A DNA stretch of 42,590 nucleotides from the IMG/VR virus record IMGVR_UViG_3300006033_000595, positions 1 through 42,590 of that record, one strand, 5' to 3'. Below, one piece after another: positions 1 through 42,590 of this stretch. The DNA is from a virus. Position 1 is the first letter of the stretch; each line of letters opens with the position of its first letter. Below the pieces are notes generated by a model that was not told where the DNA came from, did not search any database, and was given only the letters and a program-made list of their open reading frames with translations. Position numbers and translations under genes: made by a program.

Positions 1-48
1 TGGTTAACGCGGCGAATGGTTAACGCGGCGAATGGTTAACGCGGCGAA
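1..48. repeat. Tandem 16-bp repeat, three exact copies
   Basis: Three back-to-back identical copies of TGGTTAACGCGGCGAA occupy 1-16, 17-32 and 33-48. A partial degenerate copy (TGGCTAACC) follows. Each unit contains the palindrome GTTAAC. The array touches the window edge, so the true copy number is unknown. It may be part of a regulatory, replication or packaging region if the two window ends join. No coding function is visible. Confidence 0.9.
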
Positions 49-55
49 TGGCTAA

Positions 56-150
56 CCACTTGCCGCCAGCGATTCCAAAAAACCACTTGCCGCCAGCGAT
101 TCCAAAAAACCACTCGACGCCAGCGACTTGCCGCCAGCGATTCCAAAAAA
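56..150. repeat. Tandem 27-bp repeat (minisatellite-like)
   Basis: The unit begins CCACTTGCCGCCAGCGATT and ends in CCAAAAAA. It occurs exactly at 56-82 and 83-109. A truncated variant (CCACTCGACGCCAGCGA, 110-126) follows, then a nearly complete copy lacking the first three bases at 127-150. The CTCGACGCC variant core recurs once more just after the array. Copy truncation and fusion suggest slippage or recombination. The array lies directly upstream of the first rightward gene, so it could affect that gene's promoter. No function is established. Confidence 0.88.
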
Positions 151-232
151 TGACTCGACGCCGATAAAATTGCTTGCGCCCCTGCCCCGTCATCCAATAT
201 CATCTCTGCAAGACAAGAAAGGAAAATCTACC

Positions 233-682
233 ATGGAAACAATTTATTATACGAATCCGGATGGAAGCGTCGTCCCTGTGCACATTGGCGAGGCGGTATC
301 CATCAGCCAGAATGTGACCATCGGCAAGAACGTGCATATCGCGTCCGGAGCGACTATCGGGCAGGGCGCACGAATCGAGAGCGGGGCGTTCATCGGGCGG
401 AGGGCATTCGTCGGGCGCGGAGCGACTATTGGAGAGAATGCGCGAATATGGGGCGGGGCGTTCATCGCACGCGGCGCAAAAATCGAAAGCGGAGCAATGA
501 TCGAAAGCGACGTTACGATCGAGAGCGGCGTTCATGTCGGGCCAAATGTGAATATCAGCGGCGGGCATATCGGGCCAAATGTGCATATCAGCGGCGGCTT
601 TGCACTCAAGGATATCAGCGGCGGCTTTGCACTCAAGGATATCGCAAGAGGATTTTCCGCATTGGTCCGGGCAGTCAAATGA
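233..682 (+). CDS. Hexapeptide-repeat (left-handed beta-helix) protein A
   Basis: This 149-residue protein is almost entirely imperfect hexads of the form [IVA]-G-x-x-[AV]-x (for example IGKNVHIASGATIG), the signature of the left-handed beta-helix fold seen in acyl/acetyltransferases and in some purely structural solenoids. No catalytic histidine loop or acyl-transferase insertion is evident, so enzymatic activity is doubtful. The start ATG is chosen because AAAGGAAAA lies about 7 bases upstream. A TTG further upstream would begin inside the repeat array. The N-terminus (TIYYTNPDGSVVPVHIGE) matches that of the second hexapeptide gene (TIQHTNPGGRVVNVEVGE), so the two are paralogs. The C-terminal third has tandem duplications. 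The stop overlaps the methyltransferase start (ATGA), implying translational coupling. The function is unknown. Confidence 0.85.
   Translation: METIYYTNPDGSVVPVHIGEAVSISQNVTIGKNVHIASGATIGQGARIESGAFIGRRAFVGRGATIGENARIWGGAFIARGAKIESGAMIESDVTIESGVHVGPNVNISGGHIGPNVHISGGFALKDISGGFALKDIARGFSALVRAVK
538..638 (+). repeat. In-frame tandem duplications within hexapeptide gene A
   Basis: Two kinds of direct repeat adjoin here. A 27-base segment at 538-564 recurs 33 bases later at 571-597 with one mismatch, giving the peptide repeats GPNVNISGGHI and GPNVHISGG. A second 27-base segment is duplicated exactly at 585-611 and 612-638, giving the repeated peptide SGGFALKDI. All repeat lengths are multiples of three, so the frame is kept. 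This is consistent with recent slippage altering solenoid length. Confidence 0.9.
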
Positions 683-1572
683 CAGCCTATTACAACGAAA
701 TTGACCCCTTCGTGGCCGACTGGCTGCGGAATCTCATATCCGCCGGACACATAGCGCCCGGCGACGTGGACACTCGCTCTATAGAGGACGTGAAACCGGA
801 TGACCTCAAGCCCTACACGCAATGCCACTTCTTCGCCGGAATCGGCGTGTGGTCCTATGCGCTCCGCCGTGCCGGATGGGCCGACGACCGGCCAGTCTGG
901 ACCGGCTCCTGCCCCTGTCAACCTTTCAGCGCGGCAGGCAAGGGCGGCGGGGTTGCTGACGAGCGGCACCTATGGCCCGCCCTCCATTGGCTCATCTCTC
1001 AGCGCCAGCCTCCGGTCTTCTTTGGCGAACAGGTTGCGTCAAAGGCTGGACTCGGATGGCTCGATCTTGTATCGGCTGACCTGGAAGGAACGGGCTACGC
1101 CTGCGGGGCAGTCGATATCTGCGCTGCGGGCATCGGTGCCCCGCATATCCGACAAAGGCTGTGGATTGCCGCAGAGCGGCTGGCCGACGCCGACGACTCG
1201 CTACTGGAAGGACGGGAGCGGCTCGAATGTCCCCCTGAACGCATTGCTTGGGAGGGTCGTATGGCTGGCAGGCTGGCCGACGCCACAGACGCAGGACGCG
1301 AGCGGAGGCGGTCAGGCGAAGCGTGCGATGGGGGCGACGCGACACGGGTCGAACCTGAACGACTTCGCGATGCTGGCGGGGCCGGCAAGGATCACAGCGT
1401 CCGGCGAGATGCTGACTGGCTCTTCTGCCGGGATGGACGGTGGCGGCCAGTTGAATCCGGGGCATCCCCGCTGGCTCATGGCGCTCCCTCCCGCGTGGGA
1501 CGCCTGCGTGCCTACGGTAACGCGATCCACGCGGAAACGGCAGAAGCATTCATCAGGGCATTCATGAAATGA
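679..1572 (+). CDS. DNA (cytosine-5) methyltransferase
   Basis: This 297-residue protein transfers a methyl group from S-adenosylmethionine to carbon 5 of cytosine in DNA. Motif I is FAGIGVWSYAL (about residues 52-61). The catalytic PCQPFSAAGKG motif IV has its nucleophilic Cys at about 80. Motif VI reads GEQV instead of the usual ENV. Motif VIII is QRLW (about 159-162), and motif X is YGNAIHAETAEAF near the C-terminus. The ending DGRWRPVE...GRLRAYGNAI is typical of short phage Dcm-like enzymes. The region between motifs VIII and X, where the target recognition domain should be, is rich in Ala, Arg, Asp and Glu, and it coincides with a second open frame. The start overlaps the preceding stop, and the 3' end overlaps the next start (ATGA). 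The likely role is protection of phage DNA from host restriction. Confidence 0.93.
   Translation: MTAYYNEIDPFVADWLRNLISAGHIAPGDVDTRSIEDVKPDDLKPYTQCHFFAGIGVWSYALRRAGWADDRPVWTGSCPCQPFSAAGKGGGVADERHLWPALHWLISQRQPPVFFGEQVASKAGLGWLDLVSADLEGTGYACGAVDICAAGIGAPHIRQRLWIAAERLADADDSLLEGRERLECPPERIAWEGRMAGRLADATDAGRERRRSGEACDGGDATRVEPERLRDAGGAGKDHSVRRDADWLFCRDGRWRPVESGASPLAHGAPSRVGRLRAYGNAIHAETAEAFIRAFMK
800..1567 (+). CDS. Probable overprinted protein in the +1 frame of the methyltransferase gene
   Basis: A 255-codon open frame lies entirely inside the cytosine methyltransferase gene. Its translation carries features I recognise from recurrent phage/prophage hypothetical proteins. These are TSGTYGPPS (about 55-63), LYRLTWKERATPAG (about 90-103), two WPTP boxes (WPTPTTRYWKDG at about 128 and WPTPQTQDASGG at about 159), and a C-terminal block with LTGSSAGM, GGQLNPGHPRWLMALPP and WDACVPT. 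A random shadow frame would not show such ordered family motifs. The true start is uncertain. The ATG used here has only a distant GAGG, and frameshift entry is possible. Function is unknown. The alternative is that this frame is only translated in annotation pipelines, its conservation being a by-product of the methyltransferase. Confidence 0.45.
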   Translation: MTSSPTRNATSSPESACGPMRSAVPDGPTTGQSGPAPAPVNLSARQARAAGLLTSGTYGPPSIGSSLSASLRSSLANRLRQRLDSDGSILYRLTWKERATPAGQSISALRASVPRISDKGCGLPQSGWPTPTTRYWKDGSGSNVPLNALLGRVVWLAGWPTPQTQDASGGGQAKRAMGATRHGSNLNDFAMLAGPARITASGEMLTGSSAGMDGGGQLNPGHPRWLMALPPAWDACVPTVTRSTRKRQKHSSGHS

Positions 1573-1958
1573 AAACGATTCAGCACACAAATCCGGGCGG
1601 GAGAGTCGTCAATGTGGAAGTTGGCGAGCGCGTACATATCGGCGCTGACACATATATCGGGGACGACGTGACGATCCACGATGACGTATATATCGGGGAC
1701 AATTCGATCATCAGCAGCGGAACGTATATCGAAAGTGGCGTGTCGATCAGGAACTGGGTGATAATCGACACCGACTCATATATAGGCCCTGACGCCTATA
1801 TCGAACACGACGCCTATATCGGGTGCCTGGCTTCTATCGGGAGTGGCGCGGCCATAGGGGCCTGGGCGACGATCGAGTCCGACGTGTATATCGGTGACAT
1901 GGTGACGATCGAGAGCAGAGAGTGGATAGAGAGAGGATCGACAATTGACAGACCTTGA
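1569..1958 (+). CDS. Hexapeptide-repeat (left-handed beta-helix) protein B
   Basis: This 129-residue solenoid protein is a paralog of hexapeptide protein A. After an N-terminal cap (MKTIQHTNPGGRVVNVEVGE) there are about 18 consecutive hexads, such as TYIGDD, VTIHDD, VYIGDN, TYIESG and AYIEHD, enough for about six coils. Compared with A, the turn positions are much richer in Asp/Glu and the second position often carries Tyr/Thr, so one face would be acidic and aromatic. No acyltransferase catalytic residues or extra domain are visible. The start codon overlaps the methyltransferase stop (ATGA), and the 3' end overlaps the next gene. The function is unknown; a structural or binding role is more likely than catalysis. 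Confidence 0.85.
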   Translation: MKTIQHTNPGGRVVNVEVGERVHIGADTYIGDDVTIHDDVYIGDNSIISSGTYIESGVSIRNWVIIDTDSYIGPDAYIEHDAYIGCLASIGSGAAIGAWATIESDVYIGDMVTIESREWIERGSTIDRP

Positions 1959-2280
1959 AATCGACTGGACGCAGGGCGTGGCGGAGAATTTCGAGCGCGT
2001 GCTATCGGCTCTGGAAACCGCAAACAAGCGGGCCGATGAGGCCGAGGCGAAACTGAATCTGTGGAGGCCGATTGAGGAAGCGCCGAAGGATGGGTCTTGG
2101 ATACTGCTTGGATATTTCCCGGAGGTTGGCGGCGAAAGTCAAACCGTTGCGTTCTGGCACAGCACCAAAAATATGTGGTGCGACAGCAACAGATTGCTTG
2201 TTGCAGATGGGCCGTTTTCCCCAACCCATTTCCGCCCACTCCCGCCAGCACCGGAGGTCTTGAAATGGCAACCCAGGTAG
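1945..2280 (+). CDS. Small protein with WRPIEEAPKDG motif (DUF551-like)
   Basis: This 111-residue protein probably starts at TTG, with AGAGAGAGGA a few bases upstream. The N-terminal 40 residues form an amphipathic, probably coiled-coil segment (VLSALETANKRADEAEAKL). The C-terminal part has the WRPIEEAPKDGSWILLG and FSPTHFRPLPPAPE motifs. These are shared by a large group of small phage and alphaproteobacterial proteins resembling DUF551. No biochemical role is established for the group. It overlaps hexapeptide gene B at its start and the next gene at its end, so all are likely one operon. Confidence 0.7.
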   Translation: MTDLEIDWTQGVAENFERVLSALETANKRADEAEAKLNLWRPIEEAPKDGSWILLGYFPEVGGESQTVAFWHSTKNMWCDSNRLLVADGPFSPTHFRPLPPAPEVLKWQPR

Positions 2281-2549
2281 AACAGCGCAAAGTCAAGATA
2301 GATGTAATCTTGCGTACCGCGATGTTTTCGCTCGGGGTCGAGGATGCAAGAAACGGGATTGCGCCGCGCAAGAATATCCTGGACGGCGGGAAACGCACGC
2401 TGAAAATGCTTGATGCCGAACTCTATGAGCGTGGTCGCATGTTCGGAGTCTGCGCACCACGCGACATGCGCGTCAAGACAGGGCTTCGCGTGAATATCTC
2501 CGCGCTTTCACAATTCGCAAATTTGCTTCGTGATGGAAGCATTATTTGA
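2265..2549 (+). CDS. Hypothetical protein, end of rightward operon
   Basis: This 94-residue protein is not one I recognise. The ATG start is preceded by GGAGG about 8 bases upstream and overlaps the end of the previous gene by 16 bases, so translation is probably coupled. The sequence is basic and mostly helical in character (KIDVILRTAMFSLGVEDAR, RTLKMLDAELYERGR). There is no signal peptide or membrane segment. It is the last gene of the left-hand plus-strand operon and faces the convergent exonuclease gene. Confidence 0.65.
   Translation: MATQVEQRKVKIDVILRTAMFSLGVEDARNGIAPRKNILDGGKRTLKMLDAELYERGRMFGVCAPRDMRVKTGLRVNISALSQFANLLRDGSII
2524..2547 (+). terminator. Possible weak terminator of the rightward operon
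   Basis: TGCTTC (2524-2529) and GAAGCA (2536-2541) form a 6-bp stem around a 6-base loop, followed by TTATTT. The hairpin overlaps the last codons of the preceding gene. It sits exactly where the rightward operon meets the long leftward transcript. The stem is short and the U-tract interrupted, so this is a tentative call. Confidence 0.35.
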
Positions 2550-2561
2550 GGCGCCGATATC

Positions 2562-3095
2562 TTATGCATTATGGGGATTTGTGCAAAAGATATGCATCAG
2601 CTTGAAAAATATCCTGAGCGTGTTTGCGGCATCGACCGCTGCCCTATGCCTCTGTCCCTGAAATTTCAGCCCCTCATTGGCCATCGCCTTCGCAAGCCCG
2701 CCTTGCGGTTTCCTGCCGATTGCAAGGCATCTGGCGACGTAGATGGTCTTCGCGTCGATGAAACGCCGACCAAACGGCCACCGGCCAACAAATCCCTCCC
2801 TGAGAAGCTCCATGTCGCCACCGCCCCAGGTGACGGGGTTAATGAACGTGTCGCGGGGCATCTCTGACAAAAGCTTGTTGCGGGCACATGCGAGACTCGG
2901 AGCAAGGGCAACCATTTCGTCCCTGATCCCCGTAAGTTCAGTGATGAATCCAGAGATCGGTTCTTCCGGGTTCACAAGGTACGCGCCCTTCCAGTAAATC
3001 TCCCCTGTCTCGGAATCGCCTGCGGCGGCCCCGATCTCGATGATCTTGCCGGACGGCTGATTCATCTCAAGGTCGATCGCCAGAAATCGAGTCAC
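2562..3095 (-). CDS. DnaQ-like 3'-5' exonuclease (DEDDh family)
   Basis: This 177-residue protein has exonuclease motif I as AIDLEMN (D8, E10). A C-terminal HRAAVDA motif (H150, D155) matches the DEDDh active site of RNase T, DnaQ epsilon and related nucleases. Between them, GKIIEIGAAAGD and FITELTGI follow the usual Exo I/II layout. It would remove nucleotides from 3' ends of DNA or RNA with two metal ions. It is the distal gene of the leftward transcript. Its start overlaps the preceding stop (ATGA). A second DnaQ-like gene lies next to the polymerase, so this copy may have a separate role, such as RNA or host DNA degradation. Confidence 0.85.
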   Translation of the reverse strand: MTRFLAIDLEMNQPSGKIIEIGAAAGDSETGEIYWKGAYLVNPEEPISGFITELTGIRDEMVALAPSLACARNKLLSEMPRDTFINPVTWGGGDMELLREGFVGRWPFGRRFIDAKTIYVARCLAIGRKPQGGLAKAMANEGLKFQGQRHRAAVDAANTLRIFFKLMHIFCTNPHNA

Positions 3096-3274
3096 TTGAC
3101 CACCCTCAACTTCGATCCATGGTTGCGAATCCCTTCAATCTCGACAAGGGAGCGCTCAAGGATTCGCGCTACCGCCTGAAAATCGGCGTCTGGAAAATTC
3201 ATACATGCCTTGCGCAATTCGTGCATGGGCACGATGATTCCGTCAAGCGCCTCGGTCTTGTTCTTGAATGCCAT
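3092..3274 (-). CDS. Hypothetical small protein
   Basis: This protein has 60 residues if it starts at the ATG preceded by AAGGTGG. A GTG three codons upstream is possible but lies directly on top of the ribosome-binding site. The sequence (MAFKNKTEALDGIIVPMHELRKACMNF onward) looks like a small helical soluble protein, and I do not recognise it. It is coupled by ATGA overlap to the downstream exonuclease. Confidence 0.6.
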   Translation of the reverse strand: MAFKNKTEALDGIIVPMHELRKACMNFPDADFQAVARILERSLVEIEGIRNHGSKLRVVK

Positions 3275-3313
3275 TTTTCCCACCTTTCCGTGACTTGTAC
3301 ATGACAGTGATTC

Positions 3314-3580
3314 TTACCGCAGGGCCTCCGCCTCTTTCAACGCGCCACCTTGTCGCAGATTGACAAGAGGGACGACGAAATATTCATAGTCGAAATCGCC
3401 ACGCCGTTTCTGGTAGAGGCGACCATAGCCTAGTTCGCTGATGCTCCATACGAGCCTCGCAATCCGCGAAACGTCGATGTCGTTCTCCCGATCAGAGAAC
3501 AGGAATCCGCGATGGTACAGGATATGCCTGCCCGGAACGCCGTATTTCCTGATCTGGAAGTGAAATTCATCATAGGTCAT
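3314..3580 (-). CDS. Hypothetical protein
   Basis: This 88-residue protein starts at the ATG (MTYDEFHFQ) that overlaps the end of the upstream metallopeptidase-like gene. An upstream in-frame start would lie deeper inside that gene. The sequence is rich in Arg, Tyr and Phe, with a C-terminal stretch DFDYEYFVVPLVNLR. The mix of predicted strand and helix suggests a compact small domain, perhaps winged-helix-like, but this is a guess. There is no recognised family. Confidence 0.6.
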   Translation of the reverse strand: MTYDEFHFQIRKYGVPGRHILYHRGFLFSDRENDIDVSRIARLVWSISELGYGRLYQKRRGDFDYEYFVVPLVNLRQGGALKEAEALR

Positions 3581-3986
3581 TGTTGCACCATTTCCTGACA
3601 TGGGCATCAGCCCCGCCAGCCTTTATCATGTGGCTCCTGACGCGAACCTTCGCGTCGCTCAGACATTTGCGCGGGACGGCGATCCCCTCCTGCCTCATCG
3701 TATTCATGGCCCACCTCTCGGCTTCGTATTCCTCGCGAGGCGTTTCCAGGGCGAGCCGGAAATGCCCAAGATGGACATGGCCGCACTCATGCAGATAGAG
3801 ATAGAGCGTCTCCCGGCTGACGACCGGGGGACAGATGATCCTCTTGCCACGCTTGTCATGGATGGAAACGGCCAATGCCCCACCGCCAACCTTGCGATGA
3901 ACCACTTTCCACCCTCGCGGCCTGTAACGCCTGACTATTTCCTCATACATAGCTTTTGCACCACGACATGGGCGGGGTTGAGGCAT
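3570..3986 (-). CDS. Zinc metallopeptidase-like protein (ImmA/IrrE-type motif)
   Basis: This protein has up to 138 residues. The motif LHECGHVHLGH is a zinc-binding gluzincin core (HExxH variant HECGH). The following EYEAERWAM resembles the third-ligand helix of ImmA/IrrE-type proteases. In that family the protein cleaves repressors or acts with HTH partners. Here no HTH domain is fused. The start is ambiguous. The first ATG has AGG five bases upstream and overlaps the upstream gene by 52 bases. An internal ATG (MYEEIVRRY) would give 126 residues and a shorter overlap. The phage target is unknown; cleaving a host regulator or defence protein is one possibility. Confidence 0.65.
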   Translation of the reverse strand: MPQPRPCRGAKAMYEEIVRRYRPRGWKVVHRKVGGGALAVSIHDKRGKRIICPPVVSRETLYLYLHECGHVHLGHFRLALETPREEYEAERWAMNTMRQEGIAVPRKCLSDAKVRVRSHMIKAGGADAHVRKWCNNDL

Positions 3987-4261
3987 GAGCGCCTGCCACA
4001 GGAGAGCGATATCCGATGGTCCTTGAGGTTTTCATAGAACATTTCGGCAACGATACGAACAACGCGTCGGCCATTCTTCTTCCCGGTCTTCGGGTTCACG
4101 ACAAGCATCTGCGCGTAGCCGTCAGGGAAGTGGCTCCCCTGCCAATACCAGCATGTCCCTTCGCGCTTGATATGCGGCTCGATGTATTGGAGCCATTCGC
4201 GCGGGATATCGCGGAGCGGAGTCGCCAGGTTAAGCAGGGGGCGTTTCTTGTTCACGGCCAT
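3935..4261 (-). CDS. Divergent HNH-like endonuclease
   Basis: The start at MAVNKKRPL has GGA about 9 bases upstream, giving 108 residues. The pattern CWYWQGSHFPDGYAQM followed by a C-terminal SCGRRSCLNPAHVV matches the CWxWxG...C...CxNPxHL layout of small phage HNH homing-type endonucleases. The usual first catalytic His before the first Cys of the C-terminal motif is replaced (LSCGRRSC rather than LHxCDNxxC). The AHR preceding it in typical members also reads VRIVAEMF. The zinc-binding fold may be retained with reduced or no nuclease activity. It lies between nuclease- and peptidase-like genes, with overlaps on both sides. Confidence 0.6.
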   Translation of the reverse strand: MAVNKKRPLLNLATPLRDIPREWLQYIEPHIKREGTCWYWQGSHFPDGYAQMLVVNPKTGKKNGRRVVRIVAEMFYENLKDHRISLSCGRRSCLNPAHVVVQKLCMRK

Positions 4262-4694
4262 GCTGGATTTTCCATACGATCTTGTCGAGACCCTCTGACG
4301 TGTACGGAATGAATTGTCGCACGAACGCAATCGGGTAGACAAGCTCTTTGTTGAGGGCGTCGCGAGGTTCTTGCAACGTCAGAAACTTTTTGCCGTCGAG
4401 GGCAACGAGGGCGAGATACCAGACGCGATCTCCCGCCTTGACAAGTTCGCGCATCACGGCCCGCTGTTCGGGTTCAAGGCGATACCCGGCAGGAAGCCCA
4501 CGGACGGGGCATGGGAACGATTTCAATTCGACCCATCGCCCCGCGCCAAGGTAACGGTCGGGGACTCCTGCGCTCTGATCGCGCATATGGCGCGACCATA
4601 TGCCATGTGCCTTGAGGGCGTCGCTGAAATTGCCCTCAAACGCCGTTTCACTCGTGATGCGATGGGCCTTTACGTCCCTGACCGTGAGAGTCAT
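4230..4694 (-). CDS. PD-(D/E)XK nuclease (VRR-NUC/resolvase-like)
   Basis: This 154-residue protein starts at the ATG overlapping the upstream stop (ATGA). The segment FSDALKAHGIWSRHMRD, then GVPDRYLGAGRWVELKS, shows the PD...ExK core typical of VRR-NUC and Holliday-junction-resolvase-like nucleases. The metal ligands are Asp in VPDRY and Glu in ELK, with catalytic Lys in ELK. The next conserved stretch, LEPEQRAVMRELVKAGDRVWYLALV, is the helix and strand that follow this core in such enzymes. The likely role is cleavage of branched or damaged DNA during replication or packaging, or host DNA degradation. Confidence 0.75.
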   Translation of the reverse strand: MTLTVRDVKAHRITSETAFEGNFSDALKAHGIWSRHMRDQSAGVPDRYLGAGRWVELKSFPCPVRGLPAGYRLEPEQRAVMRELVKAGDRVWYLALVALDGKKFLTLQEPRDALNKELVYPIAFVRQFIPYTSEGLDKIVWKIQHGREQETPPA

Positions 4695-5089
4695 TGGAGT
4701 GTCGCCGTGGGGACGGCCCACGCCTCCTGATTCTCGGCAAGATAGCGGGCGGTCCCGATTGCGCAGTCGGCGCAATGGAGCGGATAATAGGTGTCGCGCT
4801 CAGCGGAATACCAGAGGACGGCAAAGTCGTTCCGAATGACCGTATCGGGCCCGAACATCATGAATCCGTCCGTCTTTATGGTGCTTTCGAGACACACGAT
4901 ATGCGACAGGAATGCCCACTCCGGTTTCATGTTGCCATACATCGGGATGCGATGCTGGACATATTTACCGCCCCATTCATCAGGGAGAACTTCGGCCCGC
5001 GTGACGGCCCCCTGCCCCTCCCTTACGGAAATGATGAAGGCCGTTTGTCCGCTCGCCATCGTGCCGTAGATCATGAATTGTTCGCTCAA
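4691..5089 (-). CDS. Hypothetical protein
   Basis: This 132-residue protein is not one I recognise. It begins MSEQFMIYGTMASGQTAFIISVREG and is probably an alpha/beta domain of mostly beta-strand character. A Cys pair (HCADCAIG) near the C-terminus could bind a metal or be structural. There is no signal peptide or membrane segment. Both ends overlap neighbours (ATGA), so it belongs to the same translationally coupled set as the PD-(D/E)XK nuclease. Confidence 0.6.
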   Translation of the reverse strand: MSEQFMIYGTMASGQTAFIISVREGQGAVTRAEVLPDEWGGKYVQHRIPMYGNMKPEWAFLSHIVCLESTIKTDGFMMFGPDTVIRNDFAVLWYSAERDTYYPLHCADCAIGTARYLAENQEAWAVPTATLQ

Positions 5090-5340
5090 AGTTGCACCTG
5101 CCTTGGCACGATCTGCGTGCCGTCGTCGCTGATGGTGTAGGCGACATGATTGAGGTCAAGCGCGTGCTCGGCCTGCAATTCCTGCCACAGTTCGCGACTT
5201 TGCGTCTGCAATTCGGCAAGGCGGCTCTCTGCCTGATCTGTCACGGCCTTGACCCATTGCTGAATGGCCGTCTGCCTGTCCATGATGGAGCGGAATCGCC
5301 GTGTCTGCTCAGGGGTGATATTCACTGGTTTGGGAAGCAT
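5086..5340 (-). CDS. Hypothetical coiled-coil protein
   Basis: This 84-residue protein has GAGGAATAATT just before its ATG, which is a good ribosome-binding site. Residues from about 25 to 60 (AIQQWVKAVTDQAESRLAEL and the following QTQSRELWQELQ) are a continuous amphipathic helix likely to coil. The C-terminal part is a short strand-rich tail (VAYTISDDGTQIVP). It sits immediately downstream of the DNA polymerase and could be a polymerase accessory protein, but nothing in the sequence proves this. Confidence 0.6.
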   Translation of the reverse strand: MLPKPVNITPEQTRRFRSIMDRQTAIQQWVKAVTDQAESRLAELQTQSRELWQELQAEHALDLNHVAYTISDDGTQIVPRQVQL

Positions 5341-5342
5341 AA

Positions 5343-8120
5343 TTATTCCTCAAGTTCAACGACTGTTGACAAAAATATCCATTTTCTTCCGTCTTCGATA
5401 ATGTCCCCACGGAAGAAGAAGTCCTTCCCTTCGATGGGGCCGTCGATAACGTCCTCGAACAATTTATACTTGAAGCGGTTGATCGTGCAAGCGATTTCTC
5501 CCGTGTCGTCCTCAATAAAGAGATTCGCGAACTTGTTGTCCCTTTCAAGGCGTTGACCGTTCCTTTTCGCAAGGCGATCGGGGTCGTTCATATCCCTGAC
5601 CTGACGGCGCATGATGCGTCCGACGAAAGCATAATTGCCCTTGTGGTCGGGGATGTCCTTGATACGCATGATAGGGCCGCGAAACCCCGACCTGGCGTAG
5701 GGGCGCTTGAAGCCCTCGGGATCGTCATAGAGGGCCTTGTACTTTTCGCCAAAATATGTGAGGTCGTGCCATGGCGTATTGAACGGCTTGGTGATCTTGA
5801 TTCGCTGAGATTCGGTCAGCCCTGACAGCCACCCTTCCGTGTCAGCCGTGCGCTTGGCGAGCAGGGCGGACGCCGTTCTCGCCCCGATCCCTCGAACGCT
5901 GTCGAAGCCTCCATACAGCTTTCCATCGACGATGGCCCACGTTGCCATGGACTTGTTGTAATCGAACGGGACATATTCATAGCCTTCTTCGATCAGTTCG
6001 CGCAGCATGTTCTTGGCCCCGTCGTCGTCGGCTGCGTGCCTCAACTGCGCCGTGGCAAACTCAAGCGGGTAATGAAGCTTGAGATAGGCGCTGATAAAGG
6101 AAATCATCGAGTACGAAACGGCATGCGAGAAGTTGAACGCATACGACCCGAAGTCGCAAATCTCGTCCCACAATTCAGCCGCACGTTCCCGCTCGGGAAT
6201 ATTATCGTCCATAGGCCCCGAATCCGGGGCATTTGTTCCCGTACGGGAAAAATATGCCGTCGCGCCCTCGACGAACATCTCGCGGTAGGCGCGGAGCTTC
6301 TCGATATCCTTCTTGCCGACAGCACGGCGCATGCCATTGACTTCTGGCTCCGGGAACCCCGCGATATCGCGGGCGATGGCCATGAACTGCTCCTGATAGA
6401 CGATATTGCCATAGGTCGATTCAAGCGAGGGATGCAGAAATTCTTCCACGGCCTCGCCGTTGCGTGCCCTGATCCATGCAGCGGCTGCCCCGCCGACAAG
6501 AGGCCCAGGACGCGCGAGAGACGTGATGGCGCACAGGTCGTCGAATCTGTCGATCTTGACCTGTCTGAGCAGTTCTCGAACGGCAGGGCCTTCAAACTGG
6601 AAAATCCCCGTCATGCGGTCAGCGTTGAAGATTCGCTCATAGACCCCCTGATCCTGCCAATCGAGGGTGTACAGGGTTTTTGTATCGACCCCGGCCAGGT
6701 CGCACGTTTCCTGTATGACGCTGAGAGTCCGCAGGCCGAGGGCATCCATCTTGACGAGACCGAGACTCTCGGCGGATTTCATGTCCATCTGAATGACACC
6801 TGCCTTGTCAACGGACCCGTATCGGGTGACAGGCTCATTGGTCACGCAGACACCGGCAGCATGGACGCCATGATGTCGCGGATGGCCATCTATCAACTCG
6901 GCCAATCTCATATCTGTGTGTTTTTCAAGCAGGGGTTTCACTTCTTCGTATTCAAAAACATCTTTCAGCTTGATGGTTACCCCCTGCCCTGCGCCCTCGG
7001 TCCATTTCCCGATTTCACGCGCCACGTCAAAGGGAACCCCTGTCGCGCGGGCCGTGTCGTTGAGGGCCGACTTCCCCTTGAACTCGGTAATCGTTCCAAG
7101 GCGGGCAACGCGGTCAGCGCCATATTGAAGGCGCAGGTACTCGAAGACTTCTTCGCGACGAGTGTCGGGGAAGTCGAGGTCTATATCCGGGAGATCAGGG
7201 CGGGCGATGTCGATGAACCGCTCAAACATTGTCCCGAACCGGATCGGATCAACCGCCGTGATGCCAAGGAAATAGCATAGGAGTGACCCTCCGGCGCTGC
7301 CTCGACCTGGGCCAACCAGCATGCGGGGTTTCGCCCACGATACGAGGTCGTTCACGAACAGGAAATAGTTCTCGAAGTTCTTCTCCCGGATCACGCGCAG
7401 TTCATGTTCCAGCCTGTTTGCATAGTCACGCTGCATGTTCAGGTCGATTCCAAGGCTGGCCGCACCCGCTCGCGCCAGAGCTTCAAGGTCGCCGTCCATC
7501 TCGATGATGGAGCCGTGCGCAAGCTCAGCCACGCATGACTTTGCGATCTTCATGAAGTCGATGTCAACGTCGGGAAAGTGGCTTTTGACTTCCCGGTCAC
7601 GCAGGAGCGGGAGCCCGTCCCCTGGCTGATTCCCTATTGTCGTAACCAGCTTGAATCCTGCCCTGTGCTGCGGCGATGGGAAGGCCGGGGCATATGGCAG
7701 GAAGGGGTATTTACTGGCGTATCGGGAATGTCTTGGCAGGAGGTCGTTCACGATGACAACGCAATCGCGTAGCTCTGCGACCTGCCCCCATGTCAGCCGT
7801 GGACGGTAGAAGGTTTGCTGATGCGCAAGCGTCACGGCTCCATACATTTCAGCCGTGCTTTTCTTTGCGATCAATGTCACGCTGGAATAGCTGGAATCTT
7901 TTGACAATCCATCCGTCACGGCAAGCGAAACGCCGAAAAGCAGTTTGACCTTGCTGCCCTTGAAGGCATCGGCAAAGGGCTTGTGGCCCCACGTCCCGCC
8001 CCAATCTGCGACGCAAAAGTGCGTCACGCCGATTTCCTCGCAACGCTCACGCCATTCCTCGGGCTTTCCGAAGCCACGCATGAATGAGAAGGCGGTCCTC
8101 GCCCCAAGACATACGGTCAC
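5343..8120 (-). CDS. dnaE: DNA polymerase III alpha subunit (C-family replicative polymerase)
   Basis: This 925-residue phage replicase has all key C-family features. The nucleotide-binding GPGRGSAGGS motif is at about 270-279. The catalytic Asp pair is in LPDIDLDFPDTRR (about 312-320). The HHGVHAAGV motif is at about 416. The third Asp is in VKMDALGLRTL (about 459). The N-terminal ~240 residues resemble a shortened PHP domain in which the metal-binding histidines are mostly missing, so intrinsic PHP nuclease activity is unlikely. An OB-fold (GNYAFVGRIMRRQV and later) is near the C-terminus. I chose the GTG that overlaps the exonuclease stop (GTGA) because GGAGG lies about 8 bases upstream. 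A GTG five codons earlier is possible. The partner exonuclease is the adjacent DnaQ-like gene. Confidence 0.95.
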   Translation of the reverse strand: MTVCLGARTAFSFMRGFGKPEEWRERCEEIGVTHFCVADWGGTWGHKPFADAFKGSKVKLLFGVSLAVTDGLSKDSSYSSVTLIAKKSTAEMYGAVTLAHQQTFYRPRLTWGQVAELRDCVVIVNDLLPRHSRYASKYPFLPYAPAFPSPQHRAGFKLVTTIGNQPGDGLPLLRDREVKSHFPDVDIDFMKIAKSCVAELAHGSIIEMDGDLEALARAGAASLGIDLNMQRDYANRLEHELRVIREKNFENYFLFVNDLVSWAKPRMLVGPGRGSAGGSLLCYFLGITAVDPIRFGTMFERFIDIARPDLPDIDLDFPDTRREEVFEYLRLQYGADRVARLGTITEFKGKSALNDTARATGVPFDVAREIGKWTEGAGQGVTIKLKDVFEYEEVKPLLEKHTDMRLAELIDGHPRHHGVHAAGVCVTNEPVTRYGSVDKAGVIQMDMKSAESLGLVKMDALGLRTLSVIQETCDLAGVDTKTLYTLDWQDQGVYERIFNADRMTGIFQFEGPAVRELLRQVKIDRFDDLCAITSLARPGPLVGGAAAAWIRARNGEAVEEFLHPSLESTYGNIVYQEQFMAIARDIAGFPEPEVNGMRRAVGKKDIEKLRAYREMFVEGATAYFSRTGTNAPDSGPMDDNIPERERAAELWDEICDFGSYAFNFSHAVSYSMISFISAYLKLHYPLEFATAQLRHAADDDGAKNMLRELIEEGYEYVPFDYNKSMATWAIVDGKLYGGFDSVRGIGARTASALLAKRTADTEGWLSGLTESQRIKITKPFNTPWHDLTYFGEKYKALYDDPEGFKRPYARSGFRGPIMRIKDIPDHKGNYAFVGRIMRRQVRDMNDPDRLAKRNGQRLERDNKFANLFIEDDTGEIACTINRFKYKLFEDVIDGPIEGKDFFFRGDIIEDGRKWIFLSTVVELEE

Positions 8121-8662
8121 GCGATCTTCCTCCACAGGTCAACGGTCGCAGAGATATCCTCTATGGCCCCATGAGCCCCTTCGAGGGGCTTGCCGAAAAC
8201 CTCCTTGTAGGCGTTGCCAAGTTTCCATTTGTCGTGGCTCTTGCCTGTAACCTGACCGAGATGGGCTGACACAAGCTTCATCACGTCGATGTCGTTCGGC
8301 GGCCACGGGAAATTCTTTTCTGCGCCATAGCGAAGAAGCTGGAACCACAGAACGTCCTTGTCGAACGGCGAATTATATCCGCCCCATGCAGACGACCCGA
8401 GAACGAACTTGGAAAAGGCAGGGAGGAACTCGAACAGGGATGGAGCATCCTTCACCATCTCCGAAGAAATGCCATGCACTTTCGCAGCGCCGTCGTCAAT
8501 CTTCATTTCGGGATTGACAAGCTGGCTGATCCGCCCCGTCTCTTTCCCGTCGCCATCAATGCGGATGGCCCCGATCTGGACGACGCCAGGCTGCACCATC
8601 CAGTCATTGCTCCCATGCCTCAGCAGGCCCGTGGTCTCAAAATCAATGAATACGATGTCCAT
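8117..8662 (-). CDS. dnaQ: DnaQ-like 3'-5' proofreading exonuclease
   Basis: This 181-residue protein has motif I as FIDFETTG (D7, E9), motif II around GGYNSPFDKDVL, and motif III as HGAIEDISAT (H164, D169). These are the five residues of a DEDDh exonuclease. It resembles the epsilon subunit, which proofreads for the DnaE polymerase. Its stop overlaps the polymerase start by four bases and its own start overlaps the upstream stop (TGATG), so polymerase and exonuclease are probably made together. This copy is the better proofreading candidate of the two DnaQ-like genes in the genome. Confidence 0.9.
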   Translation of the reverse strand: MDIVFIDFETTGLLRHGSNDWMVQPGVVQIGAIRIDGDGKETGRISQLVNPEMKIDDGAAKVHGISSEMVKDAPSLFEFLPAFSKFVLGSSAWGGYNSPFDKDVLWFQLLRYGAEKNFPWPPNDIDVMKLVSAHLGQVTGKSHDKWKLGNAYKEVFGKPLEGAHGAIEDISATVDLWRKIA

Positions 8663-8991
8663 CACACTTTCCTTTCGATCTCGTTCCCCTTTCGGGCCTC
8701 GATGACGTTCTGCTCGATAAGCAACTCTACCAGAGCCATAGCGTTCCATGCCTCCATGACGGCATGTGCCAGACCGCTTTCTTCGTCATAAGTGCTATCG
8801 GCGAGCATGTGCCGGACCTTTGCGTCTGCGTACCTGTCAAGGGCGTTGGGGACATCGCGCCAGCCGCCCCATGATCCATATTTGCGAAAGCCGTATTCCG
8901 AAACCATCGCCACGGCCAATATGGCACGCGGAAAGTAACGCATAAACCCCATATTGACAGGGACCTTGCCAGAGTCAAACTTTTTTCCCAT
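8662..8991 (-). CDS. dATP/dGTP diphosphohydrolase-like domain protein (DUF5664)
   Basis: This 109-residue protein starts at the ATG with a strong GGAGG about 5 bases upstream. A TTG four codons earlier is less likely. The pattern KKFDSGKVP, AVAMVSEYGFRKYGSWGGW, RYADAKVRHML, then DEESGLAHAVMEAWNAMAL matches the all-alpha family formerly called DUF5664, related to MazG-type nucleotide pyrophosphohydrolases. The acidic EESG and downstream helices carry the likely metal ligands. It would hydrolyse purine dNTPs and shape the nucleotide pool for the adjacent polymerase. The substrate is inferred from the family name only. Confidence 0.75.
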   Translation of the reverse strand: MGKKFDSGKVPVNMGFMRYFPRAILAVAMVSEYGFRKYGSWGGWRDVPNALDRYADAKVRHMLADSTYDEESGLAHAVMEAWNAMALVELLIEQNVIEARKGNEIERKV

Positions 8992-8992
8992 T

Positions 8993-10453
8993 TCAGCCTC
9001 CAAAAAAATGTGTCATGAAGTTTTCAGTGTGCGGCATGAGCACCACGCACTGTTTTTTTGCCCGCGTCAGGGACACATAGGCAAGCCTTGTCTCTGTCGC
9101 GGTGTGCAGGTTCTTGCGGACTGTCGCGTTGCATTCGGGCGAAATAACGACAAGATCGGCCTCCCTGCCTTTCGCCGAGTGCATCGTGGAGATGTGAATC
9201 CTTGGCTCATCGGCCCCGACGCGCTCAAGAATACGATAACGCTGCGCTCTCTTGTCGTCGCCGCGCCCGAGGAACGTCGCCCAATTCTTCATCCCGAAGT
9301 TTATGTCCAGCATGGAGGCGTCTATTTTCTGACGCCTGTCGCAATCGCGCATTGCCTTGTCGCTACGGCCAAAGGCGAGAAGAAGCGCCCCTGCCTGTTT
9401 TGGCGTTACGGTCTGTCCGGCTTTCAAGGCCGTGAAGATGCGGACGATGCGGGCCTCTTTCCATTGGGAGGGCGACTCGCCATGCAGGGAGTGCGGGATA
9501 TAAACAGCGTTGAGATCGTCGCTGAAACGCCTGGCTACGGCCCTGTGCCTGCACAGGACCATGATCGACTCATATTTCTCGATCCACGCAGCCCACGGAA
9601 GCGACATCGGCTCATGTCCCATGCGGTTTATCTGGCCCGGCGAATCCTTCCATTTTATGTCCTTTTCCTTGCGGTGAGGAATGCGCGACACAACCCTTGT
9701 CGCCTGTACGCCTATATCGTGTGGGACGCGCCACGATTGGCTCAGGACTTCTTCTTCGTCGCAATCGTGATCTAGAAATCCGTACTCTGACGATCCGAGG
9801 AAATTGAAAATTGCCTGATCGTCGTCGCCGGCCATGTAAATGCGAGCGCAATTTTTCGCCATCTTGTGAAAGACCTGCCATTGCAGGGCGGACAGGTCTT
9901 GCGCCTCGTCAAGGAAAATAACGTCGCATGGCAACGGGTCGCCGTGGTCAAGGTATTCCGTGAGCATGTCTGTGAAGTCGAACCTTGCGACGGATTGCTT
10001 GTAGGCGGCCCATTTTTCTTCAAAATAAAGGACGCGAGCCATAGGGACGCCAACATTGCGGCAGATTTCTTCAAGCGGACTGCCTGTTGCCAGTGCAAGA
10101 TTGTGGGCATGGAGGGCCAGATTGAACGCTCCGGAGATATCGTCCTCCACTTCACGCGGAGAGATTCTCATCCCTGTCTGGCGTGAAAACTGGCGATAGT
10201 CGCCATGGTCAATGATGGCCCCTGCCATCGAAAGCCGTCTGGCACATGCGCCATGGATGGTCCGGAACCATTGAACGTCTTTCTCTCCGGCATTCATCCT
10301 CTCGCGGATGACTTCGGCAGCCGAACGGGAAAACGAAAGATACCCGATCCTGTCGAGAGGGACGCCACCGCGCACTTCTTCCTCGACCATCGCCATGAGG
10401 CGGGTCGTCTTGCCTGTGCCAGGGGGGCCGAAAAGCTTCTTTATCCACGCCAT
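8993..10453 (-). CDS. UvrD/Rep-type superfamily 1 DNA helicase
   Basis: This 486-residue protein has the SF1A motifs in order. Walker A is FGPPGTGKTT (about 8-17). Motif Ia is YLSFSRSAAE (about 39-48). Motif II is IFLDEAQDLS (about 179-188). Motif III is AGDDDQAIF (about 208-216). Motif V is ISTMHSAKGREADLVV, and motif VI is YVSLTRAKKQ near the C-terminus. It is shorter than UvrD (about 720 residues), lacking large 2B insertions. It should unwind DNA 3'-5' using ATP during replication or recombination. The start ATG (MAWIKKL) has AGGGA 7 bases upstream and overlaps the HD gene by 13 bases. Confidence 0.92.
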   Translation of the reverse strand: MAWIKKLFGPPGTGKTTRLMAMVEEEVRGGVPLDRIGYLSFSRSAAEVIRERMNAGEKDVQWFRTIHGACARRLSMAGAIIDHGDYRQFSRQTGMRISPREVEDDISGAFNLALHAHNLALATGSPLEEICRNVGVPMARVLYFEEKWAAYKQSVARFDFTDMLTEYLDHGDPLPCDVIFLDEAQDLSALQWQVFHKMAKNCARIYMAGDDDQAIFNFLGSSEYGFLDHDCDEEEVLSQSWRVPHDIGVQATRVVSRIPHRKEKDIKWKDSPGQINRMGHEPMSLPWAAWIEKYESIMVLCRHRAVARRFSDDLNAVYIPHSLHGESPSQWKEARIVRIFTALKAGQTVTPKQAGALLLAFGRSDKAMRDCDRRQKIDASMLDINFGMKNWATFLGRGDDKRAQRYRILERVGADEPRIHISTMHSAKGREADLVVISPECNATVRKNLHTATETRLAYVSLTRAKKQCVVLMPHTENFMTHFFGG

Positions 10454-11001
10454 GTCAATTCCCTGAAACGCGCCATGAACTCCGAATAGGCCCTGCGGTG
10501 ATTCCACGCGTTGATATCAACGCCCAGGCCGACAACAGGGATATTGAAGCTCGCCCAATCGTCTGATTCGTCGGCCTTCAATTGATCCTTTTCGTCCCTG
10601 ACGATCCGCCTGTCATATTCGTGGATGACATCGGGCCATCCCCACGGAAGGTTGAACTTCTCGCTGATGAGCTTCTCGATCCCCAATTCAATCGGCTTGA
10701 GGCTGAACCCAAGGTCGTCAAGGGCGTTCTTTATCGGCTTGATGATGTCGCCGATATAGCACTCTGACGCGTCATGCAGGAGGCCGGTGAGGACAGTCGC
10801 ATGGGGATAGCCGTCGCGCTCAAGGGCCAGCGACAGGAGCACGCTGTGCTCCGCCACAGAATAGAAATCGTCAACGTGGCCATTGTAGCGGCATTGCTTC
10901 GACAGGGAATGAGCTATGTCCGCGATGTCGATATCGTCGAGAGTCATGTCGAGCGGGAAAACCTTCCGCCTCGTATGCGTCAGCATCCAGTTCTTGCTCA
11001 T
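10441..11001 (-). CDS. HD-domain nucleotide phosphohydrolase (YfbR-like)
   Basis: This 186-residue protein has the layout of small HD hydrolases that act on deoxynucleotides. IADIAHSLSKQCRYNGH (His31, His42) is followed by FYSVAEHSVLLS (His52), then LLHDASECYIGD with the HD pair at about 76-77 and Asp85. The family includes YfbR 5'-deoxynucleotidase and phage enzymes acting on dNTPs, including the dATP-removing DatZ type. The start overlaps the primase stop (ATGA). It is encoded next to a helicase and a DUF5664 hydrolase, which points to control of the dNTP pool during phage replication. The exact substrate cannot be read from the sequence. Confidence 0.87.
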   Translation of the reverse strand: MSKNWMLTHTRRKVFPLDMTLDDIDIADIAHSLSKQCRYNGHVDDFYSVAEHSVLLSLALERDGYPHATVLTGLLHDASECYIGDIIKPIKNALDDLGFSLKPIELGIEKLISEKFNLPWGWPDVIHEYDRRIVRDEKDQLKADESDDWASFNIPVVGLGVDINAWNHRRAYSEFMARFRELTWRG

Positions 11002-12467
11002 TTTTCCAGTCCCTTGTCGGGGTTGAACCACGCGGCTCCACGCAGGAGGAAGCGCCAGACTTTTATCTTCCTGCCGTCTACGGTTACTTCGTCCTCGATG
11101 GTGCCATTGTCGCGCATGTAAATCCACGTATCGTTACGGGGGATTTTAAGCTGGCGGTCGATACGCGCCATGAAATGGTCGCCGACGAAAAGGATATCGG
11201 AGCCATTATAGAATGGCTGCTTCGCCTTGATGGCGTCAGACATGGTCGTCATCATGGCATATTCGCAGAACTCCTTGAAGGCCATGAAAACGCGCTCACG
11301 CATCGAGGTATCCGACGCGCCGGTTATCTCCATCGTTGATATCCGTTCGCCCATGATTTCCAGCCATTCATGCTGCTTCATGGCGGGGATGAGGCGGTTG
11401 ATGGAACGAAAGGCAGCCTTGCGGAACGCCTCATAGTGATAAAGCTGGTCGATGTTGCACTGGAAACGGACTCCGTCGATGGTCACGAGATAGATCGGAT
11501 TCTCCCCCTCGATCTTCTCAATGAAGTCAATCAGGAGATCGCTACTCTTGCCGATCCCATATTCGCGCTTTGAGCATTCGCCCTTGTCGCAGATCGTCTG
11601 GAAGCGCGAACAAAGATATTGATATTCCTTGCGCCCGACGCTGCGAATGATGTCTCGCATTTCCTCACGCCCGAGCCTGGGGCTGACATTGTTTTCGTTG
11701 AAGTCCTCTACCTTGTCTTGCCAGTCGTCGGGGAATGCCCGCTTCGCATAGACGCCGAAATGCATGATCGCATCATTGCGTGATCCTTCTTCGACGCCAT
11801 CGGCAAGCATTGTCTCGATGCAGGGAGGCATGGAAGGGCGGCCAGCCTTGACGCTTTCGCGCTGCTTGATCCGCAAATCTGACGGGTGAACGATATGATC
11901 GTTCGCATACTCGATGAACGCATCGAACGAAAGTTCATTCTCTCCGTCTGGAACGCATTTGCACGCATCGCCAAAATAGGGAAGGTTGACCCACGACCCG
12001 GTGTCGTTGGTCTGAATGGCGCTCTGCTTCGGGAATATCTCGACGTGTTCGCGCGGCAAGGAAAGCTTCGACTGGAAACTCTCTGCGATGCGCCGCGCCT
12101 CGACGGCGCTGATGGGGTCGCTCAGGAAGCACCATAGATGCGCCCCTCCCGACTTGCTGCGGGTCTGAACGAGAGGAAGGCCGGCCTCCCTGATGGCCTT
12201 TGCGAGGTCGGCATGAAGACCGGCCTCCTGATAGAAATCAACGTCGATGACGAACCACGTAACCGTGCCATCCTTGCGGATCGGCACAATCCCAAGCCGG
12301 GTCTCGCCCCTGTTATGGGCGTCGTACAAGGCTTGCGTGACACGTTCTTTTCTGGTGGAGGCGCGAGCCGTGCGCTTGCCCCTGTCTGAGGGCTTCGCTC
12401 CGCTCACGTCTCCGTACCAGCCATAAACGTCATCGCGGCCTTGAAAAAGGGACGCGAAGCTTTTCAT
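10998..12467 (-). CDS. Archaeo-eukaryotic-type primase (TOTE-like AEP)
   Basis: In this 489-residue protein the N-terminal domain carries WFVIDVDFY (catalytic Asp pair at about 75 and 77), then TRSKSGGAHLWCFL (about 102-115) and SWVNLPYFG. These are the catalytic and nucleotide-binding motifs of AEP primases, closest in pattern to the primases of TOTE-type elements. The middle (VEEGSRNDAIMHFGVYAKR) resembles primase C-terminal helical modules. A Cys cluster (YLCSRFQTICDKGECSKREYG) could bind zinc. It should make primers for the phage DnaE polymerase. It is followed by the HD and UvrD-helicase genes and preceded by an SSB-like gene, making a full replication cassette. Confidence 0.85.
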   Translation of the reverse strand: MKSFASLFQGRDDVYGWYGDVSGAKPSDRGKRTARASTRKERVTQALYDAHNRGETRLGIVPIRKDGTVTWFVIDVDFYQEAGLHADLAKAIREAGLPLVQTRSKSGGAHLWCFLSDPISAVEARRIAESFQSKLSLPREHVEIFPKQSAIQTNDTGSWVNLPYFGDACKCVPDGENELSFDAFIEYANDHIVHPSDLRIKQRESVKAGRPSMPPCIETMLADGVEEGSRNDAIMHFGVYAKRAFPDDWQDKVEDFNENNVSPRLGREEMRDIIRSVGRKEYQYLCSRFQTICDKGECSKREYGIGKSSDLLIDFIEKIEGENPIYLVTIDGVRFQCNIDQLYHYEAFRKAAFRSINRLIPAMKQHEWLEIMGERISTMEITGASDTSMRERVFMAFKEFCEYAMMTTMSDAIKAKQPFYNGSDILFVGDHFMARIDRQLKIPRNDTWIYMRDNGTIEDEVTVDGRKIKVWRFLLRGAAWFNPDKGLEK

Positions 12468-12470
12468 GGA

Positions 12471-13298
12471 TTACAAGCGCCCGTCGTGGTCATCATCGGA
12501 ATGGTCAACGGAGAAGTTTGCATTCAGGAATCCTTCCGCCATTGATCTGAAAACCGGGAACTCGTCTTTTGCCACGAAGCCGGCCGGCTTGATGGCGAAG
12601 TTCTTGAACGCCCCCTTGTCGTTCTTTTCGTCCACGGTCGAAATCGTGAACACTCGCGCAAAGATGGGGATATTTCCGCCGAGCTTGAGCAGGGCGTTGA
12701 AGTCCTTTGCCTTCTTTGCGCCAGAACGGGAAAGGGACAGGGCGGCAACCAGATTCCCATGCGTCGGGAGAGCGACGACGAAATTGTGATGCGCCGTGGC
12801 GGCGATCCCGCTATCCTTGTCGCCGGGGATTTCCGAGCCCCAATCGGCAAGGCCGTCCTCGTCGATATACTTGCCGGTCTTCCACTTCACCTTGACCTTG
12901 CCGCCGACCTTCACGTCGAAAGACGTATTCGGCTTGTCCCATGCGTATCGCGTCCCGTCCTTCGTTGAGACGGGCTTGGCGCGGGCGAGAATGCCACCGC
13001 CGTCTTCACGCGGGTTCCAGAGGATATATTCCTTGCTGCGTGCGAGCAGAACGAACGGCAACTTGTCATTGGGGCCGACAAGAACGTCGCCGGAGACATT
13101 GAGGAACAGGGCTCCCTCGGGGATGTCGCCGGACTTGACTTCTTCGCTCATGGACTGGCCGATCTTGATGCGGGGAATCGTGATATCATCGCTCTCGATA
13201 CCCTCGGTTCCGGTCGGGCCCTTGTAGTCGGAAAGGTATGAGGGGAAGTCCTCAACCTTCGCGACGGCAGTCGATTTCGTAACAGCTTTCTTGACCAT
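12471..13298 (-). CDS. Phage protein of replication block, possible ssDNA-binding protein
   Basis: This 275-residue protein has AGGAG about 8 bases before its ATG. The N-terminus is Lys-rich, followed by DDITIPRIKIGQSMSEEVK. The middle is beta-rich with many basic and aromatic residues (FVLLARSKEYILWNPR, VGGKVKVKWKTGKY). The protein ends in the acidic tail VDHSDDDHDGRL. A beta-rich body and an acidic C-terminus directly upstream of a primase fit a phage single-strand-binding protein, but I do not recognise a named family. The alternative is another replication accessory protein. The preceding intergenic gap holds an 18-bp palindrome. Confidence 0.6.
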   Translation of the reverse strand: MVKKAVTKSTAVAKVEDFPSYLSDYKGPTGTEGIESDDITIPRIKIGQSMSEEVKSGDIPEGALFLNVSGDVLVGPNDKLPFVLLARSKEYILWNPREDGGGILARAKPVSTKDGTRYAWDKPNTSFDVKVGGKVKVKWKTGKYIDEDGLADWGSEIPGDKDSGIAATAHHNFVVALPTHGNLVAALSLSRSGAKKAKDFNALLKLGGNIPIFARVFTISTVDEKNDKGAFKNFAIKPAGFVAKDEFPVFRSMAEGFLNANFSVDHSDDDHDGRL

Positions 13299-13316
13299 TT
13301 TCAGTCTCCTGGTTAA

Positions 13317-13334
13317 TGACCCGTATACGGGTCA
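13317..13334. promoter_or_regulatory. 18-bp perfect palindrome between replication genes
   Basis: TGACCCGTATACGGGTCA reads identically on both strands. Its left end is also the stop codon (TGA) of the coiled-coil gene, and it ends about 18 bases before the start of the SSB-like gene. As DNA it could be a dimeric regulator site. As RNA it would form an 8- to 9-bp stem with little or no loop. No U-tract follows on either strand, so a classic terminator is unlikely. Confidence 0.5.
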
Positions 13335-13733
13335 GGCTTTCCTTAGAGCGGCAGTCGGGATGAATGTCGCCTTGAGGAAATCGGGGAGAGGATTGCCCTC
13401 GGTCATCTGTTCCTTGGCGAACGCCGTAAGCGTCTGCGGGAAGACCCAATCCTTCACAATGTCGTCGTGCCCGTTCTCGCGAAGCCAGTCATACAGCTTC
13501 TCGCGATCATCAGCCAGCACAGAGACATAAATCTTGTTCTGCAAAAACACAGTTCCGACTCCATCGACCCTGAAAGATTCGATGTCGGCGTCTTCCATCG
13601 CTCTTGGAAGTTCGTTCTCGGCAATAGTCTTGATCTGCTCGTTGACATCCTTGAGACTGTCTTCAAGTTCGTTCTTTCTGGCCTTGAGGTCACTGAGCGA
13701 CCTGGCAAATTCAGTGAGCTTGTTGTTCGACAT
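13332..13733 (-). CDS. Hypothetical coiled-coil protein of replication block
   Basis: This 133-residue protein starts at MSNNKLTEF, with AGGAGA about 8 bases upstream. Residues about 5-45 (ARSLSDLKARKNELEDSLKD then VNEQIKTIAENELP) form a strong coiled coil. The following part (DIESFRVDGVGTVFLQNKIYVSVL) looks like a small beta-domain, then helices. Proteins of this build occur near SSB and recombination genes in other phages, but no function is assigned. It may be an assembly partner of the SSB-like protein next to it. Confidence 0.6.
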   Translation of the reverse strand: MSNNKLTEFARSLSDLKARKNELEDSLKDVNEQIKTIAENELPRAMEDADIESFRVDGVGTVFLQNKIYVSVLADDREKLYDWLRENGHDDIVKDWVFPQTLTAFAKEQMTEGNPLPDFLKATFIPTAALRKA

Positions 13734-13735
13734 TT

Positions 13736-13882
13736 TTACTCTCCTAGTGTGGCCATCAGCCCAATGTTGGCGATGACATACCCAACGAGGACGAACGCCC
13801 CCGCCACATTCCCTTGATAAAAGCACATACCAGCCTGAACGGCATAAAGCAAGCTGATAATTATCATCGGAGCGACACTCAT
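13736..13882 (-). CDS. Small two-helix membrane protein
   Basis: This 48-residue peptide overlaps the helicase stop at its start (ATGA). It has two hydrophobic segments, APMIIISLLYAVQAGMCF and AGAFVLVGYVIANIGLMA, separated by a short YQGN turn, so it is probably an integral inner-membrane hairpin. It could be an early membrane-acting peptide, such as an exclusion or toxic peptide. Similar tiny membrane proteins of unknown role are frequent in phage replication regions. It is too small to assign. Confidence 0.6.
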   Translation of the reverse strand: MSVAPMIIISLLYAVQAGMCFYQGNVAGAFVLVGYVIANIGLMATLGE

Positions 13883-15336
13883 AGCCAAGACCTGATGCCG
13901 TCTCTCATGATCTGATCGCTCACCTTCCGGTTGCTGCGCAGCGTAGCCACAAGCTTGACATCGACAGTGCCAGGGCATATCACGTCGTAATAGGTAATTC
14001 TCTCGTGGATTTCAGAGCCGATCCTGTGATTCCTGTCGTCGGCCTGCTGGCGCTTCTCGGTATCGAACGAATTGGAGACGTGGATCACCGTGTCGGCAAC
14101 CTTGAACTCGTCGATGCCGATTCCTCCGGTGTCCGTGTTGCCGAGAAGAACCTTTCTGTCTCCCTTGAAGAAGTCCTTGCGGATGCGTATGCGCTCCCGC
14201 TCCGGTACGCCGCCATGGAACTCATGGAAGCTTATCCCATTGGCAGTCAGGAGCCTTGCCATCGCCTTTATTTCTGGAATAAATCGGCACCATACAACCA
14301 CCTGACCGGGGGCATTCTCGATGATATCGAGCGCATCAAGAAGCTTCGGGTTTCTTTCAGGTGGGATGATTTCGATGATCTTGTCGCCGTCCGTCATGTA
14401 TCCGCCAACGATCTGTTGAAGGCGGAGCATTTGAGTCAGCGCGATGGTCGCCGTCACCTCGTTATTGCCGATCTCGGCATAAAATTCTTCCCGCATCGTC
14501 TTGTATGCGGCTTCCTGCTCCGGCGTCATGTTCACGCGGTGCTTGATATAGACCTGCTCGGGAAGGTCGAGGCAGTCCTTCTTGAGCTTCCTGTATGACC
14601 ATCTGGCGATGCGATCCGACAGTTCGTCGAGATTCTTGTAGCTGAGAATCTGCCTGCCTTGAAACCCGCCCATGATGGAATAATGACTGCGAAAGGCGTA
14701 GAACGACTTGAAGCCTATCGCGTCCTTGTGGAGAAATTTCCCCTGACTGTAAATCTTCATTGGAGACTTGATGATCGGCGTGCCGCTGAGGATGCGGGCC
14801 ATCTTGCATCTGTCGCGCAGCTTGATGGCGAGCTTCGTGCGCCGTGCGCCGGGAGACCCAAGGCGCGTGCTTTCGTCGGCTCCGATCATGACCGAAAATT
14901 GCATACAAAATTCGGACAGAAACTCATAGAACCGAGGGACGAGCAGGGACTCGTAATTGATCGAGAGAATGACAAGCTTGCCCTCCGGGGCGTTGATCTT
15001 CTTCTCGAACTCTTTCCACTCTCTCTTGTCCTTGCCGGTCGGGGCAGAAGTCCATACGCCCTTGATGACGTTTTCATCACCGATATGCTTTGTTACCTCG
15101 TCCATTTCCCCATCTTCAAGCATATGTGGCCATGCCACCCAATTCGTCTTTACCGAGTTGGGCGAGATCACGATCAGGGCGTTGATCCTGTTCTTGACGA
15201 AACAGTTATAGGCCGCGTCCTTGAGCAGCATGCGCGACTTGCCGGTCCCCGGCTCGCAGAAATACGCAAAATATTCGCGATCCTTCGCAAGCTCGAAGGC
15301 TTCTGTCTGATGCGCCTTGTCCCTAAAGTTCGCCAC
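13879..15336 (-). CDS. SNF2/DEAD-box superfamily 2 helicase
   Basis: This 485-residue protein has the SF2 motifs in order. CEPGTGKSRM (Walker A, about 27-36) is followed by ALIVISPNSVKTNW (motif Ia). GADEST replaces the DEAH box, then LSGTPI (motif III). VVVWCRFIPEIK (motif IV), LLGNTDTGGIGIDEF (motif V) and QQADDRNHRIG (motif VI) complete the set. The domain order fits SNF2-type translocases. It would use ATP to move along or remodel DNA or DNA-protein complexes. The start is GTG. Both ends overlap neighbouring small genes. Confidence 0.9.
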   Translation of the reverse strand: MANFRDKAHQTEAFELAKDREYFAYFCEPGTGKSRMLLKDAAYNCFVKNRINALIVISPNSVKTNWVAWPHMLEDGEMDEVTKHIGDENVIKGVWTSAPTGKDKREWKEFEKKINAPEGKLVILSINYESLLVPRFYEFLSEFCMQFSVMIGADESTRLGSPGARRTKLAIKLRDRCKMARILSGTPIIKSPMKIYSQGKFLHKDAIGFKSFYAFRSHYSIMGGFQGRQILSYKNLDELSDRIARWSYRKLKKDCLDLPEQVYIKHRVNMTPEQEAAYKTMREEFYAEIGNNEVTATIALTQMLRLQQIVGGYMTDGDKIIEIIPPERNPKLLDALDIIENAPGQVVVWCRFIPEIKAMARLLTANGISFHEFHGGVPERERIRIRKDFFKGDRKVLLGNTDTGGIGIDEFKVADTVIHVSNSFDTEKRQQADDRNHRIGSEIHERITYYDVICPGTVDVKLVATLRSNRKVSDQIMRDGIRSWL

Positions 15337-15466
15337 GGCCTTTCAATCGCTCCCTGAGATAGTCAACGTATTCATCCTGAGAGTCGAAGTCAGGGTGAAT
15401 CATGCTCGATGATACATCGACACGCTTCCGTCTGCTTTTCTTCTTGTTGGGGTCAGACTTTTCCAT
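15323..15466 (-). CDS. Small basic protein
   Basis: This 47-residue protein begins MEKSDPNKKKSRRKRVDV and is highly basic at its N-terminus, then acidic (HPDFDSQDEYVDYLRERL). It overlaps the endolysin end by 14 bases and the helicase start by 14 bases. It could be a nucleic-acid-binding adaptor for the downstream helicase. There is no recognised family. Confidence 0.5.
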   Translation of the reverse strand: MEKSDPNKKKSRRKRVDVSSSMIHPDFDSQDEYVDYLRERLKGRGEL

Positions 15467-15881
15467 TGAACATTCTTTGCTCTGCCAGGCGTCGCCTTGT
15501 GAGGCCATTCAGGACAACCCCTCCCTGCTTGTTCCACCTGGGGAACTCTGCTGACGCGCCCTTGATATCGTTCGCGTTCAGCTTGTGCAACAGGGTGCAA
15601 TCCCTTAGCCCGATGTTATAGAAGAAGGATACGAGGGCGTCAAACTGATTTTGCGTGATATCGACCTTGACCATGCGGTTCACGCCGGCCTCGAAATATT
15701 TCAGGTCCACGGCGAAAAGGCTGTCGGCCTGGGCCTGAGAGATTTGCATCCCCTCATGCACTTCCGGCCCCGTATGGCCCCACCCGATGGTCCACCTGTC
15801 CTTTGGCGTCGGCTTGTACGCCTTGAGACGGCATTGCTCATATCCCTTTATGAACGCGATGCCCTCAGGCGATGTCGTCAT
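15453..15881 (-). CDS. Endolysin, T4-lysozyme-type muramidase
   Basis: This 142-residue protein belongs to the glycoside hydrolase 24 phage lysozymes. The N-terminus has GYEQCRLKAYKP then KDRWTIGWGHT, with the catalytic Glu at about 15, an Asp at about 28 and Thr at about 31. The Asp position follows the variant PTPxD arrangement rather than AYxD. Later, FDALVSFFYNIG and NGLTRRRLAEQRMF are the typical helices of the domain. It cleaves the glycan strands of peptidoglycan. There is no signal peptide or SAR segment, so it needs a holin for export. The start at MTTSPEG overlaps the phosphoesterase stop (ATGA). Confidence 0.92.
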   Translation of the reverse strand: MTTSPEGIAFIKGYEQCRLKAYKPTPKDRWTIGWGHTGPEVHEGMQISQAQADSLFAVDLKYFEAGVNRMVKVDITQNQFDALVSFFYNIGLRDCTLLHKLNANDIKGASAEFPRWNKQGGVVLNGLTRRRLAEQRMFNGKV

Positions 15882-17095
15882 TTCGTCCATGATACCCACT
15901 GAGCGCTATCCTTGTTTTTGCGTTCGTCAAGATGCACGGGCATCTGGAATGTAATCCCGTGCTTCGGATGCGTGATCCAGAGCGCTTGCTGTGGAATCTC
16001 GAAGCCGAAGTTGTTCTGATAGGCATATTCGTCGTAGCCCTTGAGTGATCCATTGACGACAAGCCGGGTCAACTGGATAAGTTGATGCCAGTGCCCCATT
16101 ATCATCGTATCATATTCCATGTCGATCTGGCCGTTGCGAGAACGCTTCTTGTGGTCCCCGCGCGTGATCGGGCCAAGAGCGCCGATCATGCTGTCGCCAC
16201 CACGGAACTGATCGCCATGGGTCAGAAGATATCTGTGATGATATACGCGATAAAGCGCGTCGGACCCGTCCGGGATCATGAAGGTCACGCGTGGCTCGCC
16301 CTGATAATGTCTGGCGAGAAGCATGTATAGCAGCCAGTCGAAGTTGGTCGGATTGCGCTGCTTCATCTGAATCTTGCGCGTGTTGCGGCCATGATTGCCG
16401 GAAACGCAGGGGACGAAGATTTTCGGGAAATGATTCAGAAGCTCGTCGATCATCCAGATTATCGCCCCGAAAAGGTCGATGACCGTTGGCATGATGGGGG
16501 CGTCGTTTGTCGCCGTCAGTTCTTCGTGGATGTCACCCGTAACCATATCGCCGCCAAGGGCCAGGATGAAGCCTTCATACTTCGGATTGGCGAAACAATC
16601 CTTGAGCAGGAAGACCGTCGTCTCCACAAGATTCCTCACGCGGGCGCGGGCGATCTCCATATTGTACTGATTGACGAAATTGATTTCAGAGGGGGCGACA
16701 ACTTCGCCCCAATGCCAATCGGAGCAAAACAGGGTCGGGATTCCGATGGATGATGGGTCGCGCCGCTTTATGAGCCACTTCGGCGTTTCTACCGGCTCGT
16801 TGGCAAGGTTGAAGATGTAGCGGCGTATCGCTGCGGCTGAAATGTTGACCCTTTCCATTTCGCGCAGTTGGCGCTCAACGTCCTTAAGCTGCGCCTTGAG
16901 ATCGACGCCGCTTGCATCGGCGGTAGGCATTTCCTTTTCTGCCCATGCCTTGCCCTCGTCTGTCGCGAGCCACGCTTGCGCCTTGCGCAGGCGGACCTGA
17001 TATCCGCTGCGCGATATCCCTGCAAGGTCGGCGGCGACAATCTGATTGTGCTTTGAGTCGCGCCACTGGATCAGTGTTTCCTTGTGGTTATTCAT
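15878..17095 (-). CDS. Calcineurin-like metallophosphoesterase with N-terminal HTH-like region
   Basis: This 405-residue protein has the metallophosphoesterase signatures in order: FCSDWHWGE (DxH), GGDMVTGDIH (GDxxxG), SGNHGR (GNH[DE]-like), LLTHGDQF, and MGHWHQ (GHxH). The first ~60 residues (HNQIVAADLAGISRSGYQVRLRKA) resemble an HTH domain that could bind DNA. The family hydrolyses phosphomonoesters or diesters with two metal ions; nucleic acid is a reasonable substrate here. Oddly, it lies between the spanin genes and the endolysin, with ATGA overlaps on both sides, so it is co-translated with the lysis genes. Confidence 0.87.
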   Translation of the reverse strand: MNNHKETLIQWRDSKHNQIVAADLAGISRSGYQVRLRKAQAWLATDEGKAWAEKEMPTADASGVDLKAQLKDVERQLREMERVNISAAAIRRYIFNLANEPVETPKWLIKRRDPSSIGIPTLFCSDWHWGEVVAPSEINFVNQYNMEIARARVRNLVETTVFLLKDCFANPKYEGFILALGGDMVTGDIHEELTATNDAPIMPTVIDLFGAIIWMIDELLNHFPKIFVPCVSGNHGRNTRKIQMKQRNPTNFDWLLYMLLARHYQGEPRVTFMIPDGSDALYRVYHHRYLLTHGDQFRGGDSMIGALGPITRGDHKKRSRNGQIDMEYDTMIMGHWHQLIQLTRLVVNGSLKGYDEYAYQNNFGFEIPQQALWITHPKHGITFQMPVHLDERKNKDSAQWVSWTK

Positions 17096-17325
17096 TGGCA
17101 ATTCTCCCGAACATACCTGACGGTATCGTTTTTCCTGTCGGCCAGCTTCCTGTACTCGCCGCGCTCAATGCGCCATATCCTGAGGGCCTCTGAAAGGCTT
17201 ACATCATTTTCCGGCAGGGGGGAAATCTTTTCTTCGATGGCGAGATCGGACGGGAGCAGGCAGGGCGTTCCGACCTGCGCACACCCTGCCACGAAAAGGA
17301 TAAGGACACATGCGAGCCTGCTCAT
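17092..17325 (-). CDS. o-spanin-like outer-membrane lipoprotein (Rz1-type)
   Basis: This 77-residue protein has a lipoprotein signal peptide (MSRLACVLILFVAGC) with lipobox VAGC and the lipidated Cys at about 15. The mature part is small, with a Pro-containing segment and a Tyr/Arg-rich helix (LRIWRIERGEYRKLADRK). It would be anchored in the outer membrane and pair with an inner-membrane partner to fuse membranes at lysis. It overlaps the upstream gene by an ATGA. The lysis location and lipobox support the call. It is not nested inside Rz as in lambda. Confidence 0.75.
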   Translation of the reverse strand: MSRLACVLILFVAGCAQVGTPCLLPSDLAIEEKISPLPENDVSLSEALRIWRIERGEYRKLADRKNDTVRYVRENCQ

Positions 17326-17648
17326 TCTGCGACCTCGTTCATCATCTTGAAAAAGCTGGCAGGCACATTGCAGCCCTGCCCGGCGTCGATCTTCCCGATA
17401 TCGGATTCTGTCTTTTCATCGACGGCCATTTCGCGCTCATGACGCTTGCCGGTGTCTTTCACGCCAGCGTCATATTGCCTTACGATGCTTTTCGTAACTG
17501 CCTCCGCCTTCTTGTCCTGGTTTCCGATAAGGCGGGAAATAGTCAGGCTATTCGCCAACGCGACTCCCAGGAGCAGGGCTATCGCCAGACTCCACGCGGG
17601 CACTGTCTTCTTGGCTACCCAGGCGCCAATACCAGCCAACCACCCCAA
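17322..17648 (-). CDS. i-spanin-like inner-membrane protein (Rz-type)
   Basis: This 108-residue protein has one transmembrane segment near the N-terminus (AWSLAIALLLGVALANSL, about 18-35). A charged coiled-coil-like periplasmic part follows (KAEAVTKSIVRQYDAGVKDT then GKRHEREMAVDEKTE), and a Cys-containing C-terminus (GQGCNVPASFFKMM). This is the topology of an inner-membrane spanin. The following gene encodes the likely outer-membrane partner. The start is a TTG, strongly supported by AGGAGG five bases upstream. The first ~100 bases overlap the end of the preceding membrane-protein gene. Confidence 0.7.
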   Translation of the reverse strand: MGWLAGIGAWVAKKTVPAWSLAIALLLGVALANSLTISRLIGNQDKKAEAVTKSIVRQYDAGVKDTGKRHEREMAVDEKTESDIGKIDAGQGCNVPASFFKMMNEVAE

Positions 17649-17814
17649 AGAGACCTCCTATATACGGAATAAGGAAAACGCTCATCTCGCTTACGCGAGA
17701 AGCAAGGCTGTCAGAAGAAATCCCAAGAACAAAAGCTGCGGTGCCAGTGGCGATAGAAGCCATGAATGCAGATACTGCCATTTTGCGGCGTACCTGTTTC
17801 CTGTTTTGCGCCAT
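17548..17814 (-). CDS. Small membrane protein, holin candidate
   Basis: This 88-residue protein begins with a basic N-terminus (MAQNRKQVRRK). Two hydrophobic segments follow, AVSAFMASIATGTAAFVLG and SVFLIPYIGGLFGVVGWYW, then a hydrophilic tail. The two-helix arrangement directly upstream of the spanins and near the endolysin fits a class II-type holin that permeabilises the inner membrane. The start is one base after the upstream stop, and the last ~100 bases overlap the i-spanin-like gene. The gene just upstream also encodes a membrane protein and could be the holin or antiholin instead. Confidence 0.6.
   Translation of the reverse strand: MAQNRKQVRRKMAVSAFMASIATGTAAFVLGISSDSLASRVSEMSVFLIPYIGGLFGVVGWYWRLGSQEDSARVESGDSPAPGSRVGE
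17654..17659 (-). promoter_or_regulatory. Perfect Shine-Dalgarno deciding a TTG start
   Basis: AGGAGG lies five bases before the TTG that starts the i-spanin-like gene and sits inside the coding part of the upstream membrane-protein gene. There is no ATG or GTG in a comparable position, so the site decides the start. The strong site with a weak start codon may tune lysis timing. Confidence 0.75.
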
Positions 17815-17815
17815 C

Positions 17816-18055
17816 TCATTGCGACCCCACCAATGCCTTGATCCCAAGCCACAAGGCACCGAAGAATCCCGTGGTAAGGACGGTAATTGCCGTTATGAAC
17901 GTAACCGATGCCGCCTTCTCTGTCGAGAGCCGCCAGCGGCGGATATGGCGCATGTCGGCAGGGGTGTCATGATCGAATCCAAGCCGATCGAACGCGCTTT
18001 CAATGGCGCGTTCTACAATCATCTGGACCTGGTCTTCTGAAAGCTCTGACATCAT
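17816..18055 (-). CDS. Small C-terminally anchored membrane protein (possible holin/antiholin)
   Basis: This protein has 79 residues from the first of two adjacent ATG codons, with TAGG upstream. The N-terminal ~45 residues are soluble and charged (SELSEDQVQMIVERAIESAF, DHDTPADMRHIRRWR). A single C-terminal hydrophobic segment follows (VTFITAITVLTTGFFGALWLGI). It precedes the two-helix holin candidate by one base. It could be an antiholin, a second holin, or a tail-associated membrane protein; the sequence does not decide. Confidence 0.6.
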   Translation of the reverse strand: MMSELSEDQVQMIVERAIESAFDRLGFDHDTPADMRHIRRWRLSTEKAASVTFITAITVLTTGFFGALWLGIKALVGSQ

Positions 18056-18075
18056 GAACCTATTGTAGTCGAAAA

Positions 18076-18288
18076 TCACGTTGTTGGAAAGATTCTGTCG
18101 ATATAAGAAACGGGGAACGTACGGATGCCATGGACAGGGAATGTCCGCCATACGTCGCCCCCTGTCAACAACGGAGGGGTGCTCCCCGTGCTGCTGACGA
18201 TGGTAGCGGAACTTGCATAGACAAGAGCGCCAAGCATCCCCTTGTCCATCGTGTTGACGGAAACATATCCGCCAAGAAAGCCAATCAT
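18076..18288 (-). CDS. Hypothetical small tail-associated protein
   Basis: This 70-residue protein has a start codon that overlaps the stop of the upstream spike-like gene (ATGA). The N-terminal part (MIGFLGGYVSVNTMDKGMLGALVYASSATIV) is Gly/Ala rich. The C-terminal part has the repeated phrases WRTFPVHGIRTFPVSYIDRIF. The context suggests a virion or tail-fibre accessory protein at the end of the tail operon. The family is not recognised. Confidence 0.55.
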   Translation of the reverse strand: MIGFLGGYVSVNTMDKGMLGALVYASSATIVSSTGSTPPLLTGGDVWRTFPVHGIRTFPVSYIDRIFPTT

Positions 18289-19658
18289 AATGCGTATGGC
18301 TCCCCGAACATGACGCGCCCATCGAGCCCCTGCCCGCTGCTCGCTTGCAGGAAATTGCCGGGGTGCAAATCAAAAGGAACCTGCGACGCTGTTTCGATTG
18401 GCGAAAAGACGCAGGTCCACAGGTAGGCGCTACCGGCTGACGCCCCTGTCCAGAGGGCGGGAGTCCCCGGCATGATGTCGGCGCTGTTGCAGATGCGCGT
18501 ATTGGAGCCGGGCGACAGGAGGTGCGCCCGGAGCATCCCGGAGGTCAGCGAGTACGCGCTGACGATATAAACCGGGACAACGACATTGAGGGGTGTTCCG
18601 CTTGTCACGTCGAAATATTTCCTGATGGTCGGGAAGGCATCCCGCGCGTCATGGTAGCGTTGGGCACTGGCGACGATGCTGCTGACCTCGAACACGGTCG
18701 CGGCCTTGCCATCGTGCAGGACAGAAGACACATAGCTGTCCATGTTGCCGTTGCCACCGATGATTCGCGGCCCGCCGCCATAGTAATCGTCAACGCGGAT
18801 GGCTGCGCAGTAGTCAACGCCGAGGCTGCCTATACCGAGATTAGGCTGAACGCCGGTCACGCGCTCGATCCACCTTAAATATGTTTGGCCGGTTGTTTCC
18901 TGGGGATTTCTTACATGCGGGCTGACGAAATACCCGATGCTGTTCGACTGCATCTCAAGCAGTCCGATATGAGTCGCCGGAGTGGCCTCGGTGCTGACAA
19001 GGCCGAAAGGGGCCGAACTCATGGAATGGATAACGACATGCCGAGCCGCGATACTAGGCGGGAAAGGAACGGTCGCGATGACATTGCCGACGCTGGAAAT
19101 GAACGTCACTTTTCCGCATAGGGCGTTCAATGTATCTGTTGTCCCATATGTATGAGGGCCATTATTCCCGAGAAAGACGATATTGTCGAGAACGCGGTCC
19201 TCTGCCGCCCCATGCAGACTTGACCACTGATTCGTGGCAGCGCCACCCGTATTGGCAAGGCAGAAGTTATAGACACCGCCGCCCCTTGGCAGGAGAATGC
19301 CTCGGCCATTTGCGTTCGATGTCGTCAGAAGCGGCATCTTGTATCCGTACACTGAATAAACATTCGTGGCGGGGAGATCGCTGTCCCATCCGGCGGAAAC
19401 GGCTGACAACGGGCGGATGGCATGAAATGGATCGCCAGGCTGCGGCCATCCGACGATATTGGCCCAACGCGTAAATCCGTCAATCGCCCAAGCCGGGCCA
19501 AGCTGCTGCGAACTGGTAAGGAACTCGTTGTGCGTATTGCGCACCCATGCCGTATCCCCCGGAGCGAAGGGAACGCTCAGGATGCTCGTAAAGGCGTCTG
19601 CGGGGCTAGTACCGTTATTCGCGCCAGTCGCCGAAGCGTCAACATAATAATCGGCCAT
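18285..19658 (-). CDS. Tail spike/fibre-like protein with beta-helix start
   Basis: This 457-residue protein begins with YYVDASATGANNGTSPADAF, a pattern common at the start of parallel beta-helix (pectate-lyase-like) proteins. The rest is rich in Gly, Asn, Ser, Thr and Val with short strand-turn repeats, for example DNIVFLGNNGPHTYGTTD. It is likely a receptor-binding or host-surface-degrading virion protein. It lies downstream of the tail hub gene and before the lysis genes, where such proteins normally map. No catalytic residues can be assigned by eye. Confidence 0.7.
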   Translation of the reverse strand: MADYYVDASATGANNGTSPADAFTSILSVPFAPGDTAWVRNTHNEFLTSSQQLGPAWAIDGFTRWANIVGWPQPGDPFHAIRPLSAVSAGWDSDLPATNVYSVYGYKMPLLTTSNANGRGILLPRGGGVYNFCLANTGGAATNQWSSLHGAAEDRVLDNIVFLGNNGPHTYGTTDTLNALCGKVTFISSVGNVIATVPFPPSIAARHVVIHSMSSAPFGLVSTEATPATHIGLLEMQSNSIGYFVSPHVRNPQETTGQTYLRWIERVTGVQPNLGIGSLGVDYCAAIRVDDYYGGGPRIIGGNGNMDSYVSSVLHDGKAATVFEVSSIVASAQRYHDARDAFPTIRKYFDVTSGTPLNVVVPVYIVSAYSLTSGMLRAHLLSPGSNTRICNSADIMPGTPALWTGASAGSAYLWTCVFSPIETASQVPFDLHPGNFLQASSGQGLDGRVMFGEPYAL

Positions 19659-20426
19659 TTATTTCATCCTGTCGAAAATCATTTTCAGGGAAACTGTGGA
19701 ATCCGAGCTTACCGTGATCGTACCGAATATGAGTCCGCTCAAGGTGCCGACCTCGGTGTTCTCGTAAGGCCAGCCTGCGCGGTCGAGGATTGTCGCAAGG
19801 CCACCGCTGACCGTTTCATAGAGGCGTTCCGATCCAACGCGGGCAGAACCGGAATGGAACGCGATGGTAACGAGGCTGCTGCCGATGGCGTTGACTTCGC
19901 GGACCCATCCATATTTGCCGGCGTCAAGCTCAAACAGATGTTGCGACCCGACGACCGCATCGACCGTCACGACTCTTGTAATCTGCTCTCTGGCCGTATC
20001 TTCCATGAACGGGTTGAAATAGACGCCCCATCCCCCGACACCAATCCCTACGCGCCGACTGGCGGCAGAGTATGAGCCGACAAGGTAGCCAGCAGGAGAC
20101 ACGAACATATCCTGTCCGGGAACGGCAGGAGAGTTTATGCCAAGAGACCGGACGATTCCGGTCATGAGGGCCTGCATGGTCTCGCCGGAATTGTGGGCCG
20201 TGAAGGCATAGGCGCTGGCGCGGATGTCGAGAGACGCCGGATCGAACGGGACGAAAAAATTTCCGCTGGATATCCAGAGGGCCATCCCCGTAGAGACATT
20301 TGTGCCGGCAATGCCGCTCACATGATAGCCTCGCTCAAGCAACGTGAAATTGGCGTTGAGTCCGCTATCCCAATCTGCCTGACCGGAAGTTTGAAGCTCA
20401 AGCTTGTTGTCGTTGGATATTGGCAT
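19659..20426 (-). CDS. Tail fibre-associated structural protein
   Basis: This 255-residue protein starts at MPISNDNKLELQTSGQADW, just one base after the tail hub stop. The N-terminal segment (DNKLELQTSGQADWDSGLNA, NFTLLERGYHVSG) resembles the start of phage collar or fibre proteins that attach to the tail tip. The rest is beta-rich with many Gly and Ser residues. It probably connects or extends the fibre next to the spike-like protein encoded downstream. The exact role is inferred from position. Confidence 0.65.
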   Translation of the reverse strand: MPISNDNKLELQTSGQADWDSGLNANFTLLERGYHVSGIAGTNVSTGMALWISSGNFFVPFDPASLDIRASAYAFTAHNSGETMQALMTGIVRSLGINSPAVPGQDMFVSPAGYLVGSYSAASRRVGIGVGGWGVYFNPFMEDTAREQITRVVTVDAVVGSQHLFELDAGKYGWVREVNAIGSSLVTIAFHSGSARVGSERLYETVSGGLATILDRAGWPYENTEVGTLSGLIFGTITVSSDSTVSLKMIFDRMK

Positions 20427-20427
20427 G

Positions 20428-23400
20428 TCAGAACAGTTCCACAATGCATGTTTCGCTACGGAGGGAATCGCCGTAAGAGTTGTGAGGGGTCATCTTGACA
20501 GCGAAATTTCCACTCCACAAGCCGAAGTCAGACGAGTTGGCCTCCCGCTGATAAGTCCAGAACCCGGTATTGACCGTCACGCACCTTACCACACTTTGCA
20601 TATCGGAAGAAAGAACCTCCACGCGATATGTCACGTCGAGGGTGTCGTCGGTGAAATGGCCGTAGCCGCTGGCCCCATTCCCGCCATGGCCGAACCCTTC
20701 GAGACGGGATGCGTCGCTCCACTTGAATGTCACATCGCAGCCGCCAGAAACGACAGATGTGCGGCCAATTGCCGGTGACGATGGCGAATGGATGACAGGG
20801 CTGTCAACGTATGCCGAAACGCGCGGCGGAAGCTGCGGACGCCAATACGTGCCTTGCACGACCCAACTTTTACCCTCGATCGAGGAAATATCATACCCCT
20901 GCCCCTGAAAGTTGTACGGGACGATCTTGTAGAACATTGTCGTTCCGATCTTGTCCTCGTTGATGGGGACCGTGAACATGCCGCCTCCGTGCTTATGGAA
21001 ATAAGCACCTGGGCTATGGGCCTGAACAACGGTGCCTCCCCATCCGCGAAACACCTTGTCGGCGCGATAGTGATTCTGGCCCATCAGCGTCAGACCCTCG
21101 ACAGCCAGCGCCTCAGAACCGGCGATGAAGACGCCAGCGCCAATGGCGCGACCGGACTGACTCACGTCGTCGAGCGCGTGAGTCTGCGCGAATGTCGAGC
21201 CGCTACCGGGCATCAGATAGAAATGGACGTACTGGACAACATCGACATTGGCCGGCAGGCCATCCTTGAACGCCCCCGATATGATATAAGGCGTCTGATC
21301 CTTGACGAGGGCATAGGTTATGTCGTCGGGCGACAGATACAGCCGCGCCCCCATGGTCGTCATGGCCTGGTTATAGCCGAAAAAAATATTCCCGTTCGCC
21401 GCATTGAACTCTTTTGGAAGCTCATAGGCGCGGAAGTCGAGCGGGGGCAGGGCTTCATCAGAAATCCCACGCGGCGGAGCAGGCTGTTGCGCATTATATG
21501 CGGGCAGGGAGCCTGTCGAAAAATAAGGAATCTCTGCAACGGCCTTGACCTGAAAACGGCCCGGCTTCGATTCCTTCCAGTTGACGATGCGGATTCGCTT
21601 GCCGAGGGACAGGTCTTCATGGAAGCTATCGACGAGAGTCACCACGTCGCCTGGTTCGAGGTCGTGATCCTTGAATCCGAGCGCAAAGTCATACACGTCG
21701 CGACCATAGAGATTCGCCCACAATGCCCGGTCTGCGATCTTGGCCGCTGTCGCCTCAGACATGACGAATTGCGGGGCGAACTCCTTGACGCGTCGGCCCG
21801 TGAGATCGACATCGACTTCATCGCTGACTTCGTAAATGTTCTGACGGTATGCCAAAGAGCGATCCAGATAATTCACCTTCACCGTGTTGAACGTGTCCTG
21901 ACGTGCAGCGCGTGACACGGTAACAGGAGGCGATCCAGGCTCGTCAACGACAAGGTGGTGATTGTCGATGATGCGCGGGCTGCCATCTGGATTCGAGACC
22001 GGATCGGAAGACGTGGCCACGACGCCAAAGCGGATGGTTCCGCCGCTCTCCGTCAGAAAGCCACCATAAAGGGCGAGCAGGTCGTTGATGACGGAAAGGA
22101 CAGGAGTCGGCCTGGTATAGGTCGTCGAGACAAGGATTTCTTCGTCAGCGCAATATTGGAGCGCTGCGGAATAGCTGTCCTGGTCGATATCCGAAACGGA
22201 GAATTGCGCACCGAAAACCGGACTCGTCAAAATCTGATAGACGATATATGGCGGGTATACGTCGTCCCCGCCGCCGATTGTGAGGGTGCCGAACCTTGAC
22301 ACGTAACGATAGTTTTTCGCAGACCCGCCAGATGTCATGAAGCCATGGACATGGACGGCGTTTGTCGCCTTGTCCCTGAAAACGGACAACATGAAATCAC
22401 GGTAGCCATCCACAGGGTTAGGCGGCGGGATGCCGAGGTCGTCGTTCGTGTAAAGAAGCGCAGCCTGACTCGCCATGTAGGAAAATCTCTGGAGCCATGC
22501 GTTCCACGACATCAGCCGGATGCGCGCGAACATTCTTGTCCACGTCGATGAGCTTGTCTCATCACGGTACAGTTTGAAGAATGCGACGATATGACCGTCC
22601 TCGACGAACTTTTCCGTATAGACCTGAGGATAATAGCTGTCGTTTGCATTGCCAGCGTTTCCGAACAGGTCTTCATATTCGTCAGGCAACGGCATGTTTG
22701 CTTCAAACAGGTTGTTGATGACTTCCGGGCCGCTGAACGCCTCACCGGGATATTCGCCATTGTAAAAGTGGTCATATGCGACGACCATGCCGTCAGGATA
22801 CGTTTCATAAAGGTCGCGGGCGAACTGGCAAATAGCGGCATTGCCGGAGCCGGGCTTGTGATATTCCATGTATGGCTTGTTGCGATAAAAGCATATCTTC
22901 GTTCCTTCGATGATAAACGGCCCCACGAGTTGCTTTGTCGGAAGGGTGAAGAAATAGCCATTATCCATCTCCGCCATGGACCCGCTTCCATCAGGGATGG
23001 TGAAGCGGTAAGGGAGATTGACGATAGGGACGGGGGATGACGCCGTATATGCGCCAGATACCATATCGGTCAGGGAGCCGACTCCGGGGATGACGCCGAT
23101 TGCATGGCTTCCGCCGTCCCCGCCTGTATCCCCCAGGATGAAAACGAAATCTTCCGGCGATTTGTTGCCGCCGCTATCCGCGCAATAAAATCCGAAGCGT
23201 CCAAATGGCGGCACGGTAAACTGCTTCTGCACATGATCGACGGCGGAAACGGGGACGCCGCCATCTACGGGGACGTAGTAATAGAAGTCCTGGTTAATTG
23301 TGGTGGTGGTGTTTGTCGTAATGACAAGTATATATTCGCCGCCAGCGATTGGGGCGACAAGCATAAAATTGCCAAGCGGGGAAGCGAACTCTCCGATTTT

Positions 23401-24291
23401 TTCTCCTGTATTGGACATTACAATGCATTGGCCGCCTATAATGGAATAGTCCTGACCATAAATGTCTGTCCCCATGCTATACTTGCGCGGTTCGCCATTC
23501 TTCCCATCGCTATTCGGGTAAACGCCGACGAACTCGCTATTGCCGTCGATCTGAATCTTGCCAGGACCGATCTCGAACGAAAGCTGTGGGATTTGGCCAA
23601 TGGACCCAAGGCTCAACTGCTGGAAGCCGACATAAGCTGTATTCGGCCAGCGGACGGGAGTCCCGGTCACATCTGCATAATGCGACCAATTATCGTAATA
23701 CGGGGACGAATTGGCAGGGCCGCCGCTACCGAAAAACGCGTCGTCGAAATTCAGAAAGGCGGACCCCTTGCTTGTGTTGCCGATCTGATCGAACGTCCCG
23801 CCAGTATTTCCCGTCCCGGCGATAATCGCGGCAACAGTGTCGTATCCAAGCCTGTCAGCGCCAAGCCATCCGCCGAAGATATTATAAGGCTCAGGGACCA
23901 TACCGATATGATAAAGAATGTCATAGCGGTATTCATACGATACCTGACTACCGCCGCCACCCATCTTGCCGCCACCACCAGAGCCACCTCCTTTGCCACC
24001 GCCGCCAGACGCAGACGTTTCATGCCTGATCGTCGTCCAGTTGTTCAGCCATACGATATTCGGGGACACCCGGTTTGTCCCGAACATGGTCTGTATCGTC
24101 GCGCCGCGCAACGACTGATTGATGCGCGGCATTTCTTCCGCACCCGGATCAAATGTCTGATTCGCCGCGTCCTGCGTTGCAGAATAAATCCATGAACCAA
24201 TGAGCCAGCCAGCCGCGATGGCGGTCGTTGACCACGCAAAGGCCGCACCGCCAGCGAGGGCGAAAGCGGCAGGGATCGCGAGCATTGCCAT
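20428..24291 (-). CDS. Tail tip/central hub protein (gpJ-like, phage tail protein family)
   Basis: This 1287-residue protein is the largest in the window. It begins with hydrophobic segments (AIPAAFALAGGAAFAWSTTA, AAGWLIGSWIYSA), then a Gly-rich loop at about 96-115 and TYPE-J-like repeats. The middle contains the pattern VSRAARQDTFNTVKVNYLDR then EPGDVVTLVDSF, shared by gpJ and GTA/phage tail proteins with the tail-hub fold. The C-terminus has fibronectin-like strands (VTFKWSDASRLEGF). It follows the NlpC/P60 and DUF2163 genes as in GTA-like tail tips, and likely forms the central fibre or hub contacting the host receptor. Confidence 0.85.
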   Translation of the reverse strand: MAMLAIPAAFALAGGAAFAWSTTAIAAGWLIGSWIYSATQDAANQTFDPGAEEMPRINQSLRGATIQTMFGTNRVSPNIVWLNNWTTIRHETSASGGGGKGGGSGGGGKMGGGGSQVSYEYRYDILYHIGMVPEPYNIFGGWLGADRLGYDTVAAIIAGTGNTGGTFDQIGNTSKGSAFLNFDDAFFGSGGPANSSPYYDNWSHYADVTGTPVRWPNTAYVGFQQLSLGSIGQIPQLSFEIGPGKIQIDGNSEFVGVYPNSDGKNGEPRKYSMGTDIYGQDYSIIGGQCIVMSNTGEKIGEFASPLGNFMLVAPIAGGEYILVITTNTTTTINQDFYYYVPVDGGVPVSAVDHVQKQFTVPPFGRFGFYCADSGGNKSPEDFVFILGDTGGDGGSHAIGVIPGVGSLTDMVSGAYTASSPVPIVNLPYRFTIPDGSGSMAEMDNGYFFTLPTKQLVGPFIIEGTKICFYRNKPYMEYHKPGSGNAAICQFARDLYETYPDGMVVAYDHFYNGEYPGEAFSGPEVINNLFEANMPLPDEYEDLFGNAGNANDSYYPQVYTEKFVEDGHIVAFFKLYRDETSSSTWTRMFARIRLMSWNAWLQRFSYMASQAALLYTNDDLGIPPPNPVDGYRDFMLSVFRDKATNAVHVHGFMTSGGSAKNYRYVSRFGTLTIGGGDDVYPPYIVYQILTSPVFGAQFSVSDIDQDSYSAALQYCADEEILVSTTYTRPTPVLSVINDLLALYGGFLTESGGTIRFGVVATSSDPVSNPDGSPRIIDNHHLVVDEPGSPPVTVSRAARQDTFNTVKVNYLDRSLAYRQNIYEVSDEVDVDLTGRRVKEFAPQFVMSEATAAKIADRALWANLYGRDVYDFALGFKDHDLEPGDVVTLVDSFHEDLSLGKRIRIVNWKESKPGRFQVKAVAEIPYFSTGSLPAYNAQQPAPPRGISDEALPPLDFRAYELPKEFNAANGNIFFGYNQAMTTMGARLYLSPDDITYALVKDQTPYIISGAFKDGLPANVDVVQYVHFYLMPGSGSTFAQTHALDDVSQSGRAIGAGVFIAGSEALAVEGLTLMGQNHYRADKVFRGWGGTVVQAHSPGAYFHKHGGGMFTVPINEDKIGTTMFYKIVPYNFQGQGYDISSIEGKSWVVQGTYWRPQLPPRVSAYVDSPVIHSPSSPAIGRTSVVSGGCDVTFKWSDASRLEGFGHGGNGASGYGHFTDDTLDVTYRVEVLSSDMQSVVRCVTVNTGFWTYQREANSSDFGLWSGNFAVKMTPHNSYGDSLRSETCIVELF

Positions 24292-24729
24292 TTATTTCTT
24301 CAGGTCGAAAGCCTTGATCGGCCTCGACTTCCCTTGTCCATAGACGAAAAAATTCATCCTGCTTTCTATCACATGACCGACCTGATTGCGACCCCACGCA
24401 TGGATGAAGGTTCCGCGCGAAGTGCATAGCGCCGCATGACTCATGTTCCGGCCATACCTTACGAGAATTATCCCGCCGGGCACCGGCTTCTTGACTTCTT
24501 CGACGAACGGCATGATGAAGTCAAGATAGATTTCCTGCTCCTGATGGACGGCCCAATCCGGGGCGTAATCCTGCGGGAAGGGAGGCAGGGGGAGCAGGGG
24601 GGAGAATAGCTCATAGATAAGCCCGCCGCAGTCCACGCCGACGCCCTTGACGCGGCCCTTATGCTGATATGCGGTGCCGATCCATGTTCTGGCCTCAGCC
24701 TCGATCCATTCACGCCAGTCTTCTCGCAT
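24292..24729 (-). CDS. NlpC/P60-type tail peptidase
   Basis: This 145-residue protein has the catalytic Cys in VGVDCGGLIYEL (C34) and the His in RNMSHAALCT (H98). A further polar residue follows in FIHAWGRNQVGHV. This is the papain-like NlpC/P60 arrangement found in GTA peptidases and lambda gpK-type tail-tip proteins. In the virion it may cleave peptidoglycan crosslinks locally to help the tail cross the cell wall. The start overlaps the DUF2163 stop (TGATG). It is followed directly by the tail hub gene. Confidence 0.88.
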   Translation of the reverse strand: MREDWREWIEAEARTWIGTAYQHKGRVKGVGVDCGGLIYELFSPLLPLPPFPQDYAPDWAVHQEQEIYLDFIMPFVEEVKKPVPGGIILVRYGRNMSHAALCTSRGTFIHAWGRNQVGHVIESRMNFFVYGQGKSRPIKAFDLKK

Positions 24730-25589
24730 CAGAAGGCTTCCTCCTGAATTGGAATCTCCGGGAACCCAAGGAAATTCTGGACGTTATTATAGAGGGAATG
24801 ACAGTCGTCTATTTTCCGCTTCTTGCATCCGGGATGGATATCGACGCCAAGATTGGCCATGGAGTTGATCGGCAGGGGATGCGAAAGGAACAGGGCGTCT
24901 CCGCTATGGCTGCGGATCGTCCTTATCTGCCCGCTGTTCACGCCATCGGTAACGACAAGCCTGCCAAAGTCGTAAGCCCCATTCTGGACGGACCCGGAGA
25001 GAATGCCGGACTGAACGAGAATGACGAGAGGGCTTGACGAACTGGCGTCGATAGACGAGGCCGGGATTTGAATCGTGATCGAGGACGTATCAAAGCCGCA
25101 TCCGGCAGACCCGAACTTCCACGCGCAGCGGTCTTGATAGGTGTAGTACGGGAAACCGGCACCGAGACTGTTCCATTTGTTACGCGCCTGCCCGCTGACA
25201 AGCTGACGTGTATAGGTATAGTCGCCGAGCTTGCCATGATAGACCTCGATCCTGCCGAGGTCTGGCGTATCTGCAAAAACGCGCCCGACCTTGATCCCGG
25301 CCATGGCGATATCGTCATTCTCGATCAGCTTCGACAAAAGGTCTCCGGTGTTCGCGACAGAGAATCCGATGACGGAGACGCTGAGGTCTGACGCTTGCTC
25401 AAGCCCGGCGTCGGCAGTTCCGGGGAAAGGAGTATATCTGGTTTCCGCGCCGGAAAGAGTATAGGTGACTTCTTCGTTCGCGCTCGTCCAATACCACGAC
25501 CCGAATTTTGTCTCCAATTCGATAAGCTCGATAAGATGGACATGATCTTCCTGTAGCCTGTGCCAAAATGCTGATGATACGACGCGCAT
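24729..25589 (-). CDS. Tail tip protein, DUF2163/BR0599 family (gpL-like)
   Basis: This 286-residue protein has a C-terminal motif with GCKKRKIDDC then NNVQNFLGFPEIP, the Cys-x-Cys and FxGFP hallmark of BR0599-type tail proteins. An internal DRCAWKFGSAGCGF provides a further Cys pair. These residues likely bind an iron-sulfur cluster or a metal, as in lambda gpL. The N-terminal half (VHLIELIELETKFG, YTLSGAETRYTPFPG) has the DUF2163 strand pattern. It sits between DUF2460 and NlpC/P60 genes, the standard order in GTA-like tail tips. The start overlaps the upstream stop (TGATG). Confidence 0.88.
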   Translation of the reverse strand: MRVVSSAFWHRLQEDHVHLIELIELETKFGSWYWTSANEEVTYTLSGAETRYTPFPGTADAGLEQASDLSVSVIGFSVANTGDLLSKLIENDDIAMAGIKVGRVFADTPDLGRIEVYHGKLGDYTYTRQLVSGQARNKWNSLGAGFPYYTYQDRCAWKFGSAGCGFDTSSITIQIPASSIDASSSSPLVILVQSGILSGSVQNGAYDFGRLVVTDGVNSGQIRTIRSHSGDALFLSHPLPINSMANLGVDIHPGCKKRKIDDCHSLYNNVQNFLGFPEIPIQEEAF

Positions 25590-26164
25590 CAATAGACCTC
25601 CCATATTGAAAGCTGCGCGTTGAATACGTTCCAGATCACAGCCGTTTCATTATAGTCTGCCATGAAGCGCACCTTTCTGAAATACTCCAACGAGTGAGCC
25701 GTCCAGACATCAATGGCGTCCTTTGTGTTTACCGTAAGAACGCCGGTGTCCTGATCGTAATTGAAGTTTGCGCCAAGGGCGACCCACCCGGAAAGAGTCG
25801 AGGACAGGGTGTTGATTGTCGTCGTATCGGCGCGGATCGAAAACGAGTTCGTGTCGAAAAGCTGTAGGGTCTGACCATTCGTGCTTATGCCAGAGCGCAC
25901 GGCAACCACGGAAGACACGAAATAGTCGTAGGGGTCTTTCATGAGAAAGGGCTGTGCCTTCCCGCGCCTTGCGTTCCAGAAGTCAATGATCGTCCGCTGT
26001 TTTACTTCGGTGAAGTTCTGAAACGGGATCGTGTACCGATAGAGCGGGCGCAGGTATGTCGTCCTCGACTGGAATGCTCCGCTGTCGAACTGAACGTCGT
26101 CACCCTGCCAATAAGGAATGCGCTGCATTCCTGCCGGAAGCGGATTTACGGGCCAGATTTGCAT
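25589..26164 (-). CDS. Distal tail protein, DUF2460-like (gpM-like)
   Basis: This 191-residue protein starts at the ATG overlapping the tape measure stop (TGATG). The pattern PYWQGDDVQFDSGAFQSRT, then TEVKQRTIIDFWNARRGKAQ and FLMKDPYDY is typical of DUF2460/gpM-type tail proteins. The RRGKAQPFLMKDP segment is the most recognisable. It probably forms part of the ring at the tail tip between tube and hub. Its position next to the tape measure agrees with that. Confidence 0.8.
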   Translation of the reverse strand: MQIWPVNPLPAGMQRIPYWQGDDVQFDSGAFQSRTTYLRPLYRYTIPFQNFTEVKQRTIIDFWNARRGKAQPFLMKDPYDYFVSSVVAVRSGISTNGQTLQLFDTNSFSIRADTTTINTLSSTLSGWVALGANFNYDQDTGVLTVNTKDAIDVWTAHSLEYFRKVRFMADYNETAVIWNVFNAQLSIWEVY

Positions 26165-28902
26165 CACCGATTCAACCCTTGATTCAAGTTGTTCCCTCTA
26201 CGGAGGATCGTCGTTATGTCGCTCTTGTGCTTGAAAAGAAACTCTATCCCGGTCTGAGTGTCAATGGCGCTCAGGTACAGGTTGACAGGGCCGCCGTCAT
26301 TTGCGCCAGTCGCGCGGACGCCGAGCTTGCCGCCAACGCGCTCAAGCGGCATGATGGCCTCAGACCCGGCCTCTCCTGCAAGGCCGAACAATGTAGGTCC
26401 GCCGATAATGCCGCCATTGGCGAACGGCTTCACCTTGATTGAGCCACTGAACACTCCGCCGTCAGCAAAACCGACCGCCGAACCGAGAACCTTCATTAGG
26501 AGCAATTTCGCGATATAGTCGGAAGCGGCCTTTGTCAGCGAGTTGAACAGGTCGAGGCCGACCTGCTTCCACGTTTTGGTGCCCGTGATAATCCCCTGGA
26601 TAGCGCTGCCGAGAGAAGACTCTACGGCAGAGCCAACGCTTGTCCAAAGTTCCTTTTCAAGCGCAGCCTGTACCGAAAGCTCATTCATCGCGGTCCGCGT
26701 CGCATCGCCAAGCTGTTGCAGGGAATCGACCGTCATTTCGATAGAGGCACGCCGCTCAGGATCGGCAGTTTGAGTCAACTCGTTCTGCTTTTCCAGCAAC
26801 TGACTCTGGATATCGTTTAGCTCGATCATCATCTGGCGGCGCTGATTATCTATGTCCAGCGCGAGCTTGCCGCCAGTCGTCCCCTGCGTGATGCCGAACA
26901 TGATGTTATCGTTCATCTCGCGTTGAATGTCGAGAAGCTGCTGACGCATACGAAGCTGCTCGTTGCTTGATGTCAGCCTGAAAATATCCGTCTCGACAGC
27001 GTAAAGGGCCTTTGCCTTTGCGATAGCCTGTTCGCGCCCGACGTTTGTCGCCTCAATAAGCGAATGAATCTTTTTGATCTGCTCGCCTTGCGCCCCTGTA
27101 ACCTCATTGAGGGCGATAGACTTGTCGAGAGCGTCCTGCAAGCGCTCGACATATGTCGTCGCCCTTTCATTGATACGCGCGATGCTTTGCGATAGCTCGT
27201 CGCTCTCGGCCCCTCTGCCGAAAACGTCAATAGCGAGGCTGAGCTTCGTGATGGTATCCTGAATGCCATCATTGAACTTCACGATTTCGCGGCTTGCGGC
27301 AAGGCCGACGTTTGCGCGGATTTCCGAGACGGTAGCATTGACAACGGCCATATTGCGTTGAAGCTCGTCCAATTCCTTTGCTTCGTTTGCCGTTAGCGTC
27401 CCCTTGGCGCTAAGCTCTTTGATGCGAGCCATTTCCGCACTGAACGCACCGGACAGCTTCCTTATCCTGTCTTCGCTCCTAGTCACGTCGTCAAGGAACG
27501 GGAGCAGGGCTCCATCGGCCCTGGCCCTCGTCCGTTCCAGCATTGTTTCGAGTTCGGAGAAGGCTTTTTGTGCGGCAGTCCCGAATCCATAATTAGGGTC
27601 GAGGGCCTTTACAGAATTGGCGAGCGCCCTTGTCCTTTCCTGTGTTTCGGATATCTCGTCCTGCATCCCGCGCAGGCCCATGCTGGCGGCAGTCGTTCCC
27701 TGCGAAAAGGCCGTAAGGTCTTCCGCAATCCCGCCAAAGATGCCCTTTGTCTGCATCTGCTCGATGAAGCCGCGCAATTCATCGTCGGAGAATACGCCTA
27801 GCTGGTTTGCGATTTCTGCAAGACCGGCAGCAACATACTTTGAAAGGCCGCCGATGATAGCGCCTATCGCAAACCCGGATTTGCCGAAGAAGAAACGACC
27901 GATGATTCCGCCCTCGATCATATCCTGCGGCATCGCGTTGATGACTGCCAATGCGCCACTGAAAAGAGCGACGAGCGCGGGGGCAAGATCGCTGACAGCC
28001 TTCAGCATTTTCTCGGAAGATGCTCGCAGGGCTTCGAGGACGTTGAAGAAGTTCTCTACGTCCGCCTCGTCGAGAGAGTCGATGAACAGCTTTACCTTGT
28101 CGGCGATGTCGTTGAATATGATCGCGATGCGAGCGCCAAAGGTCGTGCGTTCGATAAGGTCAGAGATGGCCTTGTTGAAAACGGAAACGACCCGCGTCAT
28201 CGAGCCGCCGATTGTCGATGACATATTCTTTGCGAAATCGCCGAAGTATTTCTTTGAGGCGTCCGTGAAAAGCTGGACGGCTCGTTCGCCAGATACCATG
28301 CCGCGCGATACCTGCTGGATAAATTCAGCCGTTGACAGGCCAGCTTCATTAGCCATGAGGCGCAAGGCAGAGGGAACTTGTTCGCCAATCTGCTGACGCA
28401 GTTCTTCCATCTGCAAGGTGCCCTTGCCGATGACCTGCGAAAAGCCTATGAAAACGCGCTCAAGCTCTTGCGTTCCGCCTCCGAATGCCGCGACAGCATT
28501 GACGATGGCATCGGTCAGGTCGGAGACCTTCTTGAGTTCGAGGCCAGAAGAAGCGATGCGGACGAAACCGTCTGCGATCTTTGTAAGATCGAACGGAGCA
28601 GCGCCGAACTTTTCATTTAGAGAGCCGAAGACTTCGTTAGCCTTGCTTGCGCCGCCAACGACCCCCGCCAGGCGGATTTGAAGGGCTTGGAGAGCGCCAG
28701 CGGTTTCAAGGAACGACTGGCCAAGCTCGATTGATCGCTGCACAAGGACGCCGCCAACGACAGCCTGGAAAATGCGATAGTTTCTTGTGGCGTTCTTGGC
28801 GGCGTCGTCAAGACGCCTTACGTCGCGAGCGGCATTGTTCAAGCCTGGGCCAGACTTGTTCAGCGATGTGATGATGATCCCGAGGTCGATCTTGGTGGCC
28901 AT
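26164..28902 (-). CDS. Tail length tape measure protein
   Basis: This 912-residue protein is mostly helical, with long coiled-coil stretches in the second half (for example RQQLLDIQREMNDNI and ELNDIQSQLLEKQNELTQ). The N-terminal third (LQIRLAGVVGGASKANEVFG, GKGTLQMEELRQQIGEQVPS) is the typical tape measure domain. The C-terminus (TKTWKQVGLDLFNSLTK then FADGGVFSG and ANGGIIGGP) matches lambda gpH-like ends. It sets tail length and is ejected into the host. The length suggests a tail of very roughly 140 nm by the usual 1.5 angstrom per residue rule. AAGGGA precedes the ATG. Confidence 0.93.
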   Translation of the reverse strand: MATKIDLGIIITSLNKSGPGLNNAARDVRRLDDAAKNATRNYRIFQAVVGGVLVQRSIELGQSFLETAGALQALQIRLAGVVGGASKANEVFGSLNEKFGAAPFDLTKIADGFVRIASSGLELKKVSDLTDAIVNAVAAFGGGTQELERVFIGFSQVIGKGTLQMEELRQQIGEQVPSALRLMANEAGLSTAEFIQQVSRGMVSGERAVQLFTDASKKYFGDFAKNMSSTIGGSMTRVVSVFNKAISDLIERTTFGARIAIIFNDIADKVKLFIDSLDEADVENFFNVLEALRASSEKMLKAVSDLAPALVALFSGALAVINAMPQDMIEGGIIGRFFFGKSGFAIGAIIGGLSKYVAAGLAEIANQLGVFSDDELRGFIEQMQTKGIFGGIAEDLTAFSQGTTAASMGLRGMQDEISETQERTRALANSVKALDPNYGFGTAAQKAFSELETMLERTRARADGALLPFLDDVTRSEDRIRKLSGAFSAEMARIKELSAKGTLTANEAKELDELQRNMAVVNATVSEIRANVGLAASREIVKFNDGIQDTITKLSLAIDVFGRGAESDELSQSIARINERATTYVERLQDALDKSIALNEVTGAQGEQIKKIHSLIEATNVGREQAIAKAKALYAVETDIFRLTSSNEQLRMRQQLLDIQREMNDNIMFGITQGTTGGKLALDIDNQRRQMMIELNDIQSQLLEKQNELTQTADPERRASIEMTVDSLQQLGDATRTAMNELSVQAALEKELWTSVGSAVESSLGSAIQGIITGTKTWKQVGLDLFNSLTKAASDYIAKLLLMKVLGSAVGFADGGVFSGSIKVKPFANGGIIGGPTLFGLAGEAGSEAIMPLERVGGKLGVRATGANDGGPVNLYLSAIDTQTGIEFLFKHKSDITTILRRGNNLNQGLNR

Positions 28903-28940
28903 GGCGAATCCCTTTTGCGCGACAGGGAATTATAGCAGGG

Positions 28941-29587
28941 TTATCGCTGTTTGGCACGGTCGAGGGCCAGCATCTCATTGAGCTTGCGGGCAATGACCTC
29001 AAGTGCAAACCAGAAATAGGCGTCCTGATCCATGATCGGAAGATCATTCGGGGTTCTGATGGCATGCCAGCCGCCATCGCCCGCCACAAAACAGCGGTTG
29101 AACCACATCATGTAAAAGCTGCAACTCCGCTGCTCGGTCATGAGGCTCGCTATCAAATGCGAAGCCATGGGCTCAGTACCAAACCGGGCAGCGGTTTCTA
29201 GTTTTTTACGTCAGATTCCTTTGGCGAGGAAATCTCTACGAGCTTCGCCAAAATTTCATTGGCGAGAGGCCAATACGGCATGAAGCTCAGGATAACCCCG
29301 ATGTCAACGGGGCCTGACGAGTCAGAGAGATTGTTGACCGAAAGAACATATTTCGGAAGCACGTCTCCGACCTGACGAATCATGGATTGAATCTGGCTGA
29401 TGTTCAGCTTCGTCGCATCGACCTCAGTCGCGCCATTCGTCTGATTGTGAAACTCATCAGCCACCAGAGAGCAATCGCCAACGCTCATTGGAGAAAGCAT
29501 GACGTGGAACTGCTCTGATTCAGGCAACTTGTCGTTGCCGTCAAACTCGGGGACGAATTTGACTTCACGCGAAAAATTAAAACGCAT
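28941..29587 (-). CDS. Tail assembly chaperone GT fusion made by -1 frameshift
   Basis: Reading begins as the G-like gene and shifts to the -1 frame at the A AAA AAC heptamer just before its stop. The shifted frame is open through CTA GAA ACC GCT GCC and continues into a 75-codon downstream frame. The predicted fusion is 215 residues. The appended part carries SCSFYMMWFNRCFVAGDGG and ends FALEVIARKLNEMLALDRA. Its own ATG has no good ribosome-binding site, supporting production by frameshift. As in lambda, G and GT would bind the tape measure protein during tail assembly. The gene lies between tail tube and tape measure, the standard place. Confidence 0.82.
29181..29207 (-). promoter_or_regulatory. 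Programmed -1 ribosomal frameshift signal
   Basis: The slippery heptamer A AAA AAC (29207-29201) is in the correct phase in the G-like gene (GTA AAA AAC) and is followed at once by the TAG stop. After a spacer of three bases a perfect 6-bp hairpin forms, AAACCG (29197-29192) with CGGTTT (29186-29181), around a five-base loop CTGCC. The -1 frame has no stop between the heptamer and the downstream frame. All elements of a classical tail chaperone frameshift are present. The short spacer is unusual. Confidence 0.85.
29198..29587 (-). CDS. Tail assembly chaperone G-like protein (0-frame product)
   Basis: This 129-residue protein is made by the ribosomes that do not shift frame. The ATG has GGAGGG about 4-5 bases upstream. 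The sequence begins MRFNFSREVKFVPEFDGNDK. It has predicted helices with conserved hydrophobics later (FMPYWPLANEILAKLVEI). It has no strong named-family match by eye; the call rests on location before the tape measure, size and the frameshift signal at its 3' end. Confidence 0.82.
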   Translation of the reverse strand: MRFNFSREVKFVPEFDGNDKLPESEQFHVMLSPMSVGDCSLVADEFHNQTNGATEVDATKLNISQIQSMIRQVGDVLPKYVLSVNNLSDSSGPVDIGVILSFMPYWPLANEILAKLVEISSPKESDVKN

Positions 29588-29608
29588 TTAACCCTCCATG
29601 GTCACGAT

Positions 29609-30703
29609 TCAATAGGTTGCCGTATAGGCGGCGCTGGACACGATATTCATCAGTTCGGCAGAAATCATGCCGTCCGCGTCGTCATACTCTGCCTTGGCAG
29701 TAAACGATGCCGTGAGACGGTTAGGGCCGCCGACAGGGGCGGACCACGACAGGAACTTCATCTTTGGCAGATGGATGCGAAGACCCATATAGCCGATGAA
29801 AGCCGATTGGTCGGCAGACGCAGGATTCCCAAGCACAAGCTGCGAGTTCACGTTGAGCAGGGTGATCCGCATGCGGCGATTTTCATAGGCCACAAATGCG
29901 TCATAATCCCCCTGATCGCGGAAAGACATCGTTCCTTCGATCTGCACCCGGCGGAAGTCGCTCGGGGAGAACTCGCCATATTTCTTGGTGCCGTCAAGAA
30001 GGACGACTCCCTCGTGAGGGAGATCGAGGGTAAGTGAAATCTGCTCGAAGTTCGTCTTTGCAGCGAGGGCGGAGCTATTGACGCCGACAGTGGAAATCTC
30101 AATGGAAGCCATATCCCACACCCACGGGCGACCGCCGCTTGAAACGAGCGACTTGATCGCCGATACGCGCTCGATCCGGTCTACCGTACGAGACATGAGA
30201 GTCGCTGTCGTCTTCACAAGCTGGCCGGCCTGAATGTCGAGCTTAAGCGTCGGGAAGATCGCCTGCTTGTAAAGCCACGCGGACCCCACGTCGCGATAGA
30301 TCATGACGTTCATGGGCTCAAGGAACGTGCGGTCGCTGAATGAGTCCTGACGCGGCGTAAACTTGTGCCACATCTGCGGGAACGCGGCGAAGTCGCCGGA
30401 GTTCGCGCCGTTAGAGCTTGCAGCCGTTACCGTAGAGGCGACGTATGTACCGAACCACGCCTTTAGGTAGTCGCCAAGGTTATTCGGATTAGGCTCAAGC
30501 GTTATATCGCCAGCGCCGCTATCAATCCCCTTATGGCTAGGGGGCGCGTCACGGCGGCCAGTCAACGAACCTTCGGAAAGCTCTGACAAGGTATGCTCAA
30601 GGCTCTCGGAAACGAAATTGCCCCACCGATTGACCGTGTTCACGTCGCTGTATAGCGACCCGATCTTCGCCAGAGCGATTTGTCCACCATTTCCACTTGC
30701 CAT
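29609..30703 (-). CDS. Major tail tube protein
   Basis: This 364-residue beta-rich protein is preceded by AGGAACGAG. The sequence has tube-protein features. The start is GGQIALAKIGSLYSDV. Further on are LEHTLSELSEGSLTGRRDAP and the Asp/Gly-rich DSGAGDITLEPNPNNLG. The C-terminal third has MSFRDQGDYDAFVAYEN and ASFTAKAEYDDADGM, resembling large tail tube proteins of siphoviruses. It lies between the tail terminator and tail chaperones, as expected. It would polymerise into the tail tube around the tape measure. Confidence 0.85.
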   Translation of the reverse strand: MASGNGGQIALAKIGSLYSDVNTVNRWGNFVSESLEHTLSELSEGSLTGRRDAPPSHKGIDSGAGDITLEPNPNNLGDYLKAWFGTYVASTVTAASSNGANSGDFAAFPQMWHKFTPRQDSFSDRTFLEPMNVMIYRDVGSAWLYKQAIFPTLKLDIQAGQLVKTTATLMSRTVDRIERVSAIKSLVSSGGRPWVWDMASIEISTVGVNSSALAAKTNFEQISLTLDLPHEGVVLLDGTKKYGEFSPSDFRRVQIEGTMSFRDQGDYDAFVAYENRRMRITLLNVNSQLVLGNPASADQSAFIGYMGLRIHLPKMKFLSWSAPVGGPNRLTASFTAKAEYDDADGMISAELMNIVSSAAYTATY

Positions 30704-30714
30704 CTTCTCGTTCC

Positions 30715-31152
30715 TTATGAGTTCGCATAGACGAAGACGCTGAATTGCAGCACGGCTGCTGCCATAAAAGCGCCCTCTTTTTCGCTCTCGGCAGTTTCAA
30801 ACTCGGCCTGCCCGACTTGAGTCGCGTCAACTGCCGATCCAAACCTTGAATTTGTCTGGAACAGGCGCTGAACGGCGCTTGTCAAATCATTGCGTAGTTT
30901 AGCTGCTTCCTGCCGAGAACTCAAGTCGAAGGTGCAAATCTCCACTTCTACGACGACCTGGCTGTAATAATTCTGCTGGCCGGTATTTTCCGGCAGGACG
31001 CGCTTGATGCGCACGTCGGCGAACGGCATGTTTGATACCGAAAAATCCCTGTCGTTGCTATCCTTCTGGACGACCTTCAGGCCCGTGACCTGCGAAGCAA
31101 TCAAGGCCACCATGTCGTCAAGGATCACGTCATAATTGACAAAATCGGTCAA
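30715..31152 (-). CDS. Tail terminator / minor tail protein (gpU-like)
   Basis: This protein has about 145 residues if it starts at the TTG overlapping the upstream stop (TTGA). A GTG 19 codons upstream or an ATG 13 codons downstream are possible. The layout of an N-terminal helix (NYDVILDDMVALIASQVTGL), a central strand-rich part (DVRIKRVLP, YYSQVVVEVEICTF) and a helix (EAAKLRNDLTSAVQRLF) is that of tail terminators. It would cap the tail and join it to the head. The assignment rests mainly on position directly before the tube gene. Confidence 0.65.
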   Translation of the reverse strand: MTDFVNYDVILDDMVALIASQVTGLKVVQKDSNDRDFSVSNMPFADVRIKRVLPENTGQQNYYSQVVVEVEICTFDLSSRQEAAKLRNDLTSAVQRLFQTNSRFGSAVDATQVGQAEFETAESEKEGAFMAAAVLQFSVFVYANS

Positions 31153-31724
31153 GTTCTTATGGTCCCCTGCAAAAGCCTGGATTTGGTCATCAGCTTTTCT
31201 CTCGCCCACCTTTCGATCAGGGGGACGGCGATTGCAACCGCCTCTGTTTCAGATGTCCAGATTCGCCGCGCAGGGGTTGCCCATTGCCGACGTGGGACGA
31301 ACGCAAACCGGCCAGGGCCGGGCAGAGAAAGCGGTCTCGGATTGACGATGTTGAGAACCACGAAAGGCTTGAGGTATTCGTCTTCTGGACCAACCTGAGG
31401 CTGGTTGAAGCCTTCATGATGCTGTGTCAGGGTCCATTCTCCGGGAGATTCAAAAAACACCTCTGCCCGGCGCGAACCGAAAACACGCGACTTGACCCGG
31501 TTCTGCATCCCGGCGAGCGGCTTGCGAGCGTTTTTCTTTGCCCTTATCCACTTCGATACTGGCCTCCATGTCCCGCCATCATTCGTTACGATTCGCCTGC
31601 GCACGTTCTCCCGCAGGGCGATGCTGACATCACGCAGGGCAGACGGAAGGGCCTGCTCTACGTCTCTTGACAGGCCAGAAAGAAACGCCTCTGTGGCTCG
31701 CGCTCTCGGGACGAGAACTTCCAT
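31149..31724 (-). CDS. Head-tail joining protein (virion morphogenesis / HK97 gp10-like)
   Basis: This 191-residue basic protein overlaps its upstream neighbour at TGATG. The N-terminal part has the helix LSGLSRDVEQALPSALRDV then ALRENVRRRI. The core GGTWRPVSKWIRAKKNAR with RRAEVFFESPGEWTLTQHHEG resembles phage virion morphogenesis (HK97 gp10-like / Mu G-like) proteins that finish the tail-to-head interface. It is in the expected place between DUF1320 and tail terminator genes. No enzyme motif is present. Confidence 0.7.
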   Translation of the reverse strand: MEVLVPRARATEAFLSGLSRDVEQALPSALRDVSIALRENVRRRIVTNDGGTWRPVSKWIRAKKNARKPLAGMQNRVKSRVFGSRRAEVFFESPGEWTLTQHHEGFNQPQVGPEDEYLKPFVVLNIVNPRPLSLPGPGRFAFVPRRQWATPARRIWTSETEAVAIAVPLIERWAREKLMTKSRLLQGTIRT

Positions 31725-32212
31725 CAGAAATCTCCGCTACGGTCGTCGCGCTCGGATTCGATATAATCGCTGTCGGCGCGTTGCTCAAGCTCGCCAAGGA
31801 CCGGGGAGAATACAGGGTGGAAATCCTGTACGCTTGACCACGCCTCCTGATTTCCGCCTTGTGATACCTGCTGGCTGTTTGCCGTCAGGATCATGTCGCC
31901 ATCCCTGAGCATCGCCAGCATGGATTGCGCAGCCGTAAAGCGCCGATCCATGAAATCTGGAATCCTGGGTGCCTTGTCTTCGACCATCTTGTAGAGAGCC
32001 ATATCGCAAGTCAATTGCGTGATAAGCGGCTCCGGCGAAAGAGGGAGAACGTACCGAGCGCCGAGGTACGCGTTAACGTAGCTCTCGGCGTCAGCGACGT
32101 AGATTGACGACACGTCAACAGACGAAACGTCATTGACCCCGCTACCAACCATGGTTGATATGGGGGGATACCTCTTGAAGATGTCGTCTATTGTGGCATA
32201 GGCCATTGTCAT
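31724..32212 (-). CDS. Head-tail adaptor, DUF1320 (Mu gp36-like)
   Basis: This 162-residue protein starts at the ATG in TGATG overlap with the fusion gene. AYATIDDIFKRYPP, then SSIYVADAESYVNAYLGARY and LTCDMALYKMV is the DUF1320 pattern of small helical adaptors that bind the portal ring. The C-terminal region is acidic. It is encoded between the glycosyltransferase fusion and the tail completion protein, so the connector operon is interrupted only by the fusion gene on the capsid side. Confidence 0.8.
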   Translation of the reverse strand: MTMAYATIDDIFKRYPPISTMVGSGVNDVSSVDVSSIYVADAESYVNAYLGARYVLPLSPEPLITQLTCDMALYKMVEDKAPRIPDFMDRRFTAAQSMLAMLRDGDMILTANSQQVSQGGNQEAWSSVQDFHPVFSPVLGELEQRADSDYIESERDDRSGDF

Positions 32213-35109
32213 CACCAGTAGCGAGAGCAGCGGTCTTTGAACTCTGGTTCAAAAAGCTGCCTCAGTATCTTTTCAAGCTGTTCGTAGCTCTCGAAACGCC
32301 CGTTGATTGTCGCGCTCCTGTCTTCAAGGCTGATTGCGACCTGTAGGGGAACGCCAATGTTAAGGATTGCATATGCCTCCGCAACATACTGGATAGACAG
32401 GAATGTTCCGGGTCCAAAAGCACCCATCTCGTCCTGATGCTCATTATAATAGGCAACGGCTTCCTTAGCCAGAGCAACCTTTTCGTTGTTGTCGCGGCTG
32501 AACCTTGCGCGATGCAAAATATCACGCAACCACAGGAACTTATGGAGCTTGCGGTCGTTTCCTTCTGTCTGATGGTCCCATTCGAGGAATGGGAAGTTGC
32601 GGAAGAACCGATCCCTGCGCACGTCCTCGTTGACATATCCACTATGGCCGATGTCAACATCAGGCAAAAGATAGCATCGGCCTGGGCCACCTTCTGCGAC
32701 CTCGAAATGCTCATGGATATGTCCGTGAGCGACGTAGCCACGATTGGCCTTGAACAGGCGGGCAGGGCGATCAATTTCGACCGGGTTGCCGCGAGGGACG
32801 CATGTGAAATGGTGCTGCGGGATCAGATATCCGTCCAGCGAATTATTCCGCAGATACTTGCGGAAGTCTCCGCTCAGATATTCGTCTGTGTCGATCCACA
32901 ATATCCAGTCGAAAGCGTCAAGCCCCTTCACGGAGGCGTTGCGAGCGTCATCGAAACCGAACTTCCATGGTTCGATCTTTGGAACGTCGATGATGCGGTA
33001 ACGCATCCATGGTCGCTCAGAGAACCACCGTTCAACGACGGAGAGCGTGTTGTCGGTCGAAGGGCCATGCGCGATCTGTACGAACTGGACCTGCTTCTCG
33101 ATGCTGTTGAGAGTCTTGAGGATCGTATCCTCGTTATTATAGGCGATCATCGCAGCGGCGCAGGTCTGCCTTGGGATATGACGCATTGCCTTGGCAACGA
33201 TGTCGATAGCTCTGACAGGGGCGTGGTCGGCATCGTAGCCATAGAACAACTGGCCGATACCGCGCATGTCTTGAGACATGCCGACAGAAAGAGCCAGGAA
33301 TGATTCGCGAGGCTTGTCGCCGCACATATCCTTGAACATCTGCCTGTCTATATGCCAGAGATGGTTGCGATCATGCCAATGACCCTTGCGCTCATAGCCG
33401 ATTGGTTCCCATGCGCCGAACGGCACGGTGATGAGCATTCGACCGCCGGGCTTTGAGAACCGCTCGACTTCTTCGAGCAGTTTCCACGGCTCCACGACAT
33501 GCTCAAGAACCTCAGAAAGGATTACGGCGTCATATGTCACGGCGCACGTCCTGGAATCTCCGCAATATGCGCGGAGATTAGACAATGAGTGAGCCGCAGC
33601 GCCATTGTTCAAAACGTCCACGGCGCTCTGTGCGAAATCGACCCCAACGAAGGTTAGAAGCGGGAACCGCTTGGCGAGAGGCGCGAGAAGGTGGCCGGGG
33701 CCGCACCCATATTCAAGAACGCGAGAGCCGGGGGCCAGGGCCTCAAGCTCCTGCGAAATCACGTCGAATCTGAGACTGCTTGCTTCCGTCCTGAAAACAA
33801 GCTCACTTTCGCTTTCACCCTTTGACGTATAGGCGTCGTCATAAAACTTTGCCATGTCGAAATTCTGGTCGAACAGGAACGGATATCCGTCCTTGAGTTC
33901 AGAACGCAGCGAGTCGGCCATTTCAATTTCGAGATCGCCGATGACGAGGTTGAAATCGAGCATGGCCTTTGCGGCAATAACGTCGCCGTCCTGAATGAGA
34001 GACCAGGCGTGAGAGAATGGGGCCACGGGCTCAGGGACGGCGTTGTCCTCGACCATGTCGGCCACGCCGTCCCAATAAAGATCGGTGCGGAGCGACATTT
34101 CGTTCTTCACGCTGGAAATATATTCGGGATTGTTCATGGTCTCGCGGAAAAAATTAGCGAAGGCCGCACAAAACTCGTCTGTGCAAGGATCAATGGCGGG
34201 ATAGAAATCCTCGAAGTAGATTCCGCATTCGCCAAGCGTTTCCGGCAGAGCGCCGACGCGGGTTGTGAAGAACGGGGTCTGCTGCTCGATGCACTCGCGA
34301 GCGAGGATGCATGATGTTTCCTCGAACTGAGTCGGATAGATATAGGCTGCCGCCTCGCTGATGATCTGCCTGAGTTCGACCTGCGACTTGGACCCAAGGA
34401 ACTTCACGTTAGGCATCGTCTTCATGCGTGCGAAGACCATGTTGTAATAGTCGCGCATGTGCTCAGGGAAATGGTCGTAAAATACAACCTCAAGGCTATA
34501 TTCAGGCAGGCGTTCCATGATGCCGCCAGGCCGAATCAGATTGTCAAGGCCACGCTCAGGGCGGGCGGCATACAGAATCTTGCGCTCGGAGCGCGGGAAC
34601 ATCTTGTCCGTCTTGACGGGGACAATCCCATTACGGAGAGCCACGATATTATCGAGCGGATAGCCGGTCGCCTCTGAAATCTGGTTGCGATGCCATTCGG
34701 AAACCGCCCACACTTCATCGAACGTGAAGTCGATCTGCTCAAACGCCTTCTGCATGCCGCGCTTCGTGGCGATATCATGCATCCATAGAACTTTCTTGGC
34801 AGACATCGTTGGCAGGGAAACAAGTTGAGGGTCACGAACGGCGATCAGAAGATCGTGACGCGTCGTCATGGCAAGCTGCTCAAAATATTTGAGATCGACA
34901 TAGCGCACATTGTCGGTATGAACGTCGCCAGATAGCCAATAATCGGACTGGCTGTTGTCCGGGAGATTGCAGCACATGACGACGCTGTGGCCTTTAGCCG
35001 CGAGCGCCTTGCCAAGCATCAGGGCTGCCGTTTCAGACCCGCCAAGAGATTTCAGGTAAGGCGTTTCTGGACCAAACGGCATTGCTCCGCAAGCAATAAA
35101 AATTTCCAT
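32212..35109 (-). CDS. Glycosyltransferase (GT-B) / methyltransferase / glycosyltransferase (GT-A) fusion protein
   Basis: This 965-residue three-domain protein is unusual in a capsid operon. Residues 1 to about 360 are a GT4-like GT-B glycosyltransferase: SLGGSETAALMLGKALAAKG near the start, and FEETSCILARECIEQ then TTRVGALPETLGECG at about 262-296. Residues about 415-630 are a SAM-dependent methyltransferase: VLEYGCGPGHLL (about 464-475), VGVDFAQSA, LSEVLEHVVEPWKLL, FSKPGGRMLI. Residues about 650-870 are a GT2-like GT-A domain: AAMIAYNNEDTILKTLNSI and WILWIDTDEYL with the DTDE metal motif (740-743). A helical tail follows. GGAGG precedes the ATG. It may glycosylate and methylate virion proteins or host-surface sugar; no acceptor can be read from the sequence. 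Confidence 0.9.
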   Translation of the reverse strand: MEIFIACGAMPFGPETPYLKSLGGSETAALMLGKALAAKGHSVVMCCNLPDNSQSDYWLSGDVHTDNVRYVDLKYFEQLAMTTRHDLLIAVRDPQLVSLPTMSAKKVLWMHDIATKRGMQKAFEQIDFTFDEVWAVSEWHRNQISEATGYPLDNIVALRNGIVPVKTDKMFPRSERKILYAARPERGLDNLIRPGGIMERLPEYSLEVVFYDHFPEHMRDYYNMVFARMKTMPNVKFLGSKSQVELRQIISEAAAYIYPTQFEETSCILARECIEQQTPFFTTRVGALPETLGECGIYFEDFYPAIDPCTDEFCAAFANFFRETMNNPEYISSVKNEMSLRTDLYWDGVADMVEDNAVPEPVAPFSHAWSLIQDGDVIAAKAMLDFNLVIGDLEIEMADSLRSELKDGYPFLFDQNFDMAKFYDDAYTSKGESESELVFRTEASSLRFDVISQELEALAPGSRVLEYGCGPGHLLAPLAKRFPLLTFVGVDFAQSAVDVLNNGAAAHSLSNLRAYCGDSRTCAVTYDAVILSEVLEHVVEPWKLLEEVERFSKPGGRMLITVPFGAWEPIGYERKGHWHDRNHLWHIDRQMFKDMCGDKPRESFLALSVGMSQDMRGIGQLFYGYDADHAPVRAIDIVAKAMRHIPRQTCAAAMIAYNNEDTILKTLNSIEKQVQFVQIAHGPSTDNTLSVVERWFSERPWMRYRIIDVPKIEPWKFGFDDARNASVKGLDAFDWILWIDTDEYLSGDFRKYLRNNSLDGYLIPQHHFTCVPRGNPVEIDRPARLFKANRGYVAHGHIHEHFEVAEGGPGRCYLLPDVDIGHSGYVNEDVRRDRFFRNFPFLEWDHQTEGNDRKLHKFLWLRDILHRARFSRDNNEKVALAKEAVAYYNEHQDEMGAFGPGTFLSIQYVAEAYAILNIGVPLQVAISLEDRSATINGRFESYEQLEKILRQLFEPEFKDRCSRYW

Positions 35110-35151
35110 GATCCCTCCAAGGATTCAAAGTTGCGTATCGCACTATCTCAC

Positions 35152-35187
35152 AAAAAAAGAGGCCCTGCAAGTAAAATGCAGGGCCTC
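35152..35187 (-). terminator. Strong rho-independent terminator after the major capsid gene
   Basis: On the minus strand GAGGCCCTGCA (35187-35177) pairs perfectly with TGCAGGGCCTC (35169-35159) around a seven-base loop and is followed by seven U residues (35158-35152). It lies 38-73 bases beyond the capsid gene stop and before the glycosyltransferase fusion start. It should reduce transcription from the head genes into the downstream genes. Confidence 0.95.
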
Positions 35188-35224
35188 AGGGTTGCGCGAT
35201 CGGGAGGGAGCTACGCGCGGGGGG

Positions 35225-36169
35225 TTAGATAACGCTCGCGATGCGGGTCGCGAGGTCGGACGAGATGACCTTTTCGTCCTGATAGTAGGAAGCCTCGATG
35301 CGCTGCGACATGGTTTCGCTGTCGAAGGGGAAGCGACGGATGGCGAACGGCACGCCGAAGCGAGGGTCAGTCCACCGGAAAGCCTGGAGCCACGTATCGA
35401 CCTTGCGACCGGGCAGGGGGCTCACATAGGCCAGATGGACATAGTTGCCCCAAACAGGGGCAATCGTGCCGGCGGCACCGAGCGCAGCCGTGTTGACCAT
35501 GATCTCGGGGACGAGAATCTTGTCAACCTTGAGCAGGGAGGCAATCTGCGAATCCATGGCGATGCCGCCACGATCACCGAACAGACGGTCAATGATCTGA
35601 TCGTTACGGCGCAGAAGGGTAGCGATCTGCTCCGGGACGATCAGGAGATTGGGTCGAAGGCTTGTCCGCATACGGAACGCCTCGATCTGGTTTGAAAGAT
35701 CGTCGAACGGGCGTGAGCCGGTCGTGTTGGACCATGCCGTCGCGACATTGGTCGTCGTGGCGACGTTGGCGGCAGTGTTTGCCAAGGCGGCGACGCGGGC
35801 CTCGTAGGAGATCAAAAGCCGATCGGTGACATACTCGGCGGATTCCTGATTGAGGGCGATCGAGTCGTCGGCGTTCACCTCGTCCTCTGTCGTCCAGTGG
35901 GTCGAGAGGGCATAATTCTTGGCGAAATAGGTGTCGCTGGAAACCGTCCAGAAGACCTCTTTCGACTTCGTGCCGGGAGCACGCGCATCCAGATTCGGGA
36001 CATACTGGAGACTTTCCTTGAAGTCCCGCTTGTAATACACGTTGCTCTGCTTGCTGACATTAAGAACCGGCAAAAGCTGGTCCGCGATGTAGCCAGCGGG
36101 GCGGCGACCGATCACGATATTGGAAAGCACCGTGTCGATATGAAGATCGCGTCCAGTAGCGAGAGGCAT
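35225..36169 (-). CDS. Major capsid protein
   Basis: This 314-residue protein has AAGGAG upstream of its ATG. The sequence has the plan of Mu/HK97-fold capsids: an N-terminal arm (MPLATGRDLHIDTVLSNIVI), a spine-like helix (YVTDRLLISYEARVAALANT), FRMRTSLRPNLLIVPEQIATLL, and a strand-rich C-terminal domain (VWGNYVHLAYVSPLPG, FGVPFAIRRFPFDS). It follows the decoration gene and is followed by a strong terminator, as is common for highly expressed capsid genes. The HK97 fold is inferred from order and pattern. Confidence 0.85.
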   Translation of the reverse strand: MPLATGRDLHIDTVLSNIVIGRRPAGYIADQLLPVLNVSKQSNVYYKRDFKESLQYVPNLDARAPGTKSKEVFWTVSSDTYFAKNYALSTHWTTEDEVNADDSIALNQESAEYVTDRLLISYEARVAALANTAANVATTTNVATAWSNTTGSRPFDDLSNQIEAFRMRTSLRPNLLIVPEQIATLLRRNDQIIDRLFGDRGGIAMDSQIASLLKVDKILVPEIMVNTAALGAAGTIAPVWGNYVHLAYVSPLPGRKVDTWLQAFRWTDPRFGVPFAIRRFPFDSETMSQRIEASYYQDEKVISSDLATRIASVI

Positions 36170-36184
36170 TTTGAAAACTCCTTA

Positions 36185-36568
36185 TTACACGAATGCGGCG
36201 AGGAAGGTGCGGTCGATCTTGACCGAAGCCAACATGCCGGAGGCGGCAGATGTCATGAAGATGCCAAACGCCTTGGAAACGGTGCCAGTGGTGACGGAAA
36301 CCTGCACGGCCCAACCGGAAGCGGCAGACGTTGCGAGAGAACCTGCATTGACGGCGGCACCGACGCGGACAAGAGAAATACCGCCAGCGGCGACCGTGGC
36401 ATGTTCACCAAGTCGAGGCTTGTTTTGAAGCACTCCATATCCACCGCCAGCACCGGCAACGTCGATGACGGAATTTCCGCCAGAGAGATCGACGACGCGA
36501 TGCATCAGGGCTGACAGGTCTGCGCCGGCCACGAAGCTCTCGTTTTTGACATCGTACTCATACGCCAT
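36185..36568 (-). CDS. Capsid decoration/cement protein (DUF2190-like)
   Basis: This 127-residue small Gly/Ala/Val-rich beta protein has GAGGAAAACTAATC before its ATG. The pattern LVRVGAAVNAGSLATSAASG with GWAVQV resembles DUF2190-type head decoration proteins that stabilise capsids. It lies between protease/scaffold and major capsid genes, the usual place. It probably binds the outer capsid surface. Confidence 0.75.
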   Translation of the reverse strand: MAYEYDVKNESFVAGADLSALMHRVVDLSGGNSVIDVAGAGGGYGVLQNKPRLGEHATVAAGGISLVRVGAAVNAGSLATSAASGWAVQVSVTTGTVSKAFGIFMTSAASGMLASVKIDRTFLAAFV

Positions 36569-36570
36569 GA

Positions 36571-37110
36571 TTAGTTTTCCTCTGCATAGCGGGTCTTGAG
36601 ATCGGCGTCTTCCGAGAAGACCGCCGAAACTGCCTGTGAATAGCTGAGAGACTTGTCAGCCGCCATCCTTGCTTTCGCCTTGGTGTCCACTTCCTCTGAG
36701 GCAGAGCTTTCGGTTTCTGCCTTTGAGCGGCCCATCTCTCCAAGAATGACGATCTGTGGGAGAGAGCCGACATAGCTCTTGAACAATTCGAGAGCGGTAA
36801 CTTCCTTGTCGCCAAACTTCACCTTGGACGAAGCCTTGTCGCGGAACACGGATGCAATGGCGATCATCTCGCCCTTGTTGCCCGGAAGAATACGACCATC
36901 GTAGATCGCCGCGTCGATAACGCTTTCAATTTCGCGATCGAGAGACTCGTCCATGAACTTGTTCAGGGCCGCCTCGGCACGATCGGCACGCTCTGCCTCT
37001 GCCGTGGCACGGGATTCAGATGCGTCGATAAGGGCCTGCATTTCGGACTTGGCTGTCGTAACGGCGATTGCCAAAATCGCGTCGTGCTGTTCCTGAGTGA
37101 AAGTCGGCAT
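36571..37110 (-). CDS. Internal in-frame scaffolding protein
   Basis: Inside the protease gene, the ATG of MPTFTQEQHDAILAI is preceded by AGAGG six bases upstream, as good as the main ribosome-binding sites here. Translation from it would give a 179-residue protein containing only the coiled-coil scaffold region. This parallels nested scaffold genes in lambda (C/Nu3) and Mu (I/Z). The split falls exactly at the protease-scaffold boundary, which favours real use. Confidence 0.7.
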   Translation of the reverse strand: MPTFTQEQHDAILAIAVTTAKSEMQALIDASESRATAEAERADRAEAALNKFMDESLDREIESVIDAAIYDGRILPGNKGEMIAIASVFRDKASSKVKFGDKEVTALELFKSYVGSLPQIVILGEMGRSKAETESSASEEVDTKAKARMAADKSLSYSQAVSAVFSEDADLKTRYAEEN

Positions 37111-37581
37111 ATCAACCTCTTTTTGATTCAATTCGATCTTCTCGCAAGCCATTTCGGCGAACTGAGAAGCTGAGAGCGGCTTAAGACCCTTGACCGCAGG
37201 CCATTCCGCTCCTAGAAGGGCAACCGCCCCGAGAACATTCCTGAATACGTCACCGGCATACTCAACCGTAGGATAAACCTCGACTGAAACCGTATTGTAA
37301 TGACGTTTCTTGATCGCGTCAATCATGGCATCCGGGACATCAACGAAGTCGGCCACGATCTTGTCGCCATCGCGACGCAGGTTGTCTACCCATCCATAGG
37401 CCGGTTCGCCAACGCGGTCATTGTGGCCAATCTTAAGAGGGGCCTCGAATCCGGGAACCATGGCGTTCAGCATGTTGAACGAATAAATCATGTCGTCGAG
37501 AAAGCGCGAATCGACAGTTACCTTGCGGCTGCCTTTCCACGTTCCGACTGAAAAAATCTCTACTTCCCTGATGTCAGGCAT
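36571..37581 (-). CDS. Prohead protease with fused scaffold domain (Mu I-like)
   Basis: This 336-residue protein starts at MPDIREVEIF, with GAGGAG about 6 bases upstream. The N-terminal ~150 residues carry the pattern FEAPLKIGHNDR (likely catalytic His) and HYNTVSVEVYP (likely catalytic Ser) seen in Mu-like and related phage prohead proteases. The C-terminal ~180 residues are a charged helical scaffold (RAEAALNKFMDESLDREIES and the acidic SSASEEVDTKAK). It would cleave capsid precursors and itself after assembly. An internal start makes the scaffold alone. Confidence 0.8.
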   Translation of the reverse strand: MPDIREVEIFSVGTWKGSRKVTVDSRFLDDMIYSFNMLNAMVPGFEAPLKIGHNDRVGEPAYGWVDNLRRDGDKIVADFVDVPDAMIDAIKKRHYNTVSVEVYPTVEYAGDVFRNVLGAVALLGAEWPAVKGLKPLSASQFAEMACEKIELNQKEVDMPTFTQEQHDAILAIAVTTAKSEMQALIDASESRATAEAERADRAEAALNKFMDESLDREIESVIDAAIYDGRILPGNKGEMIAIASVFRDKASSKVKFGDKEVTALELFKSYVGSLPQIVILGEMGRSKAETESSASEEVDTKAKARMAADKSLSYSQAVSAVFSEDADLKTRYAEEN

Positions 37582-37624
37582 GGTGACTCCTCGCAACAAT
37601 TATACATGGGCGTTTGCAATGCGG

Positions 37625-38962
37625 TCAACTGTCGCCTCCCTTTTTCGCCCTGTCGTTGCCCTGGTTCGCAGGAGGCGGTGGGGAGTTGGAATCGGCCGGC
37701 GGCGGGAGAGGCTGAGGCCGGACGACCTCATCCTCTTTCTCGCCTTCAAGGCGGAGCGGGAGGCCGAGGATGGATCGGGCGTAATTCACGTCCTTCTGAT
37801 CCATGTCGATAATACCGGCGGCGTGCAGGAGGCGAATCGTATCCGCGACCTTCATCCCCTCGAACTGCCCATAGTCCTGCCATATGAAGCGCGGAGATGC
37901 GGAGCCTTTCGGGAAGTTCATGCTTACCATCTGCTCGATGACCTGCTTGCAGAACGTAGCCGTAAGGCTCTGCGAGATTTCGTCAGCCATCTTGAACAGG
38001 AGGCGAAGATGCAGCGCCGACTGGCTGTCGCTTCCCTGGCCTTCGGTCTCTCCGAGCAGGGCGACCATCAGGATCGCGCGGGCGATGGAATCGTTGTGAT
38101 ATTTGAGCGCAGCGTCGTATGACGCGTTGCCGGCACGCTTTGCCTCGATAAGTTCTATCTCGACGCCCTGAGGGACAAGGACTTCCGTCTTTGACGAAAG
38201 GTTCTTGAGAATCTTCTTCAAGGTTTCCTTAAGTTCGTCAGTCGCGCCGACAGGGTAGGTCATCTTCGTCATGGGCGATCCCATGCGCTCAAGGAAGACG
38301 TTCCAGAAGTTGATGATGAATTTCTTCGCCCACCACGATCTGTAGGCCGCACGCAGGTCTGAATTGCCGTACGGATTGCCAAACCTGCCGTCATGCGCAT
38401 AGTGCCACAGCTTGCTTGCTTCAATCTCGATGACGGCACCTGTCACCTGTTGCCTGACGCCGATGAAATTTCCGTGGTTGTCGATCTTGAGTTCGATGTC
38501 TTCCGGGTCGCGATGCGCGATCTTGTCGAGAAGGATATACGTTTCGCCGTCGATTTCCTTGCGAGCCCATACAAGTTCGCCGACCGAATATCCGAACTCA
38601 AGAGCCGACAAGGATTCCTTGACAACTCGATTGAAGTCGATGTCGCGCAGATTTTTCTCGATGACCTTCGCGATCTTCTTCGCCTGCTCGGAATCGTCCG
38701 AGGGCGCAAGCTCCCACGCCCTGCCGTGAATCAGGATTTTCTTGAACGACAGACACGTCTTGATCTGATCGTCATGGATCATCTGCTTGTAGGTGCGCCA
38801 TCCATAGCGCTTTATGATTTCGTCCACAGGGAGGAAATAAACGCCGCCCTGACCAACGCCTGTTGCAGCGGAGATCAGGTCGCGCCCGATGACCATCTTT
38901 TCCCCCTCTATGGCGCGGGGCCTGCCACGCACGGCGGCGAAAAGGTCGGATACGTATCCCAT
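37625..38962 (-). CDS. Portal protein, DUF935 (Mu gp29-like)
   Basis: This 445-residue protein has the DUF935 pattern. It shows IIKRYGWRTYKQMIHDDQIK and VVKESLSALEFGYSVGELVW. Further on are GDLRAAYRSWW-type text (NSDLRAAYRSWWAKKF), AKRAGNASYDAALKYHND and LLGETEGQGSDSQSAL. Such portals form the dodecameric channel for DNA packaging and ejection. The C-terminus is Pro-rich and hydrophilic (PLPPPADSNSPPPPANQG), which is ordinary for portal tails. It follows the adenine methyltransferase and precedes the protease. Confidence 0.9.
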   Translation of the reverse strand: MGYVSDLFAAVRGRPRAIEGEKMVIGRDLISAATGVGQGGVYFLPVDEIIKRYGWRTYKQMIHDDQIKTCLSFKKILIHGRAWELAPSDDSEQAKKIAKVIEKNLRDIDFNRVVKESLSALEFGYSVGELVWARKEIDGETYILLDKIAHRDPEDIELKIDNHGNFIGVRQQVTGAVIEIEASKLWHYAHDGRFGNPYGNSDLRAAYRSWWAKKFIINFWNVFLERMGSPMTKMTYPVGATDELKETLKKILKNLSSKTEVLVPQGVEIELIEAKRAGNASYDAALKYHNDSIARAILMVALLGETEGQGSDSQSALHLRLLFKMADEISQSLTATFCKQVIEQMVSMNFPKGSASPRFIWQDYGQFEGMKVADTIRLLHAAGIIDMDQKDVNYARSILGLPLRLEGEKEDEVVRPQPLPPPADSNSPPPPANQGNDRAKKGGDS

Positions 38963-38997
38963 GTGTCAGCTTCCAGAAGTGAAAAGGTTTGGTGTGA

Positions 38998-39048
38998 TTG
39001 TAGCCTGAACGCGCCAGAAAGTCACTTCGTGGCGCACCAAGGCTACAA
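38998..39048. repeat. Nested inverted repeat (RNA hairpin) between adenine methyltransferase and portal genes
   Basis: TTGTAGCCT (38998-39006) pairs with AGGCTACAA (39040-39048). Separated by symmetric four-base internal gaps, GCGCC (39011-39015) pairs with GGCGC (39031-39035). Inside, a short GAA/TTC can extend it. The right arm covers the methyltransferase stop codon. No U-tract follows on the minus strand, so it may be an RNA-processing or stability element, or a regulator site. Confidence 0.75.
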
Positions 39049-39579
39049 GTTCAGGTCCGGCGGAAGTTTCCGCTCCGCTACACAGATCGTATCGTTATGG
39101 GCGCCACCATGCGCACAAAGAAGAACCTCAAGCATCTCATATCGTCGTTTGACTCCCATGCCAGACGAGTTCCATCCGAACGAAAGCACTATGCCGCCAG
39201 GACTTATCACCAAGTCAAGAGCATCGCGGACTCGACGGTATAGTGCGCCGCTTTGCGTCTCTTTCATTCCGACAGCGCGTCCAACGCCCTTGTACACTTC
39301 GCTGATTTGGCGTGGGCTATATGGCGGATCGAATATCCCAAGATCAGCCACAACGCCATCATCACGCATCTTTTTGCAAAAATCCTCCGCATCCATATGG
39401 AACTGCGCTGCGGTGTCTGGAGCCAGATCATTTGTGAATGTGGCCCACGTCTTGTTACGGGCGAACGGATCAATGCTCACCTGTGAGGTACTCAAGTACC
39501 GCTGCACAAAATCGCCTATAGGGCCGACTGAAAACGTATCGGCAGAAGGCATCGCCCATACACGCGAAAAGACTGTCAT
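39043..39579 (-). CDS. Adenine-specific DNA methyltransferase (phage small type)
   Basis: This 178-residue protein has FDPPYSPRQISEVY (DPPY motif IV, residues 84-87). VDPFARN-like text occurs as SIDPFARNKTWATFTNDL, and IVLSFGWNSSGMGVKRRYE and CAHGGAHNDTICVAE complete the pattern of a small phage N6-adenine methyltransferase family. It transfers methyl from SAM to adenine in DNA. AGGAGA precedes the ATG. It lies between the terminase and portal genes, a packaging location, so it could modify phage DNA before packaging to evade restriction. Confidence 0.85.
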   Translation of the reverse strand: MTVFSRVWAMPSADTFSVGPIGDFVQRYLSTSQVSIDPFARNKTWATFTNDLAPDTAAQFHMDAEDFCKKMRDDGVVADLGIFDPPYSPRQISEVYKGVGRAVGMKETQSGALYRRVRDALDLVISPGGIVLSFGWNSSGMGVKRRYEMLEVLLCAHGGAHNDTICVAERKLPPDLNL

Positions 39580-39600
39580 CGGTTGTTCTCCTGTTGCTTA

Positions 39601-41145
39601 CTAAAGGTCCATGTCCATCTGAGGGCGATCCTCCCCAACGTCGATGTCGGATTCCTTCAAGGTGTGCGAGGCCACGGATTCGGAACGCATCGGTGCGCAG
39701 CCCATGACGATCACGTCGCCACGGTCAGGCGACGCGTCCTTGCCAAGCCGGTCCTTGAGCTTCTGCTTGCTCTCCACGGTTATTTTTTCGCGCTCGTTAT
39801 AGCTGTAGTGCAGGCACGCAAGCTGATTGACAAGCGTCTCGTCGTCTGGCAGGGGTAGTTCTCCCATTTCAAGCAGGCGTCTTACCCTCCACCAATCGCG
39901 GGCGCGGCAATTGGCGAATTGCCGAACTTCATCGTCCGGGTCCACGCCGGAGACGAGCGGCATTCCGCCGTTATACGGGATGACTGCGAAATCACGCCTG
40001 CGAAGTTCGTCGATGATCCCGCCGCCGACCCCAGGCTCATCGACGATCACATGCGACAGCCTCAATCCCTGCGAGTGAATCAGGTTGCGTTCCGTCTCGA
40101 CGAAATCCGCCCCTTCCGTCGTGCGCATCTTGGTCTTGCCAGTGATCCTGACCGGGATGCCCTTGCGGAACCATCCAACGACGAACTCGTTGCCGCCATC
40201 GCGAGCCGGGTCCACGATAAGCACCACGGGGTCCGCGATAGGATCGAACGGCGGCAATTCCTTGCCCGCCGCCCTCTGTGCATATTCGAGCGGGATCACG
40301 GCCCTGTCGTCGTTACGGGGGAAAAGACCACGGACGCGGACATCGTAGATGGCGCTGTCAAGCCCGTATTTCTTCGCCATCGTGTCGCAGTATTTTTTCT
40401 TGACGCGCGGAGAATAATAGACGTGGCCATGTTCGACGTGCGTTCCGCCCTGCTCGATGCCGAGCCTGTCGAGCAGGGCGGTATCTCCGGTCACGGTGAT
40501 CCTGTGGTAAAGGTCTTTGTTCTTGTTGAAGATGTCGTAGAGTTCGCCTGCCGTGAAGTTCGGGTTGCCGGCCACGGCCAGCTTCGCGACCTTTCCTTCC
40601 TCGCCAGCCTCCGACATCGTGCCTTCGATGACCTCGAAGACCTCAGGCGGGATGGCGGACGCCTCGTCGCCTATCAGCAGGATGTTGCTGTTGTGAAAGC
40701 CTTGCAGGTTCGCGGCGCGGTTCGAGGTTCGCGCGACGGCGAACCAGTTGTAGGGGTCGCGCAGATGCCGGATATGTCCGCCCGAGATGTTCCACTCGGC
40801 CTGCATCCTGTCGGGCATCTTGGAGTACCACTTGGCAAACTCGGGCCACAGCACGTCATTCAACTGCGAGAACGTCGGGGCGGTGGCGACGACGCGCGAG
40901 CCGACATAGCCATTGAGGAAAATCCATCCGGCCCATGACATGACGGCTGATTTCCCAGGGCCATGTGCTGCCTTCATCCCGACGCGATCGAACTTCCCCG
41001 AAAACAGCCCGTTGAGGAAATCCCCCTGCCAATCGTCCGGGGTCACGTTGAACCAGTCCTTGACAGCATCGACGGGGTTCTTCACCCAATCGTCGAACGC
41101 CCTCTGCTCAATATCGCTGCGCTCAGGGGGTTTTCTTTGTGCCAC
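39601..41145 (-). CDS. terL: Terminase large subunit
   Basis: This 514-residue protein has Walker A as AAHGPGKSAV (about 59-68). Walker B is NILLIGDEASAIP (acidic pair D160/E161). The coupling motif region is AVAGNPN. The C-terminal nuclease domain has VLIVDPARDGGNEF and HVIVDEPGVGGGII, whose acidic residues bind metals. It pumps DNA into the prohead and cuts it at packaging. The start is a GTG with GGATAAAAG upstream, and overlaps the upstream gene by 23 bases. Confidence 0.95.
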   Translation of the reverse strand: MAQRKPPERSDIEQRAFDDWVKNPVDAVKDWFNVTPDDWQGDFLNGLFSGKFDRVGMKAAHGPGKSAVMSWAGWIFLNGYVGSRVVATAPTFSQLNDVLWPEFAKWYSKMPDRMQAEWNISGGHIRHLRDPYNWFAVARTSNRAANLQGFHNSNILLIGDEASAIPPEVFEVIEGTMSEAGEEGKVAKLAVAGNPNFTAGELYDIFNKNKDLYHRITVTGDTALLDRLGIEQGGTHVEHGHVYYSPRVKKKYCDTMAKKYGLDSAIYDVRVRGLFPRNDDRAVIPLEYAQRAAGKELPPFDPIADPVVLIVDPARDGGNEFVVGWFRKGIPVRITGKTKMRTTEGADFVETERNLIHSQGLRLSHVIVDEPGVGGGIIDELRRRDFAVIPYNGGMPLVSGVDPDDEVRQFANCRARDWWRVRRLLEMGELPLPDDETLVNQLACLHYSYNEREKITVESKQKLKDRLGKDASPDRGDVIVMGCAPMRSESVASHTLKESDIDVGEDRPQMDMDL

Positions 41146-41521
41146 CTTTTATCCTTCGCTTGACCATCGCCTCGAAATCCGAGACGCCGTTGCTTCTGTT
41201 ACGCCTCGGCGAGCCTATCATCGCAAGGTATCGCGCTGCAAGCGTGCGCAACTCGGGAGATGGCAGGGTGTGGCCTATGACGATCTCGTCATCCTTGACA
41301 TTGAAAACGGCCAATGGCTGACCGTTCATCACCGCGATGAGGAATCCGATCGGGTCGGCCTCCATGATCCTCGTCATGTTTTCCTCGGTCGTCGGCGCTC
41401 GGTCGGTGATCGTTTCGACGCGGACCTTCGTCCGCATCTCCGCGCCGATATAGACGAGGTCGGGCAATTCCCTCGCGGCTGCGTATATTGCCCGCTCGGT
41501 GTGGGCGTCAAATCGGCTCAT
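41123..41521 (-). CDS. Terminase small subunit candidate
   Basis: This 132-residue protein starts at MSRFDAHTERAIYAAAREL, with GAGG about 10 bases before the ATG. There is no clear HTH or zinc finger. The call rests only on its place directly before TerL and on its size. The strand-rich middle (IGFLIAVMNGQPLAVFNVKD, DEIVIGHTLPS) is atypical for small terminases. The C-terminus is basic (RRNRSNGVSDFEAMVKRR). The alternative is a DNA-packaging accessory protein. Confidence 0.5.
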   Translation of the reverse strand: MSRFDAHTERAIYAAARELPDLVYIGAEMRTKVRVETITDRAPTTEENMTRIMEADPIGFLIAVMNGQPLAVFNVKDDEIVIGHTLPSPELRTLAARYLAMIGSPRRNRSNGVSDFEAMVKRRIKGGTKKTP

Positions 41522-41879
41522 GTTGGCTGTACCTCTGCTCAAGATAATCGAGCCATGATTGCTGTCTCATGGGCGGAAGCAGGATGCGTGCGTATCGCAT
41601 CGTCAGCCCACGGAACTTATGGTATTCGTAAATCTCCATGCGATTCGCCTGGAACGAAACGCCGGATATCGTGACGGTTGCGCCGGATGCCGTGTAATCG
41701 GAGAATGAAATCTCCGGCATTTCGTCGAGGGCCTTGTAGCCGGCGATGATTGCCCGGAAGTCCCGAAGCGTTTTCGGGTCGCCGTAGCGCTCATACTTGC
41801 GGTATGTCTTATCTGACATTCCGAGCATCGCGGCTGCGGCTTCCATCGTGAAGCCAAGCTCACTTCTTAGCTTTTTCAT
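41508..41879 (-). CDS. HTH (XRE-like) protein 1
   Basis: This 123-residue protein starts at MKKLRSELGF, with GGAG about 7 bases upstream, and overlaps the upstream paralog's end by 20 bases. Residues about 1-35 form an HTH: FTMEAAAAMLGMSDKTYRKYE. The C-terminal half carries MEIYEYHKFRGLTMRY then ILLPPMRQQSWLDYLEQR. The latter block also occurs in the adjacent HTH gene. It could regulate the head operon or serve as a DNA-recognition subunit for packaging (the small terminase role is not excluded). Confidence 0.7.
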   Translation of the reverse strand: MKKLRSELGFTMEAAAAMLGMSDKTYRKYERYGDPKTLRDFRAIIAGYKALDEMPEISFSDYTASGATVTISGVSFQANRMEIYEYHKFRGLTMRYARILLPPMRQQSWLDYLEQRYSQHEPI

Positions 41880-42243
41880 TTGAATGCTCCATGAAATAGC
41901 GAAGCCATGCCGCGCGATGCTTGGCCGACGGCAGGAGGATGTTCCAGTGCCGCAGGGCAAGCCCCCGGAACGTATAATAATTCGTGAGTTCGACGAGATC
42001 GAAGGCGACGAGCTTGTCGTCGTACTTCACGACCCACGTGCTTCCGAGATCCTCGAACTTGAAATCCGGAATGGACTCCATCTTCACATGCGTTGCAAGG
42101 ATGTGCTCGAAATCGCGAAGCATGAAAAAATCCTCGGCACCCTTCTCGCGGAGGATGTAGGTCGGCTTCGATACGCCGAGGGCGGAGGCGGCTTCGTCCT
42201 GGACGAGTCCCATTGCCTTTCTGATTTCAACAAATCGGTTCAT
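41860..42243 (-). CDS. HTH (XRE-like) protein 2, first gene of leftward operon
   Basis: This 127-residue protein has AAGGACAAGAG just before its ATG. The N-terminus (IRKAMGLVQDEAASALGVSK then PTYILREKG) is an XRE-like HTH, and the C-terminal half (VELTNYYTFRGLALRH, ILLPSAKHRAAWLRYFMEH) matches its downstream paralog. It heads the leftward structural operon, next to a palindrome and repeats, so autoregulation is plausible. No peptidase or dimerisation domain of cI type is present. Confidence 0.75.
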   Translation of the reverse strand: MNRFVEIRKAMGLVQDEAASALGVSKPTYILREKGAEDFFMLRDFEHILATHVKMESIPDFKFEDLGSTWVVKYDDKLVAFDLVELTNYYTFRGLALRHWNILLPSAKHRAAWLRYFMEHSNEKAKK

Positions 42244-42266
42244 TCTCTTGTCCTTTTCATGAATGT

Positions 42267-42493
42267 TAAAGTCCTTCCTATACGGAACACGGATTCAGGG
42301 GCCTGTCAAGTCGTTTTATCGGGGGTCAGGGAATTTTATCGTGGGTTGAGTTTATCGGGTGGCAGGGGTGGTGGATGTCAGGGGGCGATTCCGGACTCTC
42401 CCCCTCTAATCTCAAATTTGATCAGTCGGTGAGTATCTATCTACTTAGAGAGCCTCGCCAGAATTTTCTACTTGTTTTTGGTAAAGTCCTTCC
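42267..42493. repeat. Duplicated 12-mer TAAAGTCCTTCC
   Basis: TAAAGTCCTTCC occurs at 42267-42278 and again at 42482-42493, in the same orientation. The first copy is about 24 bases upstream of the HTH protein 2 start, and the second lies between a -35-like and a -10-like element just before the palindrome. It may be a regulator site or part of duplicated promoter DNA. Only the 12 bases are identical; flanks differ after CC (TATACGG vs GGATAGT). Confidence 0.8.
42314..42362. repeat. Three iterated TTTATCG repeats with G-runs
   Basis: TTTTATCGGGGG (42314), TTTTATCGTGGG (42334) and GTTTATCGGGTGG (42350) recur with 20- and 16-base steps. They lie between the HTH start region and the palindrome. 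Such spacing could be iterons (origin), regulator sites, or a cos/pac-like packaging element near TerL. The function is not known. Confidence 0.65.
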
Positions 42494-42500
42494 GGATAGT
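42472..42500 (+). promoter_or_regulatory. Possible rightward promoter next to palindrome
   Basis: TTGTTT (42472-42477) and GATAGT (42495-42500) are separated by 17 bases. The -35 has three and the -10 four consensus bases. The palindrome begins three bases after the -10, where the transcription start would be, so a bound dimer could repress it. Direction is toward the window end, hence toward the left-end genes if the ends join. Confidence 0.3.
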
Positions 42501-42502
42501 AG

Positions 42503-42524
42503 AGTGAGTATCTAGATACTCACT
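42503..42524. promoter_or_regulatory. 22-bp perfect palindrome (operator candidate)
   Basis: GTGAGTATCT is followed directly by its inverse complement AGATACTCAC (42504-42523), and the flanking A and T extend the symmetry to 22 bp. A matching half site GTGAGTATCTA occurs at 42429-42439. Two related sites near a promoter-like pair and two HTH genes suggest an operator for a dimeric regulator. No U-tract follows, so a terminator is less likely. Confidence 0.65.
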
Positions 42525-42590
42525 GAGGTCTCAAAATTAGCCTATTGGAGGATTGGCACCCCTGCCCACGAGCACCGAAGTCCCCTAGGG

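Follow-up and report, generated by a model that had tools for sequence, protein, structure and literature searches.

Long same-strand overlapping genes are few in prokaryotes and often disputed, and the phage locus described here raises the question of whether a single stretch of DNA encodes two proteins at once and, if so, how these two proteins are related. We examined the whole of the IMG/VR virus record IMGVR_UViG_3300006033_000595 (42,590 bases; referred to as the window). An 890-base stretch of the window very probably encodes two proteins from two overlapping frames, which are the catalytic and the DNA-recognition halves of one DNA-methylating enzyme; the same dual coding is seen again in hundreds of phages and prophages. 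The two coding sequences are as follows:

679–1572, plus strand: 0-frame CDS, putative large (catalytic) subunit of a C5-cytosine methyltransferase, alpha-like; 297 aa; phrog_363 E 6e-82; PF00145 E 5e-10
800–1567, plus strand: +1-frame CDS, WPTP/motif IX protein, putative beta-like small-domain subunit; 255 aa; ATG start; phrog_1008 E 3e-28

Relative to the ORF at 679–1572, the +1 frame is open from position 794. An earlier note, made from the sequence of this record, had described a +1 ORF open for 255 codons inside a cytosine methyltransferase gene. This ORF is confirmed at 800–1567 with an ATG start, and its translation contains all of the motifs quoted in the note, i.e. TSGTYGPP, LTWK, two WPTP boxes, LTGSSAGM, GGQLNPGHPRWLM and WDACVPT. 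The motifs do recur among phage proteins, as the note had stated, with matches to phrog_1008 and phrog_31772 at E about 1e-28. The methyltransferase motifs ascribed to the 0 frame (SCPCQPFS, GAPHIRQRLW, DGRWRPVE and GRLRAYGNAI) are present as well, in a protein with the PF00145 and phrog_363 matches listed above. Moreover, our results support that the WPTP part coincides with the place where the target-recognition region of a methyltransferase is expected.

We analysed selection in 160 IMG/VR relatives, retrieved using either the 0-frame protein or the +1 protein as query; at every locus, the 0-frame and the +1 matches lie exactly +1 apart. In synonymous codon shuffles of 119 non-redundant sequences, 322 stops were expected in the +1 frame vs 32 observed, and a fully open +1 frame was expected in 6.3 sequences vs 93 of the 119 observed; the same shuffles gave no stop depletion in the +2 and reverse frames. 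Frequent +1 stops, which by the earlier note would have counted against a second gene, occur before 0-frame residue 43; from residue 44 to residue 272, a single stop was found in 117 non-redundant sequences. The synonymous-site constraint that the note had proposed to measure is also evident: divergence at 4-fold sites of the 0 frame is 0.58 at residues 1–30, outside the overlap, and then 0.45, 0.25, 0.29 and, at residues 241–275, 0.097, with up to 83% of the synonymous-site divergence lost within the overlap. At residues 256–270, pairwise differences at codon positions 1, 2 and 3 are 0.202, 0.069 and 0.058, respectively; thus, variability is lowest at the wobble position of the 0 frame and highest at that of the +1 frame.

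The dual-frame dN/dS of the +1 frame is 1.2–1.5 outside the overlap and 0.51, 0.33, 0.66 and 0.15 (SN/SS) along it, and that of the 0 frame is 0.23 at motifs I–IV, which are constrained, and 1.15 in the linker at residues 166–240, which is unconstrained. Identity of the +1 protein is strongly above synonymous-shuffle nulls from about residue 73 (0-frame numbering) onward; at residues 44–72, it exceeds the null only as much as the outside control does, and constraint barely rises above background in the first 31 residues of the +1 ORF. All of these statistics derive from non-independent sequences, with bootstraps over columns only and with a codon alignment that is poor in the variable region. 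The most strongly constrained part of the overlap by 4-fold divergence is the following:

1399–1503, plus strand: doubly constrained block, reading DWLFCRDGRWRPVE...PLAHG in the 0 frame and ARITASGEMLTGSSAGM...LNPGHPRWLM in the +1 frame; 4-fold divergence 0.097 vs 0.58 outside; +1 dN/dS 0.15–0.50

Altogether, the shuffles, stops, 4-fold sites, dN/dS and identity nulls bear out the claim that two frames are constrained at once, with purifying selection in both. We conclude that the 800–1567 ORF is a real, selected protein-coding gene.

This gene also comes with a start signal of its own. Many relatives write the 0-frame residues D-E-R-S-I-E-D like GAT GAA AGG AGC ATT GAA GAT G, a stretch that holds AAAGGAGC, and in many of them AAAGGAGC lies about 8 nt before a +1 ATG at residue 37. 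AGG is used at R33 in 37% vs 7% at other places in these genes (p 1e-18), and GAT at D37 in 81% vs 38% (p 5e-20); the +1 ATG is present in 52 of the 52 sequences with GGAG vs 32 of the 65 without it (p 3e-11). We conclude that synonymous codons are chosen to build a Shine-Dalgarno sequence and an ATG for the +1 ORF. The start signal in the record analysed here is a weaker variant, with an ATG at 800 that arises from D41-D42 and AGAGGA at a spacing of 12 nt:

783–788, plus strand: AGAGGA, possible Shine-Dalgarno sequence upstream of the ATG at 800; AGAGG-to-ATG distance 12 nt; based on the sequence and the family pattern

The 0-frame protein has the features of a C5-cytosine DNA methyltransferase, i.e. 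a PF00145 match, the PCQ of motif IV, an ENV-like motif VI, which reads GEQV in place of ENV, and motif VIII. Beyond what the earlier note had recorded, the 0 frame also carries motifs II, III and VI, and motif IX is absent from it. Its features are:

685–705, plus strand: motif II-like AYYNEID, 0 frame, N-terminal; VIA alignment from model residue 1/M.HhaI residue 34; hhalign E 0.006
823–852, plus strand: motif I CHFFAGIGVW, 0 frame, after motifs II–III; hhalign to canonical motif I, E 2e-4
907–930, plus strand: motif IV SCPCQPFS, 0 frame, catalytic Cys80 in PCQ; C80 and Q81 invariant in the family alignment
1018–1035, plus strand: motif VI FFGEQV, 0 frame; G116, E117 and Q118 invariant in the family alignment
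1135–1164, plus strand: motif VIII GAPHIRQRLW, 0 frame; P155, R158 and R160 invariant in the family alignment
1174–1398, plus strand: variable linker between motifs VIII and X, 0 frame, the same DNA being the PTP-box region in the +1 frame; dN/dS 1.15; mostly predicted disordered, pLDDT <50 for residues 187–281
1498–1527, plus strand: motif X GRLRAYGNAI, 0 frame, followed by C-terminal helix 285–296; helix pLDDT ~97; aligned up to M.HhaI residue 320

An AF2 model of the 0-frame protein has high confidence over most of residues 1–180 and pLDDT <50 at residues 187–281. It aligns with M.HhaI (VIA; Z 14.8, 167 residues, rmsd 2.7) up to HhaI residue 320, and the predicted model accordingly has the large-domain fold with the motif X helix. 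The predicted fold comprises the large domain (motifs I–VIII) and the motif X helix without a small domain, in place of which there is a disordered linker. A motif IX and a small domain in the same chain, as in single-chain enzymes, are absent from the 0-frame sequence and model. Because motif IX is missing and residues 187–281 have pLDDT <50, we regard the 0 frame as encoding the large subunit and not a complete single-chain enzyme. The monomeric M.HhaI and M.HaeIII share the large-domain fold and the motifs with the 0-frame protein; however, they consist of one chain with an inserted small domain and an N-terminal motif I. Instead of the canonical order I-II-III-IV, the 0 frame reads II-III-I-IV at 679–930. 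The N-terminus aligns with motif II (E 0.006), and the match to motif I comes only at residues 50–65 (E 2e-4); in addition, the fold alignment begins at HhaI residue 34. Motif I has therefore been transposed to a position after motif III.

The +1 protein contains the following conserved elements:

1058–1144, plus strand: GSILYRLTWKERATPAGQSISALRASVPR, +1 frame, start of the small-domain-like part; kept in the family alignment and in the Bacillota-type family, hhalign E 1e-26
1181–1192, plus strand: WPTP box 1, +1 frame; W128, T130 and P131 at 90% or more
1274–1285, plus strand: WPTP box 2, +1 frame; W159 at 90% or more
1385–1435, plus strand: ARITASGEMLTGSSAGM, +1 frame; G202 and G207 invariant
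1451–1501, plus strand: motif IX-like LNPGHPRWLMALPPAWD, +1 frame; hhalign to the in-frame motif IX of actinophage methyltransferases, E 6.7e-5

In the family, the motif IX of the +1 protein follows the pattern LNPxHxRWLMxLPxxWD, and 44 nt separate its first W from the GNAI of the 0-frame motif X downstream. Against the PHROGs profiles, the +1 protein matches phrog_1008 (E 3.3e-28) and phrog_31772 (E 8.1e-28); these two families, which are labelled DNA methyltransferase, match the product of 800–1567 and not the catalytic protein. No family match was found in Pfam, NCBIfam or PADLOC, and by sequence profile no relative of solved structure was found, the best match being a peptidase at only E 0.3. 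Modelled alone, the +1 protein gave a low-confidence model (pLDDT 60.8, pTM 0.29); the best fold match of this model, to GnsA with Z 4.4, is not meaningful. Therefore, the label "small domain" rests on motif IX, on position and on the fusion of the corresponding parts in other phages. Aligned by hhalign with the part after motif VIII of mycobacteriophage methyltransferases, the +1 family profile gave a single alignment (21 columns, E 6.7e-5). This alignment falls exactly on motif IX and, therefore, the +1 product most likely represents the recognition/motif IX part of the enzyme to which the 0-frame protein belongs.

Thus, of the overprinted gene proposed in the earlier note, the real and selected +1 coding gene stands, and an overprint unrelated to the methyltransferase is unlikely. 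In our reading, to which we assign a probability of about 85%, the locus encodes a C5-cytosine methyltransferase split over two same-strand overlapping frames, with the small subunit nested in the +1 frame inside the large subunit. The 0 frame (679–1572) would encode the large subunit with the AdoMet-binding and catalytic motifs II, III, I, IV, VI and VIII, joined by a flexible linker to the C-terminal motif X helix. From its own ATG, the +1 frame (800–1567) would give the small subunit with the variable PTP-box recognition region and motif IX. Both products would very probably fold together into one active methyltransferase, probably a heterodimer, in which the +1 product would choose the DNA target and supply motif IX. 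This reading builds on the observed selection in both coding frames, the partition of the motifs, the 0-frame model that comprises the large domain without a small one, the selected start signal, the homology of +1 proteins across distant phages and the in-frame fusion in actinophages. From these observations, we infer that the +1 frame is expressed in this phage, that its product forms a heterodimer with the 0-frame product and recognizes the target, and that the enzyme may protect the phage DNA from host restriction.

Split C5-methyltransferases are known. In M.EcoHK31I, the beta subunit is reportedly encoded in the +1 frame inside the alpha gene, and this nesting of the small-subunit gene in the large-subunit gene is the same as here. 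According to PMC3404938, M.EcoHK31I (and M.EaeI) are alpha/beta C5-methyltransferases in which motifs I–VIII and X are in the larger polypeptide and motif IX only in the smaller one, a partition credited for M.EcoHK31I to Lee, Kam and Shaw 1995. The locus described here has the same partition (I–VIII and X/IX), as judged by a comparison of motifs; therefore, we do not regard it as a new kind of enzyme. It differs from M.EcoHK31I in being a phage gene pair with a transposed motif I. Moreover, the variable region with its PTP boxes appears to lie in the +1 frame and the 0-frame linker at residues 166–240 is unconstrained and largely predicted disordered, whereas the predicted recognition domain of M.EcoHK31I was placed in the larger subunit (PMC3404938). 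We found no restriction-enzyme neighbour or plasmid copy that would mark a relative of EcoHK31I. M.AquI alpha/beta is described in PMC3404938 as a naturally split C5 methyltransferase of two polypeptides. It differs from the locus described here because its small subunit holds motif X together with motif IX, the break being inside the variable region; here, the 0-frame protein retains motif X and the gene for the small subunit is a nested one.

Among phages, coliphage K1H (ORF29/ORF28, "Mte8-like"), Xanthomonas phage PhiXhv-28 and Paenibacillus phage Genki have the same nested layout with both ORFs deposited, as annotation only; a paper that mentions "Mte8-like" merely lists the name. The window adds one more member to these loci. 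We found no study of this overlap in phages in the literature searched. Altogether, the kind of system seems to be already known, and what seems to be new here is its breadth, the evidence for selection and the transposed motif I.

The breadth of the overlap bears on the alternative that the +1 ORF, although a genuine overprinted gene, encodes an independent protein, e.g. a regulator or a counter-defence factor, and not a methyltransferase subunit. The separate start signal, the lack of a Pfam or NCBIfam family and the lack of a solved-structure relative by sequence are consistent with this alternative. However, the motif IX and the variable region in the +1 frame are exactly the parts missing from the 0 frame. 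Moreover, the +1 profile alone retrieves loci in bacterial genomes, mostly of Pseudomonadota, and the methyltransferase lies exactly one frame away in 80 of 80; none of these 80 loci has a +1-type gene without an overlapping methyltransferase. In 30 whole genomes, no clear separate +1 copy was found, the matches, which were inspected in part, being known loci or split pieces.

In actinophages, the corresponding parts are also joined to the catalytic domain within one frame. Weak tblastn matches led to the mycobacteriophage methyltransferases Ramsey gp69 and VRedHorse gp68, in which PTP boxes, RLAAAFPEWMMGWPAGWVT and LRIIGNGV follow motifs I–VIII in one frame; the order of parts, i.e. motifs I–VIII, PTP boxes, motif IX (EWMMGWPAGW) and motif X, is the same as in the locus described here, but all are in a single frame. 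In total, we consider an independent +1 protein unlikely.

The +1 protein occurs in 215 annotated phage records, and BcepC6B and N15 also carry it. Phages of Paenibacillus, Vibrio and Stenotrophomonas have otherwise different methyltransferases with the same nested layout, the Stenotrophomonas-type relatives being few. The Paenibacillus-type (Bacillota-type) family comprises 32 clear dual-frame loci, with no single-frame locus seen, and has 34 +1 stops vs 142 expected. Its +1 proteins are homologous to the +1 protein of this record (232 columns, hhalign E 1e-26), and the step of 15 codons from the +1 motif IX to the 0-frame motif X is often the same as here; its methyltransferases have the usual motif order, unlike the transposed motif I of the 0 frame of this record. 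Actinophage loci L248–L279 and that of a Gordonia phage (L315) have early LPTP boxes in the +1 frame and later ones, with motifs IX–X, in the 0 frame; in three actinophage loci (L264, L266 and L269), motifs IX–X are in a different frame from motifs I–VIII. The frames of the actinophage boxes suggest frame switches within the PTP-box array. Broken copies are rare: a stop interrupts the +1 frame in L007 and the 0 frame in L127, and L318 is a plasmid copy in fragments. On balance, we tend to view dual-frame C5 methyltransferases as an ancient and widespread phage class with the whole recognition domain in the +1 frame inside the catalytic gene. This layout would be older than the split between the Pseudomonadota and Bacillota types, would rank among the largest conserved same-strand overlaps in prokaryotes and would interconvert with the fused single-frame form via frame switches in the PTP boxes.

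Two alternatives concern the way in which a complete enzyme is made. In the first, the 0-frame protein is complete and active with its own recognition region in the variable residues 166–240, and the +1 product merely modulates it. The position of the predicted recognition domain of M.EcoHK31I in the larger subunit, according to PMC3404938, fits this possibility, as does the DWLFCRDGRWRPVE block, which is highly conserved in the 0 frame; however, residues 166–240 are unconstrained (dN/dS 1.15) and largely predicted to be disordered, and the 0 frame lacks motif IX, which makes a complete 0-frame enzyme very unlikely.

In the second, ribosomes undergo a programmed frameshift, so that the 0-frame N-terminal half continues into the +1 C-terminal half and one complete enzyme results. 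This would unite motifs I–VIII with the recognition region and motif IX in a single chain, the arrangement seen in the actinophages. Against this, the +1 frame is conserved from about 0-frame residue 73, far upstream of any useful shift point, and the 0 frame stays conserved through motif X. The DNA for motif X lies under and directly beside that for the +1 motif IX and, therefore, a single shift could hardly give one chain with both. Frameshifting between the frames, which the earlier note had suggested for testing, is unlikely in general because the conserved Shine-Dalgarno sequence and ATG, built by synonymous codons, serve independent initiation of the +1 frame; a single enzyme made in this way is highly improbable.

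Finally, spurious long open frames are common in such GC-rich DNA and the ORF list of this record includes long antisense ORFs, but the idea that GC-rich codon bias keeps the +1 frame open by chance, and that it looks conserved through the conserved 0-frame protein, is ruled out by the synonymous shuffles, 4-fold sites, codon-position variability, dN/dS and start-signal test.

If the locus encodes a split methyltransferase, the catalytic and the recognition domains of one enzyme can share the same DNA. This would explain contradictory annotations: deposited records name either of the two ORFs alone (the +1 ORF in PMG1) or both ORFs (K1H, PhiXhv-28 and Genki), and PHROGs labels both families "DNA methyltransferase". 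Codon optimisation of the annotated gene would abolish the second protein, and either protein by itself may lack activity. The overlap is conserved in hundreds of phages and prophages and, therefore, provides a strong benchmark for statistics and a case open to direct testing; its members would also offer many natural split methyltransferases for studies of specificity.

Small hexapeptide-repeat-like (left-handed beta-helix) proteins flank the gene pair at 233–682 and 1569–1958, with similar N-termini (YTNPDGSVVPVHIGE and HTNPGGRVVNVEVGE); the downstream protein matches Hexapep (E 2.7e-20) and the upstream one was recognized by eye only. At the left end of the record (positions 1–150), short tandem direct repeats of TGGTTAACGCGGCGAA and CCACTTGCCGCCAGCGATTCCAAAAAA were noted by eye. 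The ORF at 1945–2280, which contains WRPIEEAPKDGSWILLGYFP, has no Pfam match and is reminiscent of DUF551-type phage proteins; a DUF551 gene adjoins the methyltransferase in some relatives.

Follow-up and report, generated by a model that had tools for sequence, protein, structure and literature searches.

The gene found between the capsid and connector genes of the phage sequence studied here probably encodes a soluble trifunctional enzyme, which attaches sugar to a head protein of the virion and methylates the resulting glycan. The window, i.e., the whole stretch of DNA that was analysed, is a 42,590-base IMG/VR virus sequence, a record that may be incomplete. A single open reading frame (ORF) in it joins a GT4-type glycosyltransferase, a SAM methyltransferase (MT) and a GT2-type glycosyltransferase, in this order (GT4-MT-GT2; Table 1). 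The ORF starts with ATG and is located on the minus strand, which a previous sequence-only reading of this DNA had not given, and all the motifs named in that reading were located in the translated product at the residues it had given (GGSETA at residues 23–28, FEETSCILARE at 262–272, VLEYGCGPG at 464–472, LEHVVEPW at 535–542 and DTDE at 740–743).

Table 1. Location of the GT4-MT-GT2 fusion gene, the domains of its product and the neighbouring features in the window.
Feature	Position	Strand	Details
GT4-MT-GT2 fusion (proposed trifunctional virion glycosyltransferase/methyltransferase)	32212..35109	-	965 aa
GT-B (GT4-type) glycosyltransferase domain	34042..35109	-	Residues 1–356; RPERG 183–187, E264-x7-E272
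Helical linker	33793..34041	-	Residues 357–439; from predicted secondary structure and inter-domain boundaries
Class I SAM methyltransferase domain	33235..33792	-	Residues 440–625; EYGCGPGH 466–473, EVLEH 533–537
GT-A (GT2-type, SunS/ThuS-like) glycosyltransferase domain	32560..33174	-	Residues 646–850; D740-T-D-E, HEHFE 799–803
C-terminal helical region and small alpha/beta module	32215..32559	-	Residues 851–965
Shine-Dalgarno-like GGAGGG of the fusion gene	35113..35118	-	
Terminator-like hairpin between MCP and fusion genes	35152..35187	-	11-bp stem and T7; folding z −5.06
Major capsid protein (MCP), candidate acceptor	35225..36169	-	phrog_1005, E 5e-50; upstream of the fusion
Small head protein, alternative candidate acceptor	36185..36568	-	phrog_673 "head scaffolding"
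Head maturation protease	36571..37599	-	phrog_976, Mu I-like
Mu-like portal protein	37625..38962	-	
Phage_Mu_Gp36/DUF1320 head-tail connector	31724..32215	-	E 1.5e-15; downstream, 4-nt overlap with the fusion

The head module is encoded on one strand in the order terminase, portal, protease, phrog_673 protein, MCP, fusion, gp36/DUF1320 and tail genes, in agreement with the position between capsid and DUF1320 genes that had been read from the sequence. The small phrog_673 head protein has a homologue in Arthrobacter phage Ottawa annotated as "head fiber". The GC content of the fusion gene was 54%, as compared with 55–60% in its neighbours, and the idea of a recently acquired foreign gene of odd composition was unsupported. 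Hairpins comparable to that between the MCP and fusion genes were observed in most relatives, a suitable T-run not being found in several of them; a leaky terminator at this place would yield much capsid protein and little enzyme. No transmembrane segment was predicted in the fusion protein.

The three-domain assignment proposed earlier from motifs was made firm by a structure model and a fold search. At the sequence level, Pfam recognized the SAM methyltransferase strongly (Methyltransf_23, residues 449–591, E 4e-17) and the GT4 and GT2 domains at the two ends weakly (1e-5 to 1e-2), and glycosyltransferase families of PHROGs were found for both ends. The AlphaFold2 model of all 965 residues, built with 27 homologues, showed a mean pLDDT of 89.7 and a pTM of 0.88, so that the model is also confident about how the domains are arranged relative to each other. 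PDB fold matches for the N-terminal part were the GT-B enzymes PimA, tll1591, HepE and GlgM, and this part contains the E264-x7-E272 motif and the basic donor-binding motif RPERG, both conserved, as expected of GT4 enzymes. The middle part matched the SAM methyltransferases Rv2258c, CouO and EvdMO1, the latter crystallised with SAH and D-fucose; its ExGxGxG-type SAM motif and Rossmann-like fold are those of class I enzymes.

The best PDB matches for the C-terminal half of the whole model were ThuS and SunS. When residues 640–965 were modelled in isolation (pLDDT 90.8), the same two enzymes were matched with E 4e-17 and TM 0.63, the next entries being TarS and RmlT at 4e-9, and a sequence search of this GT2 part against the PDB found ThuS, GmaR and SunS. 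The GT-A fold, the invariant DxDE and the helical C-terminal region are all features of SunS/ThuS-like GT2 enzymes. An Enterococcus plasmid GT2 gene, the product of which is 30% identical to the fusion GT2 part over 206 columns, adjoins an ABC transporter gene, in an arrangement that we read as resembling a glycocin operon. ThuS and SunS glycosylate peptides and GmaR glycosylates flagellin, and the likeness of the GT2 part to these enzymes leans towards a protein acceptor. The SunS-like fold is no proof of such an acceptor, since the next matches, TarS and RmlT, glycosylate wall teichoic acid.

Homologues were collected using three independent search seeds, the MCP, the GT4 domain and the GT2 domain. 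The MCP-seeded search gave 46 loci. In every MCP relative of at least 32% identity with enough downstream sequence, a member of the fusion family was found downstream of the MCP gene, either directly or a few small ORFs away, with the exception of one locus (L048) having the GT4 part only; remote MCPs (26–29% identity) with readable downstream sequence were not followed by the enzyme. Overall, the MCP relatives without it were distant ones (23–29%), such as that of Roseobacter phage CRP-6. The GT4-seeded set consisted of the best 80 by similarity of 516 GT4 relatives, not all of which are necessarily fused, and together with the MCP-seeded loci it contained 74 complete ORFs, 73 of which were intact fusions. 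The GT2-seeded set contained the fusion in 71 of 76 ORFs, the remaining five being truncated by contig ends. After merging and removal of redundancy, at least 108 distinct complete ORFs were obtained (median 969 aa), all of them with the GT4-MT-GT2 order; full-length homologues were found at 57–59% identity and further ones at 47–52%. Since each set was limited to the best 80 loci by similarity, the true family is larger than counted.

A homologous MCP gene was present upstream on the same strand in 94 of the 96 loci with more than 1.5 kb of upstream sequence (median gap 343 nt), and gp36 was found within 100 nt downstream of the fusion in 45 of the 99 loci with downstream DNA. The recurrence of the same single-ORF fusion at the same place in about 100 distinct loci excludes chance or misassembly. 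Homologues splitting at the domain boundaries had been named as a sign of assembly error; the complete homologues proved instead to be single ORFs, which rules out an assembly error or frameshift between the domains. The rarity of the triple fusion implied by the sequence-only reading proved wrong, as the family is widespread, though seen only in uncultivated phages. No isolate with a full-length fusion was found among 50,697 phage records (tblastn, E 1e-5), one scan of bacterial genome contigs gave a single weak GT2-only match, and no description of a GT4-MT-GT2 fusion was found in the literature searched, the coverage of which was partial.

The link to the MCP gene is not absolute, because no MCP was detected near the fusion in two loci: L147, where its neighbours are SbcC/SbcD-like and radical-SAM genes, and L221. 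Small ORFs between the MCP and fusion genes were considered as glycan acceptors and rejected, their matches being homing-endonuclease domains (L053 and L062) and a Rha regulator (L097) rather than decoration proteins. In Arthrobacter phage Ottawa the MCP gene is followed by a 767-aa gene without any Pfam match.

Other sets of glycan genes were also found behind capsid genes. In L048, the MCP of which is 39% identical, a stand-alone GT4 gene (32% identity to the fusion GT4 part) is followed by a DegT/DnrJ/EryC1-type (aminotransferase) ORF, a GT2 gene and a gene for a B12/radical-SAM protein. Separate genes for a GT-A-like protein, an FkbM-like methyltransferase and a GT4 enzyme come after a putative capsid gene in L004, where the FkbM and capsid labels were read from the sequence. 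Behind the MCP gene of ctKR88 (MW202524) come a GT2-TPR-GT4 fusion and further GT and MT genes. That different phages placed glycan-building gene sets behind the capsid gene favours a capsid-related role.

In all three domains the motifs for donor binding and catalysis, including the DxDE, E-x7-E and SAM motifs, were kept in members down to about 27% identity. For homologue pairs of more than 70% identity the dN/dS ratio was 0.05–0.16 overall, and it was below 0.23 in every domain for which it could be computed. At the level of sequence, the kept motifs and the low ratios count for active enzymes under purifying selection. The pairwise identities of the fusion proteins correlated strongly with those of the MCPs (Mantel rho 0.815, 0 of 2000 permutations), a pattern expected if the genes are inherited together. 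Two inteins were found, one (L143) within the E-x7-E motif at a conserved Cys and with an HNH domain, and the other (L139) just before the HEHxE motif and with LAGLIDADG. Inteins usually occupy conserved sites of important proteins, and their location in or beside catalytic motifs therefore lends slight weight to the importance of this protein. Certain Ser/Thr and Asn positions of the fusion-adjacent MCPs are conserved, unlike in the remote ones; this difference is confounded by ancestry, and these positions were not retained as acceptor residues.

According to the proposed mechanism, the soluble enzyme would be made together with the head proteins and act in the cytoplasm. Its donors would be host nucleotide-sugars, because no genes for sugar-nucleotides could be recognised in the window. 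The GT-A domain with the helical C-terminal region would attach the first sugar to an acceptor side chain, the GT-B domain would extend it by a second one, and the methyltransferase would cap the glycan by methylation using SAM. We infer a virion protein as the acceptor, this order of the steps and placement of the methyl group on sugar. The MCP is the first acceptor candidate because of its genomic link with the fusion, and the adjacent small head protein is the second one. Since the fusion adjoins the capsid gene in about 100 loci, the particles are probably given a small methylated sugar coat by one enzyme.

Of the two functional ideas put forward earlier, decoration of the virion with a methylated glycan was supported by MCP synteny and co-divergence, by the fold matches to peptide glycosyltransferases and by literature precedent, whereas blocking of superinfection through host surface sugar found little support. 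The latter idea belongs to a broader explanation, in which a host surface polysaccharide (LPS, capsule or teichoic acid) is modified late in infection, either to block superinfection or to keep released virions from adhering to debris. Bacterial polysaccharide loci often contain GT4, MT and GT2 domains, and the matches of the GT4 fold to PimA and HepE, as well as the second-rank matches of the GT2 part to TarS and RmlT, point in this direction; but a protein with no membrane segment, coupled nearly obligatorily to the MCP and co-diverging with it rather than tied to a lysogeny region, and with no Gtr-type flippase, polyprenol-type or other membrane partner among the neighbours examined, makes this explanation unlikely. 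A somewhat lower probability is given to a non-virion target, i.e., a protein or small molecule such as host flagellin or pilin modified during host takeover. The relationship of the GT2 part to GmaR and to glycocin glycosyltransferases agrees with it, but a host-takeover gene would be expected neither beside the MCP gene across such divergence nor to co-diverge with it.

Glycosylation and methylation of the phage DNA (hypermodified bases) as a counter-defence, in the manner of the T4-type DNA glucosyltransferases, appears very improbable. Phages do use glycosyltransferases on DNA, and the fusion of L147 adjoins DNA-metabolism genes; against this, the fusion is located in the late head operon, its GT2 part matches peptide glycosyltransferases, and no hydroxymethyl-pyrimidine or similar base-modification genes were found among the annotated ORFs of the window, which may be an incomplete record. 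Least of all is it to be expected that the protein lacks catalytic activity in one or more domains and serves mainly in structure or assembly: conservation beside the MCP gene would also fit an assembly factor, but the DxDE, E-x7-E and SAM motifs persist in members down to about 27% identity and inteins are inserted in or beside catalytic motifs.

Few phage isolates, most of them mycobacteriophages, have documented virion glycosylation, and there it depends on separate accessory genes. Here, a single fused enzyme, with three activities in one soluble protein adjoining its likely substrate, keeps an almost fixed place next to the capsid gene throughout a deep clade of environmental phages. This position suggests that glycans on capsids may be a common natural feature, connected with head biology. 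It is conceivable, though somewhat doubtful, that an uncultivated tailed-phage lineage has a nearly obligatory one-polypeptide capsid-glycan machine as a core morphogenesis trait, not an accessory one; if true, a large lineage carries out the initiation, extension and methylation of a glycan on a protein of its own head.

Among known systems, the fusion differs from the Gtr-type serotype conversion, based on a membrane-bound glycosyltransferase, a flippase and a bactoprenol transferase, in having no transmembrane segment and being surrounded by head genes. As for DNA glycosyltransferases acting with hypermodified bases, genes for modified-pyrimidine precursors were not found among the ORFs searched in the possibly incomplete record. 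SunS and ThuS are the closest solved structures to the GT2 and C-terminal parts, but they and GmaR are bacterial enzymes that stand alone, with no GT-B or MT domain fused, and their substrates are a bacteriocin peptide or flagellin. Multi-domain GT/MT proteins of uncultured Caudovirales (BFVD A0A6J5M7M7 and A0A6J5T3W3; L003, L005 and ctKR88) share with the fusion several such domains per chain, and some are encoded beside head genes, which were unrelated in the cases read; their domain orders or sets are different (GT2-TPR-GT4; GT4-GT2-FkbM).

The mycobacteriophage Corndog encodes an O-methyltransferase (gp35) and three glycosyltransferases (gp36–gp38) between portal and protease, and its authors suggested capsid modification by these enzymes (PMC4351075); in later papers (PMC11600133 and PMC12363180), which cite Freeman 2023, they are reported to modify the capsid and the tail tube. 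As in virion-glycosylation systems of the Corndog/Che8 kind, glycosyltransferases and a methyltransferase are encoded inside the head operon, in the present case with the methyltransferase in the same chain. The enzymes of Corndog and Che8 are separate genes located between portal and protease, whereas the fusion is one polypeptide encoded between MCP and gp36, and the phages having it are uncultivated and differ in their head module; no mycobacteriophage was among the tblastn matches to the fusion (E 1e-5). The chlorovirus PBCV-1 protein A064R is a single chain made up of two rhamnosyltransferases and one methyltransferase, and it finishes the capsid-protein glycan by building its methylated end (PMC9614988). 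The fusion, likewise a single polypeptide with one MT and two GTs, parallels this separately built enzyme, but A064R has 638 aa and the order GT-GT-MT, as compared with GT4-MT-GT2 in all the complete fusion ORFs, and A064R, including D1 (1LL2), was not among the fold matches listed. PBCV-1 is a eukaryotic algal virus, the N-glycan of which is made by several further enzymes. From these comparisons, the fusion would most likely work like the Corndog set and A064R but is neither of them, as order, size and sequence differ.

The genes of the major capsid protein (MCP) and of the GT4–methyltransferase–GT2 fusion are separated in the window by a strong terminator-like hairpin (35152-35187, minus strand), and hairpins resembling it are present in most relatives. 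Genes found in the compared loci between these two, or just upstream of the fusion, are listed below together with other genes of the window; among them, the radical-SAM ORF may be a recurrent partner of the fusion, in several members.

Genes near the fusion in compared loci (L-numbers) and other genes of the window
Feature	Coordinates	Strand	Location
Radical-SAM ORF	L106:5261-6010		directly or closely upstream of fusion
Radical-SAM ORF	L141:4406-5131		directly or closely upstream of fusion
Radical-SAM ORF	L147:4752-5474		directly or closely upstream of fusion
Additional stand-alone GT4	L085:4934-5935		between MCP and fusion
Additional stand-alone GT4	L098:5038-5988		between MCP and fusion
ORF with HNH/NUMOD4 homing-endonuclease domains	L053:2116-2667		between MCP and fusion
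ORF with HNH/NUMOD4 homing-endonuclease domains	L062:7061-7684		between MCP and fusion
DNA methyltransferase	window 448-1572		window edge, adjoins next ORF
Small hexapeptide-repeat transferase-like ORF	window 1569-1958	+	window edge, adjoins DNA methyltransferase
Cyanophage Pam3 gp34 homologue	window 12471-13298	-	replication region
Cyanophage Pam3 gp33 homologue	window 13332-13826	-	replication region
DNA methyltransferase-like ORF (phrog_11619)	window 39043-39579	-	between portal and large terminase

An HNH-type intein lies within the GT4 E-x7-E motif of one fusion homologue (L143:6001-9831), and a LAGLIDADG-type intein precedes the GT2 HEHxE motif of another (L139:386-4444).

In locus L048 (3918-10522), what is apparently an alternative glycan cassette follows the MCP gene: a stand-alone GT4 gene, a DegT/DnrJ/EryC1-type ORF, a GT2 gene and the gene of a B12-binding radical-SAM protein. 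Another phage type (L004:2867-6987) carries GT-A-like, FkbM-like methyltransferase and GT4 functions as separate genes behind a putative capsid gene. In Arthrobacter phage Ottawa, gp102 (L013:8339-10642; 767 aa), for which a Pfam search gave no match, occupies the position of the fusion, between a related MCP gene and the head-tail genes.
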